Origin: Rhodothermia bacterium
GTDB taxonomy: Bacteria; Bacteroidota; Rhodothermia; Rhodothermales; UBA2364
Direction of reading: 5' to 3'
DNA: 64,000 bases
Assembly: GCA_017303715.1 (NCBI GenBank)
Contig: JAFLBZ010000008.1
Coordinates: 1-64,000, forward strand
Position 1 is the first letter of the stretch; each line of letters begins with the position of its first letter. This document shows, piece after piece, positions 1 to 64,000 of this stretch. A model generated the notes under the pieces. It saw nothing but the letters and a program-made list of their open reading frames with translations. It searched no databases and was not told where the DNA came from. A program made the translations under genes and the position numbers.

Positions 1-74
1 TTGGTTGCCTCTTTACGAACTCGGTCTTCTTCTGCTTCGATTAATTGTTCTAAACATACAAGGCACGTGTCGTA

Positions 75-325
75 AAATCGGCTCAAACTTCGATAGGGTT
101 CTCACTCATTCGAGCAATGCCCAGCATTGTTACTCGCCCACTAATACAAAGTACTGCTTGCAAAATTTGAGTAAGTTGTCGTATATTTTTACGAGACAGA
201 TCGCCTTCTAAAAGGGTCGTTAGGTCGGAAACAGATGTCATTTGTGTCTTCGTTTGTACAAAAACTTATACATGGCATCTGTTTTTTTGTTTTAGGCTCT
301 CACCACAAAGTTGGCTAACATATAG
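75..325 (-). mobile_element. IS fragment, left inverted copy (transposase N-terminus, broken)
   Basis: This segment is an inverted, about 97% identical copy of 10321-10572, with roughly six substitutions and one indel. Read on the minus strand it carries the upstream end of an insertion sequence and the first ~55 codons of its transposase, with ATG at 241-239. A one-base deletion near position 109 shifts the frame and gives an early stop, so the copy is inactive. The protein resembles the N-terminus of IS4/IS701-type transposases (V-T-M-L-G-I-A-R block). Similarity to the other copy stops at about 75. Bases 1-74 continue open in the original frame, but I do not recognise them. Confidence 0.7.
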
Positions 326-804
326 GTAGTTGCATCTCTTTTTTTACAAAGATACGGCAGCAACTTGAAATCATAATTGAGCCTAAAGTTTTTGTTATTC
401 GTTGAGTTAGATCCTTAAGACTAATCTGCTTCTTCCCCAAAATTCTTCAAGTTATTGGCTTTGGACAAGCTCAAGAATTGCATCTCTTCGATAGATTTAC
501 ATCGGAAATTTACCCGTGTAAGATGTTTTGGTCTTCCTTCAAGACGATCGTCTGATTAACCCGAAGCTTAGGTTGAGTGGATGCGTTTTAAACCCATAAC
601 GCCCATTATTACAAAACGAGTTGCCATTTTATCACTGTTGTCAACCATTTTCTTCGAACACGCCTCTTAGCTTCTGAAATGATCTTACCGTAAGCACAAA
701 AAAAGGTTGTTGGAAACATCGCCTCGCGAATTCATGGTTGCTCTTGGAACGGAAATCAAGAAGAGGTCGTAGCTTATGGTGCATAACCCACGAAAATACA
801 TAAC
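326..804. other. Intergenic region without recognisable gene
   Basis: These 479 bases lie between the left IS fragment and the methyltransferase gene. I found no convincing reading frame, tRNA-like fold or strong hairpin on either strand. The stretch may be decayed mobile DNA and probably includes the promoter of the following gene. Confidence 0.5.
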
Positions 805-1602
805 ATGCGCATTAACAATGCAGACTACATAGAATACCTATTGTTGCGGATAGCGCTTTGGTGGCTGAAGCCCTTTTGTACGCCAGAGACCCGAAAGGGG
901 TTGTCGTTAAGACTTACGCATACCGAACAGCAAGCCCTTCATTCCGTCCTCGCCCTGCGCAAACAACTCCAAAACGATTTTACCGAAATACCCATGTTTG
1001 ATTTGGGTAGCGGACGGCGAACCACCACCTTGGATACGGGAACATTTGCCAAACCCCAAACCCGCAGCATCTCCGATTTCCTGAAAAAAGCGTCTGTGAG
1101 ACACGCATGGGGCGTCCTTTTGTTTAGGCTCACGAGGGTCAAACAGCCGGAACGAGTATTGGAATTGGGGACTAATTTGGGTGTTTCTGGCGCATATATC
1201 TTGCAGGCACTTAAGTTGAATGTAGCACCAAATAACAAGCAGCTTATAACCATAGAAGGTAGCCCCCACTTGTCTGAACGAGCGGAGGAACACCTTTCTG
1301 CCCAAGCCTCCAATGTGAATACGCGAGTGGTAACAGGCGCTTTTCAGAGTGTTTTGCCTACTATTTTGGCGGAAAACGACCTGTTTGATCTTGTGTTTTT
1401 GGACGGTCACCACGAATTTGAGGCGACCTTGCGCTACTTTGAGCTTATTGCCCCGCATCTTCGTTCTGGTGCATGGGTTGTTTTTGATGATTTGGAGCCT
1501 TGGTCACCTACTGTTCGTAAAGCCTTTCGCGAAATCCAAAAACGTTACCCACAAGCGCCGATTACGGATTTGCTCAAAATGGGCATTTTGGTCTGGCCGT
1601 AA
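805..1602 (+). CDS. Class I SAM-dependent O-methyltransferase-like protein
   Basis: A 265-residue cytosolic protein with a Rossmann methyltransferase fold. The SAM-binding motif I is the V-L-E-L-G-T-N-L-G-V-S-G block near residues 117-128. An acidic motif II follows (I-T-I-E-G), then D-L-V-F-L-D-G-H-H near residue 195 and a late W-V-V-F-D-D strand. This pattern matches the Methyltransf_24/O-methyltransferase group. The substrate is not evident. The ATG at 805 has only a weak Shine-Dalgarno sequence. The gene stands alone and converges on bshC with 41 bases between stops. The family call is firm; the small-molecule substrate is unknown. Confidence 0.75.
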   Translation: MRINNADYIEYLLLRIALWWLKPFCTPETRKGLSLRLTHTEQQALHSVLALRKQLQNDFTEIPMFDLGSGRRTTTLDTGTFAKPQTRSISDFLKKASVRHAWGVLLFRLTRVKQPERVLELGTNLGVSGAYILQALKLNVAPNNKQLITIEGSPHLSERAEEHLSAQASNVNTRVVTGAFQSVLPTILAENDLFDLVFLDGHHEFEATLRYFELIAPHLRSGAWVVFDDLEPWSPTVRKAFREIQKRYPQAPITDLLKMGILVWP

Positions 1603-1643
1603 GACATGTCCCAAAGACGGAATTTTATGGGATTGAGGATACA

Positions 1644-3290
1644 TCAGAGTTCAATCACCTGATGTGCTTGTGTCTCCACGTCAAGTTTGTCTAAGAGCAG
1701 GGTTATCAAATCTGTTCCGTATTTATTTAGGAAGTACAAAAACGAGACATTTCTTTCTTGGAGGCCGTCGGGAAACAGGGCTAAGCGGGCTTTCCAAACT
1801 TGATCCCGCAAGGCATCGTAATTTCTTTTTTCTGCTTGGAGTACTCGTTTACGGAGTTTCTCCAACTCGTTGAAAAGATTGGTTCGGGTAGCTTCTACCG
1901 CCCGATCTAATGAGCCATCTTGTGCGATAACCAATGGCTTGAGTTGATCCATCTCTGTTGCCAAAACCTGTAGAGTACTATCAAATACCGCATCCATTTT
2001 ACCATTAGAAAACCTTTTTACAAGATTTTGGAAATACGTATCAACGTTTCCGGCCAAGTCTGGCCAGTGCAATTGGTTACGATCTACAATTTTCCGTACT
2101 CGTGGTTCCATTAGTGTGGCGCTGGCACGCGGGAATATAATGGGCATAGGTGTGCCGCTCCATTCATAGACCTTTTTGAATTGTGCAAAATAAGCCACTT
2201 CTCCGGGGCCACCCACATAGACTGCTGTTGGAAGCAGGAAATCTTGCATTTGCGGTCTAAGGACAACATTTGGGCTAAAACAAGTGGGGTGAGCTGCTAT
2301 TTCGGCCAGGAGTTCTTCCTCCGTAAAAGTCCGGTGATGGCCTTTTAGCTGGTAGCCGCTTTCGACTGGCTCGATGGCATAGCGAGTTCCTTCGTGGACA
2401 TAAAAAAGGTTCACCAAACGAGGTGCTACCTGCGCATGAAAGCCTGCCGCAAGCAATTCGTTGGAGGTGGTGGAAAGTGCCTGGTATAAGGAATCTTTCT
2501 CCTGAATGGCTTTTTGGAACAGAGGGATGGATAGTGTTTTAAGTGCAGGATCGTCTGGCGAAATCATGACCAAGCCTGTTCCAGCAAAAAGTTTACAGAG
2601 TAAACGCGCAAAGGCAACACAAAACGTAGCACCCGGCAAATATTCTGAACGGATCAGCGCCATGAGTTCTGCCCGAAAATCCGTCGGCATTAAAGCTGCT
2701 TCGACCTCGGCCAAAACCTCATTGATTTGTTCGCTAAAGGCGATGCGTCCGACGGGGCCAAGATTGCCTTTTTCGGGCAAAATGTGGCCTGTATAGGCAA
2801 TTTTGTTTAGCTCTGTTTGGCTTGGAATATTCAAATACGCTGCTTCGGGGAGGTCATGGTCTTCGCTTTCTAACCAAAAAACGGGGACTACGGGCTTTCC
2901 AGTTTTTTTCGTTAGCTTGCGTGCTAATTGAATGGTTGTGATGGTTTTGTATAGCGTATAGAGTGGCCCTCCAGCCAATCCTAATTGTTGTCCGGTGACA
3001 ATAACTGCCGCTTCAGGGTGCTGCAATTGGTCAATATTGCTGCGAGAAGCAACATCAGCGTGGAAAAGTTCTGCTTGTCGGTGTAGCGCGAGAACCAAAT
3101 TGTCTCGGTCTCTGGGGTGTGTCACAGTCCGTTGCACAAGGTCTTGTACATCAGTATCATCGGCAGGATTTCCGCCAAAGTAGCCCGACAACGCCTCATA
3201 GTTCGTGACATAGGTGCGGAAAAGCGGTGCAAAACCGGAGAGTTCAGAAAACGGGAGTGTCATGTGAGAAGATGGAAAACGGTTGGACAT
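1644..3290 (-). CDS. bshC: Bacillithiol biosynthesis cysteine-adding enzyme BshC
   Basis: A 548-residue protein matching BshC, which joins cysteine to glucosaminyl-malate in the last step of bacillithiol synthesis. Visible family marks are V-T-G-Q-Q-L-G-L-A-G-G-P-L-Y-T-L-Y-K near residues 96-113, F-W-L-E-S-E-D-H-D near 136-144 and P-T-A-V-Y-V-G-G-P-G-E-V-A-Y near residue 350. A coiled-coil-like C-terminal third follows, as is usual. The length is normal for the family. bshA and bshB are not in this window, so the rest of the pathway must lie elsewhere. The protein is cytosolic and probably transcribed on its own. Confidence 0.93.
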   Translation of the reverse strand: MSNRFPSSHMTLPFSELSGFAPLFRTYVTNYEALSGYFGGNPADDTDVQDLVQRTVTHPRDRDNLVLALHRQAELFHADVASRSNIDQLQHPEAAVIVTGQQLGLAGGPLYTLYKTITTIQLARKLTKKTGKPVVPVFWLESEDHDLPEAAYLNIPSQTELNKIAYTGHILPEKGNLGPVGRIAFSEQINEVLAEVEAALMPTDFRAELMALIRSEYLPGATFCVAFARLLCKLFAGTGLVMISPDDPALKTLSIPLFQKAIQEKDSLYQALSTTSNELLAAGFHAQVAPRLVNLFYVHEGTRYAIEPVESGYQLKGHHRTFTEEELLAEIAAHPTCFSPNVVLRPQMQDFLLPTAVYVGGPGEVAYFAQFKKVYEWSGTPMPIIFPRASATLMEPRVRKIVDRNQLHWPDLAGNVDTYFQNLVKRFSNGKMDAVFDSTLQVLATEMDQLKPLVIAQDGSLDRAVEATRTNLFNELEKLRKRVLQAEKRNYDALRDQVWKARLALFPDGLQERNVSFLYFLNKYGTDLITLLLDKLDVETQAHQVIEL

Positions 3291-3408
3291 ACGCTGCTTG
3301 TTCGTGAAACCTATCGTATATCGTGAAAGCGACGGACAAAAGCGGCTTGCACGCCATAGTACGGTAGAGGTTTCAGAAGAAGTGTTTTTTGAAAAATATT
3401 CCCAGTAT

Positions 3409-4212
3409 CTATTTTCCCGTTTCTATGGCCTTTCGTGCAATCCGATCTACCAAGCGAGGTGCAATGAGTTTTACCCATAAGCCCAGTTTTCCTCTTGTGG
3501 TCATGACCAATTCTCGTTTTCGTGAACGGGTGGCGGCCAGGATTTGGCGGGCACATTCTTCAGCCGTCATCACCTCTCCCTCTTTTACCGGACTATCGCC
3601 AATCGGTTTACCGTCTGGGCCAATCGCTCTCCCACGAATATCCGATTTCACAAAGCCGGGGTAGATCATGGTGACATCAACACCTTGTGGTGCCAATTCC
3701 ACCCGAAGTGAGTCGAAAAACCCCGCCATAGCGTGCTTAGTAGCGGCATAAATACTGCGTGTAGGCACACCTGTTTTTCCCGTAAGGCTGGAAACACCAA
3801 CAATTTGGCCTTTGGCCTTCTTAAGGTATGGTAATGCGTAATAGGTACACCATACACTACCCCAGAAGTTTACCTCCATTAAGTGCGGCAGGGCTTCCGG
3901 ATTGGTGATTTCGTCGAAATTTGCCCACATCGTTACGCCTGCATTGTTGATGAGGAGGTCTATCTGGCCAAAGGTCTCAATCGTTTCTTGAATCAAGGTG
4001 GAACAAGCCTCGCGGATACTTACATCTAAGGCAACGACCAAGGTTTGCGCCCCTTTTTTGGCACAGAGGGCTTCTGTCTCTTGCAATTTAGCAAGGTTGC
4101 GGGCGGCCAAAACCAATTTTGCACCTTGGTCTGCCAATTGTAGGGCAAGGGCTTTTCCAATACCGGAAGATGCACCTGTTAGTACAACCACTTTGTCTTT
4201 AAAGGCATTCAT
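3409..4212 (-). CDS. Short-chain dehydrogenase/reductase (SDR family)
   Basis: A classical SDR oxidoreductase. From the chosen start it has about 267 residues, beginning M-N-A-F-K-D-K just before the first Rossmann strand; an upstream Met at 4263 would add 17 residues without family similarity. Seen are the cofactor motif T-G-A-S-S-G-I-G, the N-N-A-G motif, a catalytic Ser in V-G-V-S-S-L and the active-site Y-A-A-T-K. The R-N segment after strand 2 suggests NADP(H) preference (inference). The substrate is unknown. The C-terminus is basic and may associate with membrane. It follows the M1 peptidase gene on the same strand after a 117-base gap. Confidence 0.85.
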   Translation of the reverse strand: MNAFKDKVVVLTGASSGIGKALALQLADQGAKLVLAARNLAKLQETEALCAKKGAQTLVVALDVSIREACSTLIQETIETFGQIDLLINNAGVTMWANFDEITNPEALPHLMEVNFWGSVWCTYYALPYLKKAKGQIVGVSSLTGKTGVPTRSIYAATKHAMAGFFDSLRVELAPQGVDVTMIYPGFVKSDIRGRAIGPDGKPIGDSPVKEGEVMTAEECARQILAATRSRKRELVMTTRGKLGLWVKLIAPRLVDRIARKAIETGK

Positions 4213-4329
4213 GGGCTTGAGAACACGTTTGATGTTTCGGGAAGATACAAAATTGATCCACAAACACGATCTTGCTTGTGGTCAAACCCTTTTGATGCGG
4301 TGGAATAACGGGTGAGCGTCATTTGCAAA

Positions 4330-6537
4330 TCACTTTTTTGATGATGGTTTTTTTACCATCTGTATTGCATCGTTGGCTGCTGACTGAAGGATATTTCGGG
4401 GCGAAGGTGAGGCAAGTGCCGCCGATAAAAGCGGGATATCCGATAGATCGCCACATGAACCGAGTGCACGCAAAATTTCGGCTTGAACCAAATAGCTTTT
4501 CTCGGTTTTGTACATCAACCGTAGTTGCTTGGCGTGTATCTTTTGTTTCGTTGCGGCAATTCCCCGAACCGCAGAAACCCGTACCCGCGAATGTGCATCA
4601 CTGAGTTGGGTAAGGAAAAAGTCGGTGTAGGCAATAGGGTTATTGGTTCCTACAAAAACATTGGTTATGGCCTGACGAACACCCCAGAACGTGTTCAAGC
4701 GTGCTTCTTCTCTCAAAACTGCTGCATGTTCGTCTAAATTTTTACCAAAATGTTCTATAGCCAAGATTTGGTCGCGAAAGTTACTACTCTTGAGCAGCGA
4801 CAGCCATTCCTCCTTTGAAAGAACATACCTAAGCTGCATTGGAATGGTCATGAAGCGATCAAAATTAACGGTGGGTTTACCACTGAAGGTATTTTTTATG
4901 AGGGTTGAGGTTAAATAATAGGTGGAATCCGCCTTCGAGATTTCCAATGGAATGCTGACAGTACCGTTCGTAAAGTTTAGCAAAATATGTGTTTTTAGTT
5001 TAAACAAAGGGATGGCTGCTGAAACGTCTTGAAGTTGCCGAATCCTTAGTTTAAGCTGCAAATCGGAGGCATCCCATTCATACGAAACTTCGAGTGAGGG
5101 ATGTCCGGCATGATCAATCCATTGATCCATAAATCCATCAAAGTTCATCCCCGTTGCGTCTTTTATGGCATCTTTCAGATTCTCGGTGGTAACTGGCTGA
5201 AAGGCATGACGTTGCAAAAGGAGCGAAATCGCCCGCGTAAAATGATCTTCGCCCATCAAATTGCGCAGATAGTGCAATACGAGCGATCCCTTGTTGTAGG
5301 TGTGACGGTCAAAGTGTTCATTGGGCAATGCAAAACCCCTATATCGAATGGGGCGTAGGTACTTGGTGTTGGCTTCCTGTAAATAGCCATTCCATTTGTC
5401 CAAACGATATTTTTCCCCTTCTTTATCGCCCAAGGACGCTCGGATGTAGTCGTTTTCGGCAAAGGTAGCAAAACTTTCGTTCAGCCATGTTTCAGGCCAG
5501 CTTCTAGCTGTGACCAAGTTGCCAAACCATTGGTGTGCCGCCTCGTGCGCAACTAACCAGTGACTTGGGAAGTCGAGGTCTGCCCGCTCGTCATGAATGG
5601 TACTTTCCCCCACAACCGTTGCTGCTGTGCTTTCTGCACCACCTCCAATCCCCGGTATGGTGATTTGGTCGTAGCGATCCCATGGAAACGCCATTCCAAA
5701 AAGGCGCTCCATAAACGCCATGATTTGAGGCGTTTGGTTAAAAGACCGAAGTGCATCCGGAACAGCTTTGGGATAAACCCAATACGCCAGAGACAAGGTT
5801 CCATAGGTTTGGCGTACCGCTTGATAATCACCAACAACCAAAACAGAAAGGTAGGTGGAGTGGGGTTTCTCTTGTCTCCAATGTGCCGTTCTTGTTCCGT
5901 CGTGTACAGTTTCCGAGACCAATGCGCCATTAGAAATGGCCTGCATATTGGCTGGCACATGTGCAATAAGTTCCTGACTCGCTTTGTCATTGGGTGTATC
6001 GTTACACGGGAACCAGTGGCGTGCGCCTTCGGGAAAAGAAAGCGTATTTGCCAACCTCGGACGGGTACCATTGGCATCCTTGAAGGTTAAACCTAAATCA
6101 TAATCGGCAGACATCCCAAACTGTGTAGGAATTGGTTTTACACCTTTTGCTTCGTAGCGAATCACCACGGATAAGGTATCGTTGTATGATAACGCCCTCT
6201 CCAAATCAATAACCAAGCCGCCTTGCCGGCGTTCAGAAGAAGGGGTAAAGGCAAACGTTAGAGGCTGCTTGTGGATATTTTGTACCTCCATAACTGAAAA
6301 GGTTTCAGCATCCAATTCCAACTGCTGAACACGATCTTGTAAGGCACGTAACTGAATGGTCGTCTCTCCATAAAATGCGTTCTGCTCAAAGTCCAACTTT
6401 AGTTCAATCTTGTAATGTAATACATCGTATGGGCGTGTTTTTTCTGGTACAAGGTCTCCTTGGTACAGTACTTTAGGTTGTGCAGAAACCAAACCAAAGG
6501 CCCCCAAAAAGCCCATGACAAGATAAATTTGTTTCAT
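4330..6537 (-). CDS. Secreted M1-family metalloaminopeptidase
   Basis: About 735 residues from the M-K-Q start, which directly precedes a signal peptide ending near V-S-A-Q; four codons further upstream is another ATG. The gluzincin zinc site is intact as H-E-A-A-H followed 18 residues later by the Glu of W-L-N-E-S-F-A. The later Y-N-K-G-S-L-V-L-H-Y carries the expected transition-state Tyr. The exopeptidase motif that is normally G-x-M-E-N reads G-G-A-E-S: the N-terminus-binding Glu is kept, but Met and Asn are changed. A helical HEAT-like C-terminal part follows. It is co-directional with the M24 peptidase upstream, only 18 bases away, and both are probably periplasmic peptide-degrading enzymes. 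Confidence 0.9.
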   Translation of the reverse strand: MKQIYLVMGFLGAFGLVSAQPKVLYQGDLVPEKTRPYDVLHYKIELKLDFEQNAFYGETTIQLRALQDRVQQLELDAETFSVMEVQNIHKQPLTFAFTPSSERRQGGLVIDLERALSYNDTLSVVIRYEAKGVKPIPTQFGMSADYDLGLTFKDANGTRPRLANTLSFPEGARHWFPCNDTPNDKASQELIAHVPANMQAISNGALVSETVHDGTRTAHWRQEKPHSTYLSVLVVGDYQAVRQTYGTLSLAYWVYPKAVPDALRSFNQTPQIMAFMERLFGMAFPWDRYDQITIPGIGGGAESTAATVVGESTIHDERADLDFPSHWLVAHEAAHQWFGNLVTARSWPETWLNESFATFAENDYIRASLGDKEGEKYRLDKWNGYLQEANTKYLRPIRYRGFALPNEHFDRHTYNKGSLVLHYLRNLMGEDHFTRAISLLLQRHAFQPVTTENLKDAIKDATGMNFDGFMDQWIDHAGHPSLEVSYEWDASDLQLKLRIRQLQDVSAAIPLFKLKTHILLNFTNGTVSIPLEISKADSTYYLTSTLIKNTFSGKPTVNFDRFMTIPMQLRYVLSKEEWLSLLKSSNFRDQILAIEHFGKNLDEHAAVLREEARLNTFWGVRQAITNVFVGTNNPIAYTDFFLTQLSDAHSRVRVSAVRGIAATKQKIHAKQLRLMYKTEKSYLVQAEILRALGSCGDLSDIPLLSAALASPSPRNILQSAANDAIQMVKKPSSKK

Positions 6538-6555
6538 GATGATCCACAATAAAGG

Positions 6556-7983
6556 TTATTTTTGGGGATTGAGGGCTTTCCGAAATTGCACAATACCCAC
6601 TTCTCGGACGGTGGCTTCTATTTCTTCGATGGTGGTTGGCATAAAATCGGTAAAGTTTTCTACACCATTTTCTGTGACCACCACAACTTCTTCCATTCGG
6701 ACATAGAGCAACTCTTCTGGAACCCAGATCATCGGATCTACCGAGAATACCATCCCTTTTTGTAGGGGCTTTGCCCGATAATTTGCCGCATCATGCACAC
6801 TCATGCCCACACCATGCGAGAGGTGGCCGCGAAACGCCAACGCATTACGGACGGCGACCTCGTACTCTGGTTTAGACCAATTCTGTGATTCGATATAGCG
6901 GCGCATCTCGTCGGCTGCCGAATCCATTACCTCATTACTGGTTCGGTTCGGTTTAATTTGTTTTAGGAGTGCGTTTCGATAGGCAATGATAAAACCATAC
7001 AATTCGCGTTGCCCCGCACTAAATTTCCCATTCACTGGCCACATTCTTGTTATATCCGAGGTATAGTAACGGTAATCAGGCGCATAATCCAACAACACCA
7101 AATCACCATCTTTGAGCGGCGCATCATTATGGAAATAGTGTCCCATCCAAGCATTCTTGCCTCCACCCACAATTGCAGAATAACCTTCCCGCCGTGCGCC
7201 ATTGAGTTGGAAAATGTATCGAGCAGCGGCTTCAAGTTGATATTCATAAACACCAACCTCGGTAGAGCGCATTGCTTCAATAACCCCATGCGCTGCTAAC
7301 CGAGAAGCCTTGCGGATTAATTCGATCTCACGCGCCGATTTTATCATACGCATTTCATCCAATACTGGCGAGAGATCTTTAATTTCTAATTGCGGATACC
7401 GTTTTTTGAGCAAATCAATAAACCAACCTTCGCGCGAGGGCCTGCCATCCCAAGGATCCGCAGCATTGTTTGCAAAAGCCGCCAAAGATTGATCTCGTGC
7501 ATCATTTCCGATCTCTGCTGGACTAAAGGGCGTGTAAATCATTGGCATTGGCTGTCTAACCAAATTACTCCAAACCCAGTCTCTGCCTAATTGCTCTACA
7601 GCCCAAACACTGAAAACACCCGTCTTTTCGCGCACCTCGGTTGCATCTTCGGCGGAAAGTCGCTTGCCCTCGTTACGTTCGCGTGCATAGTCGCGATGTG
7701 GCAGATACAAAGTGGCACGACGGGAGCGGCCATCCAATACCAAGTACGAATTTGGAGTCTCAAGACCACATAAATAGTAAAAGTCATTCGATTGTCTAAA
7801 AACGCGGTAATCTAATGGCTCGGCGGCAGACTGGATAATGGCTATATTCTGCCCAATTTTATCGTAAATTTTGTCCCAACGTGCTGCAAACTCTTCCGGT
7901 GGAAAGTCTGTTTGATAACGGACTTCGTTTTGTGCAAACAAAATGGAGGGAAAAAACAAAAGGAGGAAAAAAGACCTGAGCAT
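6556..7983 (-). CDS. Secreted Xaa-Pro aminopeptidase (M24B, aminopeptidase P type)
   Basis: About 475 residues from the M-L-R-S-F-F start, which opens a clear signal peptide ending L-F-A-Q; a Met 17 codons upstream would place non-signal sequence before it. It has the N-terminal creatinase-like domain and the C-terminal pita-bread fold. Metal ligands are visible: two Asp eleven residues apart (L-L-D-Y to S-D-I-T-R), His in G-H-L-S-H-G-V-G, and Glu in V-R-M-E-E-V. It removes N-terminal residues before proline. It is the first gene of a two-peptidase unit with the M1 enzyme. The short spacing suggests one transcript serving envelope peptide turnover. Confidence 0.9.
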   Translation of the reverse strand: MLRSFFLLLFFPSILFAQNEVRYQTDFPPEEFAARWDKIYDKIGQNIAIIQSAAEPLDYRVFRQSNDFYYLCGLETPNSYLVLDGRSRRATLYLPHRDYARERNEGKRLSAEDATEVREKTGVFSVWAVEQLGRDWVWSNLVRQPMPMIYTPFSPAEIGNDARDQSLAAFANNAADPWDGRPSREGWFIDLLKKRYPQLEIKDLSPVLDEMRMIKSAREIELIRKASRLAAHGVIEAMRSTEVGVYEYQLEAAARYIFQLNGARREGYSAIVGGGKNAWMGHYFHNDAPLKDGDLVLLDYAPDYRYYTSDITRMWPVNGKFSAGQRELYGFIIAYRNALLKQIKPNRTSNEVMDSAADEMRRYIESQNWSKPEYEVAVRNALAFRGHLSHGVGMSVHDAANYRAKPLQKGMVFSVDPMIWVPEELLYVRMEEVVVVTENGVENFTDFMPTTIEEIEATVREVGIVQFRKALNPQK

Positions 7984-8392
7984 TGAGGGCGTGATTAAAA
8001 TGAACAAAATGTGAACACGGTGAAGATACAACAAAAAACATGAGATATGGCGGTATGGATATACACGGAGTGGTTTCAGAGTTGGTTTATAAGAACTTAG
8101 ACAAGCGAAGTGGCTACCTTATAAGAGTATAGTGCCACGTGCGCAGGAGAATACCGATGAGGAATTAAGTGGGGCTTAGCTCGGCTATCTTTATAGCGTA
8201 GAGGCTTTTGCCCAATCACATTGTCTTGTATTCTGCACAAAAAACAATCCCTATTTTAGTTTGGACGCCCCAATTACCGTCTGTTTTTTAGTGAATGAAT
8301 AGCCTTTAAACGTATAAAAATTAAGGTGAAAAACAAAATCTTGTTACTTATGACGATATCTGACATCCCTGCAACGTATTTTATAGCAAAAA
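7984..8392. other. Divergent intergenic region before radA and the peptidase pair
   Basis: About 400 bases separate the minus-strand peptidase genes from radA on the plus strand. The region must hold promoters in both directions. I see no gene, tRNA or convincing hairpin; the last 130 bases before radA are AT-rich. Confidence 0.5.
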
Positions 8393-9751
8393 ATGGCAAA
8401 GCAAAAAACTCGATTTGCCTGTCAGGAGTGTGGCTACGAGACGGCCCGCTGGCAAGGAAACTGCCCCGGTTGTGGGAACTGGAACACGTTGGTTGAAGAA
8501 AAACCACGAACCGAAGTAAAAGCGTCGGTCATTCGTCCAGCATTTGCACAACAGATTAAACCTAAACCCTTGCGCGATTACGAGATAACAGAGGAAATCC
8601 GGTTAAAAACAGGGGTTTTGGAGTTTGACCGTGTCATGGGAGGTGGGATTATGCAAAGCTCTATCACCCTCATTGCAGGAGATCCGGGCATTGGGAAAAG
8701 TACCCTTATGACCGAGATGGGGAAGTATCTGGATCAGTCCCGTATTCTTTATGTGACGGGCGAGGAATCGGGCAGGCAAGTAAAGTTGCGAGCAGAACGT
8801 CTGGGCGTGAAAGGGGATGGGTTTCTACTCTTTCCGGAAACCAATATAGAGGAAATCATAGCCGCTGTACAGGAGGCGGAGCCGGATGTAATGATTGTGG
8901 ATTCTATCCAGACCGTATTTCGTCCCGACCTAACAAGTGCGCCCGGCTCGGTCTCGCAGGTGCGGGAATCGGCGGCGGCACTAATGCACTTAACAAAATC
9001 CCTGCCGATGGCCACTTTTATCGTAGGTCATGTCACCAAAACGGGGGAAATTGCCGGCCCACGCCTCTTGGAGCACATGGTGGATACGGTTTTGTACTTT
9101 GAGGGCGACCGCCATCATTCGTATAGAATTTTACGAACGGTGAAAAACCGATTTGGATCAACCAACGAAATTGGCTTGTTTGAGATGCGCGAGACGGGGT
9201 TACGACAGGTGGAAAATCCTTCCGAAATATTCCTCTCCGAACGGCGTTACGGACAAAGCGGATCGGTGGTGGTGTGTTCCATAGAAGGTTCTCGGCCACT
9301 TCTGGTGGAAATTCAGGCACTTGTTTCGGATTCAAGCTATGGCGTACCACAACGCACAACAACGGGTTTTGATAATCGTCGTTTGCAAATGCTATTGGCG
9401 GTATTGGAGAAACGCGAAGGCTGGCAATTAGGCAAGCAAGACGTGTTTTTGAACGTAGCGGGTGGTGTTCGGTTGGAGGAACCAGCGGTAGATTTGGGCG
9501 TGCTTGTGGCTGTAGCATCCAGCTTCCGAGATGTTCCCGCAGATTCTGGAACCGTTCTGATCGGCGAGGTAGGCTTGGGCGGTGAACTTCGGACGGTGAG
9601 CCATGTGGAACGCCGACTAAACGAGGCGGCAAAACTTGGATTTGAGCGGGTGGTCTTGCCTAAAACCAACCTAAAAGGTATTAGCCGCCCCGATGGTATA
9701 GAAGTTATTGGCGTGGAGCGGCTTTCGGAGGTGTTGGACTTGGCTGTCTGA
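8393..9751 (+). CDS. radA: DNA repair protein RadA (Sms)
   Basis: A 452-residue RadA/Sms protein that promotes branch migration and processing of recombination intermediates. Seen in order are an N-terminal C4 zinc finger (C-Q-E-C ... C-P-G-C), a RecA-type Walker A at residues 96-104 (G-D-P-G-I-G-K-S-T), the Walker B strand V-M-I-V-D-S, the family-specific K-N-R-F-G motif and a C-terminal Lon-protease-like domain. Length and order are canonical. The zinc finger begins almost at the ATG, which supports the start. The stop codon directly abuts the stop of the convergent cupin gene. Confidence 0.96.
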   Translation: MAKQKTRFACQECGYETARWQGNCPGCGNWNTLVEEKPRTEVKASVIRPAFAQQIKPKPLRDYEITEEIRLKTGVLEFDRVMGGGIMQSSITLIAGDPGIGKSTLMTEMGKYLDQSRILYVTGEESGRQVKLRAERLGVKGDGFLLFPETNIEEIIAAVQEAEPDVMIVDSIQTVFRPDLTSAPGSVSQVRESAAALMHLTKSLPMATFIVGHVTKTGEIAGPRLLEHMVDTVLYFEGDRHHSYRILRTVKNRFGSTNEIGLFEMRETGLRQVENPSEIFLSERRYGQSGSVVVCSIEGSRPLLVEIQALVSDSSYGVPQRTTTGFDNRRLQMLLAVLEKREGWQLGKQDVFLNVAGGVRLEEPAVDLGVLVAVASSFRDVPADSGTVLIGEVGLGGELRTVSHVERRLNEAAKLGFERVVLPKTNLKGISRPDGIEVIGVERLSEVLDLAV

Positions 9752-10264
9752 TTAACGACCAAAGTCATCTTGTACCCGCACAATATCATCTTCATCGGAG
9801 GGGTGGAGTGGGTCTGTGTGCTTCCAGATTTCTGCAATTATACCCCACGTTTCCAAGCCAACCAAGCGGTGGCGTTCTCCTTTTTGCAGTTCTACTACCT
9901 CGCCCATACCCAATTTTTTGAGTGGCTTTTCCTCGTCGCTATCACTGATAACAACACCAGCTATCCCACCTATAACTTTCCAAATCTCTGCACGGCGGTG
10001 GTGGTATTGCCATGAGAGGCGCTTTTCGGGCGCAACCACCAAGATTTTGGGGCTTAATTTCTCAAACCCCTCAAAGTCTTCAATGGATAAATGCGGGAAA
10101 AATGACGCGATAAACAAGGCCGCTTGGGATTCTTCGATGACAAAGAAACCTCCCCAAGGCCGATGGTCATCTTTCCCAATTACATTAAAACCCATCTCGG
10201 TGATGCTGGCCGAAATGGTTGTAAAAACCTCTTGTTTAGAAACCGTTGCATTGAATGTATTCAT
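9752..10264 (-). CDS. Mannose-6-phosphate isomerase-like cupin (type II)
   Basis: A 170-residue cupin resembling the C-terminal isomerase part of type II mannose-6-phosphate isomerase/guanylyltransferase. Marks are R-P-W-G-G-F near residues 35-40, L-S-W-Q-Y-H-H-R-R-A-E-I-W with the metal-binding histidines, and the end block E-D-D-I-V-R-V-Q-D-D-F-G-R. The family interconverts fructose-6-P and mannose-6-P for GDP-mannose and glycan synthesis. No guanylyltransferase domain is present. It overlaps no other gene but touches radA tail to tail. Some homologues are annotated as phosphoheptose isomerase, so the sugar is not certain. Confidence 0.8.
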   Translation of the reverse strand: MNTFNATVSKQEVFTTISASITEMGFNVIGKDDHRPWGGFFVIEESQAALFIASFFPHLSIEDFEGFEKLSPKILVVAPEKRLSWQYHHRRAEIWKVIGGIAGVVISDSDEEKPLKKLGMGEVVELQKGERHRLVGLETWGIIAEIWKHTDPLHPSDEDDIVRVQDDFGR

Positions 10265-10320
10265 GTGCTTGGATGATGTTATTAGATCACAAAAAATAAA
10301 ATTACGTCTTTCGGGTTTAT

Positions 10321-10572
10321 CTATATGTTAGCCAATTTTGTGGTGAGAGCCTAAAACAAAAAAACAGATGCCATGTATAAGTTTTTGACCAAACGAAGAG
10401 ACAAATGACATCTGTTTCCGACCTAACGACTCTTTTAGAAGGCGATCTGTCTCGTAAAAATATACGACAACTTACGCAAATTTTGCAAGCAGTACTTTGT
10501 ATTAGTGGGCGAGTAACAATGCTGGGCATTGCTCGAATGAGTGAGATACCCTATCGAAGTTTGAGCCGATTT
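10321..10572 (+). mobile_element. IS fragment, right inverted copy (transposase N-terminus)
   Basis: This is the partner of the inverted copy at 75-325. It starts with the same end sequence (ctatatgttagcc) and carries an ATG at 10405 followed by an open frame for the first ~56 residues of an IS4/IS701-like transposase (V-T-M-L-G-I-A-R block). Unlike the left copy it has no frameshift, but the gene is cut after S-R-F and runs into unrelated sequence, stopping at 10623. No catalytic DDE residues are present, so it cannot encode an active enzyme. No clear target-site duplication is visible. Confidence 0.7.
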
Positions 10573-10847
10573 ATCGAAAAAATTAAGCCCATTAAATCCC
10601 ATGTTGGATCGTTTTTGAGGTAAAATAAAACAAAAAATAAACGTATTTCAGGGCTATCCAAAATCTCAACGGAAGGTAATGTTGTGTCGTGTTCAGCCTT
10701 CGTGCAAGACGGAAATGAAGCCCTAATTTGAGATTCTATTTGCTCAAATTCACAAAGAAGCATTAGAAAATCTGTCTTATTTACACCTGTTGACGCTAAG
10801 AAGTCACGATCTGTTTTGACATTTGAATATATCGAAAAATCTTTCAT
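10573..10847 (-). pseudogene. Truncated transposase N-terminus (HTH_Tnp_4-like)
   Basis: A minus-strand frame begins at ATG 10847 and encodes about 85 residues with the helical pattern D-F-L-x-x-T-G-V ... L-F-F-V-L-F-Y-L-K-N-D-P-T-W, as in the N-terminal helix-turn-helix of IS5-like transposases. It then runs into the right IS fragment and stops there at 10551. The catalytic part is absent. It is a second, unrelated mobile-element relic fused end to end with the first, and the abutment marks a deletion or insertion boundary at about 10573-10580. Confidence 0.55.
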
Positions 10848-10932
10848 CGTTTTATGTAGATTAATATTAAGGGGAATGCACGCTTAAACTAATGTAAACA
10901 TTGTACTTATCCCAATGCAACAAGTCTAATAT

Positions 10933-11598
10933 TTACCTCGAAAATATCTTGGTTCCCTGCTCCAATATTTGTAGTTCTCGTGCCATATTCTCGCGAGCTT
11001 GGATCTCATACTTTTTGAAAAAAGGTTCTGCATAAAAAATGCGTTCTCTCTGGATAAAGTTATTCAGAACGGTTATACGTCCAGAACGATAGACTTCATC
11101 ATGAAGCTGCTGATACTCCTTCCTAATGTTTTTGGCATATCTAAGGTAGGTGGGCCAGTTGTTACCAAGTATGGCGAGATCGGCTCCGATAAAGACATTC
11201 ACCCCGTATAAGCCGTGCTGCGAGTGGTTGGCGGTTGCCAAAATTAGGTCTTCACAAAGTAGAAGGATTTCTTCCGACACTACATCCTGCAAGCGGCTCT
11301 TTGCGAGAAGTGCGCTCTGGGTTTCATTATCGGGGCTGGTGGGTTCATAAACGACGTCGTGGTAAAAGAGCGCGAGGAGTGTTGCTTGCCAACTGGGGAC
11401 GTTTTTTTGGTATGGATACAAAACCTCGTACATGTTTTGCAAATGTAAAAGGTTGTGGTAGGTGCGATGAGGTTGCGAATAGGCAGCACACAACTCTTCC
11501 CATAAAACTGGAGCTTTAGGATGTGAACTGAGCGCTTCCCAAAAAACAGGTTGGAGCAGTTGTTTGACTGCTGAACTTCGTTCATCTACCATAACCAT
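10933..11598 (-). CDS. HD-domain metal-dependent phosphohydrolase-like protein
   Basis: About 221 residues from the Met at 11598; an upstream Met at 11649 would overlap the receptor gene. The protein shows Y-H-N-L-L-H-L near the N-terminus and the H-D pair in L-F-Y-H-D-V-V-Y-E-P, followed by E-T-Q-S-A and later A-T-A-N-H. This matches the predicted HD-type hydrolase family often found as single small proteins in bacteria. The natural substrate is unknown. It is the last gene of the minus-strand metal-uptake group, about 20 bases after the receptor stop, so it may be co-transcribed, although its function need not be related. Confidence 0.7.
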   Translation of the reverse strand: MVMVDERSSAVKQLLQPVFWEALSSHPKAPVLWEELCAAYSQPHRTYHNLLHLQNMYEVLYPYQKNVPSWQATLLALFYHDVVYEPTSPDNETQSALLAKSRLQDVVSEEILLLCEDLILATANHSQHGLYGVNVFIGADLAILGNNWPTYLRYAKNIRKEYQQLHDEVYRSGRITVLNNFIQRERIFYAEPFFKKYEIQARENMARELQILEQGTKIFSR

Positions 11599-11617
11599 AT
11601 TCCATGCAAACATCGTT

Positions 11618-13861
11618 TTACCAATACACGCGATAAAGCAATTTAACATTAAAACCCGGTTCTGGCATAATGCTTCTAACCCGCGAGAGGTGGTCGCGAT
11701 ATGTCGTATTGGTTAGGTTGTTGATGCTTAGATTGAAGGTGTGAAGGGTTTTTCCCATCGTAAGGTGATACTGTGCAGCAATATTGGGAACGATATAGCC
11801 CTTGGTAGCCTCCTCAAACTCGCCCAGTCGGTTTTGTTGGGCTGCAAATTTCACACCCGCAGAAAGGCGTAAATTTCCTATACGGTACTGGACTGCCCCC
11901 CGACCATTTAGGGGGGGGATTTGTGGAAGCGGACGTTGGGTCTCTACCAAGGTTCCCGATACAAAACTTAGCGTAGCTTCTGTGGTCAATCCGGCAAAAA
12001 GTGATTGCTGGACTACGGCTTCAAACCCTTGTATCACAGCATCTCCTCGGCTAAACTGATAGACGGGTAATAATGTCCTGTTGTTGATTTTTCCTGTGTT
12101 TGCTAAATAGATGTAGGAAGGAATACGGTTGCGGAAAAGAGAGAACTGTACCTCATTTTGGGTTGTGCGATAGCGTGTATGCCATTCGGCACCGATTCCC
12201 TTTTCGGTGATCAAGTCTGGATTTCCGGTATCATAGGAATACGCAGCCAAGTGCGGCCCTTCGGTAAATAATTCTTCTAAGGCAGGCATCCGAACCGAAC
12301 GGCTAAAGGTAAGTGCGGTAGAGAGGCGCTTGGTCAGTTGGCCATTCACACTTGCAGAGGCCGAAATCCCGCCAAAGTCGCGCTTTCGGATAAAACCTAT
12401 TCGGGTTTGGACTTCTTTTTCTGGGATGGCGGTGCGTGCGTCGTACCGTAAACCAAGACTCGTGGTCCAACTCCCAAAAGCGGCTTCTTGATATACATAG
12501 CCATTTGCGGCCACCTCGTTTGCATTGGGCGAAAACACCAGACCGCCCACATGGTATTGACGAAACAAGGCCGAAATTCCGGCTTTTCCTCGTCCAAATG
12601 GCCCGATAGATTTGGTTTGTGCGTCTATTCTGGTGTGGAGTTCCTGTGTCTGAAATTCCATGCCTATGGCGCCACTCGCCTCAAATTCTTGATGGAAATA
12701 GTATGTAAAATTGCTTTTTATCGTAATATTGGTCAAGAATTGCTTGTTTTTTGGAATAAATTCACTGGCCGCTTCTATGTGGTTGCGATAGAGCGATATC
12801 CGCACCCCAAGTGGATGTGCGCCCACAAAGCCGCCCGGAATACCGTATTGTGAATTGTAGTGGCTATATGCCGCGCCTACATGGCCCCAATTCCGTACTG
12901 CCGAAAGTCCAAGCGAGGCATTGAAGGTTTTTAGGTCTGTATTATTAAGAACGCCAGATGGGGTATTCAGGTCTTGTGCAGCCCGAAACGAGCCATCGGT
13001 ATGAAGGGCTAGTTTCCCAATGGGCGCGCCAATCATATACCCCGCAGAGAGGCTTTGGTTAACGCTTTCTCCTTGGATAGAAGCCGCCACATGTAGGTCT
13101 TCCGGCTGGTGGGTGGGAATAAAGTTTCGGATCACATTGATCACCCCGCCCAAGGCATTAGCGCTATAAGCAAGGGCAACAGGGCCGCGCAAAACTTCGA
13201 TTCTTTCGGCATTTAGCGGCTCAATGACCACCGCATGGTCTGCCGACGATGCAGAAAGATCGCCTGTTCTTCCGCCATCTTCCAGAATGGTTAAGCGATC
13301 CCCGCCCATACCGCGCAAAACGGGTCTGGCAGGTGCTGGCCCCATCGCACGCATCGCCATTCCGGCAGTACCCAACAAAGTTTCCGCAATGGTTCCCGAA
13401 AGGTTCTGGCGGAGTGTGGCTCCTTCTACGGCCAAAGCTGCTTTTTCAAGTTTGTTGCCTGCATCTCCCAGAATCTCTACCTCGCCCAAGTTATTCCCCG
13501 AAGTTGTTAATCGGATAGATATCCGAACAGTATCTTGGTTGTTGATCTGGATTTTCTGCTCAAGTGGCTGATATCCAACACGTAAGGATTTGAGGGTATA
13601 GGTTCCAAGAGGAACATTCGGAAACCCAAACACTCCTTTACCATCGGTTGTGGCGGTTCTACGCAATTCCTCCAATAACAACTGTACAAACGGAATAGGC
13701 TCACCCGTTGCGCGATCGGTAACACTGCCCACCACTAATGCGGCAGGGACTGCTTGATGCCTTATAGTGTAGAAGGTGTTTGACGCGGCAGGAGTATGGA
13801 AAGAGGTTTGGGCAAGGGACAAACTTGGGATTAACCACAGGAAAAAGTATAAACGGCTCAT
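11618..13861 (-). CDS. TonB-dependent receptor, ZnuD-like metal receptor candidate
   Basis: About 747 residues from the Met at 13861, which opens a signal peptide (M-S-R-L-Y-F-F-L ... S-L-A-Q); upstream in-frame codons give no signal. An N-terminal carboxypeptidase-regulatory-like domain (V-G-S-V-T-D-R-A-T-G-E-P-I-P) precedes the plug (P-V-L-R-G-M-G-G-D-R-L-T-I-L-E-D-G) and a 22-strand-type barrel ending in aromatic Y-W. The segment Y-G-I-P-G-G followed by G-V-R-I-S-L-Y-R-N-H resembles the extracellular region of ZnuD-type zinc receptors, although the His-rich loop is short. Upstream on the same strand are a His-containing lipoprotein and a His-rich small protein, which supports a metal or metal-complex ligand (inference). 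Confidence 0.85.
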   Translation of the reverse strand: MSRLYFFLWLIPSLSLAQTSFHTPAASNTFYTIRHQAVPAALVVGSVTDRATGEPIPFVQLLLEELRRTATTDGKGVFGFPNVPLGTYTLKSLRVGYQPLEQKIQINNQDTVRISIRLTTSGNNLGEVEILGDAGNKLEKAALAVEGATLRQNLSGTIAETLLGTAGMAMRAMGPAPARPVLRGMGGDRLTILEDGGRTGDLSASSADHAVVIEPLNAERIEVLRGPVALAYSANALGGVINVIRNFIPTHQPEDLHVAASIQGESVNQSLSAGYMIGAPIGKLALHTDGSFRAAQDLNTPSGVLNNTDLKTFNASLGLSAVRNWGHVGAAYSHYNSQYGIPGGFVGAHPLGVRISLYRNHIEAASEFIPKNKQFLTNITIKSNFTYYFHQEFEASGAIGMEFQTQELHTRIDAQTKSIGPFGRGKAGISALFRQYHVGGLVFSPNANEVAANGYVYQEAAFGSWTTSLGLRYDARTAIPEKEVQTRIGFIRKRDFGGISASASVNGQLTKRLSTALTFSRSVRMPALEELFTEGPHLAAYSYDTGNPDLITEKGIGAEWHTRYRTTQNEVQFSLFRNRIPSYIYLANTGKINNRTLLPVYQFSRGDAVIQGFEAVVQQSLFAGLTTEATLSFVSGTLVETQRPLPQIPPLNGRGAVQYRIGNLRLSAGVKFAAQQNRLGEFEEATKGYIVPNIAAQYHLTMGKTLHTFNLSINNLTNTTYRDHLSRVRSIMPEPGFNVKLLYRVYW

Positions 13862-13875
13862 CTCGGTATTATAAA

Positions 13876-13910
13876 GTGGCATCCGGACCCACGCTGGATC
13901 CAGATGCCAC
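13876..13910 (-). promoter_or_regulatory. Strong intercistronic stem-loop before the TonB receptor gene
   Basis: In the minus-strand transcript this forms a stem of 16 base pairs with two G-U pairs and a three-base loop, ending 15 bases before the receptor start codon. A short TTTATAA follows the stem. It could act as a partial terminator, an mRNA end protector giving different lipoprotein and receptor levels, or a translation control element. Confidence 0.6.
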
Positions 13911-13922
13911 AAGGCTAAAAAG

Positions 13923-14354
13923 TTATTTGACTTCCACCGGAAGGGTTCTTTTTGCAAAGTCAAAGTGACCTTCGTGTAACAGCCCAATTTCTAAATTGGC
14001 GGTTCCGGCCTTTTTTCCTGTCACCTTTAGGCCCCAAGCCCCATCTGCGGCAACCGCAAATATGGTAGCATCGGTACTGGCAATGTGGAGCGATGCGCCG
14101 TCCTCAAGCGAGGTGATTTCCTTTTTTTCGGCATCCAACCATTTAACCGTGTAGGCATCGGTTGCATTAAGTGCAAGACTGATTTTAGTGCCGCTCTCTA
14201 TTTTTCCGTCAAAATACCGGATGACCTCGGTTGTGCCTTTATAAATGGAAAAGCCCTCGGCTTCGGTGTGTTCTTCGTGCCCATTTACAAGATCACAGGC
14301 CGGAACAAAAGCGAGTACAGCAAGAAGCAGTACAGAGAAAAATTTATTCAACAT
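13923..14354 (-). CDS. Predicted lipoprotein of metal-uptake locus
   Basis: About 143 residues from the Met at 14354 (M-L-N-K-F-F); another Met lies four codons upstream. A lipobox-like A-F-V-P-A-C predicts a lipidated Cys around residue 20. Just after it comes N-G-H-E-E-H-T-E, a plausible metal-binding cluster. The rest looks like a small beta-sandwich rich in short strands, with a second His pair near the end (L-L-H-E-G-H-F-D). I do not recognise a named family. It lies between the His-rich small protein and the TonB receptor, so a role as surface or periplasmic metal-binding partner is inferred. Confidence 0.65.
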   Translation of the reverse strand: MLNKFFSVLLLAVLAFVPACDLVNGHEEHTEAEGFSIYKGTTEVIRYFDGKIESGTKISLALNATDAYTVKWLDAEKKEITSLEDGASLHIASTDATIFAVAADGAWGLKVTGKKAGTANLEIGLLHEGHFDFAKRTLPVEVK

Positions 14355-14486
14355 GATTTTAGACATTTTAGGGGTAAAAAAGAAGGGGAGCGATGTAACG
14401 CTCGAATACAAGCATAGACAAACAGAACCCTTAAAAAAGCATGGTGCAGAGGGTTCTATTTGCATAAATTAGAAAGTAAATGATGC

Positions 14487-14861
14487 CTATGCGAATGGAG
14501 GGGCACGACTTGGCGGGGTACTAAGAGAAGCGATGTTTGTAGGAGAGGCTGGATCTACAAAAGGCCTGTCCTGTAAGGGTAATGTCACACGTTTTTCCCA
14601 AATCAGAACCTTATTCCAGATCGGAAAACCATGATGTAAAGCACAATCGTGATGGTGTATATCCGATGTACAAGGTTTTTCTGCGTGGGGTTCGTGTTTA
14701 TCTTGGGTGCTGTGGTGGGTTTCGTCGTGTTCGAGGCGCTCTAAGGCTTGGGAAGCCTCATGGACCAAAGGCATTACCAAGCCGCTTGACAGTAAAACAG
14801 CAAGGAGCAAACGGATAAGCCTTGGTAAAAACCCCAACAGGCGCATAATACAATGCAACAA
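14487..14861 (-). CDS. Small His/Cys-containing exported protein
   Basis: A 124-residue protein with a hydrophobic N-terminal segment (residues ~8-32), then a region dense in His: H-D-E-T-H-H, K-H-E-P-H-A-E-K-P-C, H-H-H-D-C and L-H-H. Its end, P-P-S-R-A-P-P, recalls the 'RGPP/RAPP' tail of small histidine-rich proteins found beside metal-related TonB receptors in Bacteroidota. The function is unknown; metal binding or sensing in the periplasm is inferred from composition and position. It is the first gene of the minus-strand group and is only 42 bases from the divergent esterase gene, so the promoters must overlap coding or start regions. Confidence 0.65.
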   Translation of the reverse strand: MLHCIMRLLGFLPRLIRLLLAVLLSSGLVMPLVHEASQALERLEHDETHHSTQDKHEPHAEKPCTSDIHHHDCALHHGFPIWNKVLIWEKRVTLPLQDRPFVDPASPTNIASLSTPPSRAPPFA

Positions 14862-14903
14862 ACGAGAAATACAGTCCCTAAAACATTGAGGTAAAGACGT
14901 CCT

Positions 14904-16337
14904 ATGTTCAAGAAATGTTTCCTATTGCTTTTTTTGCTCCCTTGCTTGGGCTTAGGGCAAGCTCTTCCGGATACGGTTGTATTTCGGATAAATATGCAAT
15001 CGCTCATTTCCAGAGGGGATTTTAAGCCAGATGCAGATCGAGTGGGGGTTCGTGGTAATGAGCAGCCACTTTCATGGGGCATCTCGGTAGTTGCAGAGGA
15101 TATGGATAAAGATGGTGTTTATGAGGCGCGGATCCCCTTTGTCCGGAAAAACGAACGTGTGGTAAAGGTCTCTTACAAGTTTAAACTTGAGCGTGCCGGA
15201 AGCGAGCCTAATACGGGTTGGGAAGATGGCCCTAATAGAATGGTTGTTGTTAATGGACAAAGCAAGGTTGAGAGAAGTTTTAATGCACCTCCGGAGCCTA
15301 TTCCACCCACTTTTACAGGCCGTATAATCACACATGAAGCGTTTGCGTCTAAGTATTTACCAGCCCGAAATGTGTATGTGTATTTACCGCCTGATTATGA
15401 TAAAAATCCGCAGAAACGTTATCCCGTTCTCTATATGCACGATGGCCGTAATGTGTTAGACGCCTCAGTAATTGGGCAAGAATGGGAAATGGATGAGGCG
15501 GCAGAACAACTCATTATAAAAGGAGACATCCAACCGTTTATCTTGGTGGGCATAGACAATACTTCGCATCGTATTTTTGAATATACGCCGGATGCCATTG
15601 TTTATAAGGGTAAACAGCTTCTAAAAAGAGTGGATCAACCAATCCGGGGCGATGATTTAGTGGCCACACCAGCACGTTATGGTACCGATTTTCTTACGGG
15701 CGTTACGGTTACAGCCGCAGAACGTGGTCTATGGCTACGGTCTCATGCGTCGGCTTCTTTATTGCGTCTGGATAAACAAGCGGATGGATCTTATACAGCA
15801 GAAGCGCCTCGCCTCCGGTTACAGTTTTTGCGAGATCAAGAAGGTCTTGTTAACGCCTTGGAAATTACAGGGCTTACGACGGGTGGTGGTGGATTTTTAT
15901 ATGGAAAAATGTTGACTGAGGAGATTAAGCCGTTTATTGACCGGAATTACCGTACCCACAAAAAGGCGAATCATACCTTTGTGGGTGGTTCGTCGTTGGG
16001 TGGTTTGCTTTCTATGGCTTTGGGGCTTGCGTATCCCAATGTTTTTGGTGGTTTATTGGTGGTTTCGCCCTCGGTTTGGTGGAATGGAGAATCGCTTATA
16101 AGCCGCGTAGAGCAGCTAAAACGCAAAAATCGCCAGAAAATTTGGGTGGATATGGGAACTGCCGAGGGTGCAAATGCCGTCGCGACTTCCAATCGGTTGG
16201 TTGAAGCCCTCCAAGCAAAAGGTTGGACGTCCAAGGAACTTCGATATGTTGTTGCTCCGAATGCCCAACACAATGAGGCCGCTTGGGCAGTAAGGGCACC
16301 AGATATGCTCCGTTTTTTATTTGGCGACAAAAAATAA
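14904..16337 (+). CDS. Secreted esterase (esterase D/Fes-like alpha/beta hydrolase) with inserted domain
   Basis: A 477-residue exported protein with a signal peptide ending near G-L-G-Q. Residues ~25-130 form a beta-sandwich like the N-terminal domain of Fes/esterase-D proteins. The hydrolase domain starts near residue 140 (V-Y-V-Y-L-P-P-D-Y). The nucleophile is Ser364 in G-S-S-L-G, a W-V-D-M-G-T-A-E block lies at ~414-421, and His456 is the likely catalytic His. Residues ~250-328 do not fit the hydrolase; they look like a DUF3471-type beta domain (R-Y-G-T-D-F ... L-Q-F-L-R-D-Q-E-G) placed just before the expected E-I-K-P-F-I-D helix. The substrate is unknown. A GAGGT-like ribosome site precedes the ATG. 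Confidence 0.82.
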   Translation: MFKKCFLLLFLLPCLGLGQALPDTVVFRINMQSLISRGDFKPDADRVGVRGNEQPLSWGISVVAEDMDKDGVYEARIPFVRKNERVVKVSYKFKLERAGSEPNTGWEDGPNRMVVVNGQSKVERSFNAPPEPIPPTFTGRIITHEAFASKYLPARNVYVYLPPDYDKNPQKRYPVLYMHDGRNVLDASVIGQEWEMDEAAEQLIIKGDIQPFILVGIDNTSHRIFEYTPDAIVYKGKQLLKRVDQPIRGDDLVATPARYGTDFLTGVTVTAAERGLWLRSHASASLLRLDKQADGSYTAEAPRLRLQFLRDQEGLVNALEITGLTTGGGGFLYGKMLTEEIKPFIDRNYRTHKKANHTFVGGSSLGGLLSMALGLAYPNVFGGLLVVSPSVWWNGESLISRVEQLKRKNRQKIWVDMGTAEGANAVATSNRLVEALQAKGWTSKELRYVVAPNAQHNEAAWAVRAPDMLRFLFGDKK

Positions 16338-16613
16338 TACCCTTTCGATAAGGATCGATTCTTCGTTCTTTCGTAATATTTATACTGGCTTAAATCTTTT
16401 AAATTCATATATTTAAAAATAATTATCTTTGTGTAAATAATAGACATTAAGATACGGTTTTATTGGTTCTTTGCCATCAGACGGTGTTGCACCTTAGGCA
16501 TGATCTTCGTGTGTGCGATGAAAATTATAGGAAACCCCTATCCGCTTTAAGCGTTCGGGATAGGCGTTGCTACGTCGGTGGCATTATTTAAACAAATCAA
16601 CTTTAGCACAACT

Positions 16614-16910
16614 ATGTACGCACCACTTTCTGTTCAGGCTTGTGAAGAAGCCTTAGATCAGCTTTCGGGTTGGCGTCTCGAAGACCATGCCCTCCAGAAA
16701 ACCTTTCATTTTTCCGATTTTAGGGCGGCTGTTGCGGCCATCGTCCGTATTTCTTTTGAGGCCGAGGCGCTCAACCACCATCCTGAGTTGTTTAACGTCT
16801 GGAATAGGGTGGAATTTAAGCTCCGCACGCACGATGCCGGAAACCTCGTAACGGCACAAGACGTGGCACTTGCCAAACGCATTGAAGCTGTCCTATCCGA
16901 ATCTGTATGA
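16614..16910 (+). CDS. phhB: Pterin-4a-carbinolamine dehydratase
   Basis: A 98-residue protein matching 4a-hydroxytetrahydrobiopterin dehydratase (PCD/DCoH). The signature E-A-L-N-H-H-P-E-L-F-N-V-W-N with catalytic His residues is present, followed by the typical T-H-D-A-G-N-L-V-T and D-V-A-L-A-K block. It recycles the pterin cofactor of aromatic amino acid hydroxylases, or works in a pterin route. The Met at 16614 gives the normal family length; a GTG at 16578 would add 12 residues of no similarity. No hydroxylase gene is nearby. Its stop overlaps the next start as ATGA, pointing to a shared transcript. Confidence 0.9.
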   Translation: MYAPLSVQACEEALDQLSGWRLEDHALQKTFHFSDFRAAVAAIVRISFEAEALNHHPELFNVWNRVEFKLRTHDAGNLVTAQDVALAKRIEAVLSESV

Positions 16911-17603
16911 GGCAATCCATCAAAAACCGCTTGTTATTGTTTAGCGCCATCGGTATATCCCTGCTATTTGCGGAAGGACTCGTCCGGTTGTTTTTCCCAC
17001 AAACCCTCTTTAGGCCAAAGTTCGAGGTTTTATCCGACGGCTTAAAGGTCAATCGCTCACCAGGAACCACCACCGACGAGGTGTTTGGCCGTACCGTGCA
17101 GTATAACTTCAAGCCTTTTCATCTTCGCAAGACGTCCCGCAATCCACTGGGATACGAGGTGCTTGTCACCAGAACTTGAGCGCCAAGACCAAACAACCGC
17201 CCAAAGAGGTGTACAATTGGGGCAAGCGCTCTTTACCCGAATGAAGGCATGGGCCGATGCCCGCGACCTTCCGTTTTGGGTGTGTACCACAGGTTGGTTT
17301 GATGACACGCCCAATCCGTCTGATGCCAATAAAGCATTTTGGGCGGTTGCACCCGCCTTTTTTCGTCAACTCTCGGTTCCCTTCGCCGATTCTTCGCGCT
17401 ATATTTGGCTTAAAAGAAGGTCTGATCCTACAGATTGGGAAGTTCCGGATGGACATCCAAATCCAAAAGGTGCAGAATTGATTTCAAAAGCGGTGTGGCC
17501 CTTTGTATATTCACAACTTTCTGCGGTTTCCACAGGGTACCAACAATACCTGATGCAAGGTACGGAAAACCGTTCTACTCGAAAATTAGCACCTATACCA
17601 TGA
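16907..17603 (+). pseudogene. SGNH/GDSL-type hydrolase, broken by internal deletion and frameshift
   Basis: The first frame (16907-17179) encodes an N-terminal membrane anchor (L-L-L-F-S-A-I-G-I-S-L-L-F) and the start of a membrane-bound SGNH protein. The second frame, shifted by one and ending at 17603, encodes the C-terminus with the block V motif D-G-H-P-N-P-K-G holding the catalytic Asp and His. The block I Ser region and the central domain are missing, so a deletion near 17130-17170 has removed the core. Both ends still overlap their neighbours by ATGA, which shows the ancestral gene was translationally coupled to phhB and moxR. Confidence 0.75.
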
Positions 17604-18595
17604 GTTTATTCGATTTGCAGGCCGCCAATGCGCAAGTAGCACAAGAGAGCGCGTTTATTGATGTTTTGCTTGAGCGCGTTCATCGCGTGGTGGTGGGGCA
17701 GCAATACATGATCGAACGATTGTTGATCGGCCTTTTAGCAGATGGACATGTGTTGCTCGAAGGCGTTCCGGGACTTGCCAAAACCCTGACCGTTAGCACC
17801 CTCGCAAAAGCCATCGGCACAAAATTCCAACGCATACAGTTTACGCCCGATTTGCTCCCCGCCGACCTCATCGGGACATTGGTTTATAACCAGAAAGCCG
17901 GAGACTTTTTCATTAAACAAGGGCCGATTTTTGCCAATATTGTATTGGCGGATGAGATCAACCGGACGCCCGCCAAGGTGCAATCCGCCTTGTTGGAGGC
18001 CATGCAAGAGCGGCAAGTGACCATCGGCGAAACCACGTTCCGTTTAGAACAGCCCTTTTTGGTCTTGGCCACCCAAAACCCGATCGAACAAGAAGGGACT
18101 TATCCGCTTCCCGAAGCGCAAGTAGATCGTTTTATGATGAAGATAAAAGTTGGATACCCAACCCGCGCCGAGGAGTTGGAAATCATGCGCCGGATGGCCA
18201 GAACGGGCGAAAAAGAAGACATTCAGCCAGTGGTACATGCTCCTCAAATCTTGCGTGCACGTCAGGTTATTAACGGCCTATACATAGACGAGAAAGTGGA
18301 ACAATACATTGTAGATTTGGTGATGGCCACCCGCGAGCCGCTCCGTTATCGTCTTCGGGAAATAGAACAATACATAGACTTTGGGGCCTCGCCGCGTGCC
18401 ACCATCAATTTGAACCTTGCTGCCCGCGCCCATGCTTTCTTGCGCCACCGCGCCTATGTAACACCAGAGGATGTACGTGCTATTGCAATGGATGTCCTCC
18501 GGCATCGCGTCATTACTGGGTACGAGGCTGAAGCCGAAGAAGTAACGTCCGAAATGGTGATCCAGAAAATCTTAGACACCATAGAGGTTCCCTAA
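17600..18595 (+). CDS. moxR: MoxR family AAA+ ATPase
   Basis: A 331-residue AAA+ protein of the MoxR/RavA type, acting as a chaperone-like ATPase. Seen are the Walker A G-V-P-G-L-A-K-T near residues 53-60, the Walker B/sensor region L-A-D-E-I-N-R-T, then A-T-Q-N-P-I-E-Q-E-G-T-Y-P-L-P-E-A-Q and a late helical lid domain with A-S-P-R-A. The Met at 17600 is chosen because the longer upstream reading only runs through the SGNH relic. The usual partners (DUF58, VWA proteins) are not adjacent. It sits between the broken SGNH gene and hprK with six bases to the latter, indicating one operon. Confidence 0.93.
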   Translation: MSLFDLQAANAQVAQESAFIDVLLERVHRVVVGQQYMIERLLIGLLADGHVLLEGVPGLAKTLTVSTLAKAIGTKFQRIQFTPDLLPADLIGTLVYNQKAGDFFIKQGPIFANIVLADEINRTPAKVQSALLEAMQERQVTIGETTFRLEQPFLVLATQNPIEQEGTYPLPEAQVDRFMMKIKVGYPTRAEELEIMRRMARTGEKEDIQPVVHAPQILRARQVINGLYIDEKVEQYIVDLVMATREPLRYRLREIEQYIDFGASPRATINLNLAARAHAFLRHRAYVTPEDVRAIAMDVLRHRVITGYEAEAEEVTSEMVIQKILDTIEVP

Positions 18596-18601
18596 GCCCC
18601 C

Positions 18602-19627
18602 ATGCCCATGCTCCGGTCTTCTCGTATTCTTAGAAAATCGTCCATAACCGTTGCTTTTCTTGTTGAGCAACTTCGTAATTTACGTGACGGCGGCTTAGAA
18701 CTCCAGCCCATCTCGGAAAATGGGGCGAAGGAAAACCAGATAACACAACCCATTTCCAACCGCCCCGGCTTGGTCTTGGCGGGTTTTACCGCTAAATTTA
18801 CAGACCAGCGGGTACAACTCTTGGGAAATACAGAATGTCATTATTTAGATAGTTTATCTCCAGAGGAGCAAGAGGTGGCCTTCCAATACCTCATTTCTTT
18901 TCCCATTCCGTGCCTCTTCCTGACGGATAACAACAAAATTCCAGACAATTTGATTGCAAATGCAGCACAAAAAAACATTCCTGTATTTCGCACCCCAAAG
19001 CCCACGGCCGAGTTTGTCTCTTTGCTACATGATTTCCTTGCCGATCAGTTTGCAGAACAACAAACCGTGCATGGTTCATTGATGGATGTTTATGGCATTG
19101 GTCTATTGCTCACCGGAAAAAGCGGAATTGGCAAAAGCGAAGTCTCGTTAGATCTGATTGAGCGTGGCCATCGCTTGGTGGCAGATGATGTGGTGGTCCT
19201 TACACGTCGTGAAGGAAATGTGCTTATTGGCTCTGGAACCGATCTGGTTCAACATTTTATGGAAATTCGTGGATTGGGGTTAATAGACATTCGAGCCATG
19301 TTTGGTGTACGGGCCATTCGGTCTCATAAGCGGGTGGAGGTGGTAGTGGATCTTCAATCGTGGGATCCAGAAAAAGAATATACCCGTTTGGGCATGGTGG
19401 ATGAATACAAAGAATTTTTGGGGGTCTCGCTCCCTTTGGTAAAACTGCCCATTATTCCGGGCAAAAACATGACGGTTCTCTGCGAGGTCATCGCGATGAA
19501 CCATCTGCTACGGTATTATGGCTACGATCCGGCCAGTGTATTCCAAGAGCGCCTTCAAGAGCGTATTCGGAAAAAAGGCCCCAATGCCACACGCGGTATC
19601 GAGTATTTTGGTCATGACTTCGAGTAA
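18602..19627 (+). CDS. hprK: HPr kinase/phosphorylase
   Basis: A 341-residue HprK-type protein that phosphorylates and dephosphorylates Ser46 of HPr or HPr-like proteins. The N-terminal MurF-like domain begins at I-T-V-A-F-L-V-E-Q-L. The kinase domain has Walker A at residues 172-180 (G-K-S-G-I-G-K-S-E), the H-R-L-V-A-D-D-V-V strand, and the HprK signature I-R-G-L-G-L-I-D-I-R-A-M-F-G. A second Met two codons in is an alternative start. No HPr or PTS gene is in the window. In Gram-negatives HprK usually has a regulatory, not sugar-transport, role, so that is the likely case here. Confidence 0.94.
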   Translation: MPMLRSSRILRKSSITVAFLVEQLRNLRDGGLELQPISENGAKENQITQPISNRPGLVLAGFTAKFTDQRVQLLGNTECHYLDSLSPEEQEVAFQYLISFPIPCLFLTDNNKIPDNLIANAAQKNIPVFRTPKPTAEFVSLLHDFLADQFAEQQTVHGSLMDVYGIGLLLTGKSGIGKSEVSLDLIERGHRLVADDVVVLTRREGNVLIGSGTDLVQHFMEIRGLGLIDIRAMFGVRAIRSHKRVEVVVDLQSWDPEKEYTRLGMVDEYKEFLGVSLPLVKLPIIPGKNMTVLCEVIAMNHLLRYYGYDPASVFQERLQERIRKKGPNATRGIEYFGHDFE

Positions 19628-19644
19628 GTACAGCATCTATCAAG

Positions 19645-22536
19645 TCAATACTCAATCATAACCTTATTGTCCAAAACTTGTTTAAGAAAGCGGCCTGTAT
19701 GGCTTTTGCTCGCTTTAGCAATGATCTCTGGTGACCCCTCTACAACCAATGTTCCTCCTTTATCGCCGCCTTCAGGCCCAATGTCTATCACCCAATCAGC
19801 GGAACGGATAATGTCTAAGTTATGTTCTATGACCACCACCGAGTGTCCATTCCGAATCAGGGCTTCGAAGGCTGAAAGTAGCTTCTGGATGTCATCGAAA
19901 TGCAGGCCTGTTGTGGGTTCGTCAAAGATATACAACGTGTGCTCCTTGGCTGACCTTGCCAAATAATAGGCCAATTTTAGGCGCTGCGCTTCACCGCCGG
20001 AGATGGTATTGGCGGGTTGTCCTAAAGAAAGGTATCCCAATCCAATATCCTGCATAACCTTCAGTTTTTTGGTTAATTTGGGCTTATCTCCAAAAAACGT
20101 CACGGCCTCGTCCACCGTCATCCGTAGCACATCATCAATATTTTTATCTTTATACCGCACCTCCAATACGTCTTGCTTAAAACGTTTCCCTTTACAAGCC
20201 TCACAGGTGAGGAATAAATCCGCCAAAAACTGCATTTCCACCTTTACCACTCCGTCTCCCTCACAGGTTTCGCAGCGACCACCGGGTACATTAAAGGAAA
20301 AATATCCTGCTTTATAATCGCGCACTTTGGCCTGATACGTATCCGCAAAAAGGTTGCGGATTTCGTCGTAAGCGCCCAGATAGGTTACGGGATTGGAGCG
20401 GGGCGTCCGGCCAATAGGCGACTGATCTACCATTTCCACTTGGCCAATCCATTCTGCACCCTCGATGGCCTCGTGTGTACCCACTTCCTCCGAGAAACTA
20501 TCCTTCAAGCGTTTTAGCCCTCCGTACAAGGTTTGATATACCAAGGTGGATTTTCCGGAGCCGCTTACGCCCGTTACCGCAGTCAGTATGCCTAATGGAA
20601 AGCGGATGGTTAGGTTTTTTAGGTTGTTCGCCTTTGCGCCGATCAGGGTAATCACCTTTTCAGGATTAATAGGACGCCTTTTCGCGGGTGTAGGGATGCT
20701 TTTTTTACCAGAAAGGTATGCACCAGTAAGGGACTTGGGGTTGTGAGTTACCTCGTCATAGTTTCCGGTTGCCACAATCTCGCCACCAAAGCGTCCAGCG
20801 CCCGGCCCAATATCCACGATATGATCGGCACGTGTCATCATATCGTGGTCATGCTCTACCACCAATACGGTATTGCCAATGTCGCGAAGGTGTTCCAAAA
20901 TCCGAATTAGGCGGTCGGTATCTCGCGGGTGTAGCCCAATGCTGGGTTCGTCTAAAACATAGAGGGAGCCTACCAATGAGGATCCGAGAGAGGTGGCAAG
21001 GTTTATCCGCTGGCTCTCCCCACCGGAAAGGGTTTGAGACAGTCTGCTTAGGGTAAGGTATTCCAAACCGACCTCATTCAGATAGCGTAATCTTTTTAAG
21101 ATTTCCTCCATCACGCGCCCCGCGACATTTTGTTCAAAATTGGAGAGTTGTAAGGAGGAAAACCAATGATGTGCATCGCGAATGGTCATGGCGCAAACCT
21201 CACCAATGCTTTTCCCCTTTTGTGTCGTCCCGTCATCTAACCGCACATATCGCGCCTCTGCCCGCACCCGATGCCCCTTGCAATCTGGACAAGTGGTGTA
21301 ACCCCTAAACCGTGCGTGATAAATGCGGTAGTGCATTTTATAATTGTTCTTTTCTAAGAAGGCAAAGAAGGGTCGGATACCGATGTATGCACCGTAGCCG
21401 CTCCAAAGCCATTCTTTTTGCTCGGCATTAAGTTCTGCATAGGACGTATCAACCGGAAAACGTGATTTAGCCGCCTCTGTCATCAGATCTTGGTAATAAG
21501 TCCGCCATGTTTCGGTATTAAAAGGAGCTAAAGCCCCCTCACGCACGGTAAGGTTTACGTTCGGAACAACCAAGTTTTCGTCTATGCCTTGCACCCGACC
21601 AAACCCCTGGCATGTAGGACAAGCGCCAACAGGCGAATTAAAGGCGAAAAGCTGCGGCGTAGGTTCTTGAAAAACAATTCCATCCCGCTCGAAAAACTCA
21701 GAAAACACCCATTGTTCAGGGTTGTGAAATCGTTGGATGACACACTGCCCGCCCCCTTCACGGAAGGCCGCCTCCACCGAATCGGCGATACGTGAAAGCA
21801 AAGCCTCGTCGCCTTTCTGCATCGCCAAACGATCCACCAAAACCAAAAGCCGTTCTTTGGATGCTTTTACCGACTCTGGCGGCGTATCATTTAGGTCTAT
21901 CAAGACTTCGGAAGTGCCTTTTTCGGCTTGTTTGGGGGTTGGGAGCAACAAAAACCGAAAGAAGCCGCGTGCTTGCATCGCCTGAAGTTCCAATAGCAAG
22001 TTTCCACCTTTACGTTGTGGAAAGGGAAAGCAGATGTAAAAACGTTCACCGTCGTCTAAGGCCGTCTCCATGTCTGTTGCCACCGAGCGCGGTGAATCTT
22101 TTGTGACCACCTCGCCGCTTACAGGCGAAACCGTCTTACCAATTCGGGCAAACAATAGGCGTAGATGGTCATAAATCTCGGTGGTTGTGGCCACCGTAGA
22201 ACGTGGATTTCGGGCTACAGTGCGTTGTTCAATGGCAATGGCTGGCGATAACCCTGTGATATTATCCACATCCGGCTTATCCATTCGTTCCAAAAATTGC
22301 CGCGCATAAGCACTCAAGCTCTCGGTATAGCGCCGTTGCCCCTCGGCATAGATCGTATCAAAGGCGAGCGAAGACTTCCCTGATCCAGAGGGGCCTGTAA
22401 AGACAATGAGTTTATTACGGGGCAACTCCAAATCCACATTTTTAAGGTTGTGTTGCCGTGCGCCTTTTATCACAATGGGTCTATGAGGCTGGGGAGCAGG
22501 TTGGTCTTCCTTTGATGGTGGGATGGCTTCGGACAT
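19645..22536 (-). CDS. uvrA: Excinuclease ABC subunit A
   Basis: A 963-residue UvrA, the damage-recognition ATPase of nucleotide excision repair. Two ABC modules are seen: Walker [10 protein letters not shown] near residue 50 and G-V-S-G-S-G-K-S-T in the second half, with signatures L-S-G-G-E-S-Q-R and I-S-G-G-E-A-Q-R. The C-terminal zinc module is intact (C-E-T-C ... C-E-A-C). In the first zinc module only the second Cys pair is present ([10 protein letters not shown]); the expected first C-x-x-C is replaced by an F-x-R-D-G-I segment. That form is, from memory, found in UvrA of this phylum. It converges on hprK with 17 bases between stops. Confidence 0.95.
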
Positions 22537-22844
22537 CAGGGGCTTGCGGTTTATGTTATAGGGTTTTGGCGGGAGTATTTGTAGAAACTACGCCATAACC
22601 AAAGGAAAAAATAGATGTGTACTTTCTGAACTTTTTGTGGTATCTCCCATGTCGTTCAGAAAAGCCAATATTCGTCCCATCAAAAACGATCCTCTTTCAA
22701 AAATCGTCCCTTACCTTTTGAGGAAGGAACCGGATTAAAAGCATAGTACCCCGAATCTTGTAACATCCAGAACAGGAATGCTTCACTATTCCGGCGGAAC
22801 GTTGTATATTGATTTTCTGTTTATCCTTTCACCAATGGTTCATC
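22537..22844. other. Divergent intergenic region between uvrA and the amidohydrolase gene
   Basis: About 308 bases containing the promoters of uvrA (minus) and the PD40-amidohydrolase gene (plus). I found no reading frame, operator repeat or terminator that I can support. Confidence 0.5.
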
Positions 22845-25800
22845 ATGAAACAACTTTTAGGATTCTTGTTGCTTTGGCCTGTTTTATTGTATGCACAAGA
22901 CAACAAATGGGACGTGACCAAGCCTTTTGGAAAAACGTTTGAAAACCGATTTACGACCGACGAAGGCACTTGGATGAGCTTGGATGTATCGCCGGATGGT
23001 CGCGAAATTGCCTTCGACCTCTTGGGTGATCTGTACACCATGCCCATCTCCGGCGGAAAAGCCACACTGTTGGCTGGAGGACCGGCGTGGGAACTACAGC
23101 CCCGCTATTCGCCAGATGGACAATGGATTTCTTTTACCTCGGATCGTGACGGCGGGGATAATATCTGGGTGATGCGCCGTGATGGCAGTGGGCTAAAGCA
23201 GATTACCAAAGAAACCTTTCGGTTATTAAACAATGCCACTTGGAGTCCAGATGGGCAATATGTGGTTGCTCGGAAGCACTTCACGGGAACGCGGTCTCTG
23301 GGTGCTGGCGAGATGTGGCTTTATCATGTTTCTGGCGGAACAAACGGTCTCCAACTTACAAGCCGCAAAAACGACCAGCAAGATGCAGGGGAGCCGATTT
23401 TCTCGCCAGATGGTCGCTACATTTATTGGAGTGAGGACATGTCTGGCGGCAGTACTTTCGAGTATAACAAAGACCCCAATGGCAGTATTTATTTCATCAG
23501 GAGGTTAGACCGCGAAACAGGGCAAATCCTCAACCTCGTAACCAGTGCTGGCGGAGCTGTCCGGCCACAGCCTTCGCCAGATGGCAAACTGCTCGCATAC
23601 ATCAAACGGGTGCGCCTTAAAACAGTTTTGTACCTCTTGGACTTGAAAACCGGAGAAGAATGGCCTGTCTATGATGCCCTCTCTAAAGATCAACAAGAGA
23701 CGTGGGCAACATTTGGGGTTTATCCAGGTTTTGCGTGGATGCCAGATGGGAAAAGCGTGGTGATCTGGGCGATGGGGAAAATCCGGCGGATAGACTTGGA
23801 GATGAAAACGGCCACCGTCATCCCCTTCGAGGCACAAGTCAACCAAACGATGACCGAGGCGCTACGCTTCCCCGTAGCAGTCTCTCCAGAAACCTTCGAG
23901 GTGAAAATGATCCGTCATACCACCACCGCGCCAGACGGAAAAGCCTTGGTGTTTAATGCCGTGGGGCAATTGTGGCGGAAATCCCTGCCCGATGGCAAGC
24001 CCGAACGCCTAACCGATGGCACGCATGGGGCCTTTTATCCTGACATTTCGCCAGATGGAAAGTGGGTGGTATATAGCGGATGGGACGATGCCGAGCATGG
24101 AGCACTTTATAAAATCCCGTTATCGGGTGGTTTGGCACAGAAGTTAACCAGCATCAAAGGCTTCTATATTTCCCCGCGATTTTCGCCAGATGGAAAAAAA
24201 ATTGTCTTTCAACGTGGGACTGGAAATCCGCACCTCGGCTTTACTTTTGCGCTCGCCCCGGGACTGTATTGGATGGATGCAAATGGCGGAGACCTGAAGT
24301 TTATCACAGAAGACGGAACCGATCCGCGCTGGATGCCCGACGGAAGTCGGATCTTTTATTCTACCGGCGGAGGGCTTTCTAAGTCGTATAAAAGCATAGA
24401 CGTGGATGGCAGTGATCTACGTACCCATTTCTCGATGAAGTACCCGAATGATGTTGTCCCAAGCCCGGATGGAAAATGGGTGGCTTGGCGGGAATTATAC
24501 AACCTATATGTAGCGCCTTTTCCGCAAACCGGACGGACGGTGGAACTGAACAAGGACATGAAAGAAGTTCCTGTTACACGCATCACCCAAGATGCAGGGG
24601 ACTATCTGCATTGGTCTTTGGACAGCAAGGCGCTCTTGTGGAGCATCGGCCCCATGTACTTCCGTCGCGAACTCAAAGACGCTTTTACGTTTATAGCGGG
24701 CGCTCCGGAAAAACTGCCCGCTCCAGACTCTACTGGCATAAGCGTAGGTCTTACCCTTAAATCCGATAAACCTTCGGGTAAATTTGCACTCGTTGGTGCT
24801 CGGATTATTACCATGAAGGGAGATGAAGTTTTAGAAAACGGAACCATTTTGGTGGAAGGAAACCGCATTATTGCCGTTGGTACAAACCTACAAACTAGAG
24901 GGTATAAAACCATAGACGTAAAAGGAACCACCATCATGCCCGGAATTGTGGATGTTCATGCCCACCTCGGAACAAGCTATAATGGCATTTCGCCACAGCA
25001 AAGTTGGTCGTATTATGCAAATCTGGCATTTGGTGTCACCACCTCCCACGACCCCTCTGCCGATACCGAAATGGTGTTTTCTCAGGCCGAGATGGTGCAA
25101 GCGGGTTTAATGACGGGGCCGCGTGTCTATTCTACCGGAACCATCCTCTATGGTGCAGATGGCGATTTTAAGGCCATCATCAACAGCTTAGACGATGCCC
25201 GAAGCCACCTCCGACGTATGAAAGCCGTTGGCGCAATTTCGGTGAAGAGCTACAACCAACCGCGTCGTAACCAACGCCAGCAAGTGCTCAAGGCGGCAGC
25301 AGAACTGGGCATGATGGTTGTACCAGAGGGTGGCTCTTTCTTTCAGCACAACATGACGATGGTGGCAGATGGTCATACCGGCGTGGAACATGCAATTCCC
25401 GTTGCACCACTTTATAAAGATATACAAGAATTCTGGGGGAAAACATCCGTGCAATATACCCCAACTCTCATCGTGGGCTATGGCGGCATTTGGGGTGAAA
25501 ATTATTGGTATCAAAAAACCAATGTCTGGGAAAACAAACGCCTCCTTACGTTTGTACCTCGCCCCATTGTGGATGGACGCAGTCGCCGACGGATGATGGC
25601 GCCCGATGACGATTTTGGGCACTTTGGCCTAGCAGCATCTGCTCGAACCCTAACCGAAAAAGGAGTCAGGGTGAACTTGGGCGCACATGGGCAATTACAA
25701 GGGCTGGGCGCACACTGGGAATTGTGGATGATGGCGCAAGGTGGCATGACGAACCTACAAGCCATTCGCACGGCAACCCTGAATGGCGCTCATTACCTTG

Positions 25801-26081
25801 GAATGGATCGTGATCTTGGCTCAATCGAGGCCGGTAAACTTGCAGACTTGGTGGTGATGGATCAAAACCCGCTCGAAAACATCCGAAATACTGAGAATAT
25901 CCGTTATGTCATGAAAAACGGACGCCTCTACGATGCCAAAACCATGAATGAACTTGGGAATGGCGACACCAAACGGCACAATTTCTGGTGGGAACAGGGT
26001 AAAATCTCGGATGCTTTTATCTGGAAAGGCGCTACCTTTGGTTTTGGCGAAGCGGCCTGCGGATGTTTTGGCGCACATTGA
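22845..26081 (+). CDS. Secreted PD40 beta-propeller/amidohydrolase fusion protein
   Basis: About 1078 residues from M-K-Q-L-L-G, which opens a signal peptide ending L-Y-A-Q; an upstream TTG start gives no better signal. Residues ~30-640 carry repeated TolB-like PD40 units (S-P-D-G-R/Q/K motifs at least eight times). The C-terminal third is an amidohydrolase-superfamily barrel with V-D-V-H-A-H-L-G (H-x-H), S-V-K-S-Y, and H-T-G-V-E-H. The place where the strand-8 catalytic Asp is expected reads L-G-A-H-G-Q. It may be a periplasmic peptidase or dipeptidase-like enzyme; the substrate is unknown. The Cys pair near the end (A-A-C-G-C) is also notable. Confidence 0.85.
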   Translation: MKQLLGFLLLWPVLLYAQDNKWDVTKPFGKTFENRFTTDEGTWMSLDVSPDGREIAFDLLGDLYTMPISGGKATLLAGGPAWELQPRYSPDGQWISFTSDRDGGDNIWVMRRDGSGLKQITKETFRLLNNATWSPDGQYVVARKHFTGTRSLGAGEMWLYHVSGGTNGLQLTSRKNDQQDAGEPIFSPDGRYIYWSEDMSGGSTFEYNKDPNGSIYFIRRLDRETGQILNLVTSAGGAVRPQPSPDGKLLAYIKRVRLKTVLYLLDLKTGEEWPVYDALSKDQQETWATFGVYPGFAWMPDGKSVVIWAMGKIRRIDLEMKTATVIPFEAQVNQTMTEALRFPVAVSPETFEVKMIRHTTTAPDGKALVFNAVGQLWRKSLPDGKPERLTDGTHGAFYPDISPDGKWVVYSGWDDAEHGALYKIPLSGGLAQKLTSIKGFYISPRFSPDGKKIVFQRGTGNPHLGFTFALAPGLYWMDANGGDLKFITEDGTDPRWMPDGSRIFYSTGGGLSKSYKSIDVDGSDLRTHFSMKYPNDVVPSPDGKWVAWRELYNLYVAPFPQTGRTVELNKDMKEVPVTRITQDAGDYLHWSLDSKALLWSIGPMYFRRELKDAFTFIAGAPEKLPAPDSTGISVGLTLKSDKPSGKFALVGARIITMKGDEVLENGTILVEGNRIIAVGTNLQTRGYKTIDVKGTTIMPGIVDVHAHLGTSYNGISPQQSWSYYANLAFGVTTSHDPSADTEMVFSQAEMVQAGLMTGPRVYSTGTILYGADGDFKAIINSLDDARSHLRRMKAVGAISVKSYNQPRRNQRQQVLKAAAELGMMVVPEGGSFFQHNMTMVADGHTGVEHAIPVAPLYKDIQEFWGKTSVQYTPTLIVGYGGIWGENYWYQKTNVWENKRLLTFVPRPIVDGRSRRRMMAPDDDFGHFGLAASARTLTEKGVRVNLGAHGQLQGLGAHWELWMMAQGGMTNLQAIRTATLNGAHYLGMDRDLGSIEAGKLADLVVMDQNPLENIRNTENIRYVMKNGRLYDAKTMNELGNGDTKRHNFWWEQGKISDAFIWKGATFGFGEAACGCFGAH

Positions 26082-26200
26082 GGATAAGGTACAACTAACG
26101 TGCTTTGTTATCCCTTTTATCTCTTAAAAAACATTAAGACGGCTCGCTTTCCTCTTCTTTACTTTAATTTTATGGTGTTCCATCTAAACCACAGATTCAT

Positions 26201-26605
26201 ATGAGATACCTTCGGTCTATTCCGCTTTTTACTTGGCTATTGATCGTGCTGAATGTAGTTGTCTTTGCAAGCGATCAGGCTTTAGAAACCGTCATCATAA
26301 ATGTTCCGCTCATTTCCGGAGCGCAATTCGTCTTGGATTTGGGTCATCTGCTCTTGATGATTGGGGTGGTGGTCTTGTATTTCGAGATCATTAAAGCCAC
26401 ACGAACCACAACGGCTTCGGTGGTAGATCATGGCCTTTCCACCCTCGTTTTTGTTGTATTCCTTATCGAATTTATCACCGTTAAAGCGTGCGGAAATGCA
26501 ACATTCTTGGCCATTGCAGTGATGTCATTGGTGGATGTTGTGGCCGGATTTACCGTCACTATTTCGTCTGCCAAGCGTGACCTCTCTCTGGGCGCACAAC
26601 CTTAA
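26201..26605 (+). CDS. Small four-helix integral membrane protein
   Basis: A 134-residue protein made almost entirely of four hydrophobic helices (about residues 8-26, 41-62, 80-97, 102-121) separated by short loops. I do not recognise a named family, and no catalytic motif is evident. It ends ten bases before the prmA start codon and probably shares its transcript. The function is unknown; an inner membrane location is clear from composition. Confidence 0.7.
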   Translation: MRYLRSIPLFTWLLIVLNVVVFASDQALETVIINVPLISGAQFVLDLGHLLLMIGVVVLYFEIIKATRTTTASVVDHGLSTLVFVVFLIEFITVKACGNATFLAIAVMSLVDVVAGFTVTISSAKRDLSLGAQP

Positions 26606-26615
26606 TCCTCCAAAC

Positions 26616-27494
26616 ATGAACTACGTTTCTATTAAAATATCCGTACCGACCGAAGAGCAAGACCTGCTTATTGCAGAATTAACCACGCTCGGCTTTGAAT
26701 CTTTTCTACAAGAAGATGATGTTCTTCAGGCATTTACGACAAAAGAGAATTACCAACCAGAGGCCGTAAATCTGGTACTTGATTGGCTGGCAGCGCATAA
26801 CTACCCACAACAAGTGTCCTTAGACGAGATCGAACCCCGAAATTGGAATGCCCAATGGGAGGCTTCTATTCGTCCCATTGTTGCCGGATCCTTTGTGATC
26901 GCACCTACTTGGAGCGAAATTCCAAAAGAACACAAGGAAAAAAACATCATTCGGATAGACCCAAAGATGAGTTTTGGTACAGGCCACCACCAAAGTACCC
27001 GCTTGGTATTGGGTTTTATACCCAAGTATGTCCGCCCGAATGACCGCATTCTTGATGCCGGAACGGGAACGGGTGTTCTGGGGATTGCCGCCTTAAAGGT
27101 AGGGGCACTCCATGCTTTGGTTTTTGATGATGACCCTTGGGTGGAGGAAAATGTACAGGAAAATTTCCTGCTTAATCATGTGGAATATGCCTACGAATTG
27201 CGGATATGTGGCATGGAAGGCATTCATGAAGCCAACTTCGACGTGGTCATTGCCAACATCCAACGCAATATTTTATTGGAAATGATGCCGGATTTTCGAG
27301 ATAAAACCAAACCCGGTGGCTTTCTGATCTTGGCCGGACTACTGGTGGAAACAGACCGCGCCCCAATCCTTGCCGCAGCCGCAGGGCATGGGTTTACCAT
27401 TGAAGACGAAGCGACCGAAGACGAATGGTGGAGTGGTGTTTTTATGCGACTGAGTACCCTCGAAAACCGCCTCGGACAGGATGGAACAGATTAA
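26616..27494 (+). CDS. prmA: Ribosomal protein L11 methyltransferase
   Basis: A 292-residue PrmA-type enzyme, which trimethylates ribosomal protein L11 using SAM. The Met at 26616 begins the typical N-terminal substrate-recognition domain; a longer reading would overlap the preceding gene. Key blocks are W-N-A-Q-W-E-A-S-I-R-P-I-V, M-S-F-G-T-G-H-H-Q-S-T, SAM motif I D-A-G-T-G-T-G-V-L-G-I-A-A and V-V-I-A-N-I-Q-R-N-I. The protein is cytosolic. Its last 14 bases overlap the start of a second PrmA-like gene, so the two are translationally coupled. Confidence 0.9.
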   Translation: MNYVSIKISVPTEEQDLLIAELTTLGFESFLQEDDVLQAFTTKENYQPEAVNLVLDWLAAHNYPQQVSLDEIEPRNWNAQWEASIRPIVAGSFVIAPTWSEIPKEHKEKNIIRIDPKMSFGTGHHQSTRLVLGFIPKYVRPNDRILDAGTGTGVLGIAALKVGALHALVFDDDPWVEENVQENFLLNHVEYAYELRICGMEGIHEANFDVVIANIQRNILLEMMPDFRDKTKPGGFLILAGLLVETDRAPILAAAAGHGFTIEDEATEDEWWSGVFMRLSTLENRLGQDGTD

Positions 27495-28344
27495 CCTGGT
27501 TGTTTTTCTTCCTGATACTGAAGATCCAAGCCATTGGATAGATACATTTAGTCTTCTTGGTTGGCAACATCTTTATGCCGCCAATTTCTTTGTTGCAGGC
27601 GTGGCATTTAGGCAGCAGTGGGGTGGCGAATTTGCACGACAAACCTACCACTTCCTAACCGAGTGCCAAACAGAAGGACGTATTTTGGATTGGTACATCA
27701 AAGGTGAGGAAAGTCCGGTGCAATGGGAGGTGTTTTATCGCCCCTTCTCTGTCGGAGGTTTTCAGGTTTATCCAGATTGGCTCGAAGTACTGGAGGGTCA
27801 TTCAGAACAGGCCATTATCCTCAAACAATCGCTTGGTTTTGGGACGGGGCAACATCCGGCCACCCAAATGATGTTGCGTTTTTTGCCCACCTTTCTGCCC
27901 ACCAAAGGCGAAATAGCTGATATTGGAGCAGGGACGGGAATTTTGGCCATTGCCGCTCTAAAATGTGGGGCAAAGAGCGTCTTCTGTTGTGATCTACATC
28001 CTTGGATGGAAACAGACATTCGCCAAAATCTGTCCCTCAACAAACTGTCCCAAGATAAACTTCGTTTCTCTCATCACCCACTCTCTAAGTTGCCGAGCCA
28101 TGCCTTCCAACTTGCTCTATGCAATATCTCCGCATCGTTCCACATAGAACACGCGGGCGAGTTGTGCCGAATTTTAGCCCACAATGGCTACTTGTTGGTA
28201 TCCGGTCTTAGAACGCACGAGGCCGAGGCCGTATGTGCTGTATTTACATCCCTGGATTGTTTTTTGGTACAATCGGACACAGAAGATACGTGGTGGTGTG
28301 GGGTGTTTCAGCAACAAGCACATAGAACCATGCCCAAAACTTAA
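27481..28344 (+). CDS. PrmA-like paralogous methyltransferase
   Basis: A 287-residue protein with the same two-domain plan as the preceding PrmA. It retains Q-W-E-V-F-Y-R-P-F, S-L-G-F-G-T-G-Q-H-P-A-T, SAM motif I D-I-G-A-G-T-G-I-L-A-I-A-A-L and a C-N-I-S-A-S-F block where PrmA has A-N-I. The N-terminal recognition domain is clearly divergent from its neighbour's. It is probably an active SAM methyltransferase because the SAM site is intact, but whether it acts on L11 or another protein is unknown. The ATG at 27481 overlaps the prmA end by 14 bases. Confidence 0.8.
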   Translation: MEQINLVVFLPDTEDPSHWIDTFSLLGWQHLYAANFFVAGVAFRQQWGGEFARQTYHFLTECQTEGRILDWYIKGEESPVQWEVFYRPFSVGGFQVYPDWLEVLEGHSEQAIILKQSLGFGTGQHPATQMMLRFLPTFLPTKGEIADIGAGTGILAIAALKCGAKSVFCCDLHPWMETDIRQNLSLNKLSQDKLRFSHHPLSKLPSHAFQLALCNISASFHIEHAGELCRILAHNGYLLVSGLRTHEAEAVCAVFTSLDCFLVQSDTEDTWWCGVFQQQAHRTMPKT

Positions 28345-28416
28345 TCGGACAACGTGCGATCTCTAACAATCTGCCGTATCTTTTCATGCCGTTTTTCTGA
28401 AAAACATTCATCCTTT

Positions 28417-30705
28417 ATGTTCAAGCCCTCCTCTTGGTGCAAATTGCATCTCCTTTTCCTTCTTCTTGTAGCCTTTCCGCTCGCTACGTCCGCACAATCT
28501 ATACGCGGATTCATCACCGGAAGTACCGATGGTTTGCCCTTGATTGGTGCTACGGTTGCCTTACGATCGGAAGGCGGAAAGTTAACAGGCGTGGCCACCA
28601 ATACCGAAGGCTATTATGTGATGTCGCGTGTGGGTGCTGGAACCTATACTTTTAGTGTTTCCTTTGTTGGGTACAAAACCCATACCGAGACGCTGGTTCT
28701 CAAAGCCGGACAAGTGGTTACGAAATCCTTGATCTTGCAAGAAGACGCTCAGTCCTCGGAGGTGGTGATTGAGGCGCAAGATGAACGTGGTGCTGCCGAT
28801 GTAACGGCTGGGCTACAGACCGTCCGTGCGGTGGATATTGACCGGATTCCCGTTCCAGATGTCTCTGGAGATTTGGCCTCTTATCTTACCACCATGCCGG
28901 GCGTGGTCTCGGATGGCGACCGAGGTGGGCAGTTGTTTATTCGCGGTGGAACGGCCTCCCAAAACCTGATCTATATAGACAATATGTTGGTCTATAATCC
29001 CTTCCATATTTTGGGGTTTTACTCTGCCTTTCCGTCGGATATTGTGAACAAAGCAGATGTTTATGCCGGCGGATATGGTGCAAAGTTTGGCGGACGAATC
29101 TCCTCAGTCTTAGATATTGGAACCAGAAATGGTAATAAGCGGAATTTTGCAGGCGCGATTTCCGTTGCGCCTTTTGTGACGAGCGGTCGCTTGGAAGTCC
29201 CCATTATTCGAGACAAAGTTTCCCTCATGGCCTCGGCGCGGCAGTCTGTCGTAGATATTGTTGGGCCTAAACTCGTCGGACGCCCGCTCCCGTTCCAGTT
29301 TGGGGATCAATTTGCAAAACTTCATGCAACACTCTCGCCCAGTAGTCAAGTCTCTATTAGCGCACTTCGGACTAATGACCGAGGGATCGTGGCGAATCAA
29401 GACAAATTAAATAACGCAAGTCTTTCGGACACCACCCTTACACAAGCAGGATGGGGTAATGAGGCATACGGCCTGCGTTTTGTGTTACTACCTACCAACT
29501 TACCCGTTTTGGCAGATGTTAACCTGAATACTTCCGTTTTCCATAACGAAATTGGGCCAAGAACCAAACCAACCCGTAAGGCAGATGTCCAGCAATTTGG
29601 GTTCTCTGCAAACCTTTCGTATATGATTGGCGAAAGTGGGTTGAACTATGGCATTTTCCTGAATAATTATTCGTTAGCCTATACCCTTGGTGGACAGTAT
29701 CAAAACTTTACCTCCGATGCCGAATACATGACGGATGTTGGGGGGTATGTGGAAGCTGATATTGTGTTGCTCAAAAAGCTAAAATTGACGCCTGGTGTTC
29801 GCCTACATTCCTTCCCACGTGCCAACCGAAAATACATTGAGCCGAGATTTAAAGCCATTATTACCCCAAATATTAAGCACAAAATCAGTGCGGCATGGGG
29901 CATCTATCACCAAGAAATTGTGGGCTTGAATGATCGGAGAGACGCTGGAGACGTGTTTACCGCTTGGACATCTTCACCCTTCGGAAAAGCCGTCCCAGAG
30001 GCCATGCACGCCATCTTGGGCTGGCAGTTCAAGCCTACCAACAAGATCACCTTCTCGGTAGAAGGCTTTTATAAAACATTGGAAAACTTGGCCATTGGCG
30101 AATGGACGCCATACCCGCGCTTTACCACCAAACTCCAACCAGCCTCTGGAAACGTACGCGGTGCAGACCTTCGTTTCGAGGCAGACCTTGGCAATTTCTA
30201 CGGTTACATCAGTTATGGCTATGCCGCCGTTGTTTATGAGGCCAAACAAGCGAGCATCCCCGTCTGGTATGGTGTAGATAAATTGGTTTTTAATCCACCA
30301 CACGATCGGACGCACCAAACCAATGTCGTACTTTCTTATGCCGTCAAAGGTTTTGAACTGAATGCCCGTTGGCAATTTGGGACGGGGCTTCCTTTTACCC
30401 AGTCCATTGGTTTTGATGACTGGTTTATGCTCTCAGGTAGGTTAGATATTACCCAAGAAGAAGGGACGATTGGGCGCGTCCTCTATGGGCCGCCCTACCA
30501 AGCCCGAATGCCCGATTATCACCGCTTGGATGTTTCTATCGAGAAGAAGTTCAACCTTTCCAAGCGTTTAGAACTTCTGTTGCAGGCCGGATTGATCAAT
30601 GCCTATAACCAAACCAATATCTTTTATCTGGATTTATTTACCCTTGAGCGGGTGGATCAACTCCCTTTGATCCCAACTTTTGGGATGAAAGTCACCGTTA
30701 AATAA
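28417..30705 (+). CDS. TonB-dependent receptor with carboxypeptidase-regulatory domain
   Basis: About 762 residues from the Met at 28417, which opens a signal peptide ending A-T-S-A-Q-S. Residues ~25-110 form a regulatory-like beta-sandwich (I-R-G-F-I-T-G-S-T-D-G-L-P-L-I-G-A-T-V). The plug follows with G-G-Q-L-F-I-R-G-G-T-A-S-Q-N-L-I-Y-I-D and an outer membrane barrel after it. It imports or exports a large ligand across the outer membrane using TonB energy; the ligand is not evident. The gene is followed after 18 bases by a DUF4249-like lipoprotein gene, a common partner arrangement in this phylum. Confidence 0.9.
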   Translation: MFKPSSWCKLHLLFLLLVAFPLATSAQSIRGFITGSTDGLPLIGATVALRSEGGKLTGVATNTEGYYVMSRVGAGTYTFSVSFVGYKTHTETLVLKAGQVVTKSLILQEDAQSSEVVIEAQDERGAADVTAGLQTVRAVDIDRIPVPDVSGDLASYLTTMPGVVSDGDRGGQLFIRGGTASQNLIYIDNMLVYNPFHILGFYSAFPSDIVNKADVYAGGYGAKFGGRISSVLDIGTRNGNKRNFAGAISVAPFVTSGRLEVPIIRDKVSLMASARQSVVDIVGPKLVGRPLPFQFGDQFAKLHATLSPSSQVSISALRTNDRGIVANQDKLNNASLSDTTLTQAGWGNEAYGLRFVLLPTNLPVLADVNLNTSVFHNEIGPRTKPTRKADVQQFGFSANLSYMIGESGLNYGIFLNNYSLAYTLGGQYQNFTSDAEYMTDVGGYVEADIVLLKKLKLTPGVRLHSFPRANRKYIEPRFKAIITPNIKHKISAAWGIYHQEIVGLNDRRDAGDVFTAWTSSPFGKAVPEAMHAILGWQFKPTNKITFSVEGFYKTLENLAIGEWTPYPRFTTKLQPASGNVRGADLRFEADLGNFYGYISYGYAAVVYEAKQASIPVWYGVDKLVFNPPHDRTHQTNVVLSYAVKGFELNARWQFGTGLPFTQSIGFDDWFMLSGRLDITQEEGTIGRVLYGPPYQARMPDYHRLDVSIEKKFNLSKRLELLLQAGLINAYNQTNIFYLDLFTLERVDQLPLIPTFGMKVTVK

Positions 30706-30723
30706 TTGTAAGCCGCTTGTTTT

Positions 30724-31620
30724 ATGAATATCCGGAATTTCCTGCTTTCGTTCCTATGTTTGGGGTTCGCCGCCTGCGACAGCACCTTCGAACCTTTTAT
30801 TAAAAGCACCCAGATTTTTACCATCTTGGGATATGTAGATATGGGGCGCTCGGTTCATTACCTGCGCGTAGTTCCGCTCCGGCCAACCGTTACCCCAAGC
30901 AATAGCAAAACCATTGATGCCACCGTCAGAAGTATAGATCTGAACAACGGAAACATTATGCAATGGCGGGACTCGGTAATTACCTTCCCAAAGGGAACCG
31001 TTGGACATGTGTTTTATGCCAAGTTTCCAGTAGAGGATAACCACACCTACCGCATAGAAGTAACCCGCTCGGATGGGCAAACCACTTACGCCGAAACAAC
31101 CGTGCCTAAGCGCAAAATCATTTCACTAGGTAATGTGGTAACTGGTACTATCGGTAGCGGTGCCGCCGATGTCTCACAAACCATTACATGGCAAAATGTA
31201 ACGGAAGAACCCTATGATGTCGAGGTCTGGTATCGCTTCTTTAATCCACCCATAGGGCCTTTTGTGGATGCCAAAGCACCTTATAAAATCCTCTACAACG
31301 AATTGGGCAAGGCCAGTGGCGGGAACTATACGATGACTCTTCGCTACTCCCGCGACAAAATCCTGCTCAAAGACAAAGAGATTTTTAATACCGATAACCG
31401 CATTTTATACGGCGTGGGCGTGCGGTTCATCCAGTTAGACGACAAGTGGAATGCCCCAAATGGCGTATGGGATCCCGACGTTATTGCACAACCCAATGTC
31501 TTGACCAATGTAACCAATGGCTTCGGATTTTTTGGAGCGGTAGGGCAGTTCGACCTAGAATGGACGCTTCCCGACCAAGTCGTTAAAACTATTGGATATG
31601 GAACGCCCGCAGATAAATAA
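30724..31620 (+). CDS. DUF4249-like lipoprotein, receptor partner
   Basis: A 298-residue protein with a signal peptide and lipobox (L-G-F-A-A-C, lipidated Cys at about 19). The body is beta-rich, with an early domain containing I-L-G-Y-V-D-M-G and V-E-D-N-H-T-Y-R-I-E-V, as in DUF4249 proteins. Its place just after the TonB-dependent receptor suggests an outer-membrane partner or plug accessory, as such pairs are often seen. The ligand is unknown. The family assignment rests on general pattern and is moderate. Confidence 0.7.
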   Translation: MNIRNFLLSFLCLGFAACDSTFEPFIKSTQIFTILGYVDMGRSVHYLRVVPLRPTVTPSNSKTIDATVRSIDLNNGNIMQWRDSVITFPKGTVGHVFYAKFPVEDNHTYRIEVTRSDGQTTYAETTVPKRKIISLGNVVTGTIGSGAADVSQTITWQNVTEEPYDVEVWYRFFNPPIGPFVDAKAPYKILYNELGKASGGNYTMTLRYSRDKILLKDKEIFNTDNRILYGVGVRFIQLDDKWNAPNGVWDPDVIAQPNVLTNVTNGFGFFGAVGQFDLEWTLPDQVVKTIGYGTPADK

Positions 31621-31677
31621 ATGACGTTTTTCTAAGTTTATAACGTTGAACCCTAATCGGTACTAAATTATAGCCTT

Positions 31678-32005
31678 ATGCAGCACATGCAGTACAAACG
31701 GCTCGGTAATTTGGGCCTTCTGGTCTCTGAGATTACTCTCGGAACCATGACTTTTGGTACCGAATGGAAACTCGGACTACACAAGCAGGGGTAGAAGTTG
31801 CCGAAAATCCAAATGTATTGGGGGACAAGTTGCAAAAAACTTGGTTCGATAAAAACAACAAACCTTGATTCCAATCGTAGGAGCAAGAACCCCAAAACAA
31901 CTCGAAGATTCGTTGGGCGGTTTTGATTTTGTGATTCAAGAGGCCGAGATGTCACTTTTAGACGAAATAAGTGCCATTGACTTGTGCTTCCCCATGATTT
32001 TCTAA
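31678..32005 (+). pseudogene. Aldo/keto reductase remnant
   Basis: The ATG at 31678 starts an aldo/keto reductase N-terminus (Y-K-R-L-G-N-L-G-L-L-V-S-E-I ... G-T-M-T-F-G) that hits a stop after about 40 codons. A later, frame-shifted piece gives the C-terminus I-P-I-V-G-A-R-T-P-K-Q-L-E-D-S-L-G-G ending at TAA 32003-32005. The catalytic barrel between them is gone. It is therefore a deletion relic that can make no enzyme. Confidence 0.8.
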
Positions 32006-32072
32006 GGTCTCCGACCATGCAAAAATTGTTTATGCTGGCATGAGAGACCGTATTGAAGACCAATATTTTTCT

Positions 32073-32483
32073 ATGACTGAAAATATGTTTCCCCCCGAAA
32101 AATTAGAAACCGGACTCACCAAGTTATTGGGCATTAAATTCATCGAAGCCTCTGGCGAACAAGTGGTGGCCACAATGAACGTAACCCCAGATCATCACCA
32201 GCCAATGGGCTATCTACATGGTGGCGCAAGTGTAGCATTGGCCGAGACCGTCATTAGCGTTGGTGGAACCTTGCGTGTGATGCACGAGGGAAAAGCCTGT
32301 ATGGGCATGGAAATCAATGCCAACCACCTCCGACCTGTAAAGTCTGGCATAATCAAAGCCCTTGCAATGCCCCTTTATGCCGGAAAGTCCACGCAGGTCT
32401 GGGAGGCGAAACTATACGACGAGGCAGAAAAACTGATCTGCATCTGTCGATGTACGTTGGCCGTGGTGCAGATTAACCGATAA
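32073..32483 (+). CDS. Hotdog-fold thioesterase (PaaI/MenI-like)
   Basis: About 136 residues from M-T-E-N-M-F; an upstream Met at 32040 is possible but lies inside the aldo/keto reductase remnant's tail region. The fold marks are M-G-Y-L-H-G-G-A-S-V-A-L-A-E-T with the likely catalytic Glu and the E-I-N-A-N-H-L-R-P-V strand. The family hydrolyses acyl-CoA thioesters such as 1,4-dihydroxy-2-naphthoyl-CoA or phenylacetyl-CoA derivatives. No menaquinone or phenylacetate gene lies beside it, so the substrate is open. A hairpin terminator follows directly. Confidence 0.88.
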   Translation: MTENMFPPEKLETGLTKLLGIKFIEASGEQVVATMNVTPDHHQPMGYLHGGASVALAETVISVGGTLRVMHEGKACMGMEINANHLRPVKSGIIKALAMPLYAGKSTQVWEAKLYDEAEKLICICRCTLAVVQINR

Positions 32484-32488
32484 AGAAT

Positions 32489-32523
32489 AGCCCTTTCTCG
32501 TCTATAAAGAAAGGGCTGTATTT
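32489..32523 (+). terminator. Rho-independent terminator after thioesterase gene
   Basis: A perfect 10-bp inverted repeat (agccctttct / agaaagggct) with a nine-base loop starts six bases after the thioesterase stop and runs into a T-rich tail. Confidence 0.8.
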
Positions 32524-32628
32524 TGTAAACCTGACGAATAGACCTAAAGGGGAGGGCTATTCCTGAAAAGGCCATCAGGTAGTTATCGCTTATTTAATTC
32601 AGGTATTAAAAGAGTTCCTTTTCGTCCG

Positions 32629-33042
32629 CTAAGCCTCATTTCTTTGGTGCTTGATTGCATGGTAGCAGATTGCACAGACCACAAGCGCATTTGCCCACGC
32701 CAAGGAAGATCGGGCAATGTAGCCGATTTCGATCCCAAGTGCATTACTCCCACCCCACAAGGCCAATAAGAGCAATAATGTTACAATGCAAGCACCAAGA
32801 ATCCAATAAAATAGTGGTTGGTTTTTAGGCGCGGGATTGTGAATATAAAGACGGCAAAAGTGATCCAAATAGCCTATCCCGTAGGGGGCATAAAACATCC
32901 AGTGGGTCAAGATGTCACCCAAGATCAGCCCACTTGGTATAAATTACCAACCAGTCAATAGCCCTGAAATTCCCAAGACGACCATCGTTAGCCGCCTAAT
33001 GGTAATTTGTATTGCCTGATCTTTGAGTGTGGAATTTAGCAT
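32629..33042 (-). pseudogene. Small membrane protein split by an in-frame TAA
   Basis: From ATG 33042 the minus strand reads 32 codons (M-L-N-S-T-L-K-D-Q ... L-L-T-G-W), meets TAA at 32946-32944, and then continues in the same frame for 105 more codons to 32629. The interrupted region is hydrophobic on both sides and would form one helix, so a single nonsense change in a ~137-residue membrane protein with three or four helices is the simplest reading. An internal Met at 32922 could still make a 97-residue C-terminal product. The family is not recognised. Confidence 0.6.
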
Positions 33043-33421
33043 GGTTGTCTTGGTTGGGTTTACTCTTAGTGTACAAACTTTCTAAAACTGTTTCAGCATG
33101 TTTTTGCTATTTTGTGATTAGATCTAATATATATAATGACCTTAATGTGAATAAAATGTTTTACTACCTAAGAAAAATAATTTCTTAGATAGTAAAAAAC
33201 AAGTTATATCCTTTTTCGGTTTTCTGTGATTGTGTTCCTTGTCCCGAGTAACCCATCTGCTCCATTGAATAACAATCTTCAAAAACTGTTTGATGATTTG
33301 TTCCATACTACCCCTTAAAGGGCTTTTTTTGTGTTTCATTTTGATACAAGACCACAATTCTTGTATATTCATTAATCCTTATAAACTTCTAATCTGCATA
33401 ACCTTGCAATCAAAATAGACC
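33043..33421. other. Upstream region of the sigma-54 response regulator gene
   Basis: About 379 AT-rich bases between the split membrane gene and the regulator gene. A minus-strand frame of 76 codons exists but is low-complexity and unsupported. The region holds the hairpin at 33158-33200 and presumably the regulator's promoter. Confidence 0.5.
33158..33200. repeat. Inverted repeat, AT-rich stem-loop
   Basis: Arms of about 17 bases (core actacctaagaaa / tttcttagatagt, one mismatch) flank a five-base loop. No T-run follows on the plus strand, so it is not an ordinary terminator for that direction. It lies ~220 bases before the regulator gene and could be an operator or a relic of a mobile element end. 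Confidence 0.55.
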
Positions 33422-34900
33422 ATGAAATTTCTGATATACGTTGTGGATGACGACCGACACTACGCCCGTCTTCTTAGCTATCAACTCGAAAAAGGCACCG
33501 AAAATGAAGTACGGGTATATAACAGTGGGGAAGATGCACTTGGTGCATTAGACGATCGCCCAGACCTGATCCTCTTAGACATTATGATGCCTGGTATTGA
33601 TGGTATCCAGACTCTCAAGGAGATCAAAAAAAGAATGCAAGAGGTTGCGGTGGTGATGGTCTCGGCACAAGGGACCTTAGAAGTGGCCATTGAAGCCATG
33701 AAAAATGGTGCTTACGACTACATCACCAAAGGTCAAGACGACTTTGTAAAACTCAATAATATCGTTCGGAATGTTTCAGAGAAAATCTCGTTAGCCCGTG
33801 AAGTTGAGAACTTGCGTGGCGAGGTGGCACAGCGGTATGGGCTAAATGAAATTGTGGGCGATTCTCCCTCTATGGAAAGCGTTTATCGTCTGCTGCAAAA
33901 GTCCCTGCGGGGCGATCTTACAGTGGCCATACAAGGCGAAAGCGGAACCGGAAAAGAACTCATTGCTCGTGCCATCCACTACAATTCCGCACGCCGACGT
34001 GGGCCTTTTGTGGTGGTGAACTGCGCTGCCATCCCGCATGAATTGATGGAGAGCGAGTTCTTTGGCCACGAAAAAGGCTCTTTTACGGGTGCAATTGCCC
34101 GCAAAATCGGAAAGTTTGAACAAGCACACGGCGGGACTATTTTTTTAGACGAGATTTCGGAGTTGGACTTGGGCCTTCAAGCAAAGCTATTGAGGGCACT
34201 CCAAAGCCGCGAAATTACCCGTGTCGGTGGGAATGATACCTTCAACTTCGATGCCCGTGTGATCTCAGCCACCAACCGCGATATTCTACAAATGATTCGT
34301 GAGGGGAAATTCCGCGAAGACCTCTACTATCGCCTTTTTCAATTCCCCATCACTTTGCCCCCATTACGTGATCGTGGGCAAGATGTCTTGGTCTTGGCCC
34401 AGCATTTCCTGAAAGAATACCGAAAAGCCAAACCAGAAACGGTTGCCAAACGCTTGTCCTCCGAGGCAACCCGTAGGATTTTGGAATACAACTGGCCGGG
34501 TAATGTGCGCGAATTAAAAAGCGTGATTGAGCGAGCACTTTTGGTCGCGGATACCGATGAGATCACCACCGAAGACCTCATGCTACACCTCTCCCTTTCG
34601 ATTAAGCCTTGGGAAGAGCGAAGTGGGATTCGTGAAAAACAACCCACAGCAGAAATCCCAATTCCACTTACGAAACCTGAACAAGACGAAACCGTAATGG
34701 AAACGCCTTCTACAATAGAAGTGTTGTTGGGAACCAAACAGGACGATACCATTGTTTCCTTAGATGACCTGAAAAGACAAGCAGTGGAGCGAGCCTATAG
34801 GCTGTGTGAAGGTAATGTGGACAAAGCCGCAGTGGAATTGGGGATTGGCCGCGCAACCATGTACCGCCTTCTTAAGAAGTTTGGCCTTCTCGACGTTTAA
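33422..34900 (+). CDS. Sigma-54-dependent response regulator (NtrC family)
   Basis: A 492-residue activator with an N-terminal receiver domain (phospho-acceptor Asp53 in L-L-D-I-M-M-P-G), an AAA+ domain with Walker A at 172-179 (G-E-S-G-T-G-K-E), the sigma-54 contact loop G-S-F-T-G-A at 219-224 and a C-terminal Fis-type helix-turn-helix (V-D-K-A-A-V-E-L-G-I-G-R-A-T-M-Y-R). It activates sigma-54 promoters when phosphorylated. No histidine kinase gene is adjacent, so its partner lies elsewhere. A ~50-residue linker rich in Glu/Pro precedes the HTH. Confidence 0.95.
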   Translation: MKFLIYVVDDDRHYARLLSYQLEKGTENEVRVYNSGEDALGALDDRPDLILLDIMMPGIDGIQTLKEIKKRMQEVAVVMVSAQGTLEVAIEAMKNGAYDYITKGQDDFVKLNNIVRNVSEKISLAREVENLRGEVAQRYGLNEIVGDSPSMESVYRLLQKSLRGDLTVAIQGESGTGKELIARAIHYNSARRRGPFVVVNCAAIPHELMESEFFGHEKGSFTGAIARKIGKFEQAHGGTIFLDEISELDLGLQAKLLRALQSREITRVGGNDTFNFDARVISATNRDILQMIREGKFREDLYYRLFQFPITLPPLRDRGQDVLVLAQHFLKEYRKAKPETVAKRLSSEATRRILEYNWPGNVRELKSVIERALLVADTDEITTEDLMLHLSLSIKPWEERSGIREKQPTAEIPIPLTKPEQDETVMETPSTIEVLLGTKQDDTIVSLDDLKRQAVERAYRLCEGNVDKAAVELGIGRATMYRLLKKFGLLDV

Positions 34901-34976
34901 CGGGCCTACCGAGCCGTGACCTTATGGGTGTGTGCGGAATCGGAGCCTTTTTATTCTCAACCGATTCCTTTATCTC

Positions 34977-35792
34977 ATGAAACTGACCGATTACGAAAAA
35001 AAAGCCCTCAAGGAAATTGATAAATGGCATGGCGGCGGGGCTACCTTGGTTCAACAAGTGATGGATTGGGCTATGATGCCCGTAGATTGGGCGGTAAACC
35101 AATTTGTTCCAGAGAGCATACTTTCAGAAGCCGATGGCCTGATTACCAAAGGCTTGGAAGTTTTGAATGATGCCTCACAGTGGACTTATACCGAACATTC
35201 CATTTTGGAGCGTGCGCAAAAACACGAAATCCAATTAAGCCAATTAGAAGAGCTTCAGGAGCAGCCGCTCGAAAAATTGGACGAATTGGCTCGTTCGTAT
35301 TTTGACGAAAATGCCCTACTCGCTGCTATTCAGGGCGGAGGTATGGGACTTGGCGGGGCAGTATTGTTGCTGGCCGATGTGCCGCTTTTGTTCACCATCA
35401 ACTTTCGGCTGATCCAGCAAATTGGCGCTTGCTACGGGTTCCCAATGCGTGGAGACCAATTCACCCCATTGGTTCTTTCCATCTACAACGTAGCGTCTTC
35501 TGGTGGACAAACGGCCAAAAAAGATGCCTTGCGCGAAGTTAGCGTGGCTGCCGCTGCTTTTGCGAACGATATGAACTACAAAGGCCGAAAAGGAGCCAGT
35601 TTCCAAGACCAAAACCGCCATCTCCCACGCGAAATTGCAAAAAACCTGATTGGAGCCAAATTAGGGCAAATGATACCCCTTGCGGGGATTGCGATTGGCG
35701 CTGGCGTGAATTATTGGTTTACCTCCCAAACAGCCCTGACCACATTTATGCTCTTTAGGCAATTATACATCGAGCGGAAAGAGCGGATGTAA
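34977..35792 (+). CDS. EcsC family protein
   Basis: About 271 residues from M-K-L-T-D-Y-E-K-K; an upstream Met at 34932 adds 15 residues without similarity. The pattern matches the EcsC family: an N-terminal helical part, a central glycine-rich hydrophobic stretch (G-G-G-M-G-L-G-G-A-V-L-L-L-A-D-V-P) and a second one near the end (G-A-K-L-G-Q-M-I-P-L-A-G-I-A-I-G-A-G). The role is poorly known; members have been linked to membrane transport or secretion. It follows the response regulator by 76 bases and may be co-transcribed. Confidence 0.85.
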   Translation: MKLTDYEKKALKEIDKWHGGGATLVQQVMDWAMMPVDWAVNQFVPESILSEADGLITKGLEVLNDASQWTYTEHSILERAQKHEIQLSQLEELQEQPLEKLDELARSYFDENALLAAIQGGGMGLGGAVLLLADVPLLFTINFRLIQQIGACYGFPMRGDQFTPLVLSIYNVASSGGQTAKKDALREVSVAAAAFANDMNYKGRKGASFQDQNRHLPREIAKNLIGAKLGQMIPLAGIAIGAGVNYWFTSQTALTTFMLFRQLYIERKERM

Positions 35793-35827
35793 AGACAGAC
35801 CTCACAGTATGATGTCGAGATTAGACG

Positions 35828-35895
35828 AACGTGCGTTATGGGTTAATACGTCATGTGGATAAAGAACATAAACGTTGAACACAATAACGCACGTT
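35828..35895. repeat. 12-bp perfect inverted repeat between convergent genes
   Basis: The arms aacgtgcgttat (35828-35839) and ataacgcacgtt (35884-35895) are perfect reverse complements with a 44-base spacer, and the right arm is followed by a T-rich run. It lies between the stops of the EcsC and DUF1080 genes and could act as a long-loop terminator for the plus strand. Confidence 0.6.
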
Positions 35896-35914
35896 ATCTT
35901 TTTGTGCCTATCTG

Positions 35915-36544
35915 TTATGGCTTTTCAGGAGAGTGGGATAGTGAGCGTAAATTCAAGTTTCGCCAGCGGATTTTGATTCCCCCTCCATCATGGATTTGTA
36001 GCGCAATTTGCCCATTCGCAGTGCCAATTTTGCCATCCTTCAGCGTAATCATCTGTACGCCATTCAGCCAAGTGGTAACTTCATCCCCGACGACCCGCAC
36101 CCGCAAAAGGTTCCATTCCCCCACTTTAAGTGCCGCCTCGGCAGCAGCGGGAGGCTGGATCAACCATCCCCGTCCATACGACTCGTAAATGCCGCCTGTA
36201 TGCTGTCCCAAAGGGGCAACTTCGGCTTGCCAGCCGGTGATTTTCACGCCTTGTATGGAAGATCGGAAAAATATACCACTATTGCCATTGGCTTCTTGCT
36301 TAAACTCGGCGGTTAAGTCAAAATCGCGGTATTGTTTCTCGGTTGCCAAATACCCATACTGTTTGTCTGGACCGCTCTCCGAGATTAGTTCACCGTTCTC
36401 CACATACCATTTTTCGGTTCCATACACCTGCCAACCGGTCAGATCACGTCCATTAAAGAGGGCTGTAACGTTCTTGCCTGTTTGCAGTCCAGAACATCCA
36501 CTAAGGGCGAAACAAACGATTAAGTACGCATAAGCACATTTCAT
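35915..36544 (-). CDS. DUF1080 lipoprotein (3-keto-disaccharide hydrolase family), smaller paralogue
   Basis: A 209-residue lipoprotein (L-S-G-C lipobox, Cys at about 17) with a concanavalin-like DUF1080 domain: L-F-N-G-R-D-L-T-G-W, F-D-L-T-A-E-F-K, N-G-N-S-G-I-F-F-R and W-N-L-L-R-V-R-V. The family acts on 3-keto-glycosides, with a jelly-roll fold resembling lectins and glycosidases. It overlaps the next DUF1080 gene by four bases (ATGA), so the two are translated together. Together with the downstream-encoded oxidoreductase it suggests periplasmic 3-keto-glycoside breakdown (inference). Confidence 0.88.
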   Translation of the reverse strand: MKCAYAYLIVCFALSGCSGLQTGKNVTALFNGRDLTGWQVYGTEKWYVENGELISESGPDKQYGYLATEKQYRDFDLTAEFKQEANGNSGIFFRSSIQGVKITGWQAEVAPLGQHTGGIYESYGRGWLIQPPAAAEAALKVGEWNLLRVRVVGDEVTTWLNGVQMITLKDGKIGTANGQIALQIHDGGGIKIRWRNLNLRSLSHSPEKP

Positions 36545-37257
36545 AACATTTTGATTTTTATGTTCTTAAACCAAATCTGATTTCCGTGATCCTGAAGGGC
36601 AATTTTCCCTTTCTTGGCACGGCCATAACCGGAGAAATCCTTCCATTTCCCTTCCTTCACCATTCGCTCCCATTCAGGCGACCACATTTGGTACTGTACC
36701 GTTTTTTGACCATTGAGCCAATGGGTTACTTCGCCGCGATTCACTACGATGCGGGTATGGTTCCATTCTCCAACGGGTTTAAAGGCTTTTACGGCAGGCG
36801 GGTGCATAGCATAATTGGCGGCACTGGTTTGCCAATCTTCCAATTTTGCGGGAAATCCCACATCGTCTATCAGTTGGTACTCTGGGCCAGTTTCATAAAC
36901 CGCTTTATAGCGTTTATCCTCTACCACATTAAAGAAAATGCCGCTATTGCCGCCTTTCGAGATTTTCCAGTCCAAAACCAATTCAAAGTTTTCAAACTCC
37001 TGCTCGGTGACAATGTCGTTGGCAGTACCCTCGTGCCCTGCCTGCCCCAAAGCCACCATCTCGCCGTTCTGAACAGCCCAACCTCGTGTTCCGGTTGTTC
37101 CATATGTGTGCCAACCTTGCATACTTTTCCCATCGAAAAGCAATTGCCAGCCGGCTTTTTTTTCTGAAGTACTCAGTGTATTGGGCATTTTTGCCACACC
37201 AGAGCAAGCGCTTAAGAAAAAAAGGCTAACCAAAAAGATGTAATTTATGTATTTCAT
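36541..37257 (-). CDS. DUF1080 lipoprotein (3-keto-disaccharide hydrolase family), larger paralogue
   Basis: A 238-residue lipoprotein (F-L-S-A-C lipobox) with the same fold: L-L-F-D-G-K-S-M-Q-G-W-H, N-F-E-L-V-L-D-W-K-I and G-G-N-S-G-I-F-F-N. It is similar to but longer than its neighbour, and the two probably act on different parts of a substrate or have different specificity. A run of 12 A residues lies just upstream of the ATG in the transcript, which could cause slippage or affect ribosome loading. It lies 32 bases after the oxidoreductase gene on the same strand. Confidence 0.9.
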   Translation of the reverse strand: MKYINYIFLVSLFFLSACSGVAKMPNTLSTSEKKAGWQLLFDGKSMQGWHTYGTTGTRGWAVQNGEMVALGQAGHEGTANDIVTEQEFENFELVLDWKISKGGNSGIFFNVVEDKRYKAVYETGPEYQLIDDVGFPAKLEDWQTSAANYAMHPPAVKAFKPVGEWNHTRIVVNRGEVTHWLNGQKTVQYQMWSPEWERMVKEGKWKDFSGYGRAKKGKIALQDHGNQIWFKNIKIKML

Positions 37258-37289
37258 TTGTTTTTTTTTTTTGTAGGATTAGGTAAAAA

Positions 37290-38645
37290 TTAACCCAAGA
37301 GCTTCATGTTTTCGGGATCCCAGCGGATGGGCTTTTCCCCAAAATAGCTGTCGTTGCAAAGTAAGGCAGGCGCACAAGCCCGGTATCCAAATACCGCATC
37401 CTCGGCAACCGCTTCGCCAGTTCTAATACCCCGCATCCAGTTAACAAAATGGTCGTAGTGTGCGCCTTTGTACCCTTCTTCGACCTGATACTTTTGTTCA
37501 CGGGGCGGAAGCATTTTTTTGCGGCTGCCCAACACGCGGTCTATCTCATTGCCTTTTAACTGCATAAAAGCATCTTGCGGATCACTGGCAAGGTTTTTAC
37601 GTAGCGTCACATCGTCCCATGTCACGTCCATAGCGCCCTCGGAGCCAACAAGCCGCAAATAGGTACTTCCCGACGTCCCATCCACAAAATTGACGCGGAG
37701 CGAGAGGTTAAAGGCCGCATGTTGTGGTGTTTCGGGGTAATCGAACATGCCCAGCAAGACATCCGGTACTTCTCGGCCATCTTTCCAATAACGCAAACCG
37801 CCCGTGGCAATAATTTTATTAGGCCCATTCGAGGAAATCACAAAGTGTAAACTGGAAAACAGATGCACGAACAAATCGCCGGAAACTCCCGTGCCATAAT
37901 CGCGATAGTTCCGCCAGCGGAAAAAGCGCAAAGGGTCGAAAGGACGTTTATTGGTATTGGCGACGTACCGATCCCAATCCACAGTTTGGGGTGAAGCGTC
38001 TTCCGGAATCGCATATTGCCAAGCCCCCACCGGAGAATTTCGCGCCCAAAATCCCTCCGCATAGATCAACTGACCAATAGCGCCTTGACGATAAAGTTCT
38101 TTTGCTTTCTCGTTGCCAAGCGAACTCATGCCTTGGCTGCCTACCTGAAATGCCTTTTTGGTGCGTTTTTGCGCCTCGATAACTGCTGGCCCTTCGCCAA
38201 TGCTGTGTACCATAGGTTTTTCGCAATAGACATGCTTGCCTTTGTTCATGGCGTCCACCGAGATTTGCTTGTGCCAATGGTCGGGTGTGCCAATGATCAC
38301 AGCATCTACGTCGCTCCGCTCCAAGATTTGTCGGTAGTCTCTGGTCACGATCAAATCACTTCCCCAACGTCGCTTCGCTTCGTTCAGCCGGCCATCATAT
38401 AGGTCGCAAGCGGCCACAATTTTAGCGCCCGGAACCTGAAGTGCAGTCATGGCATCCGCAACCCCCATCCCTCCAGCACCGATTAAGGCAACTTGCACCT
38501 GGTCGTTTGGGCTAAGCCTTTCGGGGTGATTGCGGGACAAGCCACTCTTATTGGCTACCAAAAGGGCGGGAATGCCCGCAAAGGCTGAGGCGGCTCCGGC
38601 CATTTTCTGGATGAAATCTCGACGGTTCTCGGTTGCTTTTTTCAT
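37290..38645 (-). CDS. Tat-exported Gfo/Idh/MocA family oxidoreductase
   Basis: A 451-residue NAD(P)-dependent oxidoreductase. It has a twin-arginine signal (N-R-R-D-F-I-Q-K-M), so it should be exported folded with its cofactor. The Rossmann motif is A-L-I-G-A-G-G-M-G near residues 54-62, and the catalytic-site region E-K-P-M sits in V-Y-C-E-K-P-M-V-H-S. Exported members of this family oxidise sugars at C3 or use bound NAD. As the first gene of the unit with two DUF1080 lipoproteins it likely forms a pathway that oxidises a glycoside and then cleaves the keto product. The substrate is not known. Confidence 0.9.
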   Translation of the reverse strand: MKKATENRRDFIQKMAGAASAFAGIPALLVANKSGLSRNHPERLSPNDQVQVALIGAGGMGVADAMTALQVPGAKIVAACDLYDGRLNEAKRRWGSDLIVTRDYRQILERSDVDAVIIGTPDHWHKQISVDAMNKGKHVYCEKPMVHSIGEGPAVIEAQKRTKKAFQVGSQGMSSLGNEKAKELYRQGAIGQLIYAEGFWARNSPVGAWQYAIPEDASPQTVDWDRYVANTNKRPFDPLRFFRWRNYRDYGTGVSGDLFVHLFSSLHFVISSNGPNKIIATGGLRYWKDGREVPDVLLGMFDYPETPQHAAFNLSLRVNFVDGTSGSTYLRLVGSEGAMDVTWDDVTLRKNLASDPQDAFMQLKGNEIDRVLGSRKKMLPPREQKYQVEEGYKGAHYDHFVNWMRGIRTGEAVAEDAVFGYRACAPALLCNDSYFGEKPIRWDPENMKLLG

Positions 38646-38784
38646 CGAACAAGAGGTCTAAATGGGTTAAAGGATGAAATTCAAGCTAATCTATTTTAGA
38701 ATCAACTTCAACCCTTTGCCGCTTTAATTTTAAAAAGCGTTTTCCAAGCCATGAACAACAAGGAGATGATGTATCCCGATACCA

Positions 38785-38820
38785 AAAAATACGGTTCCAG
38801 TGTAGAAACGTTGGAACCGT
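38785..38820 (-). terminator. Rho-independent terminator after fabH
   Basis: In the minus-strand transcript a perfect 9-bp stem (acggttcca / tggaaccgt) with a 12-base loop is followed by ATTTTTT. It lies about 80 bases after the fabH stop, and is the natural end of the DUF177-rpmF-plsX-fabH transcription unit. Confidence 0.8.
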
Positions 38821-38898
38821 AAGTCAACCAATTTTGATGTGGCTCTGGTTGCTGCATGAGCACTACGTAACCATCTTCAATTGCGGTCAAAAAGCAAG

Positions 38899-39891
38899 TT
38901 AGTCGGGGTCGTAGGCCCATTTTAAGTAACTGGCGCCCCACGTGAATCCACCACCAAACGCGGCAAGTACCAAATTCTCGCCCTTTCGCAGTTGTGGTTG
39001 CCATTCGTAGAGACAAAGCGGAATGGTGGCAGCAGTGGTATTGCCATAACGCTCAATATTAAGCATGACCTTTTCCATCGAAAGTCCCATTCGCCGCGCT
39101 GTTGCATCAATAATCCGCAAGTTTGCTTGGTGTGGAACCAACCACGAGACATCATCGCCCGTTAGGTTGTTCCTTGCCATAATTTCGGCAGCCGCGTCGG
39201 CCATTCCTTTTACCGCCAACTTAAAAACGGGCTGTCCTTCTTGGCGAATGTAATGCCAGCGGTTCTCAATGGTTTTGGCGCTTGGGGGATTCAGTGAGCC
39301 ACCACCCAACATGCACAAATACTCCCAGTTGTTGCCATCGGTTCGGTGAACGGTATCCACCAAGCCATTGCCCTCCTTGTTTGGCTCCAATAAGACACCT
39401 GCGGCGGCATCCCCAAATAAGATACAGGTAGAGCGGTCGGTATAGTCCACAATCCGGCTCATATGGTCTGCACCAATCACCATCACCTTTTGATAACGAC
39501 CACTTTCGACCAAAGCGGCTCCGGTGGTAAGCGCAAACAAGAAGCCACTACATGCCGCAGAGAGGTCGTAGCCCCATGCTTTGGTAGCGCCAATTTCTTT
39601 TTGTACCAAACTTGCTGTGGGCGGAAAGAACATATCGGGCGTAACCGTAGCTACAATAATGGCATCTATCTCGGATGCGTCAATACCTCGATTTTCCAAG
39701 ATTTCTTTAGCGCACTCGGCAGCCATAAACGAGGTGGCTTTTTCGGGATCGCGGAGGATGCGCCTTTCGCGAATTCCGGTACGGGAGCGGATCCACTCAT
39801 CGTTGGTTTCTACCAATTTTTCTAATTCGGCGTTGGTCAATCTCTCTTCGGGCACATAATGGCCAACAGCGGTTATGGCAGCTTGTGTCAT
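38899..39891 (-). CDS. fabH: Beta-ketoacyl-ACP synthase III
   Basis: A 330-residue KAS III, which condenses acetyl-CoA (or a branched starter) with malonyl-ACP to start fatty acid synthesis. Catalytic Cys lies in S-A-A-C-S-G-F-L-F near residue 115, the His in V-P-H-Q-A-N-L-R near 253-260, and the Asn in Y-G-N-T-T-A-A-T near 283. Length is canonical. It follows plsX by 36 bases in the conserved plsX-fabH order. Starter preference cannot be told from the sequence. Confidence 0.96.
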   Translation of the reverse strand: MTQAAITAVGHYVPEERLTNAELEKLVETNDEWIRSRTGIRERRILRDPEKATSFMAAECAKEILENRGIDASEIDAIIVATVTPDMFFPPTASLVQKEIGATKAWGYDLSAACSGFLFALTTGAALVESGRYQKVMVIGADHMSRIVDYTDRSTCILFGDAAAGVLLEPNKEGNGLVDTVHRTDGNNWEYLCMLGGGSLNPPSAKTIENRWHYIRQEGQPVFKLAVKGMADAAAEIMARNNLTGDDVSWLVPHQANLRIIDATARRMGLSMEKVMLNIERYGNTTAATIPLCLYEWQPQLRKGENLVLAAFGGGFTWGASYLKWAYDPD

Positions 39892-39927
39892 GATAAGAAG
39901 GTTATTTTAGGGTCATTTTGAAGGAAA

Positions 39928-40938
39928 TCACGTAGTGGGGGTGGCGAAGGCATCCGAAATTGCAGCAGGTATATTCGACTCCGCCAATTCGATCCCCCGA
40001 TAAATAATTTGTTCGAAGGCCATCTCTTTAGAAGAACCGTGCATAATGAGGACATTCCCGTTTACCCCAAGAAGCGGTGCGCCACCCACTTCCTGATAGT
40101 CGAACCGGCGAATCGCACCACGAACAACTTGTGTGATATGGGTTTGCTCCTCTTGAGGTAAATTACGCGCAACCATCTCCGCCTCAGCCATTTCGCGAAT
40201 AGCCGTCGCGATCCCCTCACCCAATTTGAGCATCACATTGCCCACAAAGCCATCCGCAACCACCACGTCAGCGGCATGGTGTAGGAGGTCGCGGCCTTCA
40301 ATATTCCCCAAAAACCGGATGCCTTTCTGGGTTTTCAGCAACTCGTAGGCGGCCTTGACCAGTTCATTCCCCTTGCCCGGCTCCTCCCCGATGTTCATCA
40401 GCCCGACGGTAGGGTTTTCTACTTTCATTACTTTTTGAACAAATACGGAACCCATTTGGGCAAACTGTACAAGGTGTTCTGGCTTACAGTCCACATTGGT
40501 TCCGGCATCAACGATGATGCACCAGCCTTGTGTGGTCGGGTAATACCCCAAAACTGAAGGGCGCATTACACCCGGTAAGCGGCCTAAAATAAACAACGAA
40601 GCCCCCAATACTGCCCCTGTATTGCCAGCACTGATAAAAACATCCGCCTTACCTGCCTTATGCAAACCCGTACCAATATGGATAGAAGAGCGGGTCTTGG
40701 TTTTTACCGCAACTGCTGGCGATTCGCCCATGTCAATCACTTCGGGTGCGTCTATAATCTGAATACCGCCACCTTGATATCCGGTGGCGTCGAGGGCTGC
40801 TTGAACCGCCGTCTGCTGACCTACGAGTAGGATTTCTACCTTGTCGCCAGTTTGGCGGAGAGCATTTACCGCACCGAGTACGGCTTTTTCGGGGGCGTAA
40901 TCGCCTCCCATTGCATCAAGTGCGATTCGTATGGCCAT
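39928..40938 (-). CDS. plsX: Phosphate acyltransferase PlsX
   Basis: A 336-residue PlsX, which makes acyl-phosphate from acyl-ACP for phospholipid synthesis. Recognisable blocks are the start A-L-D-A-M-G-G-D-Y-A-P, then V-F-I-S-A-G-N-T-G-A-V-L-G-A-S near residue 102, N-I-G-E-E-P-G-K-G-N-E near residue 180 and D-G-F-V-G-N-V-M-L-K-L-G-E-G. The enzyme is peripheral to the inner membrane. It sits between rpmF and fabH; the hairpin before it (41024-41057) may reduce its expression relative to rpmF. Confidence 0.96.
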   Translation of the reverse strand: MAIRIALDAMGGDYAPEKAVLGAVNALRQTGDKVEILLVGQQTAVQAALDATGYQGGGIQIIDAPEVIDMGESPAVAVKTKTRSSIHIGTGLHKAGKADVFISAGNTGAVLGASLFILGRLPGVMRPSVLGYYPTTQGWCIIVDAGTNVDCKPEHLVQFAQMGSVFVQKVMKVENPTVGLMNIGEEPGKGNELVKAAYELLKTQKGIRFLGNIEGRDLLHHAADVVVADGFVGNVMLKLGEGIATAIREMAEAEMVARNLPQEEQTHITQVVRGAIRRFDYQEVGGAPLLGVNGNVLIMHGSSKEMAFEQIIYRGIELAESNIPAAISDAFATPTT

Positions 40939-41023
40939 GCCGATTGTTTGATGGTATTATGGTTAAGAAAAAGTTTGGGATGTTCTGCGCTTTGCGCAAA
41001 CGGTTTTGGCCAAATGCAAAACA

Positions 41024-41057
41024 AGAAAAGGCCACGTTGAAATTACTAAACGTGACC
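41024..41057 (-). terminator. Internal terminator/attenuator between rpmF and plsX
   Basis: In the minus-strand transcript a 9-bp stem (ggtcacgtt / aacgtggcc, one G-U pair) with a ten-base loop is followed by TTTTCTTGTTTT. It begins about 40 bases after the rpmF stop and should end part of the transcripts before plsX. Confidence 0.7.
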
Positions 41058-41097
41058 TGAAAGCCGAATGAATTTTGCAATACGAGCAGATTACCTT

Positions 41098-41286
41098 TTA
41101 TAGCGCGTCTTGGGCTTCTACAACGGCACGGCCACGGTAATGTCCGCACTTGGTGCAGGCGCGGTGATACGCTTTGGGTTCGCCACAGTTTGAGCAAGTG
41201 GTAAGTTGTGGGAGGTTCTGCGCCTTGTATTGCGAGCGGCGGAGTGCCGTGCGGGCTTTGGAGTGTTTGCGTCGCGGGTTTGCCAT
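41098..41286 (-). CDS. rpmF: 50S ribosomal protein L32
   Basis: A 62-residue L32 with a basic N-terminus (M-A-N-P-R-R-K-H-S-K-A-R) and an intact four-cysteine zinc ribbon (C-S-N-C ... C-T-K-C). It is cytosolic and part of the large subunit. It lies between the DUF177 gene and plsX, the usual neighbours in many bacteria. The zinc-binding form is present and no zinc-free paralogue is seen here. Confidence 0.97.
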   Translation of the reverse strand: MANPRRKHSKARTALRRSQYKAQNLPQLTTCSNCGEPKAYHRACTKCGHYRGRAVVEAQDAL

Positions 41287-41311
41287 GACCTTAAAAAGTT
41301 AATGCGTTAAA

Positions 41312-41866
41312 TTAATTATCAGTAGAGAGATTTAAGCGTCGTAACGCAGACCAGCGTGGGTCTGTTGCAACGTCTTCCTCATCTGGTTCACCAAATGAAA
41401 GCTGAAGTTCTTGTTCTTCGGCGTCGGGAGCAATTTTTCTAAGTGGAACCGCTAACAACAAGGTGTCGCGAACAGGTTCCGTGAGGTTGAGTTCTAACGT
41501 GCCCTGTGGGAAAGGGAAAAGGTCTTCCCCGCGCTCTGCCTCTGGTAGATCAGCTGCCTTGTCGGAAAACAATACCTGATACGATCCAGAAATATTTTGT
41601 TCAAAGGGGCGTAACGTCCGATCACAAACGAGGTGCGCAACACCGGAAACCTTGAACGATACAAACGCCTGATGGGTCTTTAGGTCTATTCTAAGCGAGA
41701 TGGACAAGTTGGAAAATTCATCCGGCGACAAATCTAATGCCGTACTTGGGAAGTTGTCCGTAAACTCGTGTACCCCTTCTTTTAAAGAGGTTATCCGCAA
41801 AGCCAAACCATATGGCTTGAGAACCTTTAAAGACACGGTAGTGATCAGGTTAAGCTCAAAGAGCAC
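41312..41866 (-). CDS. DUF177 (YceD-like) protein
   Basis: A 184-residue protein of the DUF177/YceD family, which accompanies rpmF in most bacteria and is linked to 23S rRNA accumulation. Seen are the N-terminal L-K-E-G-V-H-E-F segment, V-S-F-K-V-S-G-V-A-H-L-V-C-D-R-T-L-R-P-F and the E-L-N-L-T-E-P-V-R-D block. The start used is GTG at 41866; an in-frame stop lies just before it. A shorter start nearer L-R-I-T-S-L is possible. It is the first gene of the rpmF-plsX-fabH unit. Confidence 0.85.
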   Translation of the reverse strand: MLFELNLITTVSLKVLKPYGLALRITSLKEGVHEFTDNFPSTALDLSPDEFSNLSISLRIDLKTHQAFVSFKVSGVAHLVCDRTLRPFEQNISGSYQVLFSDKAADLPEAERGEDLFPFPQGTLELNLTEPVRDTLLLAVPLRKIAPDAEEQELQLSFGEPDEEDVATDPRWSALRRLNLSTDN

Positions 41867-42288
41867 GTTTTATGTTTTATTACAGAACAACCAAGATAAG
41901 AATTGTTTGTGTACTTCGCAAAGAATGAAAGGCCAATGAAGGGTGTTATCATTGCTAAATTCAATTTTTCGTCATCATTCCTTCTTGTAAAAGGTATTAT
42001 TTAAGTAAAAAGGGTCGTAACTAAAGAAGAAAAAGAGAATCGTTTAAACCAAGAGTAATGTATAGATTGGATTTTATTTTTTGTCTTTTTGATTAATTAA
42101 ACTTTTTTTTATAAAGAAAAAGTAATCTATCAATTATGAAAAACGAATCTTGACCAAAAACATTCGGTTAATCCGCTGGTTTTTTTTCTGCAATATGCTA
42201 ACTTCTCTTGGCGACTGGTAATCCCTCCTCGTACCAATCGAAATCAAGAAACTGGCCAATCGGCTTTTATCCTTCCTATTATCCGATC
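41867..42288. other. AT-rich divergent region upstream of dnaA
   Basis: About 420 bases between the DUF177 gene and dnaA. Positions ~42040-42150 are strongly AT-rich with long T and A runs. I could not find clear DnaA boxes (ttatccaca-like), so I do not call this an origin. It should contain the promoters of both neighbours. Confidence 0.5.
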
Positions 42289-43824
42289 ATGCTCGACGCT
42301 GTTCATCAGATTTGGCAAGAATGTCTTACCATTATCCGCGATAATGTGGACAAGCGGAGCTATAAAACATGGTTCGAGCCTATAAAGCCATTGCGCTTGG
42401 AGGAAACACCAAATGAGCGCACCCTCACTATTCAGGTTCCAAGCCGCTTTTATTACGAATGGCTGGAAGAACACTATCCCTCGTTGTTGCGTAAAACGGT
42501 TGGCAAAGTAATGGGCGCAAATTCGCGTTTGGTATATGACATCCTCATGGAGCGAGACAGACCAGAGGACAAAAAACCCCATATTCGTATTCCTGCTGCC
42601 CCAGATGCTCGGCGCAGTTCGCCGAGAACCGTAGTACAACGCCCTATACCACACGGCATACAACAACAAACCAATGCCCAAGGCGGAACCAATCCGGCAG
42701 GTACAACAAGCAATCCACCTCATCCGGTAAATCCACCGCCAAACCTTTCCAGCCCATTCGTTATTCCGGGCATCCGTAGTCCTAAAATAGACAGCCAACT
42801 GAATACGAACTACACCTTCGACCGCTTTATTGAGGGGGATTGTAACCGCTTGGCACGGAGCGCCGCATGGGCCATTGCAGAGCGCCCAAGCGAGACAAGT
42901 TTCAATCCATTTTTGGTATATGGTGGCGTTGGATTGGGAAAAACACACCTTATTCAGGCAATTGGGAATTACGCCAAGCAGCATCAAAAGATAGAGTCTA
43001 TTCTCTACATCTCGTCGGAAAGATTTACCAACGAGTTTGTACAGTCCATTCAGTACAACCGAGTTTCGGAGTTTTCACTGTTCTATCGGCAGATAGACCT
43101 TTTGATTGTGGATGACATCCAGTTTTTTGGTAAAAAAGAAAAAACACAAGAAGAATTTTTTCACATCTTTAATGCCCTGCATCAATCCGGAAAACAGATT
43201 ATCTTATCCGCAGACCGTCCACCAAAAGATATCGTAGGTATTGAGGAACGGTTGTTGTCGCGGTTTCAGTGGGGCTTGACGGCGGATGTGCAACCACCGG
43301 ACTTGGAGACCCGCATTGCTATTTTGCAACGCAAGGCCGAAGACGATGGTATCCAGATTTCATACGACATCATTGAGTTTATCGCACACAACATCACCTC
43401 GAATATTCGGGAGTTGGAAGGTGCTTTGATCCGCTTGCTGGCACATTCTACCCTCCGTCGTGAGGAGATTGTACTCTCTTTTGCCAAAGAAGTCCTTAAA
43501 GACCTGATCCGAGAAGTAAAGGTGAACCTGAGTATCGAAGAGATTTTGAACATTGTTTGTCACTATTTCCAGATTCCAGAAGATCAGGTACGAGCCAAGA
43601 CCCGCAAACAAGAAGTTGTTCAAGCGCGACAAGTAGCCATGTATTTTGCAAAGCAGTTTACAAAACATTCATTGAAGACCATTGGCCTGCATTTTGGTGG
43701 GCGGGATCATTCTACGGTGATTCATGGTATTCAGAGTGTGGAGGGCTATATGGAGACCGATACCAAGTTTGCGGATACCATCCGAGAAATCCAGCACAAG
43801 ATTAAGATTCAAAGTCGCTCTTAA
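42289..43824 (+). CDS. dnaA: Chromosomal replication initiator DnaA
   Basis: About 511 residues from M-L-D-A-V-H-Q-I-W, which starts the usual domain I (W-Q-E-C-L-T-I-I); a longer start at 42208 adds 27 residues of no similarity. Domain II (~residues 100-165) is a Pro/Asn/Gln-rich linker. The AAA+ domain has Walker A at 212-220 (G-G-V-G-L-G-K-T-H) and Walker B L-L-I-V-D-D-I-Q-F-F. The C-terminal DNA-binding domain ends with G-G-R-D-H-S-T-V-I-H. It binds origin boxes and opens the duplex. dnaN follows after 43 bases. Confidence 0.97.
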   Translation: MLDAVHQIWQECLTIIRDNVDKRSYKTWFEPIKPLRLEETPNERTLTIQVPSRFYYEWLEEHYPSLLRKTVGKVMGANSRLVYDILMERDRPEDKKPHIRIPAAPDARRSSPRTVVQRPIPHGIQQQTNAQGGTNPAGTTSNPPHPVNPPPNLSSPFVIPGIRSPKIDSQLNTNYTFDRFIEGDCNRLARSAAWAIAERPSETSFNPFLVYGGVGLGKTHLIQAIGNYAKQHQKIESILYISSERFTNEFVQSIQYNRVSEFSLFYRQIDLLIVDDIQFFGKKEKTQEEFFHIFNALHQSGKQIILSADRPPKDIVGIEERLLSRFQWGLTADVQPPDLETRIAILQRKAEDDGIQISYDIIEFIAHNITSNIRELEGALIRLLAHSTLRREEIVLSFAKEVLKDLIREVKVNLSIEEILNIVCHYFQIPEDQVRAKTRKQEVVQARQVAMYFAKQFTKHSLKTIGLHFGGRDHSTVIHGIQSVEGYMETDTKFADTIREIQHKIKIQSRS

Positions 43825-43867
43825 CCGCCCACCACAAGACATTTAACCGAACCCTATACATCCTTCT

Positions 43868-44998
43868 ATGCGTTTTACCCTTTCGAGCAGTGAACTTTTA
43901 CGCGCCCTCAATATGGTAGCTGGCGCCGTTCCCGGAAAAAGCACGATGCCTATTTTGGAGTGCATCCTATTGGAAAAAGACGGAGGCCGATTAATCCTAA
44001 GTGCGACCGACTTGGAGATTTCCATCAGTCAAAACTTGGAAATGCAGTTTGATCCCGAAGCCTCGGCAGCCGTGGAACGCATCGCTGTTCCGGCCAAACG
44101 ATTGATCGAGACTTTACGTGCCCTGCCAGACCTTCCGGTCACCTTCAGCAGTTCCGAAGACTACCATGTGGAACTCAAGACCGACCAAGGGCAGTACAAA
44201 ATGGTAGGATACGACGGGGCAGACTACCCAAGTCAACCGCAACTTGCACAAAGTACGGCCTTGCACACAGAGGGCGCTATCTTGCGGAGGACGTTCCAAA
44301 AAACCAGCTTTGCCGTGAGCAAAGACGCCCTAAGACCAGCAATGATGGGAGTTTTCTTTAATATTGGGGCAGAATTTAGCGAAGCCGTGGCGACCGACGG
44401 CCACCGCTTAGTCCGAACACGGCAGCATGAACTCAAGAATAGTGAAGCCATTTCGTTCATTGTTCCAGAAAAAGCACTCACCTTGGTCGGGAAAATCGCC
44501 ACCGATGCGCCTTGTACGATCTATGTATCGGATGGGTTTATTGCTTTTGACTTCGACGACGTGCGGCTCGTGACACGGGTTATTGAAGAGCGTTACCCCA
44601 ACTATGAAGCCGTTATCCCCAAAGACAATACGAAACAACTTCAGATTAACCGTGCTGCATTGTTGGCGGCGGTTAAGCGTGTAGGGCTATACTCCTCCTC
44701 GCTCACACACCAAATTCGTCTTTCCATTACGCAAGGTGAGGTTATGATTTCTGCAGAAGACATCGAGCGTGCTTCCGAGGCCAAAGAACGCATCTTATGT
44801 GAATATAACGACGAATCTATGGAAATTGGATTTAATTCGGTGTATCTGATAGAGATGTTGAACAACATAGATACGGCAGAGGTTGTCATGAATTTCAGTT
44901 CACCCAACCGTGCCGGAGTTGTTTATCCTTCTGAACAAGTAGAGAACGAAGAGGTTATGATGCTGATCATGCCCGTTATGCTCACCAATTACAACTAA
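43868..44998 (+). CDS. dnaN: DNA polymerase III beta sliding clamp
   Basis: A 376-residue beta clamp, which forms a ring on DNA that tethers the polymerase. Three similar domains can be traced, beginning M-R-F-T-L-S-S-S-E-L-L-R-A-L and ending in the typical V-M-L-T-N-Y-N. The P-G-K-S-T-M-P-I-L-E-C-I-L block near residue 20 and A-T-D-G-H-R-L-V-R near residue 180 are canonical. It is likely transcribed with dnaA. A terminator follows at 45031. Confidence 0.96.
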   Translation: MRFTLSSSELLRALNMVAGAVPGKSTMPILECILLEKDGGRLILSATDLEISISQNLEMQFDPEASAAVERIAVPAKRLIETLRALPDLPVTFSSSEDYHVELKTDQGQYKMVGYDGADYPSQPQLAQSTALHTEGAILRRTFQKTSFAVSKDALRPAMMGVFFNIGAEFSEAVATDGHRLVRTRQHELKNSEAISFIVPEKALTLVGKIATDAPCTIYVSDGFIAFDFDDVRLVTRVIEERYPNYEAVIPKDNTKQLQINRAALLAAVKRVGLYSSSLTHQIRLSITQGEVMISAEDIERASEAKERILCEYNDESMEIGFNSVYLIEMLNNIDTAEVVMNFSSPNRAGVVYPSEQVENEEVMMLIMPVMLTNYN

Positions 44999-45030
44999 GC
45001 TTGTTGGGATTGCTATTTGTATTTTAAAGA

Positions 45031-45070
45031 CGGGATTTTGTCGGGAATGGCAAATCCCGTTTTTGTTTTC
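45031..45070 (+). terminator. Rho-independent terminator after dnaN
   Basis: An 8-bp inverted repeat (cgggattt 45031-45038, aaatcccg 45052-45059) with a 13-base loop is followed by a T-rich tail (tttttgtttt), 33 bases after the dnaN stop. Confidence 0.82.
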
Positions 45071-45170
45071 CGCACATAACCACAATTTCCCCCATGCCCC
45101 TATACTCCGAAGTAGGGTAGTGCATGAAATAATACGTATATTTAACGTGTCTCCTCCTTGATTATATGCC

Positions 45171-48100
45171 ATGGAAATCGTCGAATCCGTAAAAGAAAAT
45201 ACACCTTCCCCAAAAAAACGCACCCGCTGGCTCCGTTGGTTGCTTTGGCGCCCTTTCTTGATTGCACTAATTTTGATCTGGCTGGGTATAAGCACTTGGG
45301 GAACGCTACAAACCAGATGGGGGAGTGATCAGTTTCGGAAATTTGTGGTGGGTCAGCTAAACGAACAACTAAATGGAACCTTGACCATTGGGCGCGTGGA
45401 TGGTTCTTATTGGGATAACATCAGCGCACAGGATATTACGATTTGGCAAAATGGGGAGGCCGTCGTAAAGATAAAAGAAATTCAGGCAGCTTATAAACCA
45501 TTGGATTTATTAGGAGGAACACTACATATCACCAACCTCTACGTCCGGAATCCCGAAATTATTGGTCGCCAAAATCCAGACAGTACATGGAATCTTTTGG
45601 GATTGTTAAAACCACAACCCGAAACGGGTGGCACCTCGCAGCAAACGATCTTAATAGATCGGTTCCGCATTACGGACGGTCAGGGTAAGTTGGTCGTCTT
45701 AGAAAATCCCACCTCTGGGAAACCGCCTTCCGAACAAAAAGAGGCCGATCGAACGGTGCGCTATCAGCAACTGGCGTTTGAGGCGACAGCGTTGCTTTAT
45801 CAAGCTCCGAGGTTTACCGGAAATGTGCAGAAACTTGGCCTTGTTGCCCGTCTGCCAGAGCGAGAAGACGATTTATCCCTCAATTTTTCCGGGAATGTCA
45901 CCGAAAAGTCAGCCCATGTACGCACCTTTTCGCTTGTCTCTGGTTATTCTCAGGTTATGGGAAAAGGGTATGTGGTGTTACCCCAAAAAAATGTCCATAA
46001 TTTCTCCAACTTTCATCTTCAGGTACAACCCTTTTCGTTCCGCGAGATTGCACCTTTTGCGCCTTTCTTAGACCCTCAAGAATCTTTACAAGGGGAATTT
46101 AAGCTCTCTGCCCCAAATGGCGTGTGGCAGGCCCAAACTAGCGGATCGTTTAAAAAAAGTGGTGCTTGGGAGCTGGTGGCAGAGGCGGATCTTCGCGAGC
46201 CGGCCAAAATTTCGCTTATCGGCACGGTAGAAAAACTAAATATGGCCTATCTAACGGCTATGGCGTCGTATTCCTCAGACCTTACAGGCCATATAAATGC
46301 CCAATTCTCCGGACAAAGCCTCCAATCCATAAATGGAGCATATGAGCTTGTATTAGAATCTGGTGGACGTTGGCAAAACTACGTCCTCAAAGAAACCATC
46401 TTAAAAGGTAACGCCCAAGAGGGCAAGCTAACCTTTTTGTTAAATACAGGCTTGGGTACGGGAACACTGAGTGCTACGGGGACAATCCGCCCCTTTGATG
46501 AAGTTCCTACCTATGACCTTACCGGAAATCTCGCACAGTTTGATCCGATCATATTAGATCCAACATTCGATTTCGGACAATTCGGAGGGCAATTTTCGCT
46601 TCGAGGACAAAGCTTCGATCCTGAACTTGCTTCGCTTTCGGGTCAGTTGGACTTCCTACCTGTGGCGGTAAAATACCCCCCTTACCGGATTGAGCTAAAA
46701 CAAACAAAAGCCGCGTTCTCGTACCTTCAAGGAGTCGGGCAGTTTGAGGTTTCCTCCGGCGTTGGTTCTGGCTTTATCACAACAAAAGGCCGTATCAAGA
46801 TGGCAGAAACCCTGCAATATCAGATCGAAAAGGGAAGCCTTCGTCATTTTGATCCAAGAGATGTTTTGGGGAAAGAGGCGCCACCGGGGGATATTAATGC
46901 CCAATTTTCGGTTGATGGCAAAGGGACTTCGCCCAAAAATCTGAACCTGACTTTAAAGGCCGAAATACAGCCGTCACGGTTTGACATCTACAACGTCCGT
47001 CAAGGCAACCTAAGCGCCTCGTTTGCAAATGGTGTTTTGAGATATACAACAAATGCAACCATAGGGGAGAGTCGTTTCTTCCTTACGGGTAGTGGAAAAC
47101 CTTTCGACAAAACTCCCGTTTTTTCTATTTCTGATGGCCAATTCTCGGATTTAAACTTGGATGATTTTGTATTAGACCAAGCGCTGGATACCCGCCTTAA
47201 TGGTCGGTTTACAGCAAGTGTTACGGGTACAGATCCTAAAACAATGACCATTTCTTCCGCATTCGCTTTTGGCCCCTCTCGTTTTAGGACATACCCAATA
47301 GAAGGGTTTAAGGGCAATGTTGCGCTCGTCCAAAACCTTTTGCGGTACAATGTGGAACTTCGTTCGGCGTTTGGCGACGCCGTTTTTAAAGGACAGGCGC
47401 ATCCATTTGATCAACCCCTTTCGGCCAAGATAGAGGACGGGCGTTTTAGTGCCGTGAACCTTGCAGCCCTGACGGCAGAACCCAAGTTGCAATCGCATCT
47501 AAATGGACAAATTGAAGAGGCCTATTTCTCTGGTGCAACCGAAAATGATCTAAGTGGTCGCCTATCGCTTAAGTTAACAGAAAGCCGCTTTAACCGCGAG
47601 ACCATCCAGCGCGGGCACTTGATCGTGGAAGGAAATGCGCAGAAGATGGATTACCAACTACACCTTAATCCAGAAAACGGACTTGTAAAGGTTGTGGGGT
47701 CTGGAGGACTGCAAGCAAGCGAGCCATTTTATAAGGTGCAGGGCGATTTAGAGAACATCTCCTTGGCCAAGTGGCTAAACTTGCCCGACACCGTTAAGAC
47801 CAGACTCAGTTTAAACTTGGCCGCCGAGGGACGAGGCATCTCTTTGGAAACTATGCAACTTACGGGAAAGGTTTCCACAAAAAACAGCTATTGGGATGCC
47901 GTCCGGCTGCAAACAGGAATTGGCGCGTTTAGGTACCAAGAAGGAATGCTTCACTTGGATACATTATCTGTGGAGAGTAATTTAGGAACCATTGCCGGAC
48001 GAGGCCCACTTGCTGTCTATGATAATCTTATAGGGGGAACTTCCGACATGCAGTTCTCTGGCTATATCAAAACACTAACGCCCCTCTCTGGATTGGTTGG

Positions 48101-50300
48101 TGCGAAACTTACCGGAAGAGGGGCTGTGCGCGGTAACGTCCGAGGTGAGGTGAATGCGTGGCGCCTTCGGTTTGATACCGTGGACGAAGGCTTGGGTTTA
48201 TTGGGCTATGACGATATACATATTGGGCACGCACGAGGACGTTTAGCCGTGGAGTTTGAAGCAGGCGTGCCCGTTTTTCAAACACGAACCGAGTTGGAAA
48301 ACCTCTCGGTTCCGGGCTATGTCTTTGAAAGTGCAACAGTCGAAGTTGGCTTAAGGGATAGTGTCGCTTCTTTTGGCGGAAAGTTTACCTTGGATGAACG
48401 GCTCTCTGGGAGTGGTGATGGTATGCTCTACATACGTTCCGATGGGGTGATGGTGGATTTGGCGTCCACACGGTTGGATCTTGGCGGCAAAAGGTGGCAA
48501 ATGGAAAAGCCAACCCAGTTTATTTGGGACAAAGACCAATTGGGACTAAAAGACTTCTTGTTGGTAACGGATGGGCAAAAAGTGGTGATCGAAGGGGGGC
48601 TTTTCAAAAACAATTCTGGAACCTTAAAGGCTACCGTAGAAAAGGTAGATATTGCCGCCATTGCAGATATTCTAAACTTCCCCAGTCTTGGCGGCGTATT
48701 AAGCGGGGATTTGGAAGTCAGTGGTACCATAAATACTCCTCTGATGGATGGAAATCTAATGCTTTCGCAGATTACCTCCGCCGGAAAGCCTGTTGGAGAG
48801 GCCAGTGCCAAACTCAACTATCAAGACAATCGCTTGAATATAGACATGCGTATCCGGCATAATGAGGGACAAGACCTTATGATTACAGGCTTCCTACCTT
48901 TTAATTTAGGTCAATTGGAGAAACCCTTAGCAGGACCAGTAGATCTACGGTTAAATACAGATCGGTTTAACCTCGACTGGTTAAATCCATTTTTAGACGA
49001 TACCTTTATGCGTGACCTAAAAGGCCGCACAACCGGAAACGTAACCATAGGCGGCACTTTTGACGCACCCGATTTCCGTGGAAGCTTGTCCGTCCGGAAT
49101 GCGCAGTTTGGATTGCCCTTTTTGGGCATTCAATATAGCGACGCAGAGGCCGATGTGGTCTTTAACGGCGATGTCGCCCAAGTTCAAAAACTCTACGTCC
49201 GTACTGCCAAGGGAAATCTCAAAGGCAAAGGAACCATCTCGCTTTCACAACTTAATTTGGGCTACTTAGACTTAGCCTTAGAGGCAGATGGTTTCCAAAT
49301 GATTCGGGATAACACCTTCCGCGTAACGGCAACAGGCAAAGCAAACCTCAAGGGCACTACCTCAAGACCAATCTTGGATGGGGATGTTGTGCTGAATGAG
49401 TGCGACGTCCAGCTCAATGCCGAATTGATGCAATCGGCACGCGAAACCATTCAACTTTCCCAAGAAGACCTCCGAGAAGTGGAAGCACGGTTTGGGAAAC
49501 AAGCCAATATTGCGGACACCTCTACCGTCACGTTCTATGATGCAACGGATGTGAAACTACGGGTGCGCTCGAATGGCAATGCTTGGCTGCGAAGCCGCTA
49601 CAACCCACGAATGGATATCGAAATGACAGGCGATCTGGAATTTAGGAAACCATACCGAAGTGCAGAAGTGGTGGTTGGGCGGCTCAAGGCGGTTCCGGGG
49701 AGAAGTCGCGTAGAGTTCGGGAGAAGATTCGATCTAACCACCGGGGATATTCTGTTTAATGGCGATATGTTAAACCCCATCATGAACATCAGCGCCACCT
49801 ATAAAGCGAGTGCGGGCAGTTGGGGAGATGAACAAAGCATCACCATGGAAATTTCAGGCGATGTAAACAATACCAACTTTCGCTTCGCTTCTAATCCACC
49901 AATGGAGGATACCGAAATCTTGAGCTATCTGGCTTTTGGAAAGCCTGCACAATCGGCTTTTGCCTTAGACAATGGGATTGTTGGAGACTTGCTCTCTACT
50001 TATGGCTACAACCTCGTAGAGTCCTTACTATCTCAGCGTGTACAAGAAAGTGGGCTTGCGGATGTCGTGGAGCTAACATCCTCCAACGGGGAACCATCCC
50101 TCAAAATAGGAAAGTATATTTCACGGCGTTTCTTTATTGCATTAGACTCAAAGATTCTCGGTGGAACCGGTGGGTCTGGATTTTTATTAGAATACCAAGC
50201 CCAAAAATGGGCCTTGTTAAGGATACAACAATTTCCCTCAACCAATGACCTACAAGACCGGACACTGGGGTTGTACGTCCTACTTGAGTATGCGTACTGA
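45171..50300 (+). CDS. TamB-like translocation/assembly module protein
   Basis: A 1709-residue protein. A cytoplasmic basic start is followed by one membrane anchor (F-L-I-A-L-I-L-I-W-L-G-I-S), then a very long region of repeating beta strands, and a C-terminal DUF490/TamB domain (block P-V-F-Q-T... to L-S-Y-L-A-F-G-K-P-A-Q and the terminal L-L-E-Y-A-Y). The family forms a periplasm-spanning groove that carries lipids or helps outer membrane proteins reach the outer membrane. It is longer than enteric TamB. No BamA/TamA-like gene is adjacent in this window. Confidence 0.9.
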   Translation: MEIVESVKENTPSPKKRTRWLRWLLWRPFLIALILIWLGISTWGTLQTRWGSDQFRKFVVGQLNEQLNGTLTIGRVDGSYWDNISAQDITIWQNGEAVVKIKEIQAAYKPLDLLGGTLHITNLYVRNPEIIGRQNPDSTWNLLGLLKPQPETGGTSQQTILIDRFRITDGQGKLVVLENPTSGKPPSEQKEADRTVRYQQLAFEATALLYQAPRFTGNVQKLGLVARLPEREDDLSLNFSGNVTEKSAHVRTFSLVSGYSQVMGKGYVVLPQKNVHNFSNFHLQVQPFSFREIAPFAPFLDPQESLQGEFKLSAPNGVWQAQTSGSFKKSGAWELVAEADLREPAKISLIGTVEKLNMAYLTAMASYSSDLTGHINAQFSGQSLQSINGAYELVLESGGRWQNYVLKETILKGNAQEGKLTFLLNTGLGTGTLSATGTIRPFDEVPTYDLTGNLAQFDPIILDPTFDFGQFGGQFSLRGQSFDPELASLSGQLDFLPVAVKYPPYRIELKQTKAAFSYLQGVGQFEVSSGVGSGFITTKGRIKMAETLQYQIEKGSLRHFDPRDVLGKEAPPGDINAQFSVDGKGTSPKNLNLTLKAEIQPSRFDIYNVRQGNLSASFANGVLRYTTNATIGESRFFLTGSGKPFDKTPVFSISDGQFSDLNLDDFVLDQALDTRLNGRFTASVTGTDPKTMTISSAFAFGPSRFRTYPIEGFKGNVALVQNLLRYNVELRSAFGDAVFKGQAHPFDQPLSAKIEDGRFSAVNLAALTAEPKLQSHLNGQIEEAYFSGATENDLSGRLSLKLTESRFNRETIQRGHLIVEGNAQKMDYQLHLNPENGLVKVVGSGGLQASEPFYKVQGDLENISLAKWLNLPDTVKTRLSLNLAAEGRGISLETMQLTGKVSTKNSYWDAVRLQTGIGAFRYQEGMLHLDTLSVESNLGTIAGRGPLAVYDNLIGGTSDMQFSGYIKTLTPLSGLVGAKLTGRGAVRGNVRGEVNAWRLRFDTVDEGLGLLGYDDIHIGHARGRLAVEFEAGVPVFQTRTELENLSVPGYVFESATVEVGLRDSVASFGGKFTLDERLSGSGDGMLYIRSDGVMVDLASTRLDLGGKRWQMEKPTQFIWDKDQLGLKDFLLVTDGQKVVIEGGLFKNNSGTLKATVEKVDIAAIADILNFPSLGGVLSGDLEVSGTINTPLMDGNLMLSQITSAGKPVGEASAKLNYQDNRLNIDMRIRHNEGQDLMITGFLPFNLGQLEKPLAGPVDLRLNTDRFNLDWLNPFLDDTFMRDLKGRTTGNVTIGGTFDAPDFRGSLSVRNAQFGLPFLGIQYSDAEADVVFNGDVAQVQKLYVRTAKGNLKGKGTISLSQLNLGYLDLALEADGFQMIRDNTFRVTATGKANLKGTTSRPILDGDVVLNECDVQLNAELMQSARETIQLSQEDLREVEARFGKQANIADTSTVTFYDATDVKLRVRSNGNAWLRSRYNPRMDIEMTGDLEFRKPYRSAEVVVGRLKAVPGRSRVEFGRRFDLTTGDILFNGDMLNPIMNISATYKASAGSWGDEQSITMEISGDVNNTNFRFASNPPMEDTEILSYLAFGKPAQSAFALDNGIVGDLLSTYGYNLVESLLSQRVQESGLADVVELTSSNGEPSLKIGKYISRRFFIALDSKILGGTGGSGFLLEYQAQKWALLRIQQFPSTNDLQDRTLGLYVLLEYAY

Positions 50301-50842
50301 TCCTCCTACCCTATCCCCTCGATCTCATAGGACAGTATTATTTTTAATATTATTCAAAAGTTCACAATGCGAAAAGCCGCAAAGTTGTCCGCCCATTCTC
50401 TGGCCAAAGCGCAGACAAATCAACCTAAAGACATTCTATTTTCTCATAAGGTGGGTCATTGGATTTTAACCCCATGAAGGGATATTTAGATAGAAAAAAA
50501 ACGTTTGATCAAAAAGTTTTTTTAAATTAAACCTTTATTGTAGATACGTCGTCTGAAAGATACCACACCCACTACCACTTCTTTCTGAGCAATCTCGGAT
50601 GAATTCGTTCAAACGAGTAATTTTTGAGGGCATGTTCTTTTGAACATGGAGCCAAATTGTGATAGGTTTTCGCTTCAGGCTTTGTTTTAACCTGTTGCAG
50701 CCTACCGTTTGGTTTATTACCTTCAAGCCTGTGTGTTCCTCTTAACATTACACACAAGATGCATCCCTTGCCTTAAAACGGGAAGCTGGCCGCATTTTTG
50801 TTGGCCTCACCACCACTGCTCACCCAATGTTAGGCCGAATTT
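50301..50842. other. Long non-coding region before the ECF sigma gene
   Basis: About 542 bases with no supported gene. It includes a perfect 7-bp palindrome with a four-base loop at 50633-50650 (catgttc / gaacatg), and AT-rich stretches around 50480-50530. It is likely to hold the promoter of the sigma gene cluster, and such clusters are often autoregulated, but I cannot point to a promoter motif. Confidence 0.5.
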
Positions 50843-51433
50843 ATGCTCGACAACATTAAACAACTGCCTTCACGACAAGGACTCAGCGATTTGGAACTGG
50901 TTCGCCGATTTAAACAAGGGGATCGGGACTTGGCGTTCGACCAATTGGTTCGTCGTTATCAAGAGCGTATCTACTGGACGGTTCGCCGTATTGTAGGCTC
51001 GCACGAAGATGCCGATGACGTTGCCCAAGAAACCTTTGTGACCATGTGGCAAAAGTTAGACAGCTTCCGCGAAGACGCCAATTTCTTTACTTGGCTCTAC
51101 CGTGTAAGCGTCAATGCAGCCTTAGGACACCTCCGGCGGAGCAAGATGAAACGGTTTGTTAGCCTAGAGACATTGGTACAACCGTTTGAAGACCCAGATA
51201 TGCAGTCTGACCGGAATATGTTGAACGATGAGCGGATCTCCGCAGTCGAGCAAGCGATTCAGGCACTTCCTCCACAGCAACGGGTTGTGTTTTGCATGAG
51301 ATACTATGATGGTCTCAAATACGAAGAGATCAGTGTAATGCTTGGGAAGAGTACCGGGACCTTGAAGGCGAATTATCATCACGCCATCAAGAAACTAGAG
51401 CAGGCACTCAAAGATGAGTTTGCACAAACCTAA
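50843..51433 (+). CDS. ECF-type RNA polymerase sigma factor
   Basis: A 196-residue sigma-70 family factor of the extracytoplasmic-function class. Region 2 is seen as F-D-Q-L-V-R-R-Y-Q-E-R-I-Y and D-A-D-D-V-A-Q-E-T-F-V-T-M-W-Q near residues 55-70. Region 4 is seen as L-P-P-Q-Q-R-V-V-F-C-M-R-Y-Y-D-G-L-K-Y-E-E-I near 145-166, split here only by description. It directs RNA polymerase to stress-type promoters. The next gene, a membrane protein with anti-sigma-like repeats, overlaps its end by 20 bases, which fits a sigma/anti-sigma pair. Confidence 0.93.
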   Translation: MLDNIKQLPSRQGLSDLELVRRFKQGDRDLAFDQLVRRYQERIYWTVRRIVGSHEDADDVAQETFVTMWQKLDSFREDANFFTWLYRVSVNAALGHLRRSKMKRFVSLETLVQPFEDPDMQSDRNMLNDERISAVEQAIQALPPQQRVVFCMRYYDGLKYEEISVMLGKSTGTLKANYHHAIKKLEQALKDEFAQT

Positions 51434-52766
51434 CGTTCCGGAAGCAGGCCGGGCCAGTCGGCTCGTCCGCGCGCACAGCCGCCAAAACCTCCCTAAATGG
51501 CTAACAGCCTCCTTAGATAACTACCAAGGTGCCCTCGAAGTAACCGAGGTAGGGGTTCCGGCTGATTATTTTCAAAATTTTTCGGACTCGGTACACGATC
51601 GTGTACGGAGGCGAGAAGCCGAGTTTACCCATCGGCAATTGCCCCGTGCATTGGCCATGCGCCTATCCATGCCACTTCCCGCGGAAATCCCAAGCGGAGC
51701 AACTGCTTATTTTCGTACCCTCCTTGAGAAGGTCAAAAACCAAGTAGAAACGATCGAAGCCTCTGGCGTTCCGGCTTGGGTGCATGATGCCTTAGCATTG
51801 ATGGAGCGTGAGGTCTCACCTGTCCAGCAAGCATCCTATATGCAGGAATTGGTGGATACCTTGGGTCGGGCAATCAGCGAGTTCGAAACGATCCCAGAGT
51901 GGCTACAAGAGGCACTGGCCTTCCGTAGCGATGCCATGCCCATTGACAAACAGGTTTATTTTACCTCCTTTGCAGATCGGGTTCGGGTACGCCTTGCAGC
52001 AGTCGAATTAGACGAGCCGGTTTCGGGCTGGATGCACGAAGCACTAAACGCTACACCGGACACAAGCGAAGCAACACCCACTTATTTTACGCGCTTTAGC
52101 GAGCGGCTACGTCAGCACATCGAGGACGATGCAGCAACAGGTGTTCCTGTATGGTTAGACCAAGCCTTGATGACCGCAGCACATCCACGTATTCCCGGTG
52201 GCTCCGAAACGTATTTTAAGTCCTTTTCCTCACAAGTCTTGCAGACCGTATCGGAAGTTTCCCACCTCGAAACCGAAGAATTGGTAGATCCAACCACTGT
52301 TGAACGTTTAGTGGATGCACCGGATCGTTTTCAGGAGCTTTTGGCTTCTTACAACGATATATCCTTACCTGTTGGGCAAGAGTTGTACTTTGAGGATTTT
52401 GCAGATCGGGTGAAAGCCCGCATCCATGCCCGAAAATTAGACCATTTACCCCAAAGCCCCATCGTTCGTCTGATGAGCCGCCAACCGGTGCAATGGGCGA
52501 CGGCGGCATGTTTCGGGTTGTTGTTGGGGTTTGTGTGGTTTTGGAAACCAGATGCTACGCCTGCTGTTGTACCTCCTACAAAAGCACCTATACATGCGCC
52601 AATACCATCTACACTTGGTGTTCCCAAGGAGACTTCTTCCGGGCCTGTAAAACAAAGCAATACAGCTGAAAAACCTACAAATACTCCTCTTAAAATCGAA
52701 CCAGTGATGGGTAAACAGCCAGATGCTCCAAAACCAGACGTACCGGTTCCGAACTCAAATCAGTAA
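51414..52766 (+). CDS. Repeat-containing membrane protein, candidate anti-sigma factor
   Basis: A 450-residue protein in three parts. Residues ~27-345 consist of seven imperfect copies of a ~40-residue unit whose pattern is 'h-P-x-W-L-x-x-A-L ... P ... Y-F-x-x-F-x-x-R-V'. The Y-F/Y-M pairs fall at residues 52, 99, 142, 182, 224, 267 and 325. One membrane helix follows at ~361-378 (A-A-C-F-G-L-L-L-G-F-V-W-F-W), then a ~70-residue Pro/Thr/Lys-rich tail that should be periplasmic. The Y-F..F..R-V piece resembles the short N-terminal segment of Bacteroidota anti-sigma proteins. The start overlaps the sigma gene by 20 bases. Function is inferred from gene order and motif. Confidence 0.7.
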   Translation: MSLHKPNVPEAGRASRLVRAHSRQNLPKWLTASLDNYQGALEVTEVGVPADYFQNFSDSVHDRVRRREAEFTHRQLPRALAMRLSMPLPAEIPSGATAYFRTLLEKVKNQVETIEASGVPAWVHDALALMEREVSPVQQASYMQELVDTLGRAISEFETIPEWLQEALAFRSDAMPIDKQVYFTSFADRVRVRLAAVELDEPVSGWMHEALNATPDTSEATPTYFTRFSERLRQHIEDDAATGVPVWLDQALMTAAHPRIPGGSETYFKSFSSQVLQTVSEVSHLETEELVDPTTVERLVDAPDRFQELLASYNDISLPVGQELYFEDFADRVKARIHARKLDHLPQSPIVRLMSRQPVQWATAACFGLLLGFVWFWKPDATPAVVPPTKAPIHAPIPSTLGVPKETSSGPVKQSNTAEKPTNTPLKIEPVMGKQPDAPKPDVPVPNSNQ

Positions 52767-52779
52767 TTACAAATCTATT

Positions 52780-53292
52780 ATGCAATGCACTTCTTGCTCA
52801 AATTTAGGGCGTTGGGTGCGTGTGCTTGCGGGGCTTTGCATCTTCCTCTTGCTCCCCAAAGCAACCATGTCCCAAACGCCTGCAGCAACGTTTGCGAAAC
52901 AAGTCGCAGAACGTCAGATCGCCTATTTCAAAGAGAAAATGGGCTTGGATGAACGTGAGTTATCACAGTTCTTAGACTTTTATGAGTCGTATCAAATCGG
53001 GATTATCCGCCTCGACCGCCTTAAAAAACAGCAATACGAAATGCTTTCGACTGCACTTAAAGAACAACATGACCCAAAGCAGGTCGAGAAAATGGCTGTA
53101 GAGTTAGGTCGTTTTGAGGAAAGACTCGAATTGGTTCGCCAAATCTTTCATGGGGATATCATTCGAGCGTTTGGGGCCAAGCGGTTTGCGCAATATCTTT
53201 TGGCACAATGGGAATTTGTTCGGATTGTTGAACAAATGCGGAACGAGTTTATCCAGCGGCAACAACGCGAGAGTGAAAAAAATAAATCTTAA
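52780..53292 (+). CDS. Small secreted helical protein (Spy/CpxP-like)
   Basis: About 170 residues from M-Q-C-T-S-C-S, with a signal peptide (L-A-G-L-C-I-F-L-L-L-P-K-A ... S-Q-T). The mature part is almost all helical and rich in Gln, Glu, Arg and Lys, with L-D-E-R-E-L-S-Q-F-L-D-F-Y-E-S-Y and repeated R-Q-I/F-H-G heptad-like pattern. This resembles periplasmic Spy/CpxP or heavy-metal-sensor helical proteins, but no L-T-x-x-Q motif is seen. It follows the candidate anti-sigma gene by 13 bases and may be its periplasmic partner or an envelope chaperone (inference). Confidence 0.65.
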   Translation: MQCTSCSNLGRWVRVLAGLCIFLLLPKATMSQTPAATFAKQVAERQIAYFKEKMGLDERELSQFLDFYESYQIGIIRLDRLKKQQYEMLSTALKEQHDPKQVEKMAVELGRFEERLELVRQIFHGDIIRAFGAKRFAQYLLAQWEFVRIVEQMRNEFIQRQQRESEKNKS

Positions 53293-53331
53293 GGTTTGCT
53301 ATACCATGTTCTAATGGTACGGCAATCCGTA

Positions 53332-53362
53332 GAAAAATCCGCCGGAGCAAGGTTGCTTCGGC
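53332..53362 (-). terminator. Possible terminator after the OmpA-type gene
   Basis: A 10-bp inverted repeat (gccggagcaa / ttgcttcggc, one G-T pair) with a very small loop is followed in the minus-strand direction by ggattttt. It lies ~150 bases after the OmpA-type gene stop. Confidence 0.4.
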
Positions 53363-53510
53363 TACGCTCATCCAAACGAATACCTCGTCGTAGGAAGACG
53401 CCCCCTTCGAGGTCCTGTCTGCACTTTTTCGGTGAAATAAATTGGAAAGTTACCCCTGCAAGTTTAGATCGTCTATCCGTGGAGAGGGCTTGGCTAACCC
53501 GAAACGCAGG

Positions 53511-55313
53511 TCACTTTACGGAGATCACAACACTACGGTTGGCTTGGTCGACATCTTGACCGGGATAAAACGGTTTTACTGGACGCGAGGAGCCATATCC
53601 GACGATCGCAAGGTATGCAGCAGGGATATGATAATCCTCTACAAATACCTTTTTTACAGATTCCGCACGTTGGATGCTAAGGGTTTGATTGGCAGGGGTT
53701 TGGGGACCATCTGTTCGGCCTTCAAGCACGATGGTTGGGTACGGTAGTTGGTTCTGGGCCGCAACATCAAATATTTCCTTAATCTTGGCCGCCATTACGC
53801 CGATCATATAGGGATTTAAGAAGGATTTCCCTCGGTCAAAAAAAACGCGCCCTTGTGTTAATTCTGGAATGAGGTTCTTGTTCAAATAATCTTCGGGCGA
53901 TAAGATAAACTGTGTATCTATACCATTGACCCCATCAAAAGCTGGGATAATGGTTTTAGCTTTTTCGATCCATTCATTATTGGCAACCCCCACAGGCTGC
54001 AACACCAAGTCGTGTGTCAGACGAAGTTCAAGACGTTTTGGGGGGATTAATCTTTTTTCCAATCTCCGGATGAGAATGGGCTTCTCCAGCGAGGTAAAGG
54101 GCGTCCAGTCAACATCTATTCGATTTGAATTTAAGCCAATACCATTCATATTTTGATGTACAACATCCTCGGCGAGTGGGTCTTTAATGCCTCTTAGCCA
54201 GTAACGTCCGAAGCCGGAGGCTGTGAACCAGTCTTTTTCAGCTTCCGTAATCATGTATCCCGGTGTTTCGCGCATGGTTTGCACAAAACGGTTCCAGCGG
54301 ATTGTATCGCGGGCAACAACGTACAAGAGTGTGCCTATCACCAAAAGTACGCCGCCCCACTTCAAGACCAGTACCATTTTGGCAGGGCTGACGGTTTGCC
54401 GAGAAGGGACATAGGAGGCATCCAAACAGTTTTCTAAATAGGGTTTGGATGGTTCAAAAATATCGGTATCACCACTGAAGGCTCGAAAGGCCAACTGTTG
54501 TTCAAAATGGATATTTTCGAGGGCTTCAAGCAAGAGTGTGCTAAGGCTTTCTGGCGGGTTTCCTCTAACAACTGCTGCGATATATGCTTGAGGCCCTTCT
54601 GCTGTCACAATTGAAAATCCTTCATATTTTAAGACATCCAGCGCCTCTTTCCGACCAAGAGAGTCTTTAGCAAAATCACGCAGGGCGGTAAGCATTGAGG
54701 AAAAAAGATCTGCCTCAAAATTCGGCACATTGGGAGCATGTAGTTCCTGTAATAAAAGACCGCTTTCTTTGTGAATTAAAACAATGTGTTCTACACGATA
54801 CAGCAGGGTGTGCGCCAGAAGAACATCGTCAAAATTACGACCCGTGCGGATAGCCTCCCATCGCCACTTAAGCCCTTTAAGCGAAAACAAACTACGGTAT
54901 TGTTCGTGTTCTGGTTGGTTGGTTTCGCCAAAGGCACGCAAAGCTTGAGCGATAGACTTCCGTATGGCTGGCCCCATAGAAGGGAACAAGATGTCCGCTA
55001 TCCGAAATCGGTTTTGGGTGATGGATTCTCGGATGGCGTCTTCGACAACAGGGGTTAGGCTTCTAACCAATTTATCGTCTGCCTGAGACCGTTTAACAAT
55101 ACTATCAGGCAGGAGATCCCCCACTTGGTCGGACGTAATGCCTCGGTGTTCAAACTCCGTGACCCGCTCCTCTAATTTTCGGATGTCAGCCCGTTCTTTG
55201 CCCATTAATAGCCACCGCAAAGACTCCAACTCACCTTTTTCAGTTGTGGTTTGTTGCGTTGTCCGGTTTTTAGTGGATTCTGGGGGTGCTTTTTTCTGGA
55301 AAAAGAAGGCCAT
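53511..55313 (-). CDS. OmpA-family protein with large cytosolic N-terminal domain
   Basis: A 600-residue protein. Residues 28-51 carry the motif E-L-x-x-L-R-x-L-L-x-G ... K-L-E-E-R. Then follows a ~250-residue soluble region (P-V-V-E-D-A-I-R-E-S, F-P-S-M-G-P-A-I-R-K-S-I, L-L-Y-R-V-E-H-I-V-L-I-H). One membrane helix lies near residues 315-335, then a periplasmic region and a C-terminal OmpA/MotB peptidoglycan-binding domain (V-L-E-G-R-T-D ... L-S-I-Q-R-A-E-S-V-K). Proteins of this plan occur, as far as I recall, in cyanobacteria and some Proteobacteria, without known role. It follows a coiled-coil gene by 11 bases and ends at 53511. Confidence 0.75.
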   Translation of the reverse strand: MAFFFQKKAPPESTKNRTTQQTTTEKGELESLRWLLMGKERADIRKLEERVTEFEHRGITSDQVGDLLPDSIVKRSQADDKLVRSLTPVVEDAIRESITQNRFRIADILFPSMGPAIRKSIAQALRAFGETNQPEHEQYRSLFSLKGLKWRWEAIRTGRNFDDVLLAHTLLYRVEHIVLIHKESGLLLQELHAPNVPNFEADLFSSMLTALRDFAKDSLGRKEALDVLKYEGFSIVTAEGPQAYIAAVVRGNPPESLSTLLLEALENIHFEQQLAFRAFSGDTDIFEPSKPYLENCLDASYVPSRQTVSPAKMVLVLKWGGVLLVIGTLLYVVARDTIRWNRFVQTMRETPGYMITEAEKDWFTASGFGRYWLRGIKDPLAEDVVHQNMNGIGLNSNRIDVDWTPFTSLEKPILIRRLEKRLIPPKRLELRLTHDLVLQPVGVANNEWIEKAKTIIPAFDGVNGIDTQFILSPEDYLNKNLIPELTQGRVFFDRGKSFLNPYMIGVMAAKIKEIFDVAAQNQLPYPTIVLEGRTDGPQTPANQTLSIQRAESVKKVFVEDYHIPAAYLAIVGYGSSRPVKPFYPGQDVDQANRSVVISVK

Positions 55314-55324
55314 GCGATAAGGGT

Positions 55325-55825
55325 TTATTGCACAAGGGTGTCGGCCATTTGTTGGAGAAGTGCCGAAAGTGTCTTTCGATCTATTTTGTCCGTTTGCAAG
55401 TGTGTGATGTTTTTAGCCAGTGCGGTTACGGCTTCTTGTCGTTGTAGCGCTTCTTTGGCCAATTTATTGTCGTGTAAGGTGAAGGCTTCGTCCATTGTTG
55501 TATGGATGTCATCCGTTACTTTCCGGAAGGAGCGCTCCATCACAGCTTGTGCCTCGTGTCGGGCATTGGTTTCCGCTGTTAGAGCTTGTCGTAATTGGTT
55601 CATTTCCTGTCGAATAGCCGTCTCTAAGCCCTGAAAACGCTCATCCATCAGACGACGTATTTCATGAGCCTCTTTCAGAAAATGCTCCTCTAAGTCTGTA
55701 ATCCGTTGAGAAATTTCATGAGACTGTGCCCCAAAGAGGATGTCTCTAATTTTCCCCAATTCGTCTGAGTGGGATGTTGTCCCATTTCGAGACAAGACAT
55801 CATTGGAGGGTTGATCAGGGTGCAT
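55325..55825 (-). CDS. Coiled-coil protein, partner of the OmpA-type protein
   Basis: A 166-residue protein. Residues 22-49 contain E-L-G-K-I-R-D-I-L-F-G ... D-L-E-E-H, matching the N-terminal motif of the OmpA-type protein encoded just downstream. The rest, from ~40 to 150, is a long coiled coil (heptads such as E-I-R-R-L-M-D-E-R-F and A-V-M-E-R-S-F). There is no signal peptide, so it should be cytosolic. The two genes are 11 bases apart on the same strand. I infer that this protein binds or oligomerises with the cytosolic half of the OmpA-type protein. Confidence 0.7.
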   Translation of the reverse strand: MHPDQPSNDVLSRNGTTSHSDELGKIRDILFGAQSHEISQRITDLEEHFLKEAHEIRRLMDERFQGLETAIRQEMNQLRQALTAETNARHEAQAVMERSFRKVTDDIHTTMDEAFTLHDNKLAKEALQRQEAVTALAKNITHLQTDKIDRKTLSALLQQMADTLVQ

Positions 55826-56135
55826 AGGTGTGTTCTGTTATTTCAGAAAAAGAATCGTCTATTGCCGTAAGTAAGGAATCTTTGAATACTGAATTGGGGG
55901 TGATTGAATATACTCAAATCCTGCAAAAATGCAACATCTGAATATTTATCGTGCTTCTATGATTAAGGGTAATGTTTTGGGCACAGTTTATGTAATAGGT
56001 GTTAGTTTGGGCAAAAGCACAATACACAACGTTTCCCAGAACCATGCAAATCAGCTTTGTCATGGCCTTATTAAAGGCAAGAAAATAAGTATTTCGCTGG
56101 TGAAATATTTTATTAATTGCAGTATTTAATTGATT
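55826..56135. other. Divergent intergenic region
   Basis: About 310 bases between the coiled-coil gene (minus) and the adenylate-forming enzyme gene (plus). A 66-codon plus-strand frame is present but unsupported. The region is AT-rich and should hold promoters in both directions. Confidence 0.5.
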
Positions 56136-57587
56136 ATGTGGAAAACATTCTTTTTGATTTTACGGTTGCTACACATTAGGATAGGACGTAGAAAAAAAAT
56201 GAACGCGCAGCGGATGGGCACGTTTCAACAGAAGAAATTAACTGCCATTGTTCGTTCAATTCACAAACACGTCCCTACCTACCAAAAACTTAATCCGGAA
56301 GTGATGGATGCCCAGCGTGCCTTTCCGGTACAAGTTATGAATGCTTTGGAAGCCAAGTTTGAACAAGGCAATGTACTTGGTCTCTCCTATGACCACGCCC
56401 GTAAAATCTTGCACTTGGATGGAGAAAAACCACGATCTGAAGCCCAATATCGTGATGCAACACTCACGGTCTCGGCTGGAACGGCAGGCCGAAAACATGT
56501 TTGGATCACAGACGAAGCGGAAAGAGCGGATGAGGCGCTGGCCTTATTAGACGTTTTACTCCCTCCTCTACCACGTAAAAAATACCATATTGCGTGCTTT
56601 GTTCAGGGGATATCTGCTCTTCTATTGCCAGTTAACAATCGGCTGGTAGAAACGAGGTCATTCGACTGGCAAGGAATCAATGAACATGTCTTGCACCAAT
56701 TGCGCTCATTTAATCCGAGCATTGTTATCGCAACGCCATCTGTTTTGCGGGCACTCGCCTCCGAGGTGAAGCAGGGGAGGCTAATGCTTTATCCGGATCG
56801 TCTTTTTTCAACCAGTGAAGTCCTTTCGGATATAGATGGAGATTGGATATCTCGTCAGTTTGGTCAGACGGTAGAAAACCTTTATTGGGCGCAAGAAGGA
56901 TTTTTGGGGCAAACTTGTGTTTTTGGAACAATGCACTTAAATGAAGACCGTTTTTTGGTAGAACACAACTATTTAGACGCCGAAAAAAAACGGTTTTTCC
57001 CCGTTATTACCTCGCTTAATCGAAAAACACAGCCGTTATTTCGCTATAAATTGGATGACATTTTAGTGGAAAAGCGCATGACTTGTGGTTGTGGCTCCCG
57101 TCATATGGCCATCGAGCACATCGAAGGGCGGTGGTGTGACGTGCTTTATCTAAGAGCAGAATCAACGGGCGATTGGATTCCTGTCTTTCAAGACACCTTG
57201 CGTAGAACTATTATGAATGGATCACCGGCAATACAGCAATATCAAGTGCGACAAGTTAGCCCCTCTGAAGTTGATATTTACCTAAATGTGCCGACGGAGA
57301 TGTTTGGCTTGATTTCATCGTCTGTAGGTGAAGCGCTCAAACGCTTATTTGGCCAAATGGGTGTGCGTTTGCCCTTAATCAACTTCTTCTTATTAGACAA
57401 ACATGAGGAAAAATCTTTGCGTTTTCGGCCTGTAGTGCAATTGACGCCTATTACCCATTTTGAAGAAGGTTTAGCAACAGCGCTATTACCAGACAAACCC
57501 TCTTTGCCGCCGCTCCAGCAGCCACCCATGCGTGTATTGCGTTTGCACCGCCCCGCATCCAACCACGACGGTATTGCTGGTGTTTAA
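56136..57587 (+). CDS. PaaK/CapK-like adenylate-forming enzyme
   Basis: About 483 residues, starting at the ATG at 56136 (two codons after a TTG). It resembles the phenylacetate-CoA ligase/CapK group of the acyl-adenylating superfamily. Seen are the phosphate-binding loop as T-V-S-A-G-T-A-G-R-K-H (usually T-S-G-T-T-G), then A-T-P-S-V-L-R-A-L, F-S-T-S-E-V-L, the aromatic W-A-Q-E-G-F-L-G block and F-R-Y-K-L-D-D near residue 305 followed by C-G-C-G. It would activate a carboxylic acid with ATP. The substrate is unknown. It converges on the small nfeD-associated gene with five bases between stops. Confidence 0.7.
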   Translation: MWKTFFLILRLLHIRIGRRKKMNAQRMGTFQQKKLTAIVRSIHKHVPTYQKLNPEVMDAQRAFPVQVMNALEAKFEQGNVLGLSYDHARKILHLDGEKPRSEAQYRDATLTVSAGTAGRKHVWITDEAERADEALALLDVLLPPLPRKKYHIACFVQGISALLLPVNNRLVETRSFDWQGINEHVLHQLRSFNPSIVIATPSVLRALASEVKQGRLMLYPDRLFSTSEVLSDIDGDWISRQFGQTVENLYWAQEGFLGQTCVFGTMHLNEDRFLVEHNYLDAEKKRFFPVITSLNRKTQPLFRYKLDDILVEKRMTCGCGSRHMAIEHIEGRWCDVLYLRAESTGDWIPVFQDTLRRTIMNGSPAIQQYQVRQVSPSEVDIYLNVPTEMFGLISSSVGEALKRLFGQMGVRLPLINFFLLDKHEEKSLRFRPVVQLTPITHFEEGLATALLPDKPSLPPLQQPPMRVLRLHRPASNHDGIAGV

Positions 57588-57591
57588 GCGG

Positions 57592-57723
57592 CTAAAAGCC
57601 ATTGTCTCGCGCTCCCCACACCAAACGAATCGCAACCGCTAAGACGGCAAGCGGCAATAGCCATGATGCAACGGCATCTACCAAGCCGTACAAGGAACCC
57701 CAAATCGTGTATATCCAATCCAT
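57592..57723 (-). CDS. 43-residue single-helix membrane peptide downstream of nfeD
   Basis: A short minus-strand gene, ATG at 57723-57721 and TAG at 57594-57592, encodes 43 residues: M-D-W-I-Y-T-I-W-G-S followed by a hydrophobic stretch (A-V-A-S-W-L-L-P-L-A-V-L-A-V-A-I) and a basic, polar end (R-L-V-W-G-A-R-D-N-G-F). It begins four bases after the nfeD stop, so it is probably translated with it. No family is recognised. A membrane helix of about 18 residues is clear. Confidence 0.6.
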   Translation of the reverse strand: MDWIYTIWGSLYGLVDAVASWLLPLAVLAVAIRLVWGARDNGF

Positions 57724-57727
57724 GTGT

Positions 57728-58228
57728 TTATGGGTTAGGTGTTGTTTCGGGCTCTTCGAGGCGAACAAAAAACTTTTGACGATCCATCGCTACAATTCTG
57801 ACTTGGCTTCCAGAAGAAATAAAACCTCCTTCAGTCACCACTTCCATGCGCTCTCCTTCTACTTCAATAATGCCCGTTGGACGAAGGGGCGTAAGTACCG
57901 TTCCTGTTTTGCCCAAAAAATGTCCTCGCTCTCCACTTTCTAACTTGGCCAGTTCTTCACCAGAGAGCAATGTCGTCTGTAGAACAAATTTATCCCAAAC
58001 GCCATTTTTTTGTGCAATGTAAAAAAGGCTAAATCCGGCCGTGAGGGTTAGGCCAAGTGCCGTCACGCCGCCCAAGAGTCCAAAACCCGTAAAGATCAAA
58101 AAAAGACCGAAAACCAGCGACAATAAGCCACCTGCCCCTACGACATTCAAGCCGGGAACGATCCAAATCTCTAACCAAATCAAAAAAAGACCCAGCAAAA
58201 GCAATCCGACAGGCAATAAAATCTCCAT
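57728..58228 (-). CDS. NfeD family membrane protein
   Basis: About 166 residues from M-E-I-L-L-P-V-G; the upstream Met at 58270 adds 14 residues of no similarity. Three hydrophobic helices are followed by a C-terminal OB-fold domain (G-K-T-G-T-V-L-T-P-L-R-P-T-G-I-I-E-V). NfeD proteins normally work with SPFH/flotillin-type membrane proteins, but no such gene is in the window. The next gene on this strand, after four bases, is the 43-residue membrane peptide. Confidence 0.85.
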   Translation of the reverse strand: MEILLPVGLLLLGLFLIWLEIWIVPGLNVVGAGGLLSLVFGLFLIFTGFGLLGGVTALGLTLTAGFSLFYIAQKNGVWDKFVLQTTLLSGEELAKLESGERGHFLGKTGTVLTPLRPTGIIEVEGERMEVVTEGGFISSGSQVRIVAMDRQKFFVRLEEPETTPNP

Positions 58229-58402
58229 GACCGAGGTTGGCTTAAAGGTTAAGGATGAACCGTGCAACAATATTCAAGACCGTACATTGTTGAGAGTGCA
58301 AGAATCTTGTGTATGGTGCGATCGAATCGTAAGGATTCTTGGAGTAAGGTACAAACTTTATCGCCATTAGGTACGGCTTGTCACATTTAAAAGTTACGAT
58401 TT

Positions 58403-59176
58403 TTAGCGCTCTACCACCACAGGTGCTCCTAATGGAACCTTAGCCCACAATTCATCCATATAAATATCGCGCAGGGCAATACAGCCTTGTGTCCAGTTCA
58501 TCCGCCTACCAGACCCTTTTCCATGAATTTCTATCAGGCCACCGAGTGCTGTATTCATGGGCGGAAGCCGGAAGTTGGCGTGTGCATCCAAAATGGCGCG
58601 GTGTTGTGCGGAGGTAATTAGCTTTTGCCGCAACCCGCGTTCGGCATCGGCGGGTGTGGGGTAGCTTAGAATCATAGCTTTGTAGTATTCGCTACGGGGA
58701 TTGAATTGAGCAATGTAAAAAGTTCCTTCTGGAGTTACCCAGTGTTTCTTGTCCGTTAGGGTTCCACGCTGGATCTTTAAGGTGTCTTGGGTGTTGTGCC
58801 CAAAGTCTGCGGGGTAAGATTTAATCAAGGTGCTTCCTGCAAATAAGTTCAACCTCCCTTTTGTTTTTTGGGCTTGTAACCAGATGTTAGAAAGCACCTT
58901 GGTTGGGACATAAGCATAGGTGTCGTTTACCCGACGAATATAATCCCAACCGTTTAGGCGATTCACCACCCAGACGGTTTCCCGAAAAGGTAACCCGCCC
59001 TTAGCGGTGGACGAGTCGCGTTCTGAATACCATTTTGCTTTTTGCGCTACGACATAATACAACTCTTCTACAATCTTAGGCGCGTTGTCAAGAACAATTT
59101 CTTGTGCATAAAGCCTTGGAAATAAAAGGCTAAGAAAGAAAGCCATTTTTGTGAAAACGGAGAAGCGTATAAACAT
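58403..59176 (-). CDS. L,D-transpeptidase (YkuD) with SH3-like domain
   Basis: A 257-residue exported protein. The signal peptide spans about residues 1-25 (an inner Met at 59146 is an alternative start). An SH3b-like domain follows (Y-V-V-A-Q-K-A-K-W-Y-S-E-R ... Y-A-Y-V-P). The catalytic domain has E-I-H-G-K-G-S-G and then T-Q-G-C-I-A-L-R-D holding the nucleophilic Cys; the family usually has S-x-G-C, so the Thr is a small variation. It forms 3-3 cross-links in peptidoglycan or attaches proteins to it. It lies alone between nfeD and the GH18 gene. Confidence 0.88.
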   Translation of the reverse strand: MFIRFSVFTKMAFFLSLLFPRLYAQEIVLDNAPKIVEELYYVVAQKAKWYSERDSSTAKGGLPFRETVWVVNRLNGWDYIRRVNDTYAYVPTKVLSNIWLQAQKTKGRLNLFAGSTLIKSYPADFGHNTQDTLKIQRGTLTDKKHWVTPEGTFYIAQFNPRSEYYKAMILSYPTPADAERGLRQKLITSAQHRAILDAHANFRLPPMNTALGGLIEIHGKGSGRRMNWTQGCIALRDIYMDELWAKVPLGAPVVVER

Positions 59177-59268
59177 AGCGCAGGTTTATGGGTTAGGGAA
59201 ATATTTATCAAACGAAAATAACCTACTTGGCATATATGTTGTTCAGAAAAAAATAAAAATTACGCTCC

Positions 59269-60810
59269 ATGATAAAGTACCGCTATTTCTTGCTGTTTTT
59301 GGGACTGGCAGACCTTTCTTTTGCCCAAACACCCTTTCGAGTTGCTGGGTTTTATTCGCCAGAGGCGCTCTTTGCCCGCCAATATGAGCCAGCAGATATA
59401 CCGGCAGATGAACTCACCCATCTTTTTTATGCGTTTGTGGTTCCGAGAGACCTAAATGGTGATGGATACTATGAAGCAACATGGGCGAATCTGGAGGTGG
59501 TGCAAAGGACTATGTTTAGCCGTTCCCTTGTCCCGCGAGACACCTTGCGGATAGACCGTCGGGGGGTATTGCGGCAATTGGTGTTTTTGAAGCGTAAATA
59601 CCCGCACCTCCGGATTCTATTATCGGTTGGCGGGGCTTGTTCCTACGATGCAATGGCCGGAGAATGTATTGCACTACATGAGCGGTTCGTACAAATCACG
59701 AAAGACGCTGCACATCGGGAGCGGTTTGTGGCGTCGCTTATGCAACTTTTTACGAACCCATTGTCAGATGGCAGTGGGCAAAGATTGTTTGATGGCATAG
59801 ATGTGGACTGGGAGTTCCCCGGAGCAGGTGAAAAAAAGGTGTTCGTTGCATTTATGCGGGAACTCCGGAATAAGTTGGATGAAATGGGTAGCGGACGACG
59901 CGAACGGTATCTCCTGACGTTTGATGGACCGGCGACAACCTATTTCTTGCAACATTATGACGTCCGTGCGCTTGCTGGTATTGTGGATTGGGTGAATGTG
60001 ATGGCCTATTTGTACCATATGCCGCAAGCATGGAATCCGCATACGGGGCATAATGCCCCCTTCGCAGGGAACGCTGAGGATGGTCACGGGAAAGGCTATA
60101 ATATCCAAGAAATGTCGGTGGCGGCATGGCTTAATGCAGGTATGCCGCCGGAAAAAATTGTATTGGGCGTACCCTATTTCGGAGTGGGATATACGGGTGT
60201 AAAGCCGGGAAAAAAAGAGAAATTACCGGGTTTACACCAGCCCTATCACGGCCCCTTGGTTCCGGGTGGCGAGGTTCCCTACGACGATCTTTGGGGCGTA
60301 GCAGAGCCATATCGGAATGCAGTGCTTTACGAGGACGAATTCTCTAAAGCGGCATTCTTGTATAACCGTAGCAAAAAGGTCTGGATAAGCCTCGAAACAC
60401 CAGAATCTTTGTTCTTAAAAACACAATGGGCAAAGTCAAAAGGCTTAGGCGGTATATTTGCATGGGAATTGAGCCAAGAAACAATGGGTGGAAGCGGTCA
60501 GTCGCCGCTTACGCGGACAATTGGATGGGCTGCTCGCAAGGAAGGATATTCGCTCCCGTCCCAAGGTGTTTCCTTCGAGGATTGTCCGGAAAATCGTGCT
60601 GTGCGCTGTGCAGTGAACCTGTTTTTGCATCAACCAACTTGGGTGCAAGTATCACACAAAACTGAAAAAGGCGTAGCAATACTACAAGTCCTTAAAAGGC
60701 TTCCTCCCGGAGCATATCGTTATTCATGGGAGCACAGTCTTGCTGTCCCCAAATCCTCAATCATAGAGGTCATGCTTGAAGCACAAAAACAAGAATTTGT
60801 GGTAAACTAA
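59269..60810 (+). CDS. Secreted glycoside hydrolase family 18 enzyme (chitinase-like)
   Basis: A 513-residue exported enzyme; the signal peptide is M-I-K-Y-R-Y-F-L-L-F-L-G-L-A-D-L-S-F-A-Q. The GH18 active site D-G-I-D-V-D-W-E is intact, with Asp175 and catalytic Glu182. Other family blocks are M-A-Y-L-Y-H-M-P, G-V-P-Y-F-G-V-G-Y and G-G-I-F-A-W-E-L near residue 395. A ~100-residue C-terminal extension after residue 410 has no clear family. The substrate is probably chitin or peptidoglycan-like glycan. The extension may bind carbohydrate. Confidence 0.92.
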   Translation: MIKYRYFLLFLGLADLSFAQTPFRVAGFYSPEALFARQYEPADIPADELTHLFYAFVVPRDLNGDGYYEATWANLEVVQRTMFSRSLVPRDTLRIDRRGVLRQLVFLKRKYPHLRILLSVGGACSYDAMAGECIALHERFVQITKDAAHRERFVASLMQLFTNPLSDGSGQRLFDGIDVDWEFPGAGEKKVFVAFMRELRNKLDEMGSGRRERYLLTFDGPATTYFLQHYDVRALAGIVDWVNVMAYLYHMPQAWNPHTGHNAPFAGNAEDGHGKGYNIQEMSVAAWLNAGMPPEKIVLGVPYFGVGYTGVKPGKKEKLPGLHQPYHGPLVPGGEVPYDDLWGVAEPYRNAVLYEDEFSKAAFLYNRSKKVWISLETPESLFLKTQWAKSKGLGGIFAWELSQETMGGSGQSPLTRTIGWAARKEGYSLPSQGVSFEDCPENRAVRCAVNLFLHQPTWVQVSHKTEKGVAILQVLKRLPPGAYRYSWEHSLAVPKSSIIEVMLEAQKQEFVVN

Positions 60811-60957
60811 ATAAAGATTTTTAGTCCATAATTTCGATTGAAATTTTGTCTGTTTCGCCCTACATTCCGTCGGGATCTTTTTGGTACCACTAAGGTATTT
60901 GGGAGAAAAGTTTCCAAGCTAAAAATTCTATATTTTTTCCGACGATACAATTCACAA

Positions 60958-61623
60958 ATGGACGCAGGTAATACCCCTCATCCCGATCATCCTTCGGTTG
61001 AAATGCCACCACGCACAGGAGGAAATTCCCGCAGCGGTCATGTCTATGACCTCTCTGGAGTCCATATAGACACTTCTGGGATGCCTACCCGTGAACTACA
61101 TGCAGAGAGAGCGCCCCAACAACCAATGGTAAACATCAATATTAACCATCCACAAGGGGAGAATCACGAGGGTTGGCAAAGTTATGTACCGACTCCGCCG
61201 GAACCCCAAAGAGAAGAGGACAGCAAACCCACTTCCGATGCTGGTATCGAGGGGATTCGTATTTTTTTTGGCTACGTGTTGTTGATGTTCGGGACCTTTA
61301 TGACCATTATCCAATCCTTCATCTTTTTGTTGGGCAAAGAATCTGGCTTTGGTTTTGGGAGCCTTTTTGGACTAACTTTATTAACAAGTTCAGCGGTATT
61401 GGCAGCGGTCTGGCTTATGCCACGTCCGAATACAATTGGCCGTAGTATCGTCACCACAACCACACTCACCATTGCCATTGCACTGATGATGCTCATGGCT
61501 GGCTCTGCACTTGTTCAGAATGAAACGCATATTCTAACAGGTGGCGAGTCTTTGGTGTTGTCTATGTATTTGGTTTGTTTTAGCATTTATGGCCTTTCAG
61601 GTTTAAACGTGCTAAGCCGATGA
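60958..61623 (+). CDS. Four-helix membrane protein with disordered N-terminus
   Basis: About 221 residues from M-D-A-G-N-T-P-H; a longer start upstream would add 40 basic residues of no similarity. Residues 1-95 are Pro-, His- and Glu-rich and probably disordered in the cytosol. Four membrane helices follow (near residues 98-118, 125-145, 155-178, 190-212). I do not recognise the family. It ends 57 bases before mrdA on the same strand, so it may be co-transcribed with the elongation genes. Confidence 0.65.
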   Translation: MDAGNTPHPDHPSVEMPPRTGGNSRSGHVYDLSGVHIDTSGMPTRELHAERAPQQPMVNININHPQGENHEGWQSYVPTPPEPQREEDSKPTSDAGIEGIRIFFGYVLLMFGTFMTIIQSFIFLLGKESGFGFGSLFGLTLLTSSAVLAAVWLMPRPNTIGRSIVTTTTLTIAIALMMLMAGSALVQNETHILTGGESLVLSMYLVCFSIYGLSGLNVLSR

Positions 61624-61680
61624 AGTGTTTTTAAGATCGTAGCATCAAGTTTTTTTACCAAATATCACCCTCCCAAAAAG

Positions 61681-63744
61681 ATGCAAGAACAAATCCGAGT
61701 TAGACTTAACCTCCTAACCCTTACCATATTGGTCGTCATTGGTCTTCTGGCAATGCGGTTGGTTAAGCTCCAAATTGTGGACTCAGACCTATATTCTGGA
61801 AAAACCCGCCAAAGTAGCATCCAAGAAGAAGTACGCCATGCCGCGAGAGGGCTTGTCTATGACCGCAATGGAATGTTGATTGCAACCAATGAACCAACAT
61901 ATACCATGCAGATTACGCCACGCTTTTTTAAGAAGGAAAAGGCGCAGGAATTGGCAGAACTATTGGGCAGGACGGAGAAGGAGATATTGGACAAAGAAAA
62001 GGAAGCAAGGGACTATACACCCCTTCGCCCCTATCCCGTTTTTAAAGAAGTTCCCTTCTCGGTTGTGAGCAAAATTGAGGAAATGAACTACGAATTTCCG
62101 GGAGTGGACTTTGTTGTCGAACAAAAACGGCGGTATAGCTCGCCACGAGCAGCACATATTTTGGGATATATCAAAGAAATCTCTAAGACACAGTTGGACG
62201 CGAGGAAGGTGGAGGGCTATCGGCGGGGCGATGTGATTGGCCAGTCAGGGATTGAGCGGTTTTATGAGACCGAGATGCGAGGAGAGCCGGGCCTACGGTT
62301 GGTCATGAAAAATGCGCACGGCCAAGTGGTAAGCGCCTATCGAGACGGCAAGGAGGACAAAGACCCCATTAGCGGCTATACCTTCCACTTGTCTATAGAT
62401 GGAAAGATACAAGCACTGGCCGAAAAAATGCTCCGAAACAAGCGCGGTGGTTTGGTCGCCATAGACCCAAACACGGGCGAAATTTTGGCCTTGGCCAGTG
62501 GGCCAGATTACAACCCTGCACTGCTGTCGGGCGCAGTAGATCGGGATGTGTGGATTGGACTTAACCGAGACCCCAGCAAGCCACTGTATAACCGAGCAAC
62601 ATTAAGTGTACAACCACCGGGTTCAACTTTTAAACCCTTTATGTCTTTGATTGCCCTTCAAGATGGGGCCGTTACCGAGGATTCAAAAATTTACTGTAAT
62701 GGTGGTTGGGGAACCCATAAATGTATGGGTGTACATGGCGGAATGGATGTAAGGAATGCAATTCGAAATTCGTGTAATACCTTTTATTATACCCTTATGA
62801 CGCGGCTCAATTTTGCACGATGGACAAATTGGGCACATGAATTTGGCTTTGGTGTGAAGCCCGATGTGGATATCATTGAGCGGTCAAAAGGGATTATTCC
62901 CGATTCAGCCTATTATGATAAAATGTATGGCGGACGTAATCGTTGGAAAACAAGTAATTTGGTGATTCTTGGCATTGGACAAGGGCTTACGGTTTCTCCG
63001 TTGCAATTGGCGAATTATGTAGCGACTGTTGCGAATGGCGGTACACGTTATATGCCACATTTGGTAAAGTATATGATCAATCCTGCGGGTAAAAAGGTTT
63101 ATCCGGTCATTACACCTCCAAAAAAACTACCCATTAAACCCGCTTACTTTGCAGCAGTCCAAGAAGGGATGCGCCGCTCGGCAATGGAGCATACCCGTAA
63201 CGTGGTATGGGATCCACAGCTCAAGGTTGCCGGAAAGACAGGTACTGCCCAAGCACCTGGACGTGGACGCAAGGATCATTCCGTATTTATTGGTTTTGCC
63301 CCGCTTGATAAACCCAAAATTGCGGTGGCGGTTCTGATCGAGAATGCTGGATTTGGGGCAACGGCGGCAGCTCCTATGGCCAGTTTAATGATGGAGTTGT
63401 ATGTTACGGGCAAGATGAGCCGTCAAGGATTGGTAAACTCGGTTTCTGCTGTTCCGAGTCAAGGCTTTGAGCGCAAAATTGATTGGACGAAAGGTGTGGA
63501 TACCGTATTAACAGCCGTTCGTCGGGCGAAAGAGTTAGCCAAAACATCGACGGGGACCACCCCGTCTGGAAAACCGGATGCTAAAAAGCCCGCCAATGCG
63601 GGAGCCACTCCTGCAGCAGATGCAAATAATCAGAAACCAGAAACACCCAGTACGCCAAAACCAACACCCAAACCCAATACCCGTAACCAAACGCCAGCTA
63701 CCCCACCTTCGGGGACGGGAAATGCAGCCCCCAACCGAAGATAA
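61681..63744 (+). CDS. mrdA: Penicillin-binding protein 2
   Basis: A 687-residue class B PBP, which cross-links peptidoglycan during cell elongation. It has an N-terminal membrane anchor (L-T-L-T-I-L-V-V-I-G-L-L-A-M), a PBP dimerisation domain and a transpeptidase domain. The catalytic motifs are S-T-F-K with Ser315, S-C-N at 364-366 and K-T-G at 519-521. A ~75-residue C-terminal tail rich in Pro, Thr, Lys and Asn is longer than usual and probably disordered. rodA follows after 30 bases, as is normal for elongasome genes. Confidence 0.96.
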   Translation: MQEQIRVRLNLLTLTILVVIGLLAMRLVKLQIVDSDLYSGKTRQSSIQEEVRHAARGLVYDRNGMLIATNEPTYTMQITPRFFKKEKAQELAELLGRTEKEILDKEKEARDYTPLRPYPVFKEVPFSVVSKIEEMNYEFPGVDFVVEQKRRYSSPRAAHILGYIKEISKTQLDARKVEGYRRGDVIGQSGIERFYETEMRGEPGLRLVMKNAHGQVVSAYRDGKEDKDPISGYTFHLSIDGKIQALAEKMLRNKRGGLVAIDPNTGEILALASGPDYNPALLSGAVDRDVWIGLNRDPSKPLYNRATLSVQPPGSTFKPFMSLIALQDGAVTEDSKIYCNGGWGTHKCMGVHGGMDVRNAIRNSCNTFYYTLMTRLNFARWTNWAHEFGFGVKPDVDIIERSKGIIPDSAYYDKMYGGRNRWKTSNLVILGIGQGLTVSPLQLANYVATVANGGTRYMPHLVKYMINPAGKKVYPVITPPKKLPIKPAYFAAVQEGMRRSAMEHTRNVVWDPQLKVAGKTGTAQAPGRGRKDHSVFIGFAPLDKPKIAVAVLIENAGFGATAAAPMASLMMELYVTGKMSRQGLVNSVSAVPSQGFERKIDWTKGVDTVLTAVRRAKELAKTSTGTTPSGKPDAKKPANAGATPAADANNQKPETPSTPKPTPKPNTRNQTPATPPSGTGNAAPNRR

Positions 63745-63774
63745 CCCCCTTAGAAAACCTTACTCCTACCCAAT

Positions 63775-64000
63775 ATGCGCCGCTCACTCTGGGAAAATCT
63801 TGATTATGCCATTTTGTTCGTTTGGTTCTGCCTGATCTTTATTGGTTTGGCGGCTATTTATAGTGCAACCAATGGCCCCAGTGCCGAGATCATTGATCCA
63901 CAAATGCGGCAAAACTTTGGTAAACAATTAGGCTTTTTCTTTGTATGCACCGTGATGATGGTAGTGGTCTTGAGTTTGCCCGTCCGGTTCTTTATGACAA
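63775..64000 (+). CDS. rodA: RodA (SEDS glycosyltransferase), partial
   Basis: The first 75 codons of a SEDS-family membrane protein, cut by the window end. After M-R-R-S-L-W-E-N-L-D-Y come two membrane helices (I-L-F-V-W-F-C-L-I-F-I-G-L and L-G-F-F-F-V-C-T-V-M-M-V-V-V-L). It polymerises glycan strands together with PBP2, whose gene lies immediately upstream. The position after mrdA, more than the fragment itself, supports RodA over FtsW. Confidence 0.88.
   Translation, partial: MRRSLWENLDYAILFVWFCLIFIGLAAIYSATNGPSAEIIDPQMRQNFGKQLGFFFVCTVMMVVVLSLPVRFFMT

Follow-up and report, generated by a model that had tools for sequence, protein, structure and literature searches.

A predicted seven-unit anti-sigma factor in a Rhodothermia sigma factor operon, and its variable-copy relatives in the Bacteroidota

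The sigma factor operon

We have studied an open reading frame that occupies the anti-sigma position of an ECF sigma factor operon in a Rhodothermia bacterium, the placement proposed in the original prediction. The window, i.e., the whole stretch of DNA analyzed, comprises 64,000 nucleotides of contig JAFLBZ010000008.1, and coordinates are given on this scale. The sigma factor gene (50843..51433, + strand) encodes a protein of 196 amino acids that matches Sigma70_r2 (1.8e-18) and r4_2 (1.4e-16), and is considered cognate by virtue of its operon position. It is followed by a gene (51414..52766, + strand) for a predicted single-pass anti-sigma factor of 450 amino acids containing seven units. 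The first 20 nt of this second reading frame lie within the sigma gene (51414 to 51433), so that the predicted overlap of 20 bases is borne out by the coordinates. The third gene (52780..53292, + strand) encodes an exported helical protein. The first ATG of its reading frame is at 52723, and 52780 is judged from congeners to be the likelier start. The three genes, encoding sigma factor, putative anti-sigma factor and exported helical protein, are a conserved set.

The window was compared with two congeners, one of which is the metagenome-assembled genome UBA2364. The sigma protein is 100% and 99% identical to those of the congeners despite a dS of about 0.84. Such constraint is unusually strong for an ECF sigma factor. 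Against one congener the sigma gene (50843-51433) has dN = 0 and dS = 0.84, while its anti-sigma partner is 71% identical.

The third protein is predicted by AlphaFold2 to be entirely helical (pLDDT 89.2). Homologues of its gene are present at 118 of 124 loci that pair the sigma factor with a YF protein (see below), and a profile of these homologues scores the window protein at 32.6 bits, compared with 7.3 for the best of 500 shuffles. Weak Pfam matches to LTXXQ (11/61) and Metal_resist (9/61) were found among the homologues; the window protein matches neither of these in Pfam. A fold search with the third protein gave nothing significant, CnrX included, and we therefore make no claim of a CnrX or Spy relationship. 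Its operon position makes the third protein a candidate sensor or chaperone partner.

The genes dnaA, dnaN and tamB lie just 5′ of the operon (42208-50300), which may place the sigma operon close to the replication origin. On its other side, an OmpA-family C-terminal protein of 600 amino acids is encoded on the opposite strand (53511-55313), convergent with the operon. An OmpA-family protein also lies beside the operon in the congeners L002 and L003.

Seven units before a single membrane helix

Neither Pfam nor NCBIfam gave a family match above cut-off for the second protein. Pfam matches to Peptidase_MA_2 and DUF3337 fell far under the cut-off and were dismissed.

Seven Y-F or Y-M pairs had been predicted at residues 52, 99, 142, 182, 224, 267 and 325, and all are present. 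An unsupervised segment search lands on the same seven places. The best seven segments of 22 residues have a mean pairwise BLOSUM62 score of 23.6, compared with −1.5 ± 1.3 (maximum 1.4) for 60 shuffles. HMMs were built leaving out each unit in turn, and every held-out unit was detected, with scores of 9.4-28.1 bits. Unit 1 was the narrowest case (9.7 bits versus 9.2 for its best shuffle), and the other six were well above shuffles. Alignment and profile of the seven units are thus significant, far beyond shuffled sequences. The description of the unit as YF..F..RV was correct in part; this motif lies inside the repeat, but the true unit is longer, about 43 amino acids. Its consensus is [VIL]Pxx(W)LxxAL ... 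P....YFxxFxxxVxxxI, also written VPxWLxxAL...P....YFxxFxDxVxxxI, and the period in the window protein is 40-47 amino acids. The units are diverged, with a mean identity of 24% over a core of 24 amino acids.

An HMM constructed without the window detected six of the seven units above all of 300 shuffles each. Units 1 (residues 26-75, 51489..51638, YF at 52) and 7 (residues 306-344, 52329..52445, YF at 325) gave the highest scores, of 22.2 and 18.0 bits respectively. The others scored 7-14 bits, namely units 2 (residues 76-118, 51639..51767, YF at 99), 4 (residues 160-201, 51891..52016, YF at 182), 5 (residues 202-243, 52017..52142, YF at 224) and 6 (residues 244-287, 52143..52274, YF at 267), each of which is also recognized by its leave-one-out HMM. 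Unit 3 (residues 119-159, 51768..51890, YM at 142) was found by the leave-one-out HMM and missed by the outside HMM, and its core, YMQEL, is therefore considered the degenerate one. All of these features lie on the + strand. Throughout 21 unit instances the core positions 0, 1, 4, 8 and 12 counted from the tyrosine are hydrophobic, in 105/105 cells. These positions changed less often between species than the others (6/35 compared with 45/133), but the difference reaches only p = 0.06. Elsewhere in this genome the unit was not found in any protein at E ≤ 0.01.

Units 6 and 7 are separated by a conserved insert (residues ~288-305, EELVDPTTVERLVDAPDR, 52275..52328, + strand). Beyond unit 7, nearest to the membrane, hydropathy reveals one hydrophobic segment (residues ~361-377, 52494..52544, + strand), followed by a variable, presumably periplasmic Pro-rich tail (52545..52763, + strand); the single membrane helix and tail of the original prediction are thus both found.

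Both congeners retain all seven units, and the anti-sigma proteins are 71% identical overall. Over the first 190 codons dN = 0.12 and dS is about 1.5, giving dN/dS of about 0.08. Between species, conservation is greatest in units 1-3 and 7 and smallest in unit 5; it is highest of all in unit 7, the YF helix of which has 90-95% identity. The same identity is found over residues 284-303 at the insert. The membrane helix is without differences in all three species, and the tail has an identity of 36-67%.

AlphaFold2 modeling of the full anti-sigma protein from three sequences gave a series of helices at low confidence (pLDDT 36), and the model was set aside. In this model each unit consists of a short helix and a long one. 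A single continuous globular domain would have spoken against a repeat protein; helices alone were predicted, with no globular fold.

Partners of orthologous sigma factors

Full-length and unit searches of the window's order gave matches restricted to the genus, and a search of IMG/VR gave no match. A unit profile searched against 394 Bacteroidota genomes produced weak matches beyond the genus (best E = 5e-4), and in 17 of the 27 loci inspected the gene with the match came immediately after an ECF sigma gene, on its 3′ side. In a second approach, loci were selected in the 394 sampled genomes by sigma orthology alone, at E ≤ 1e-38. At this threshold 122 of the genomes have an orthologue, with none in the window's own order beyond its genus. 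We gathered 107 neighborhoods and removed two (L089 and L093) in which the wrong ORF had been picked, leaving 105 partner ORFs.

The profile made from window units only matched 37 of the 105 partners at E ≤ 0.01, and none of 525 shuffles. A general unit profile matched 111/123 partner ORFs (some duplicate loci included) and 0/123 shuffles, although having been trained on the partner set itself it is the less independent of the two. In the matches to this general profile, the median distance from the start of the last unit to the membrane helix is 35 residues. These matches in the partners of orthologous sigma factors support the proposal that the unit is the juxtamembrane anti-sigma segment of Bacteroidota.

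The P..YF..F...V..RI unit was found shortly before the membrane helix in 93 of the 105 partners, as one copy in 70 and as two to seven in 23. Twelve partners had no detected copy; multiple copies comprised two (7 partners), three (8), four (2), five (4), six (1) and seven (1). The profile used for this purpose undercounts, giving four for the window protein, and counting motifs raises L122 to five and L152 to three. Thus a profile search, suggested at the outset as a means of finding expanded copies elsewhere, has found them in other Bacteroidota families. The layout had been implied to be unique, and this does not stand; two- to seven-copy versions exist in other sampled families, and in two of these there are three or more copies.

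The larger multi-copy relatives include L113 (7 copies), L124 (6), L119, L122, L131, L132 and L137 (5 each), and L103 and L152 (3 each). They resemble the window protein in their tandem YF units, single membrane helix, operon and want of a zinc motif, and differ from it in having the canonical VPEGYF core. In family f22 all ten members have three to seven copies, with a period of 31 amino acids and no leading segment. Copy number in family f25 is one to five by two counts, and its multi-copy proteins often have periods of ~44 amino acids with a leading LSPLL segment. L113, from a different family to the window, has seven copies at a period of 31 amino acids. Its units share a mean identity of 58%, which makes the expansion look recent, whereas the diverged units of the window protein make its expansion look older. 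The repeat number is fast-changing in the family of L113. Downstream of its sigma orthologue L113 has seven nearly identical VPEGYFDELSSNIQSRI units, and relatives have 3, 5 and 6.

In a tree of the sigma factors all the other multi-copy systems fall in one clade of 41 rows (support 100/99). The window sigma attaches beside this clade on a long branch with weak support (52/47), and thus an independent expansion of the window system is plausible.

We then related the single-copy partners to anti-sigma factors of known structure. An alignment of 20 of them was used to search the PDB, giving RsiW (3.9e-5) and 3hug (5.1e-5), a Mycobacterium tuberculosis anti-sigma factor, followed by DdvA, RsrA, ChrR and RskA. 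The single-copy partners are thus homologous to class I domains; 14 of the 20 contain zf-HC2. Their YF site aligns with EAPADFTANVM of RsiW, at the start of helix 4 in the RsiW structure. The match to RsiW (Bacillus subtilis, PDB 5wuq) covers the Hx3Cx2C bundle and, of helix 4, only the start, which is the site of the YF unit. Most of the match is due to the bundle, a part missing from the window protein. In all solved class I complexes helix 4 contacts sigma-2, and helix 1 contacts sigma-4 (PMC7406223).

The window unit is homologous to that of the single-copy partners. RsiW and RskA are membrane-anchored ECF anti-sigma factors, as predicted for the window protein. However, in contrast to class I proteins (RsiW, RskA, ChrR, RsrA and 3hug), the predicted window protein has neither three-helix bundle nor zinc motif, and instead has seven helix-4-type units. 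It matches neither zf-HC2 nor RskA_N in Pfam, and only 25 residues precede unit 1. The zinc motif is absent from all 23 multi-copy relatives. Nor did searches of Pfam and NCBIfam, taken to E = 1, give any match to a FecR domain.

A second comparison is with the class II protein CnrY of Cupriavidus metallidurans, which has a minimal two-helix sigma-binding region ahead of one membrane helix. CnrY, CnrH and CnrX, the periplasmic sensor, also form a three-gene set of sigma factor, anti-sigma factor and sensor. CnrY has one unit, however, and no sequence match of the window unit to it was found; a PDB search with the unit profile returned neither CnrY nor another anti-sigma factor, giving chance matches only, such as ENLYFQ purification tags.

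The predicted protein does belong with what we define in this analysis as the Bacteroidota YF anti-sigma group, having P..YF..F...V..RI segments shortly before a single membrane helix. Its gene likewise lies 3′ of an orthologous ECF sigma gene and 5′ of that for a small exported helical protein. The single-copy members (of the L031, L036 and L042 types) share the segment before the membrane helix, the position after the ECF sigma gene and the third gene. They differ in having a single unit, which either makes up the cytosolic part by itself (~45-60 residues) or stands behind a class I bundle.

Proposed function of the repeated units

On the basis of homology and operon structure the window protein very probably inhibits the co-encoded stress-response sigma factor. 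The explanation that we favor overall, and consider probable, is that it is a membrane-anchored inhibitor of the upstream ECF sigma factor acting through seven repeated YF segments. In its cytosolic part the juxtamembrane YF segment used by Bacteroidota anti-sigma factors would be present seven times over. In the single-copy relatives this segment lies where class I domains have helix 4, which docks on sigma region 2 and blocks core RNA polymerase. Since those relatives combine a class I bundle with a YF unit at helix 4, the window protein looks like an anti-sigma factor that lacks the bundle, and in which the helix-4-type segment has been repeated together with a short leading helix. Most probably it acts through a helix 4 of the class I type, present here in repeated copies.

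We suggest that the YF helices hold the sigma factor at the membrane through sigma-2. The main binding site is most probably unit 7, which adjoins the membrane, and the remaining units are most probably extra sites for the co-encoded sigma factor, allowing either more sigma factors per anti-sigma factor or greater avidity; the number held by each molecule is a matter of inference. Release would probably follow an envelope signal sensed with the exported product of the third gene, and probably proceeds by cleavage of the single-pass protein. The genome encodes two M50-type proteases that score above cut-off.

How many of the units bind, and what they bind, can be read differently. Unit 7 might be the only one to bind sigma, with or without unit 1, the remainder forming a cytosolic arm that serves as a spacer, an oligomerization segment or a protease-recognition region. 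In keeping with this, unit 7 lies closest to the membrane, where the relatives have their single unit, and is the most conserved between species, and units 1 and 7 have the top outside-profile scores. We nevertheless consider it rather unlikely, given that the five core positions are hydrophobic in every unit instance, that units 2, 4, 5 and 6 are each still recognized by the outside profile, and that the segment is expanded in other families too. A similarly doubtful proposal makes each ~43-amino-acid unit a complete CnrY-like domain, with the leading helix on sigma-4 and the YF helix on sigma-2, so that one molecule could hold up to seven sigma factors. CnrY does bind sigma-4 and sigma-2, for which its two helices alone suffice (PMC7406223). 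The period of 40-47 amino acids is about the size needed, a short and a long helix are predicted for each unit, albeit at low confidence, and the f25 proteins often have a leading segment at a similar spacing. Yet the unit profile matches no anti-sigma structure in the PDB, and the shorter repeat of family f22 has no such leading segment.

Divergence of the units means that they need not share a target. Each might have come to bind a different ECF sigma factor, in which case the protein would serve as a hub for cross-regulation. Despite the low identity between units, every one of them is retained in the congeners, and a first look at the genome gives 23 candidates for other ECF sigma genes. 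We think this improbable. The co-encoded sigma factor is almost invariant, no other protein of the genome matches the unit at E ≤ 0.01, and the likeness of the seven L113 units favors one target. Least probable is that the gene encodes some other membrane protein with a helical cytosolic part, lying in the operon by chance. The protein has no family assignment and no direct experimental homologue, but its unit recurs 3′ of orthologous sigma genes across the phylum, and does so in class I zinc anti-sigma proteins among others.

Returning to inhibition through repeated YF segments, we would extend it tentatively, at somewhat less than even likelihood, to a class of multivalent membrane anti-sigma factors in the Bacteroidota. 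In these a sigma-2-binding helix would be repeated up to seven times, one molecule would hold several sigma factors, and the threshold or grading of the stress response would be set by a copy number that changes within families. A repeat number that varies from one to seven in a single orthologous operon would be unusual as a means of tuning sigma sequestration.

In a published survey class I anti-sigma domains adjoined only 6% of Bacteroidetes ECF sigma factors, compared with 32% overall, and the survey left open how the remaining Bacteroidetes sigma factors are controlled (PMC7406223). The YF segment is covered by no Pfam model tested here, and is a marker of the partner protein for most of the orthologues in this sigma group, providing a concrete test for the Bacteroidetes anti-sigma gap. 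Proteins with one to seven YF copies are widespread in the Bacteroidota, where sigma factor inhibitors have so far gone largely unrecognized. What the comparison exposes appears to be a phylum-wide anti-sigma architecture of variable copy number, for which we found no earlier description in the open-access literature. The same literature yielded no paper on tandem anti-sigma units, no experiment on the window protein or its relatives, and no printed occurrence of VPEGYF, VPENYF or VPAGYF.

The operon is preceded by an intergenic region (50301..50842, + strand), the 3′ half of which contains a conserved element that can fold. Over the 300 bp directly upstream of the sigma gene (50543-50842) the mean column identity in the three species is 93%, compared with 71% at third positions of the sigma gene. 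The element matches no Rfam family. Its folding z score is −3.2, and a hairpin CATGTTC-TTTT-GAACATG lies within a longer stem; there are also two compensated pairs. It is possibly a leader or small RNA, and may control the operon.
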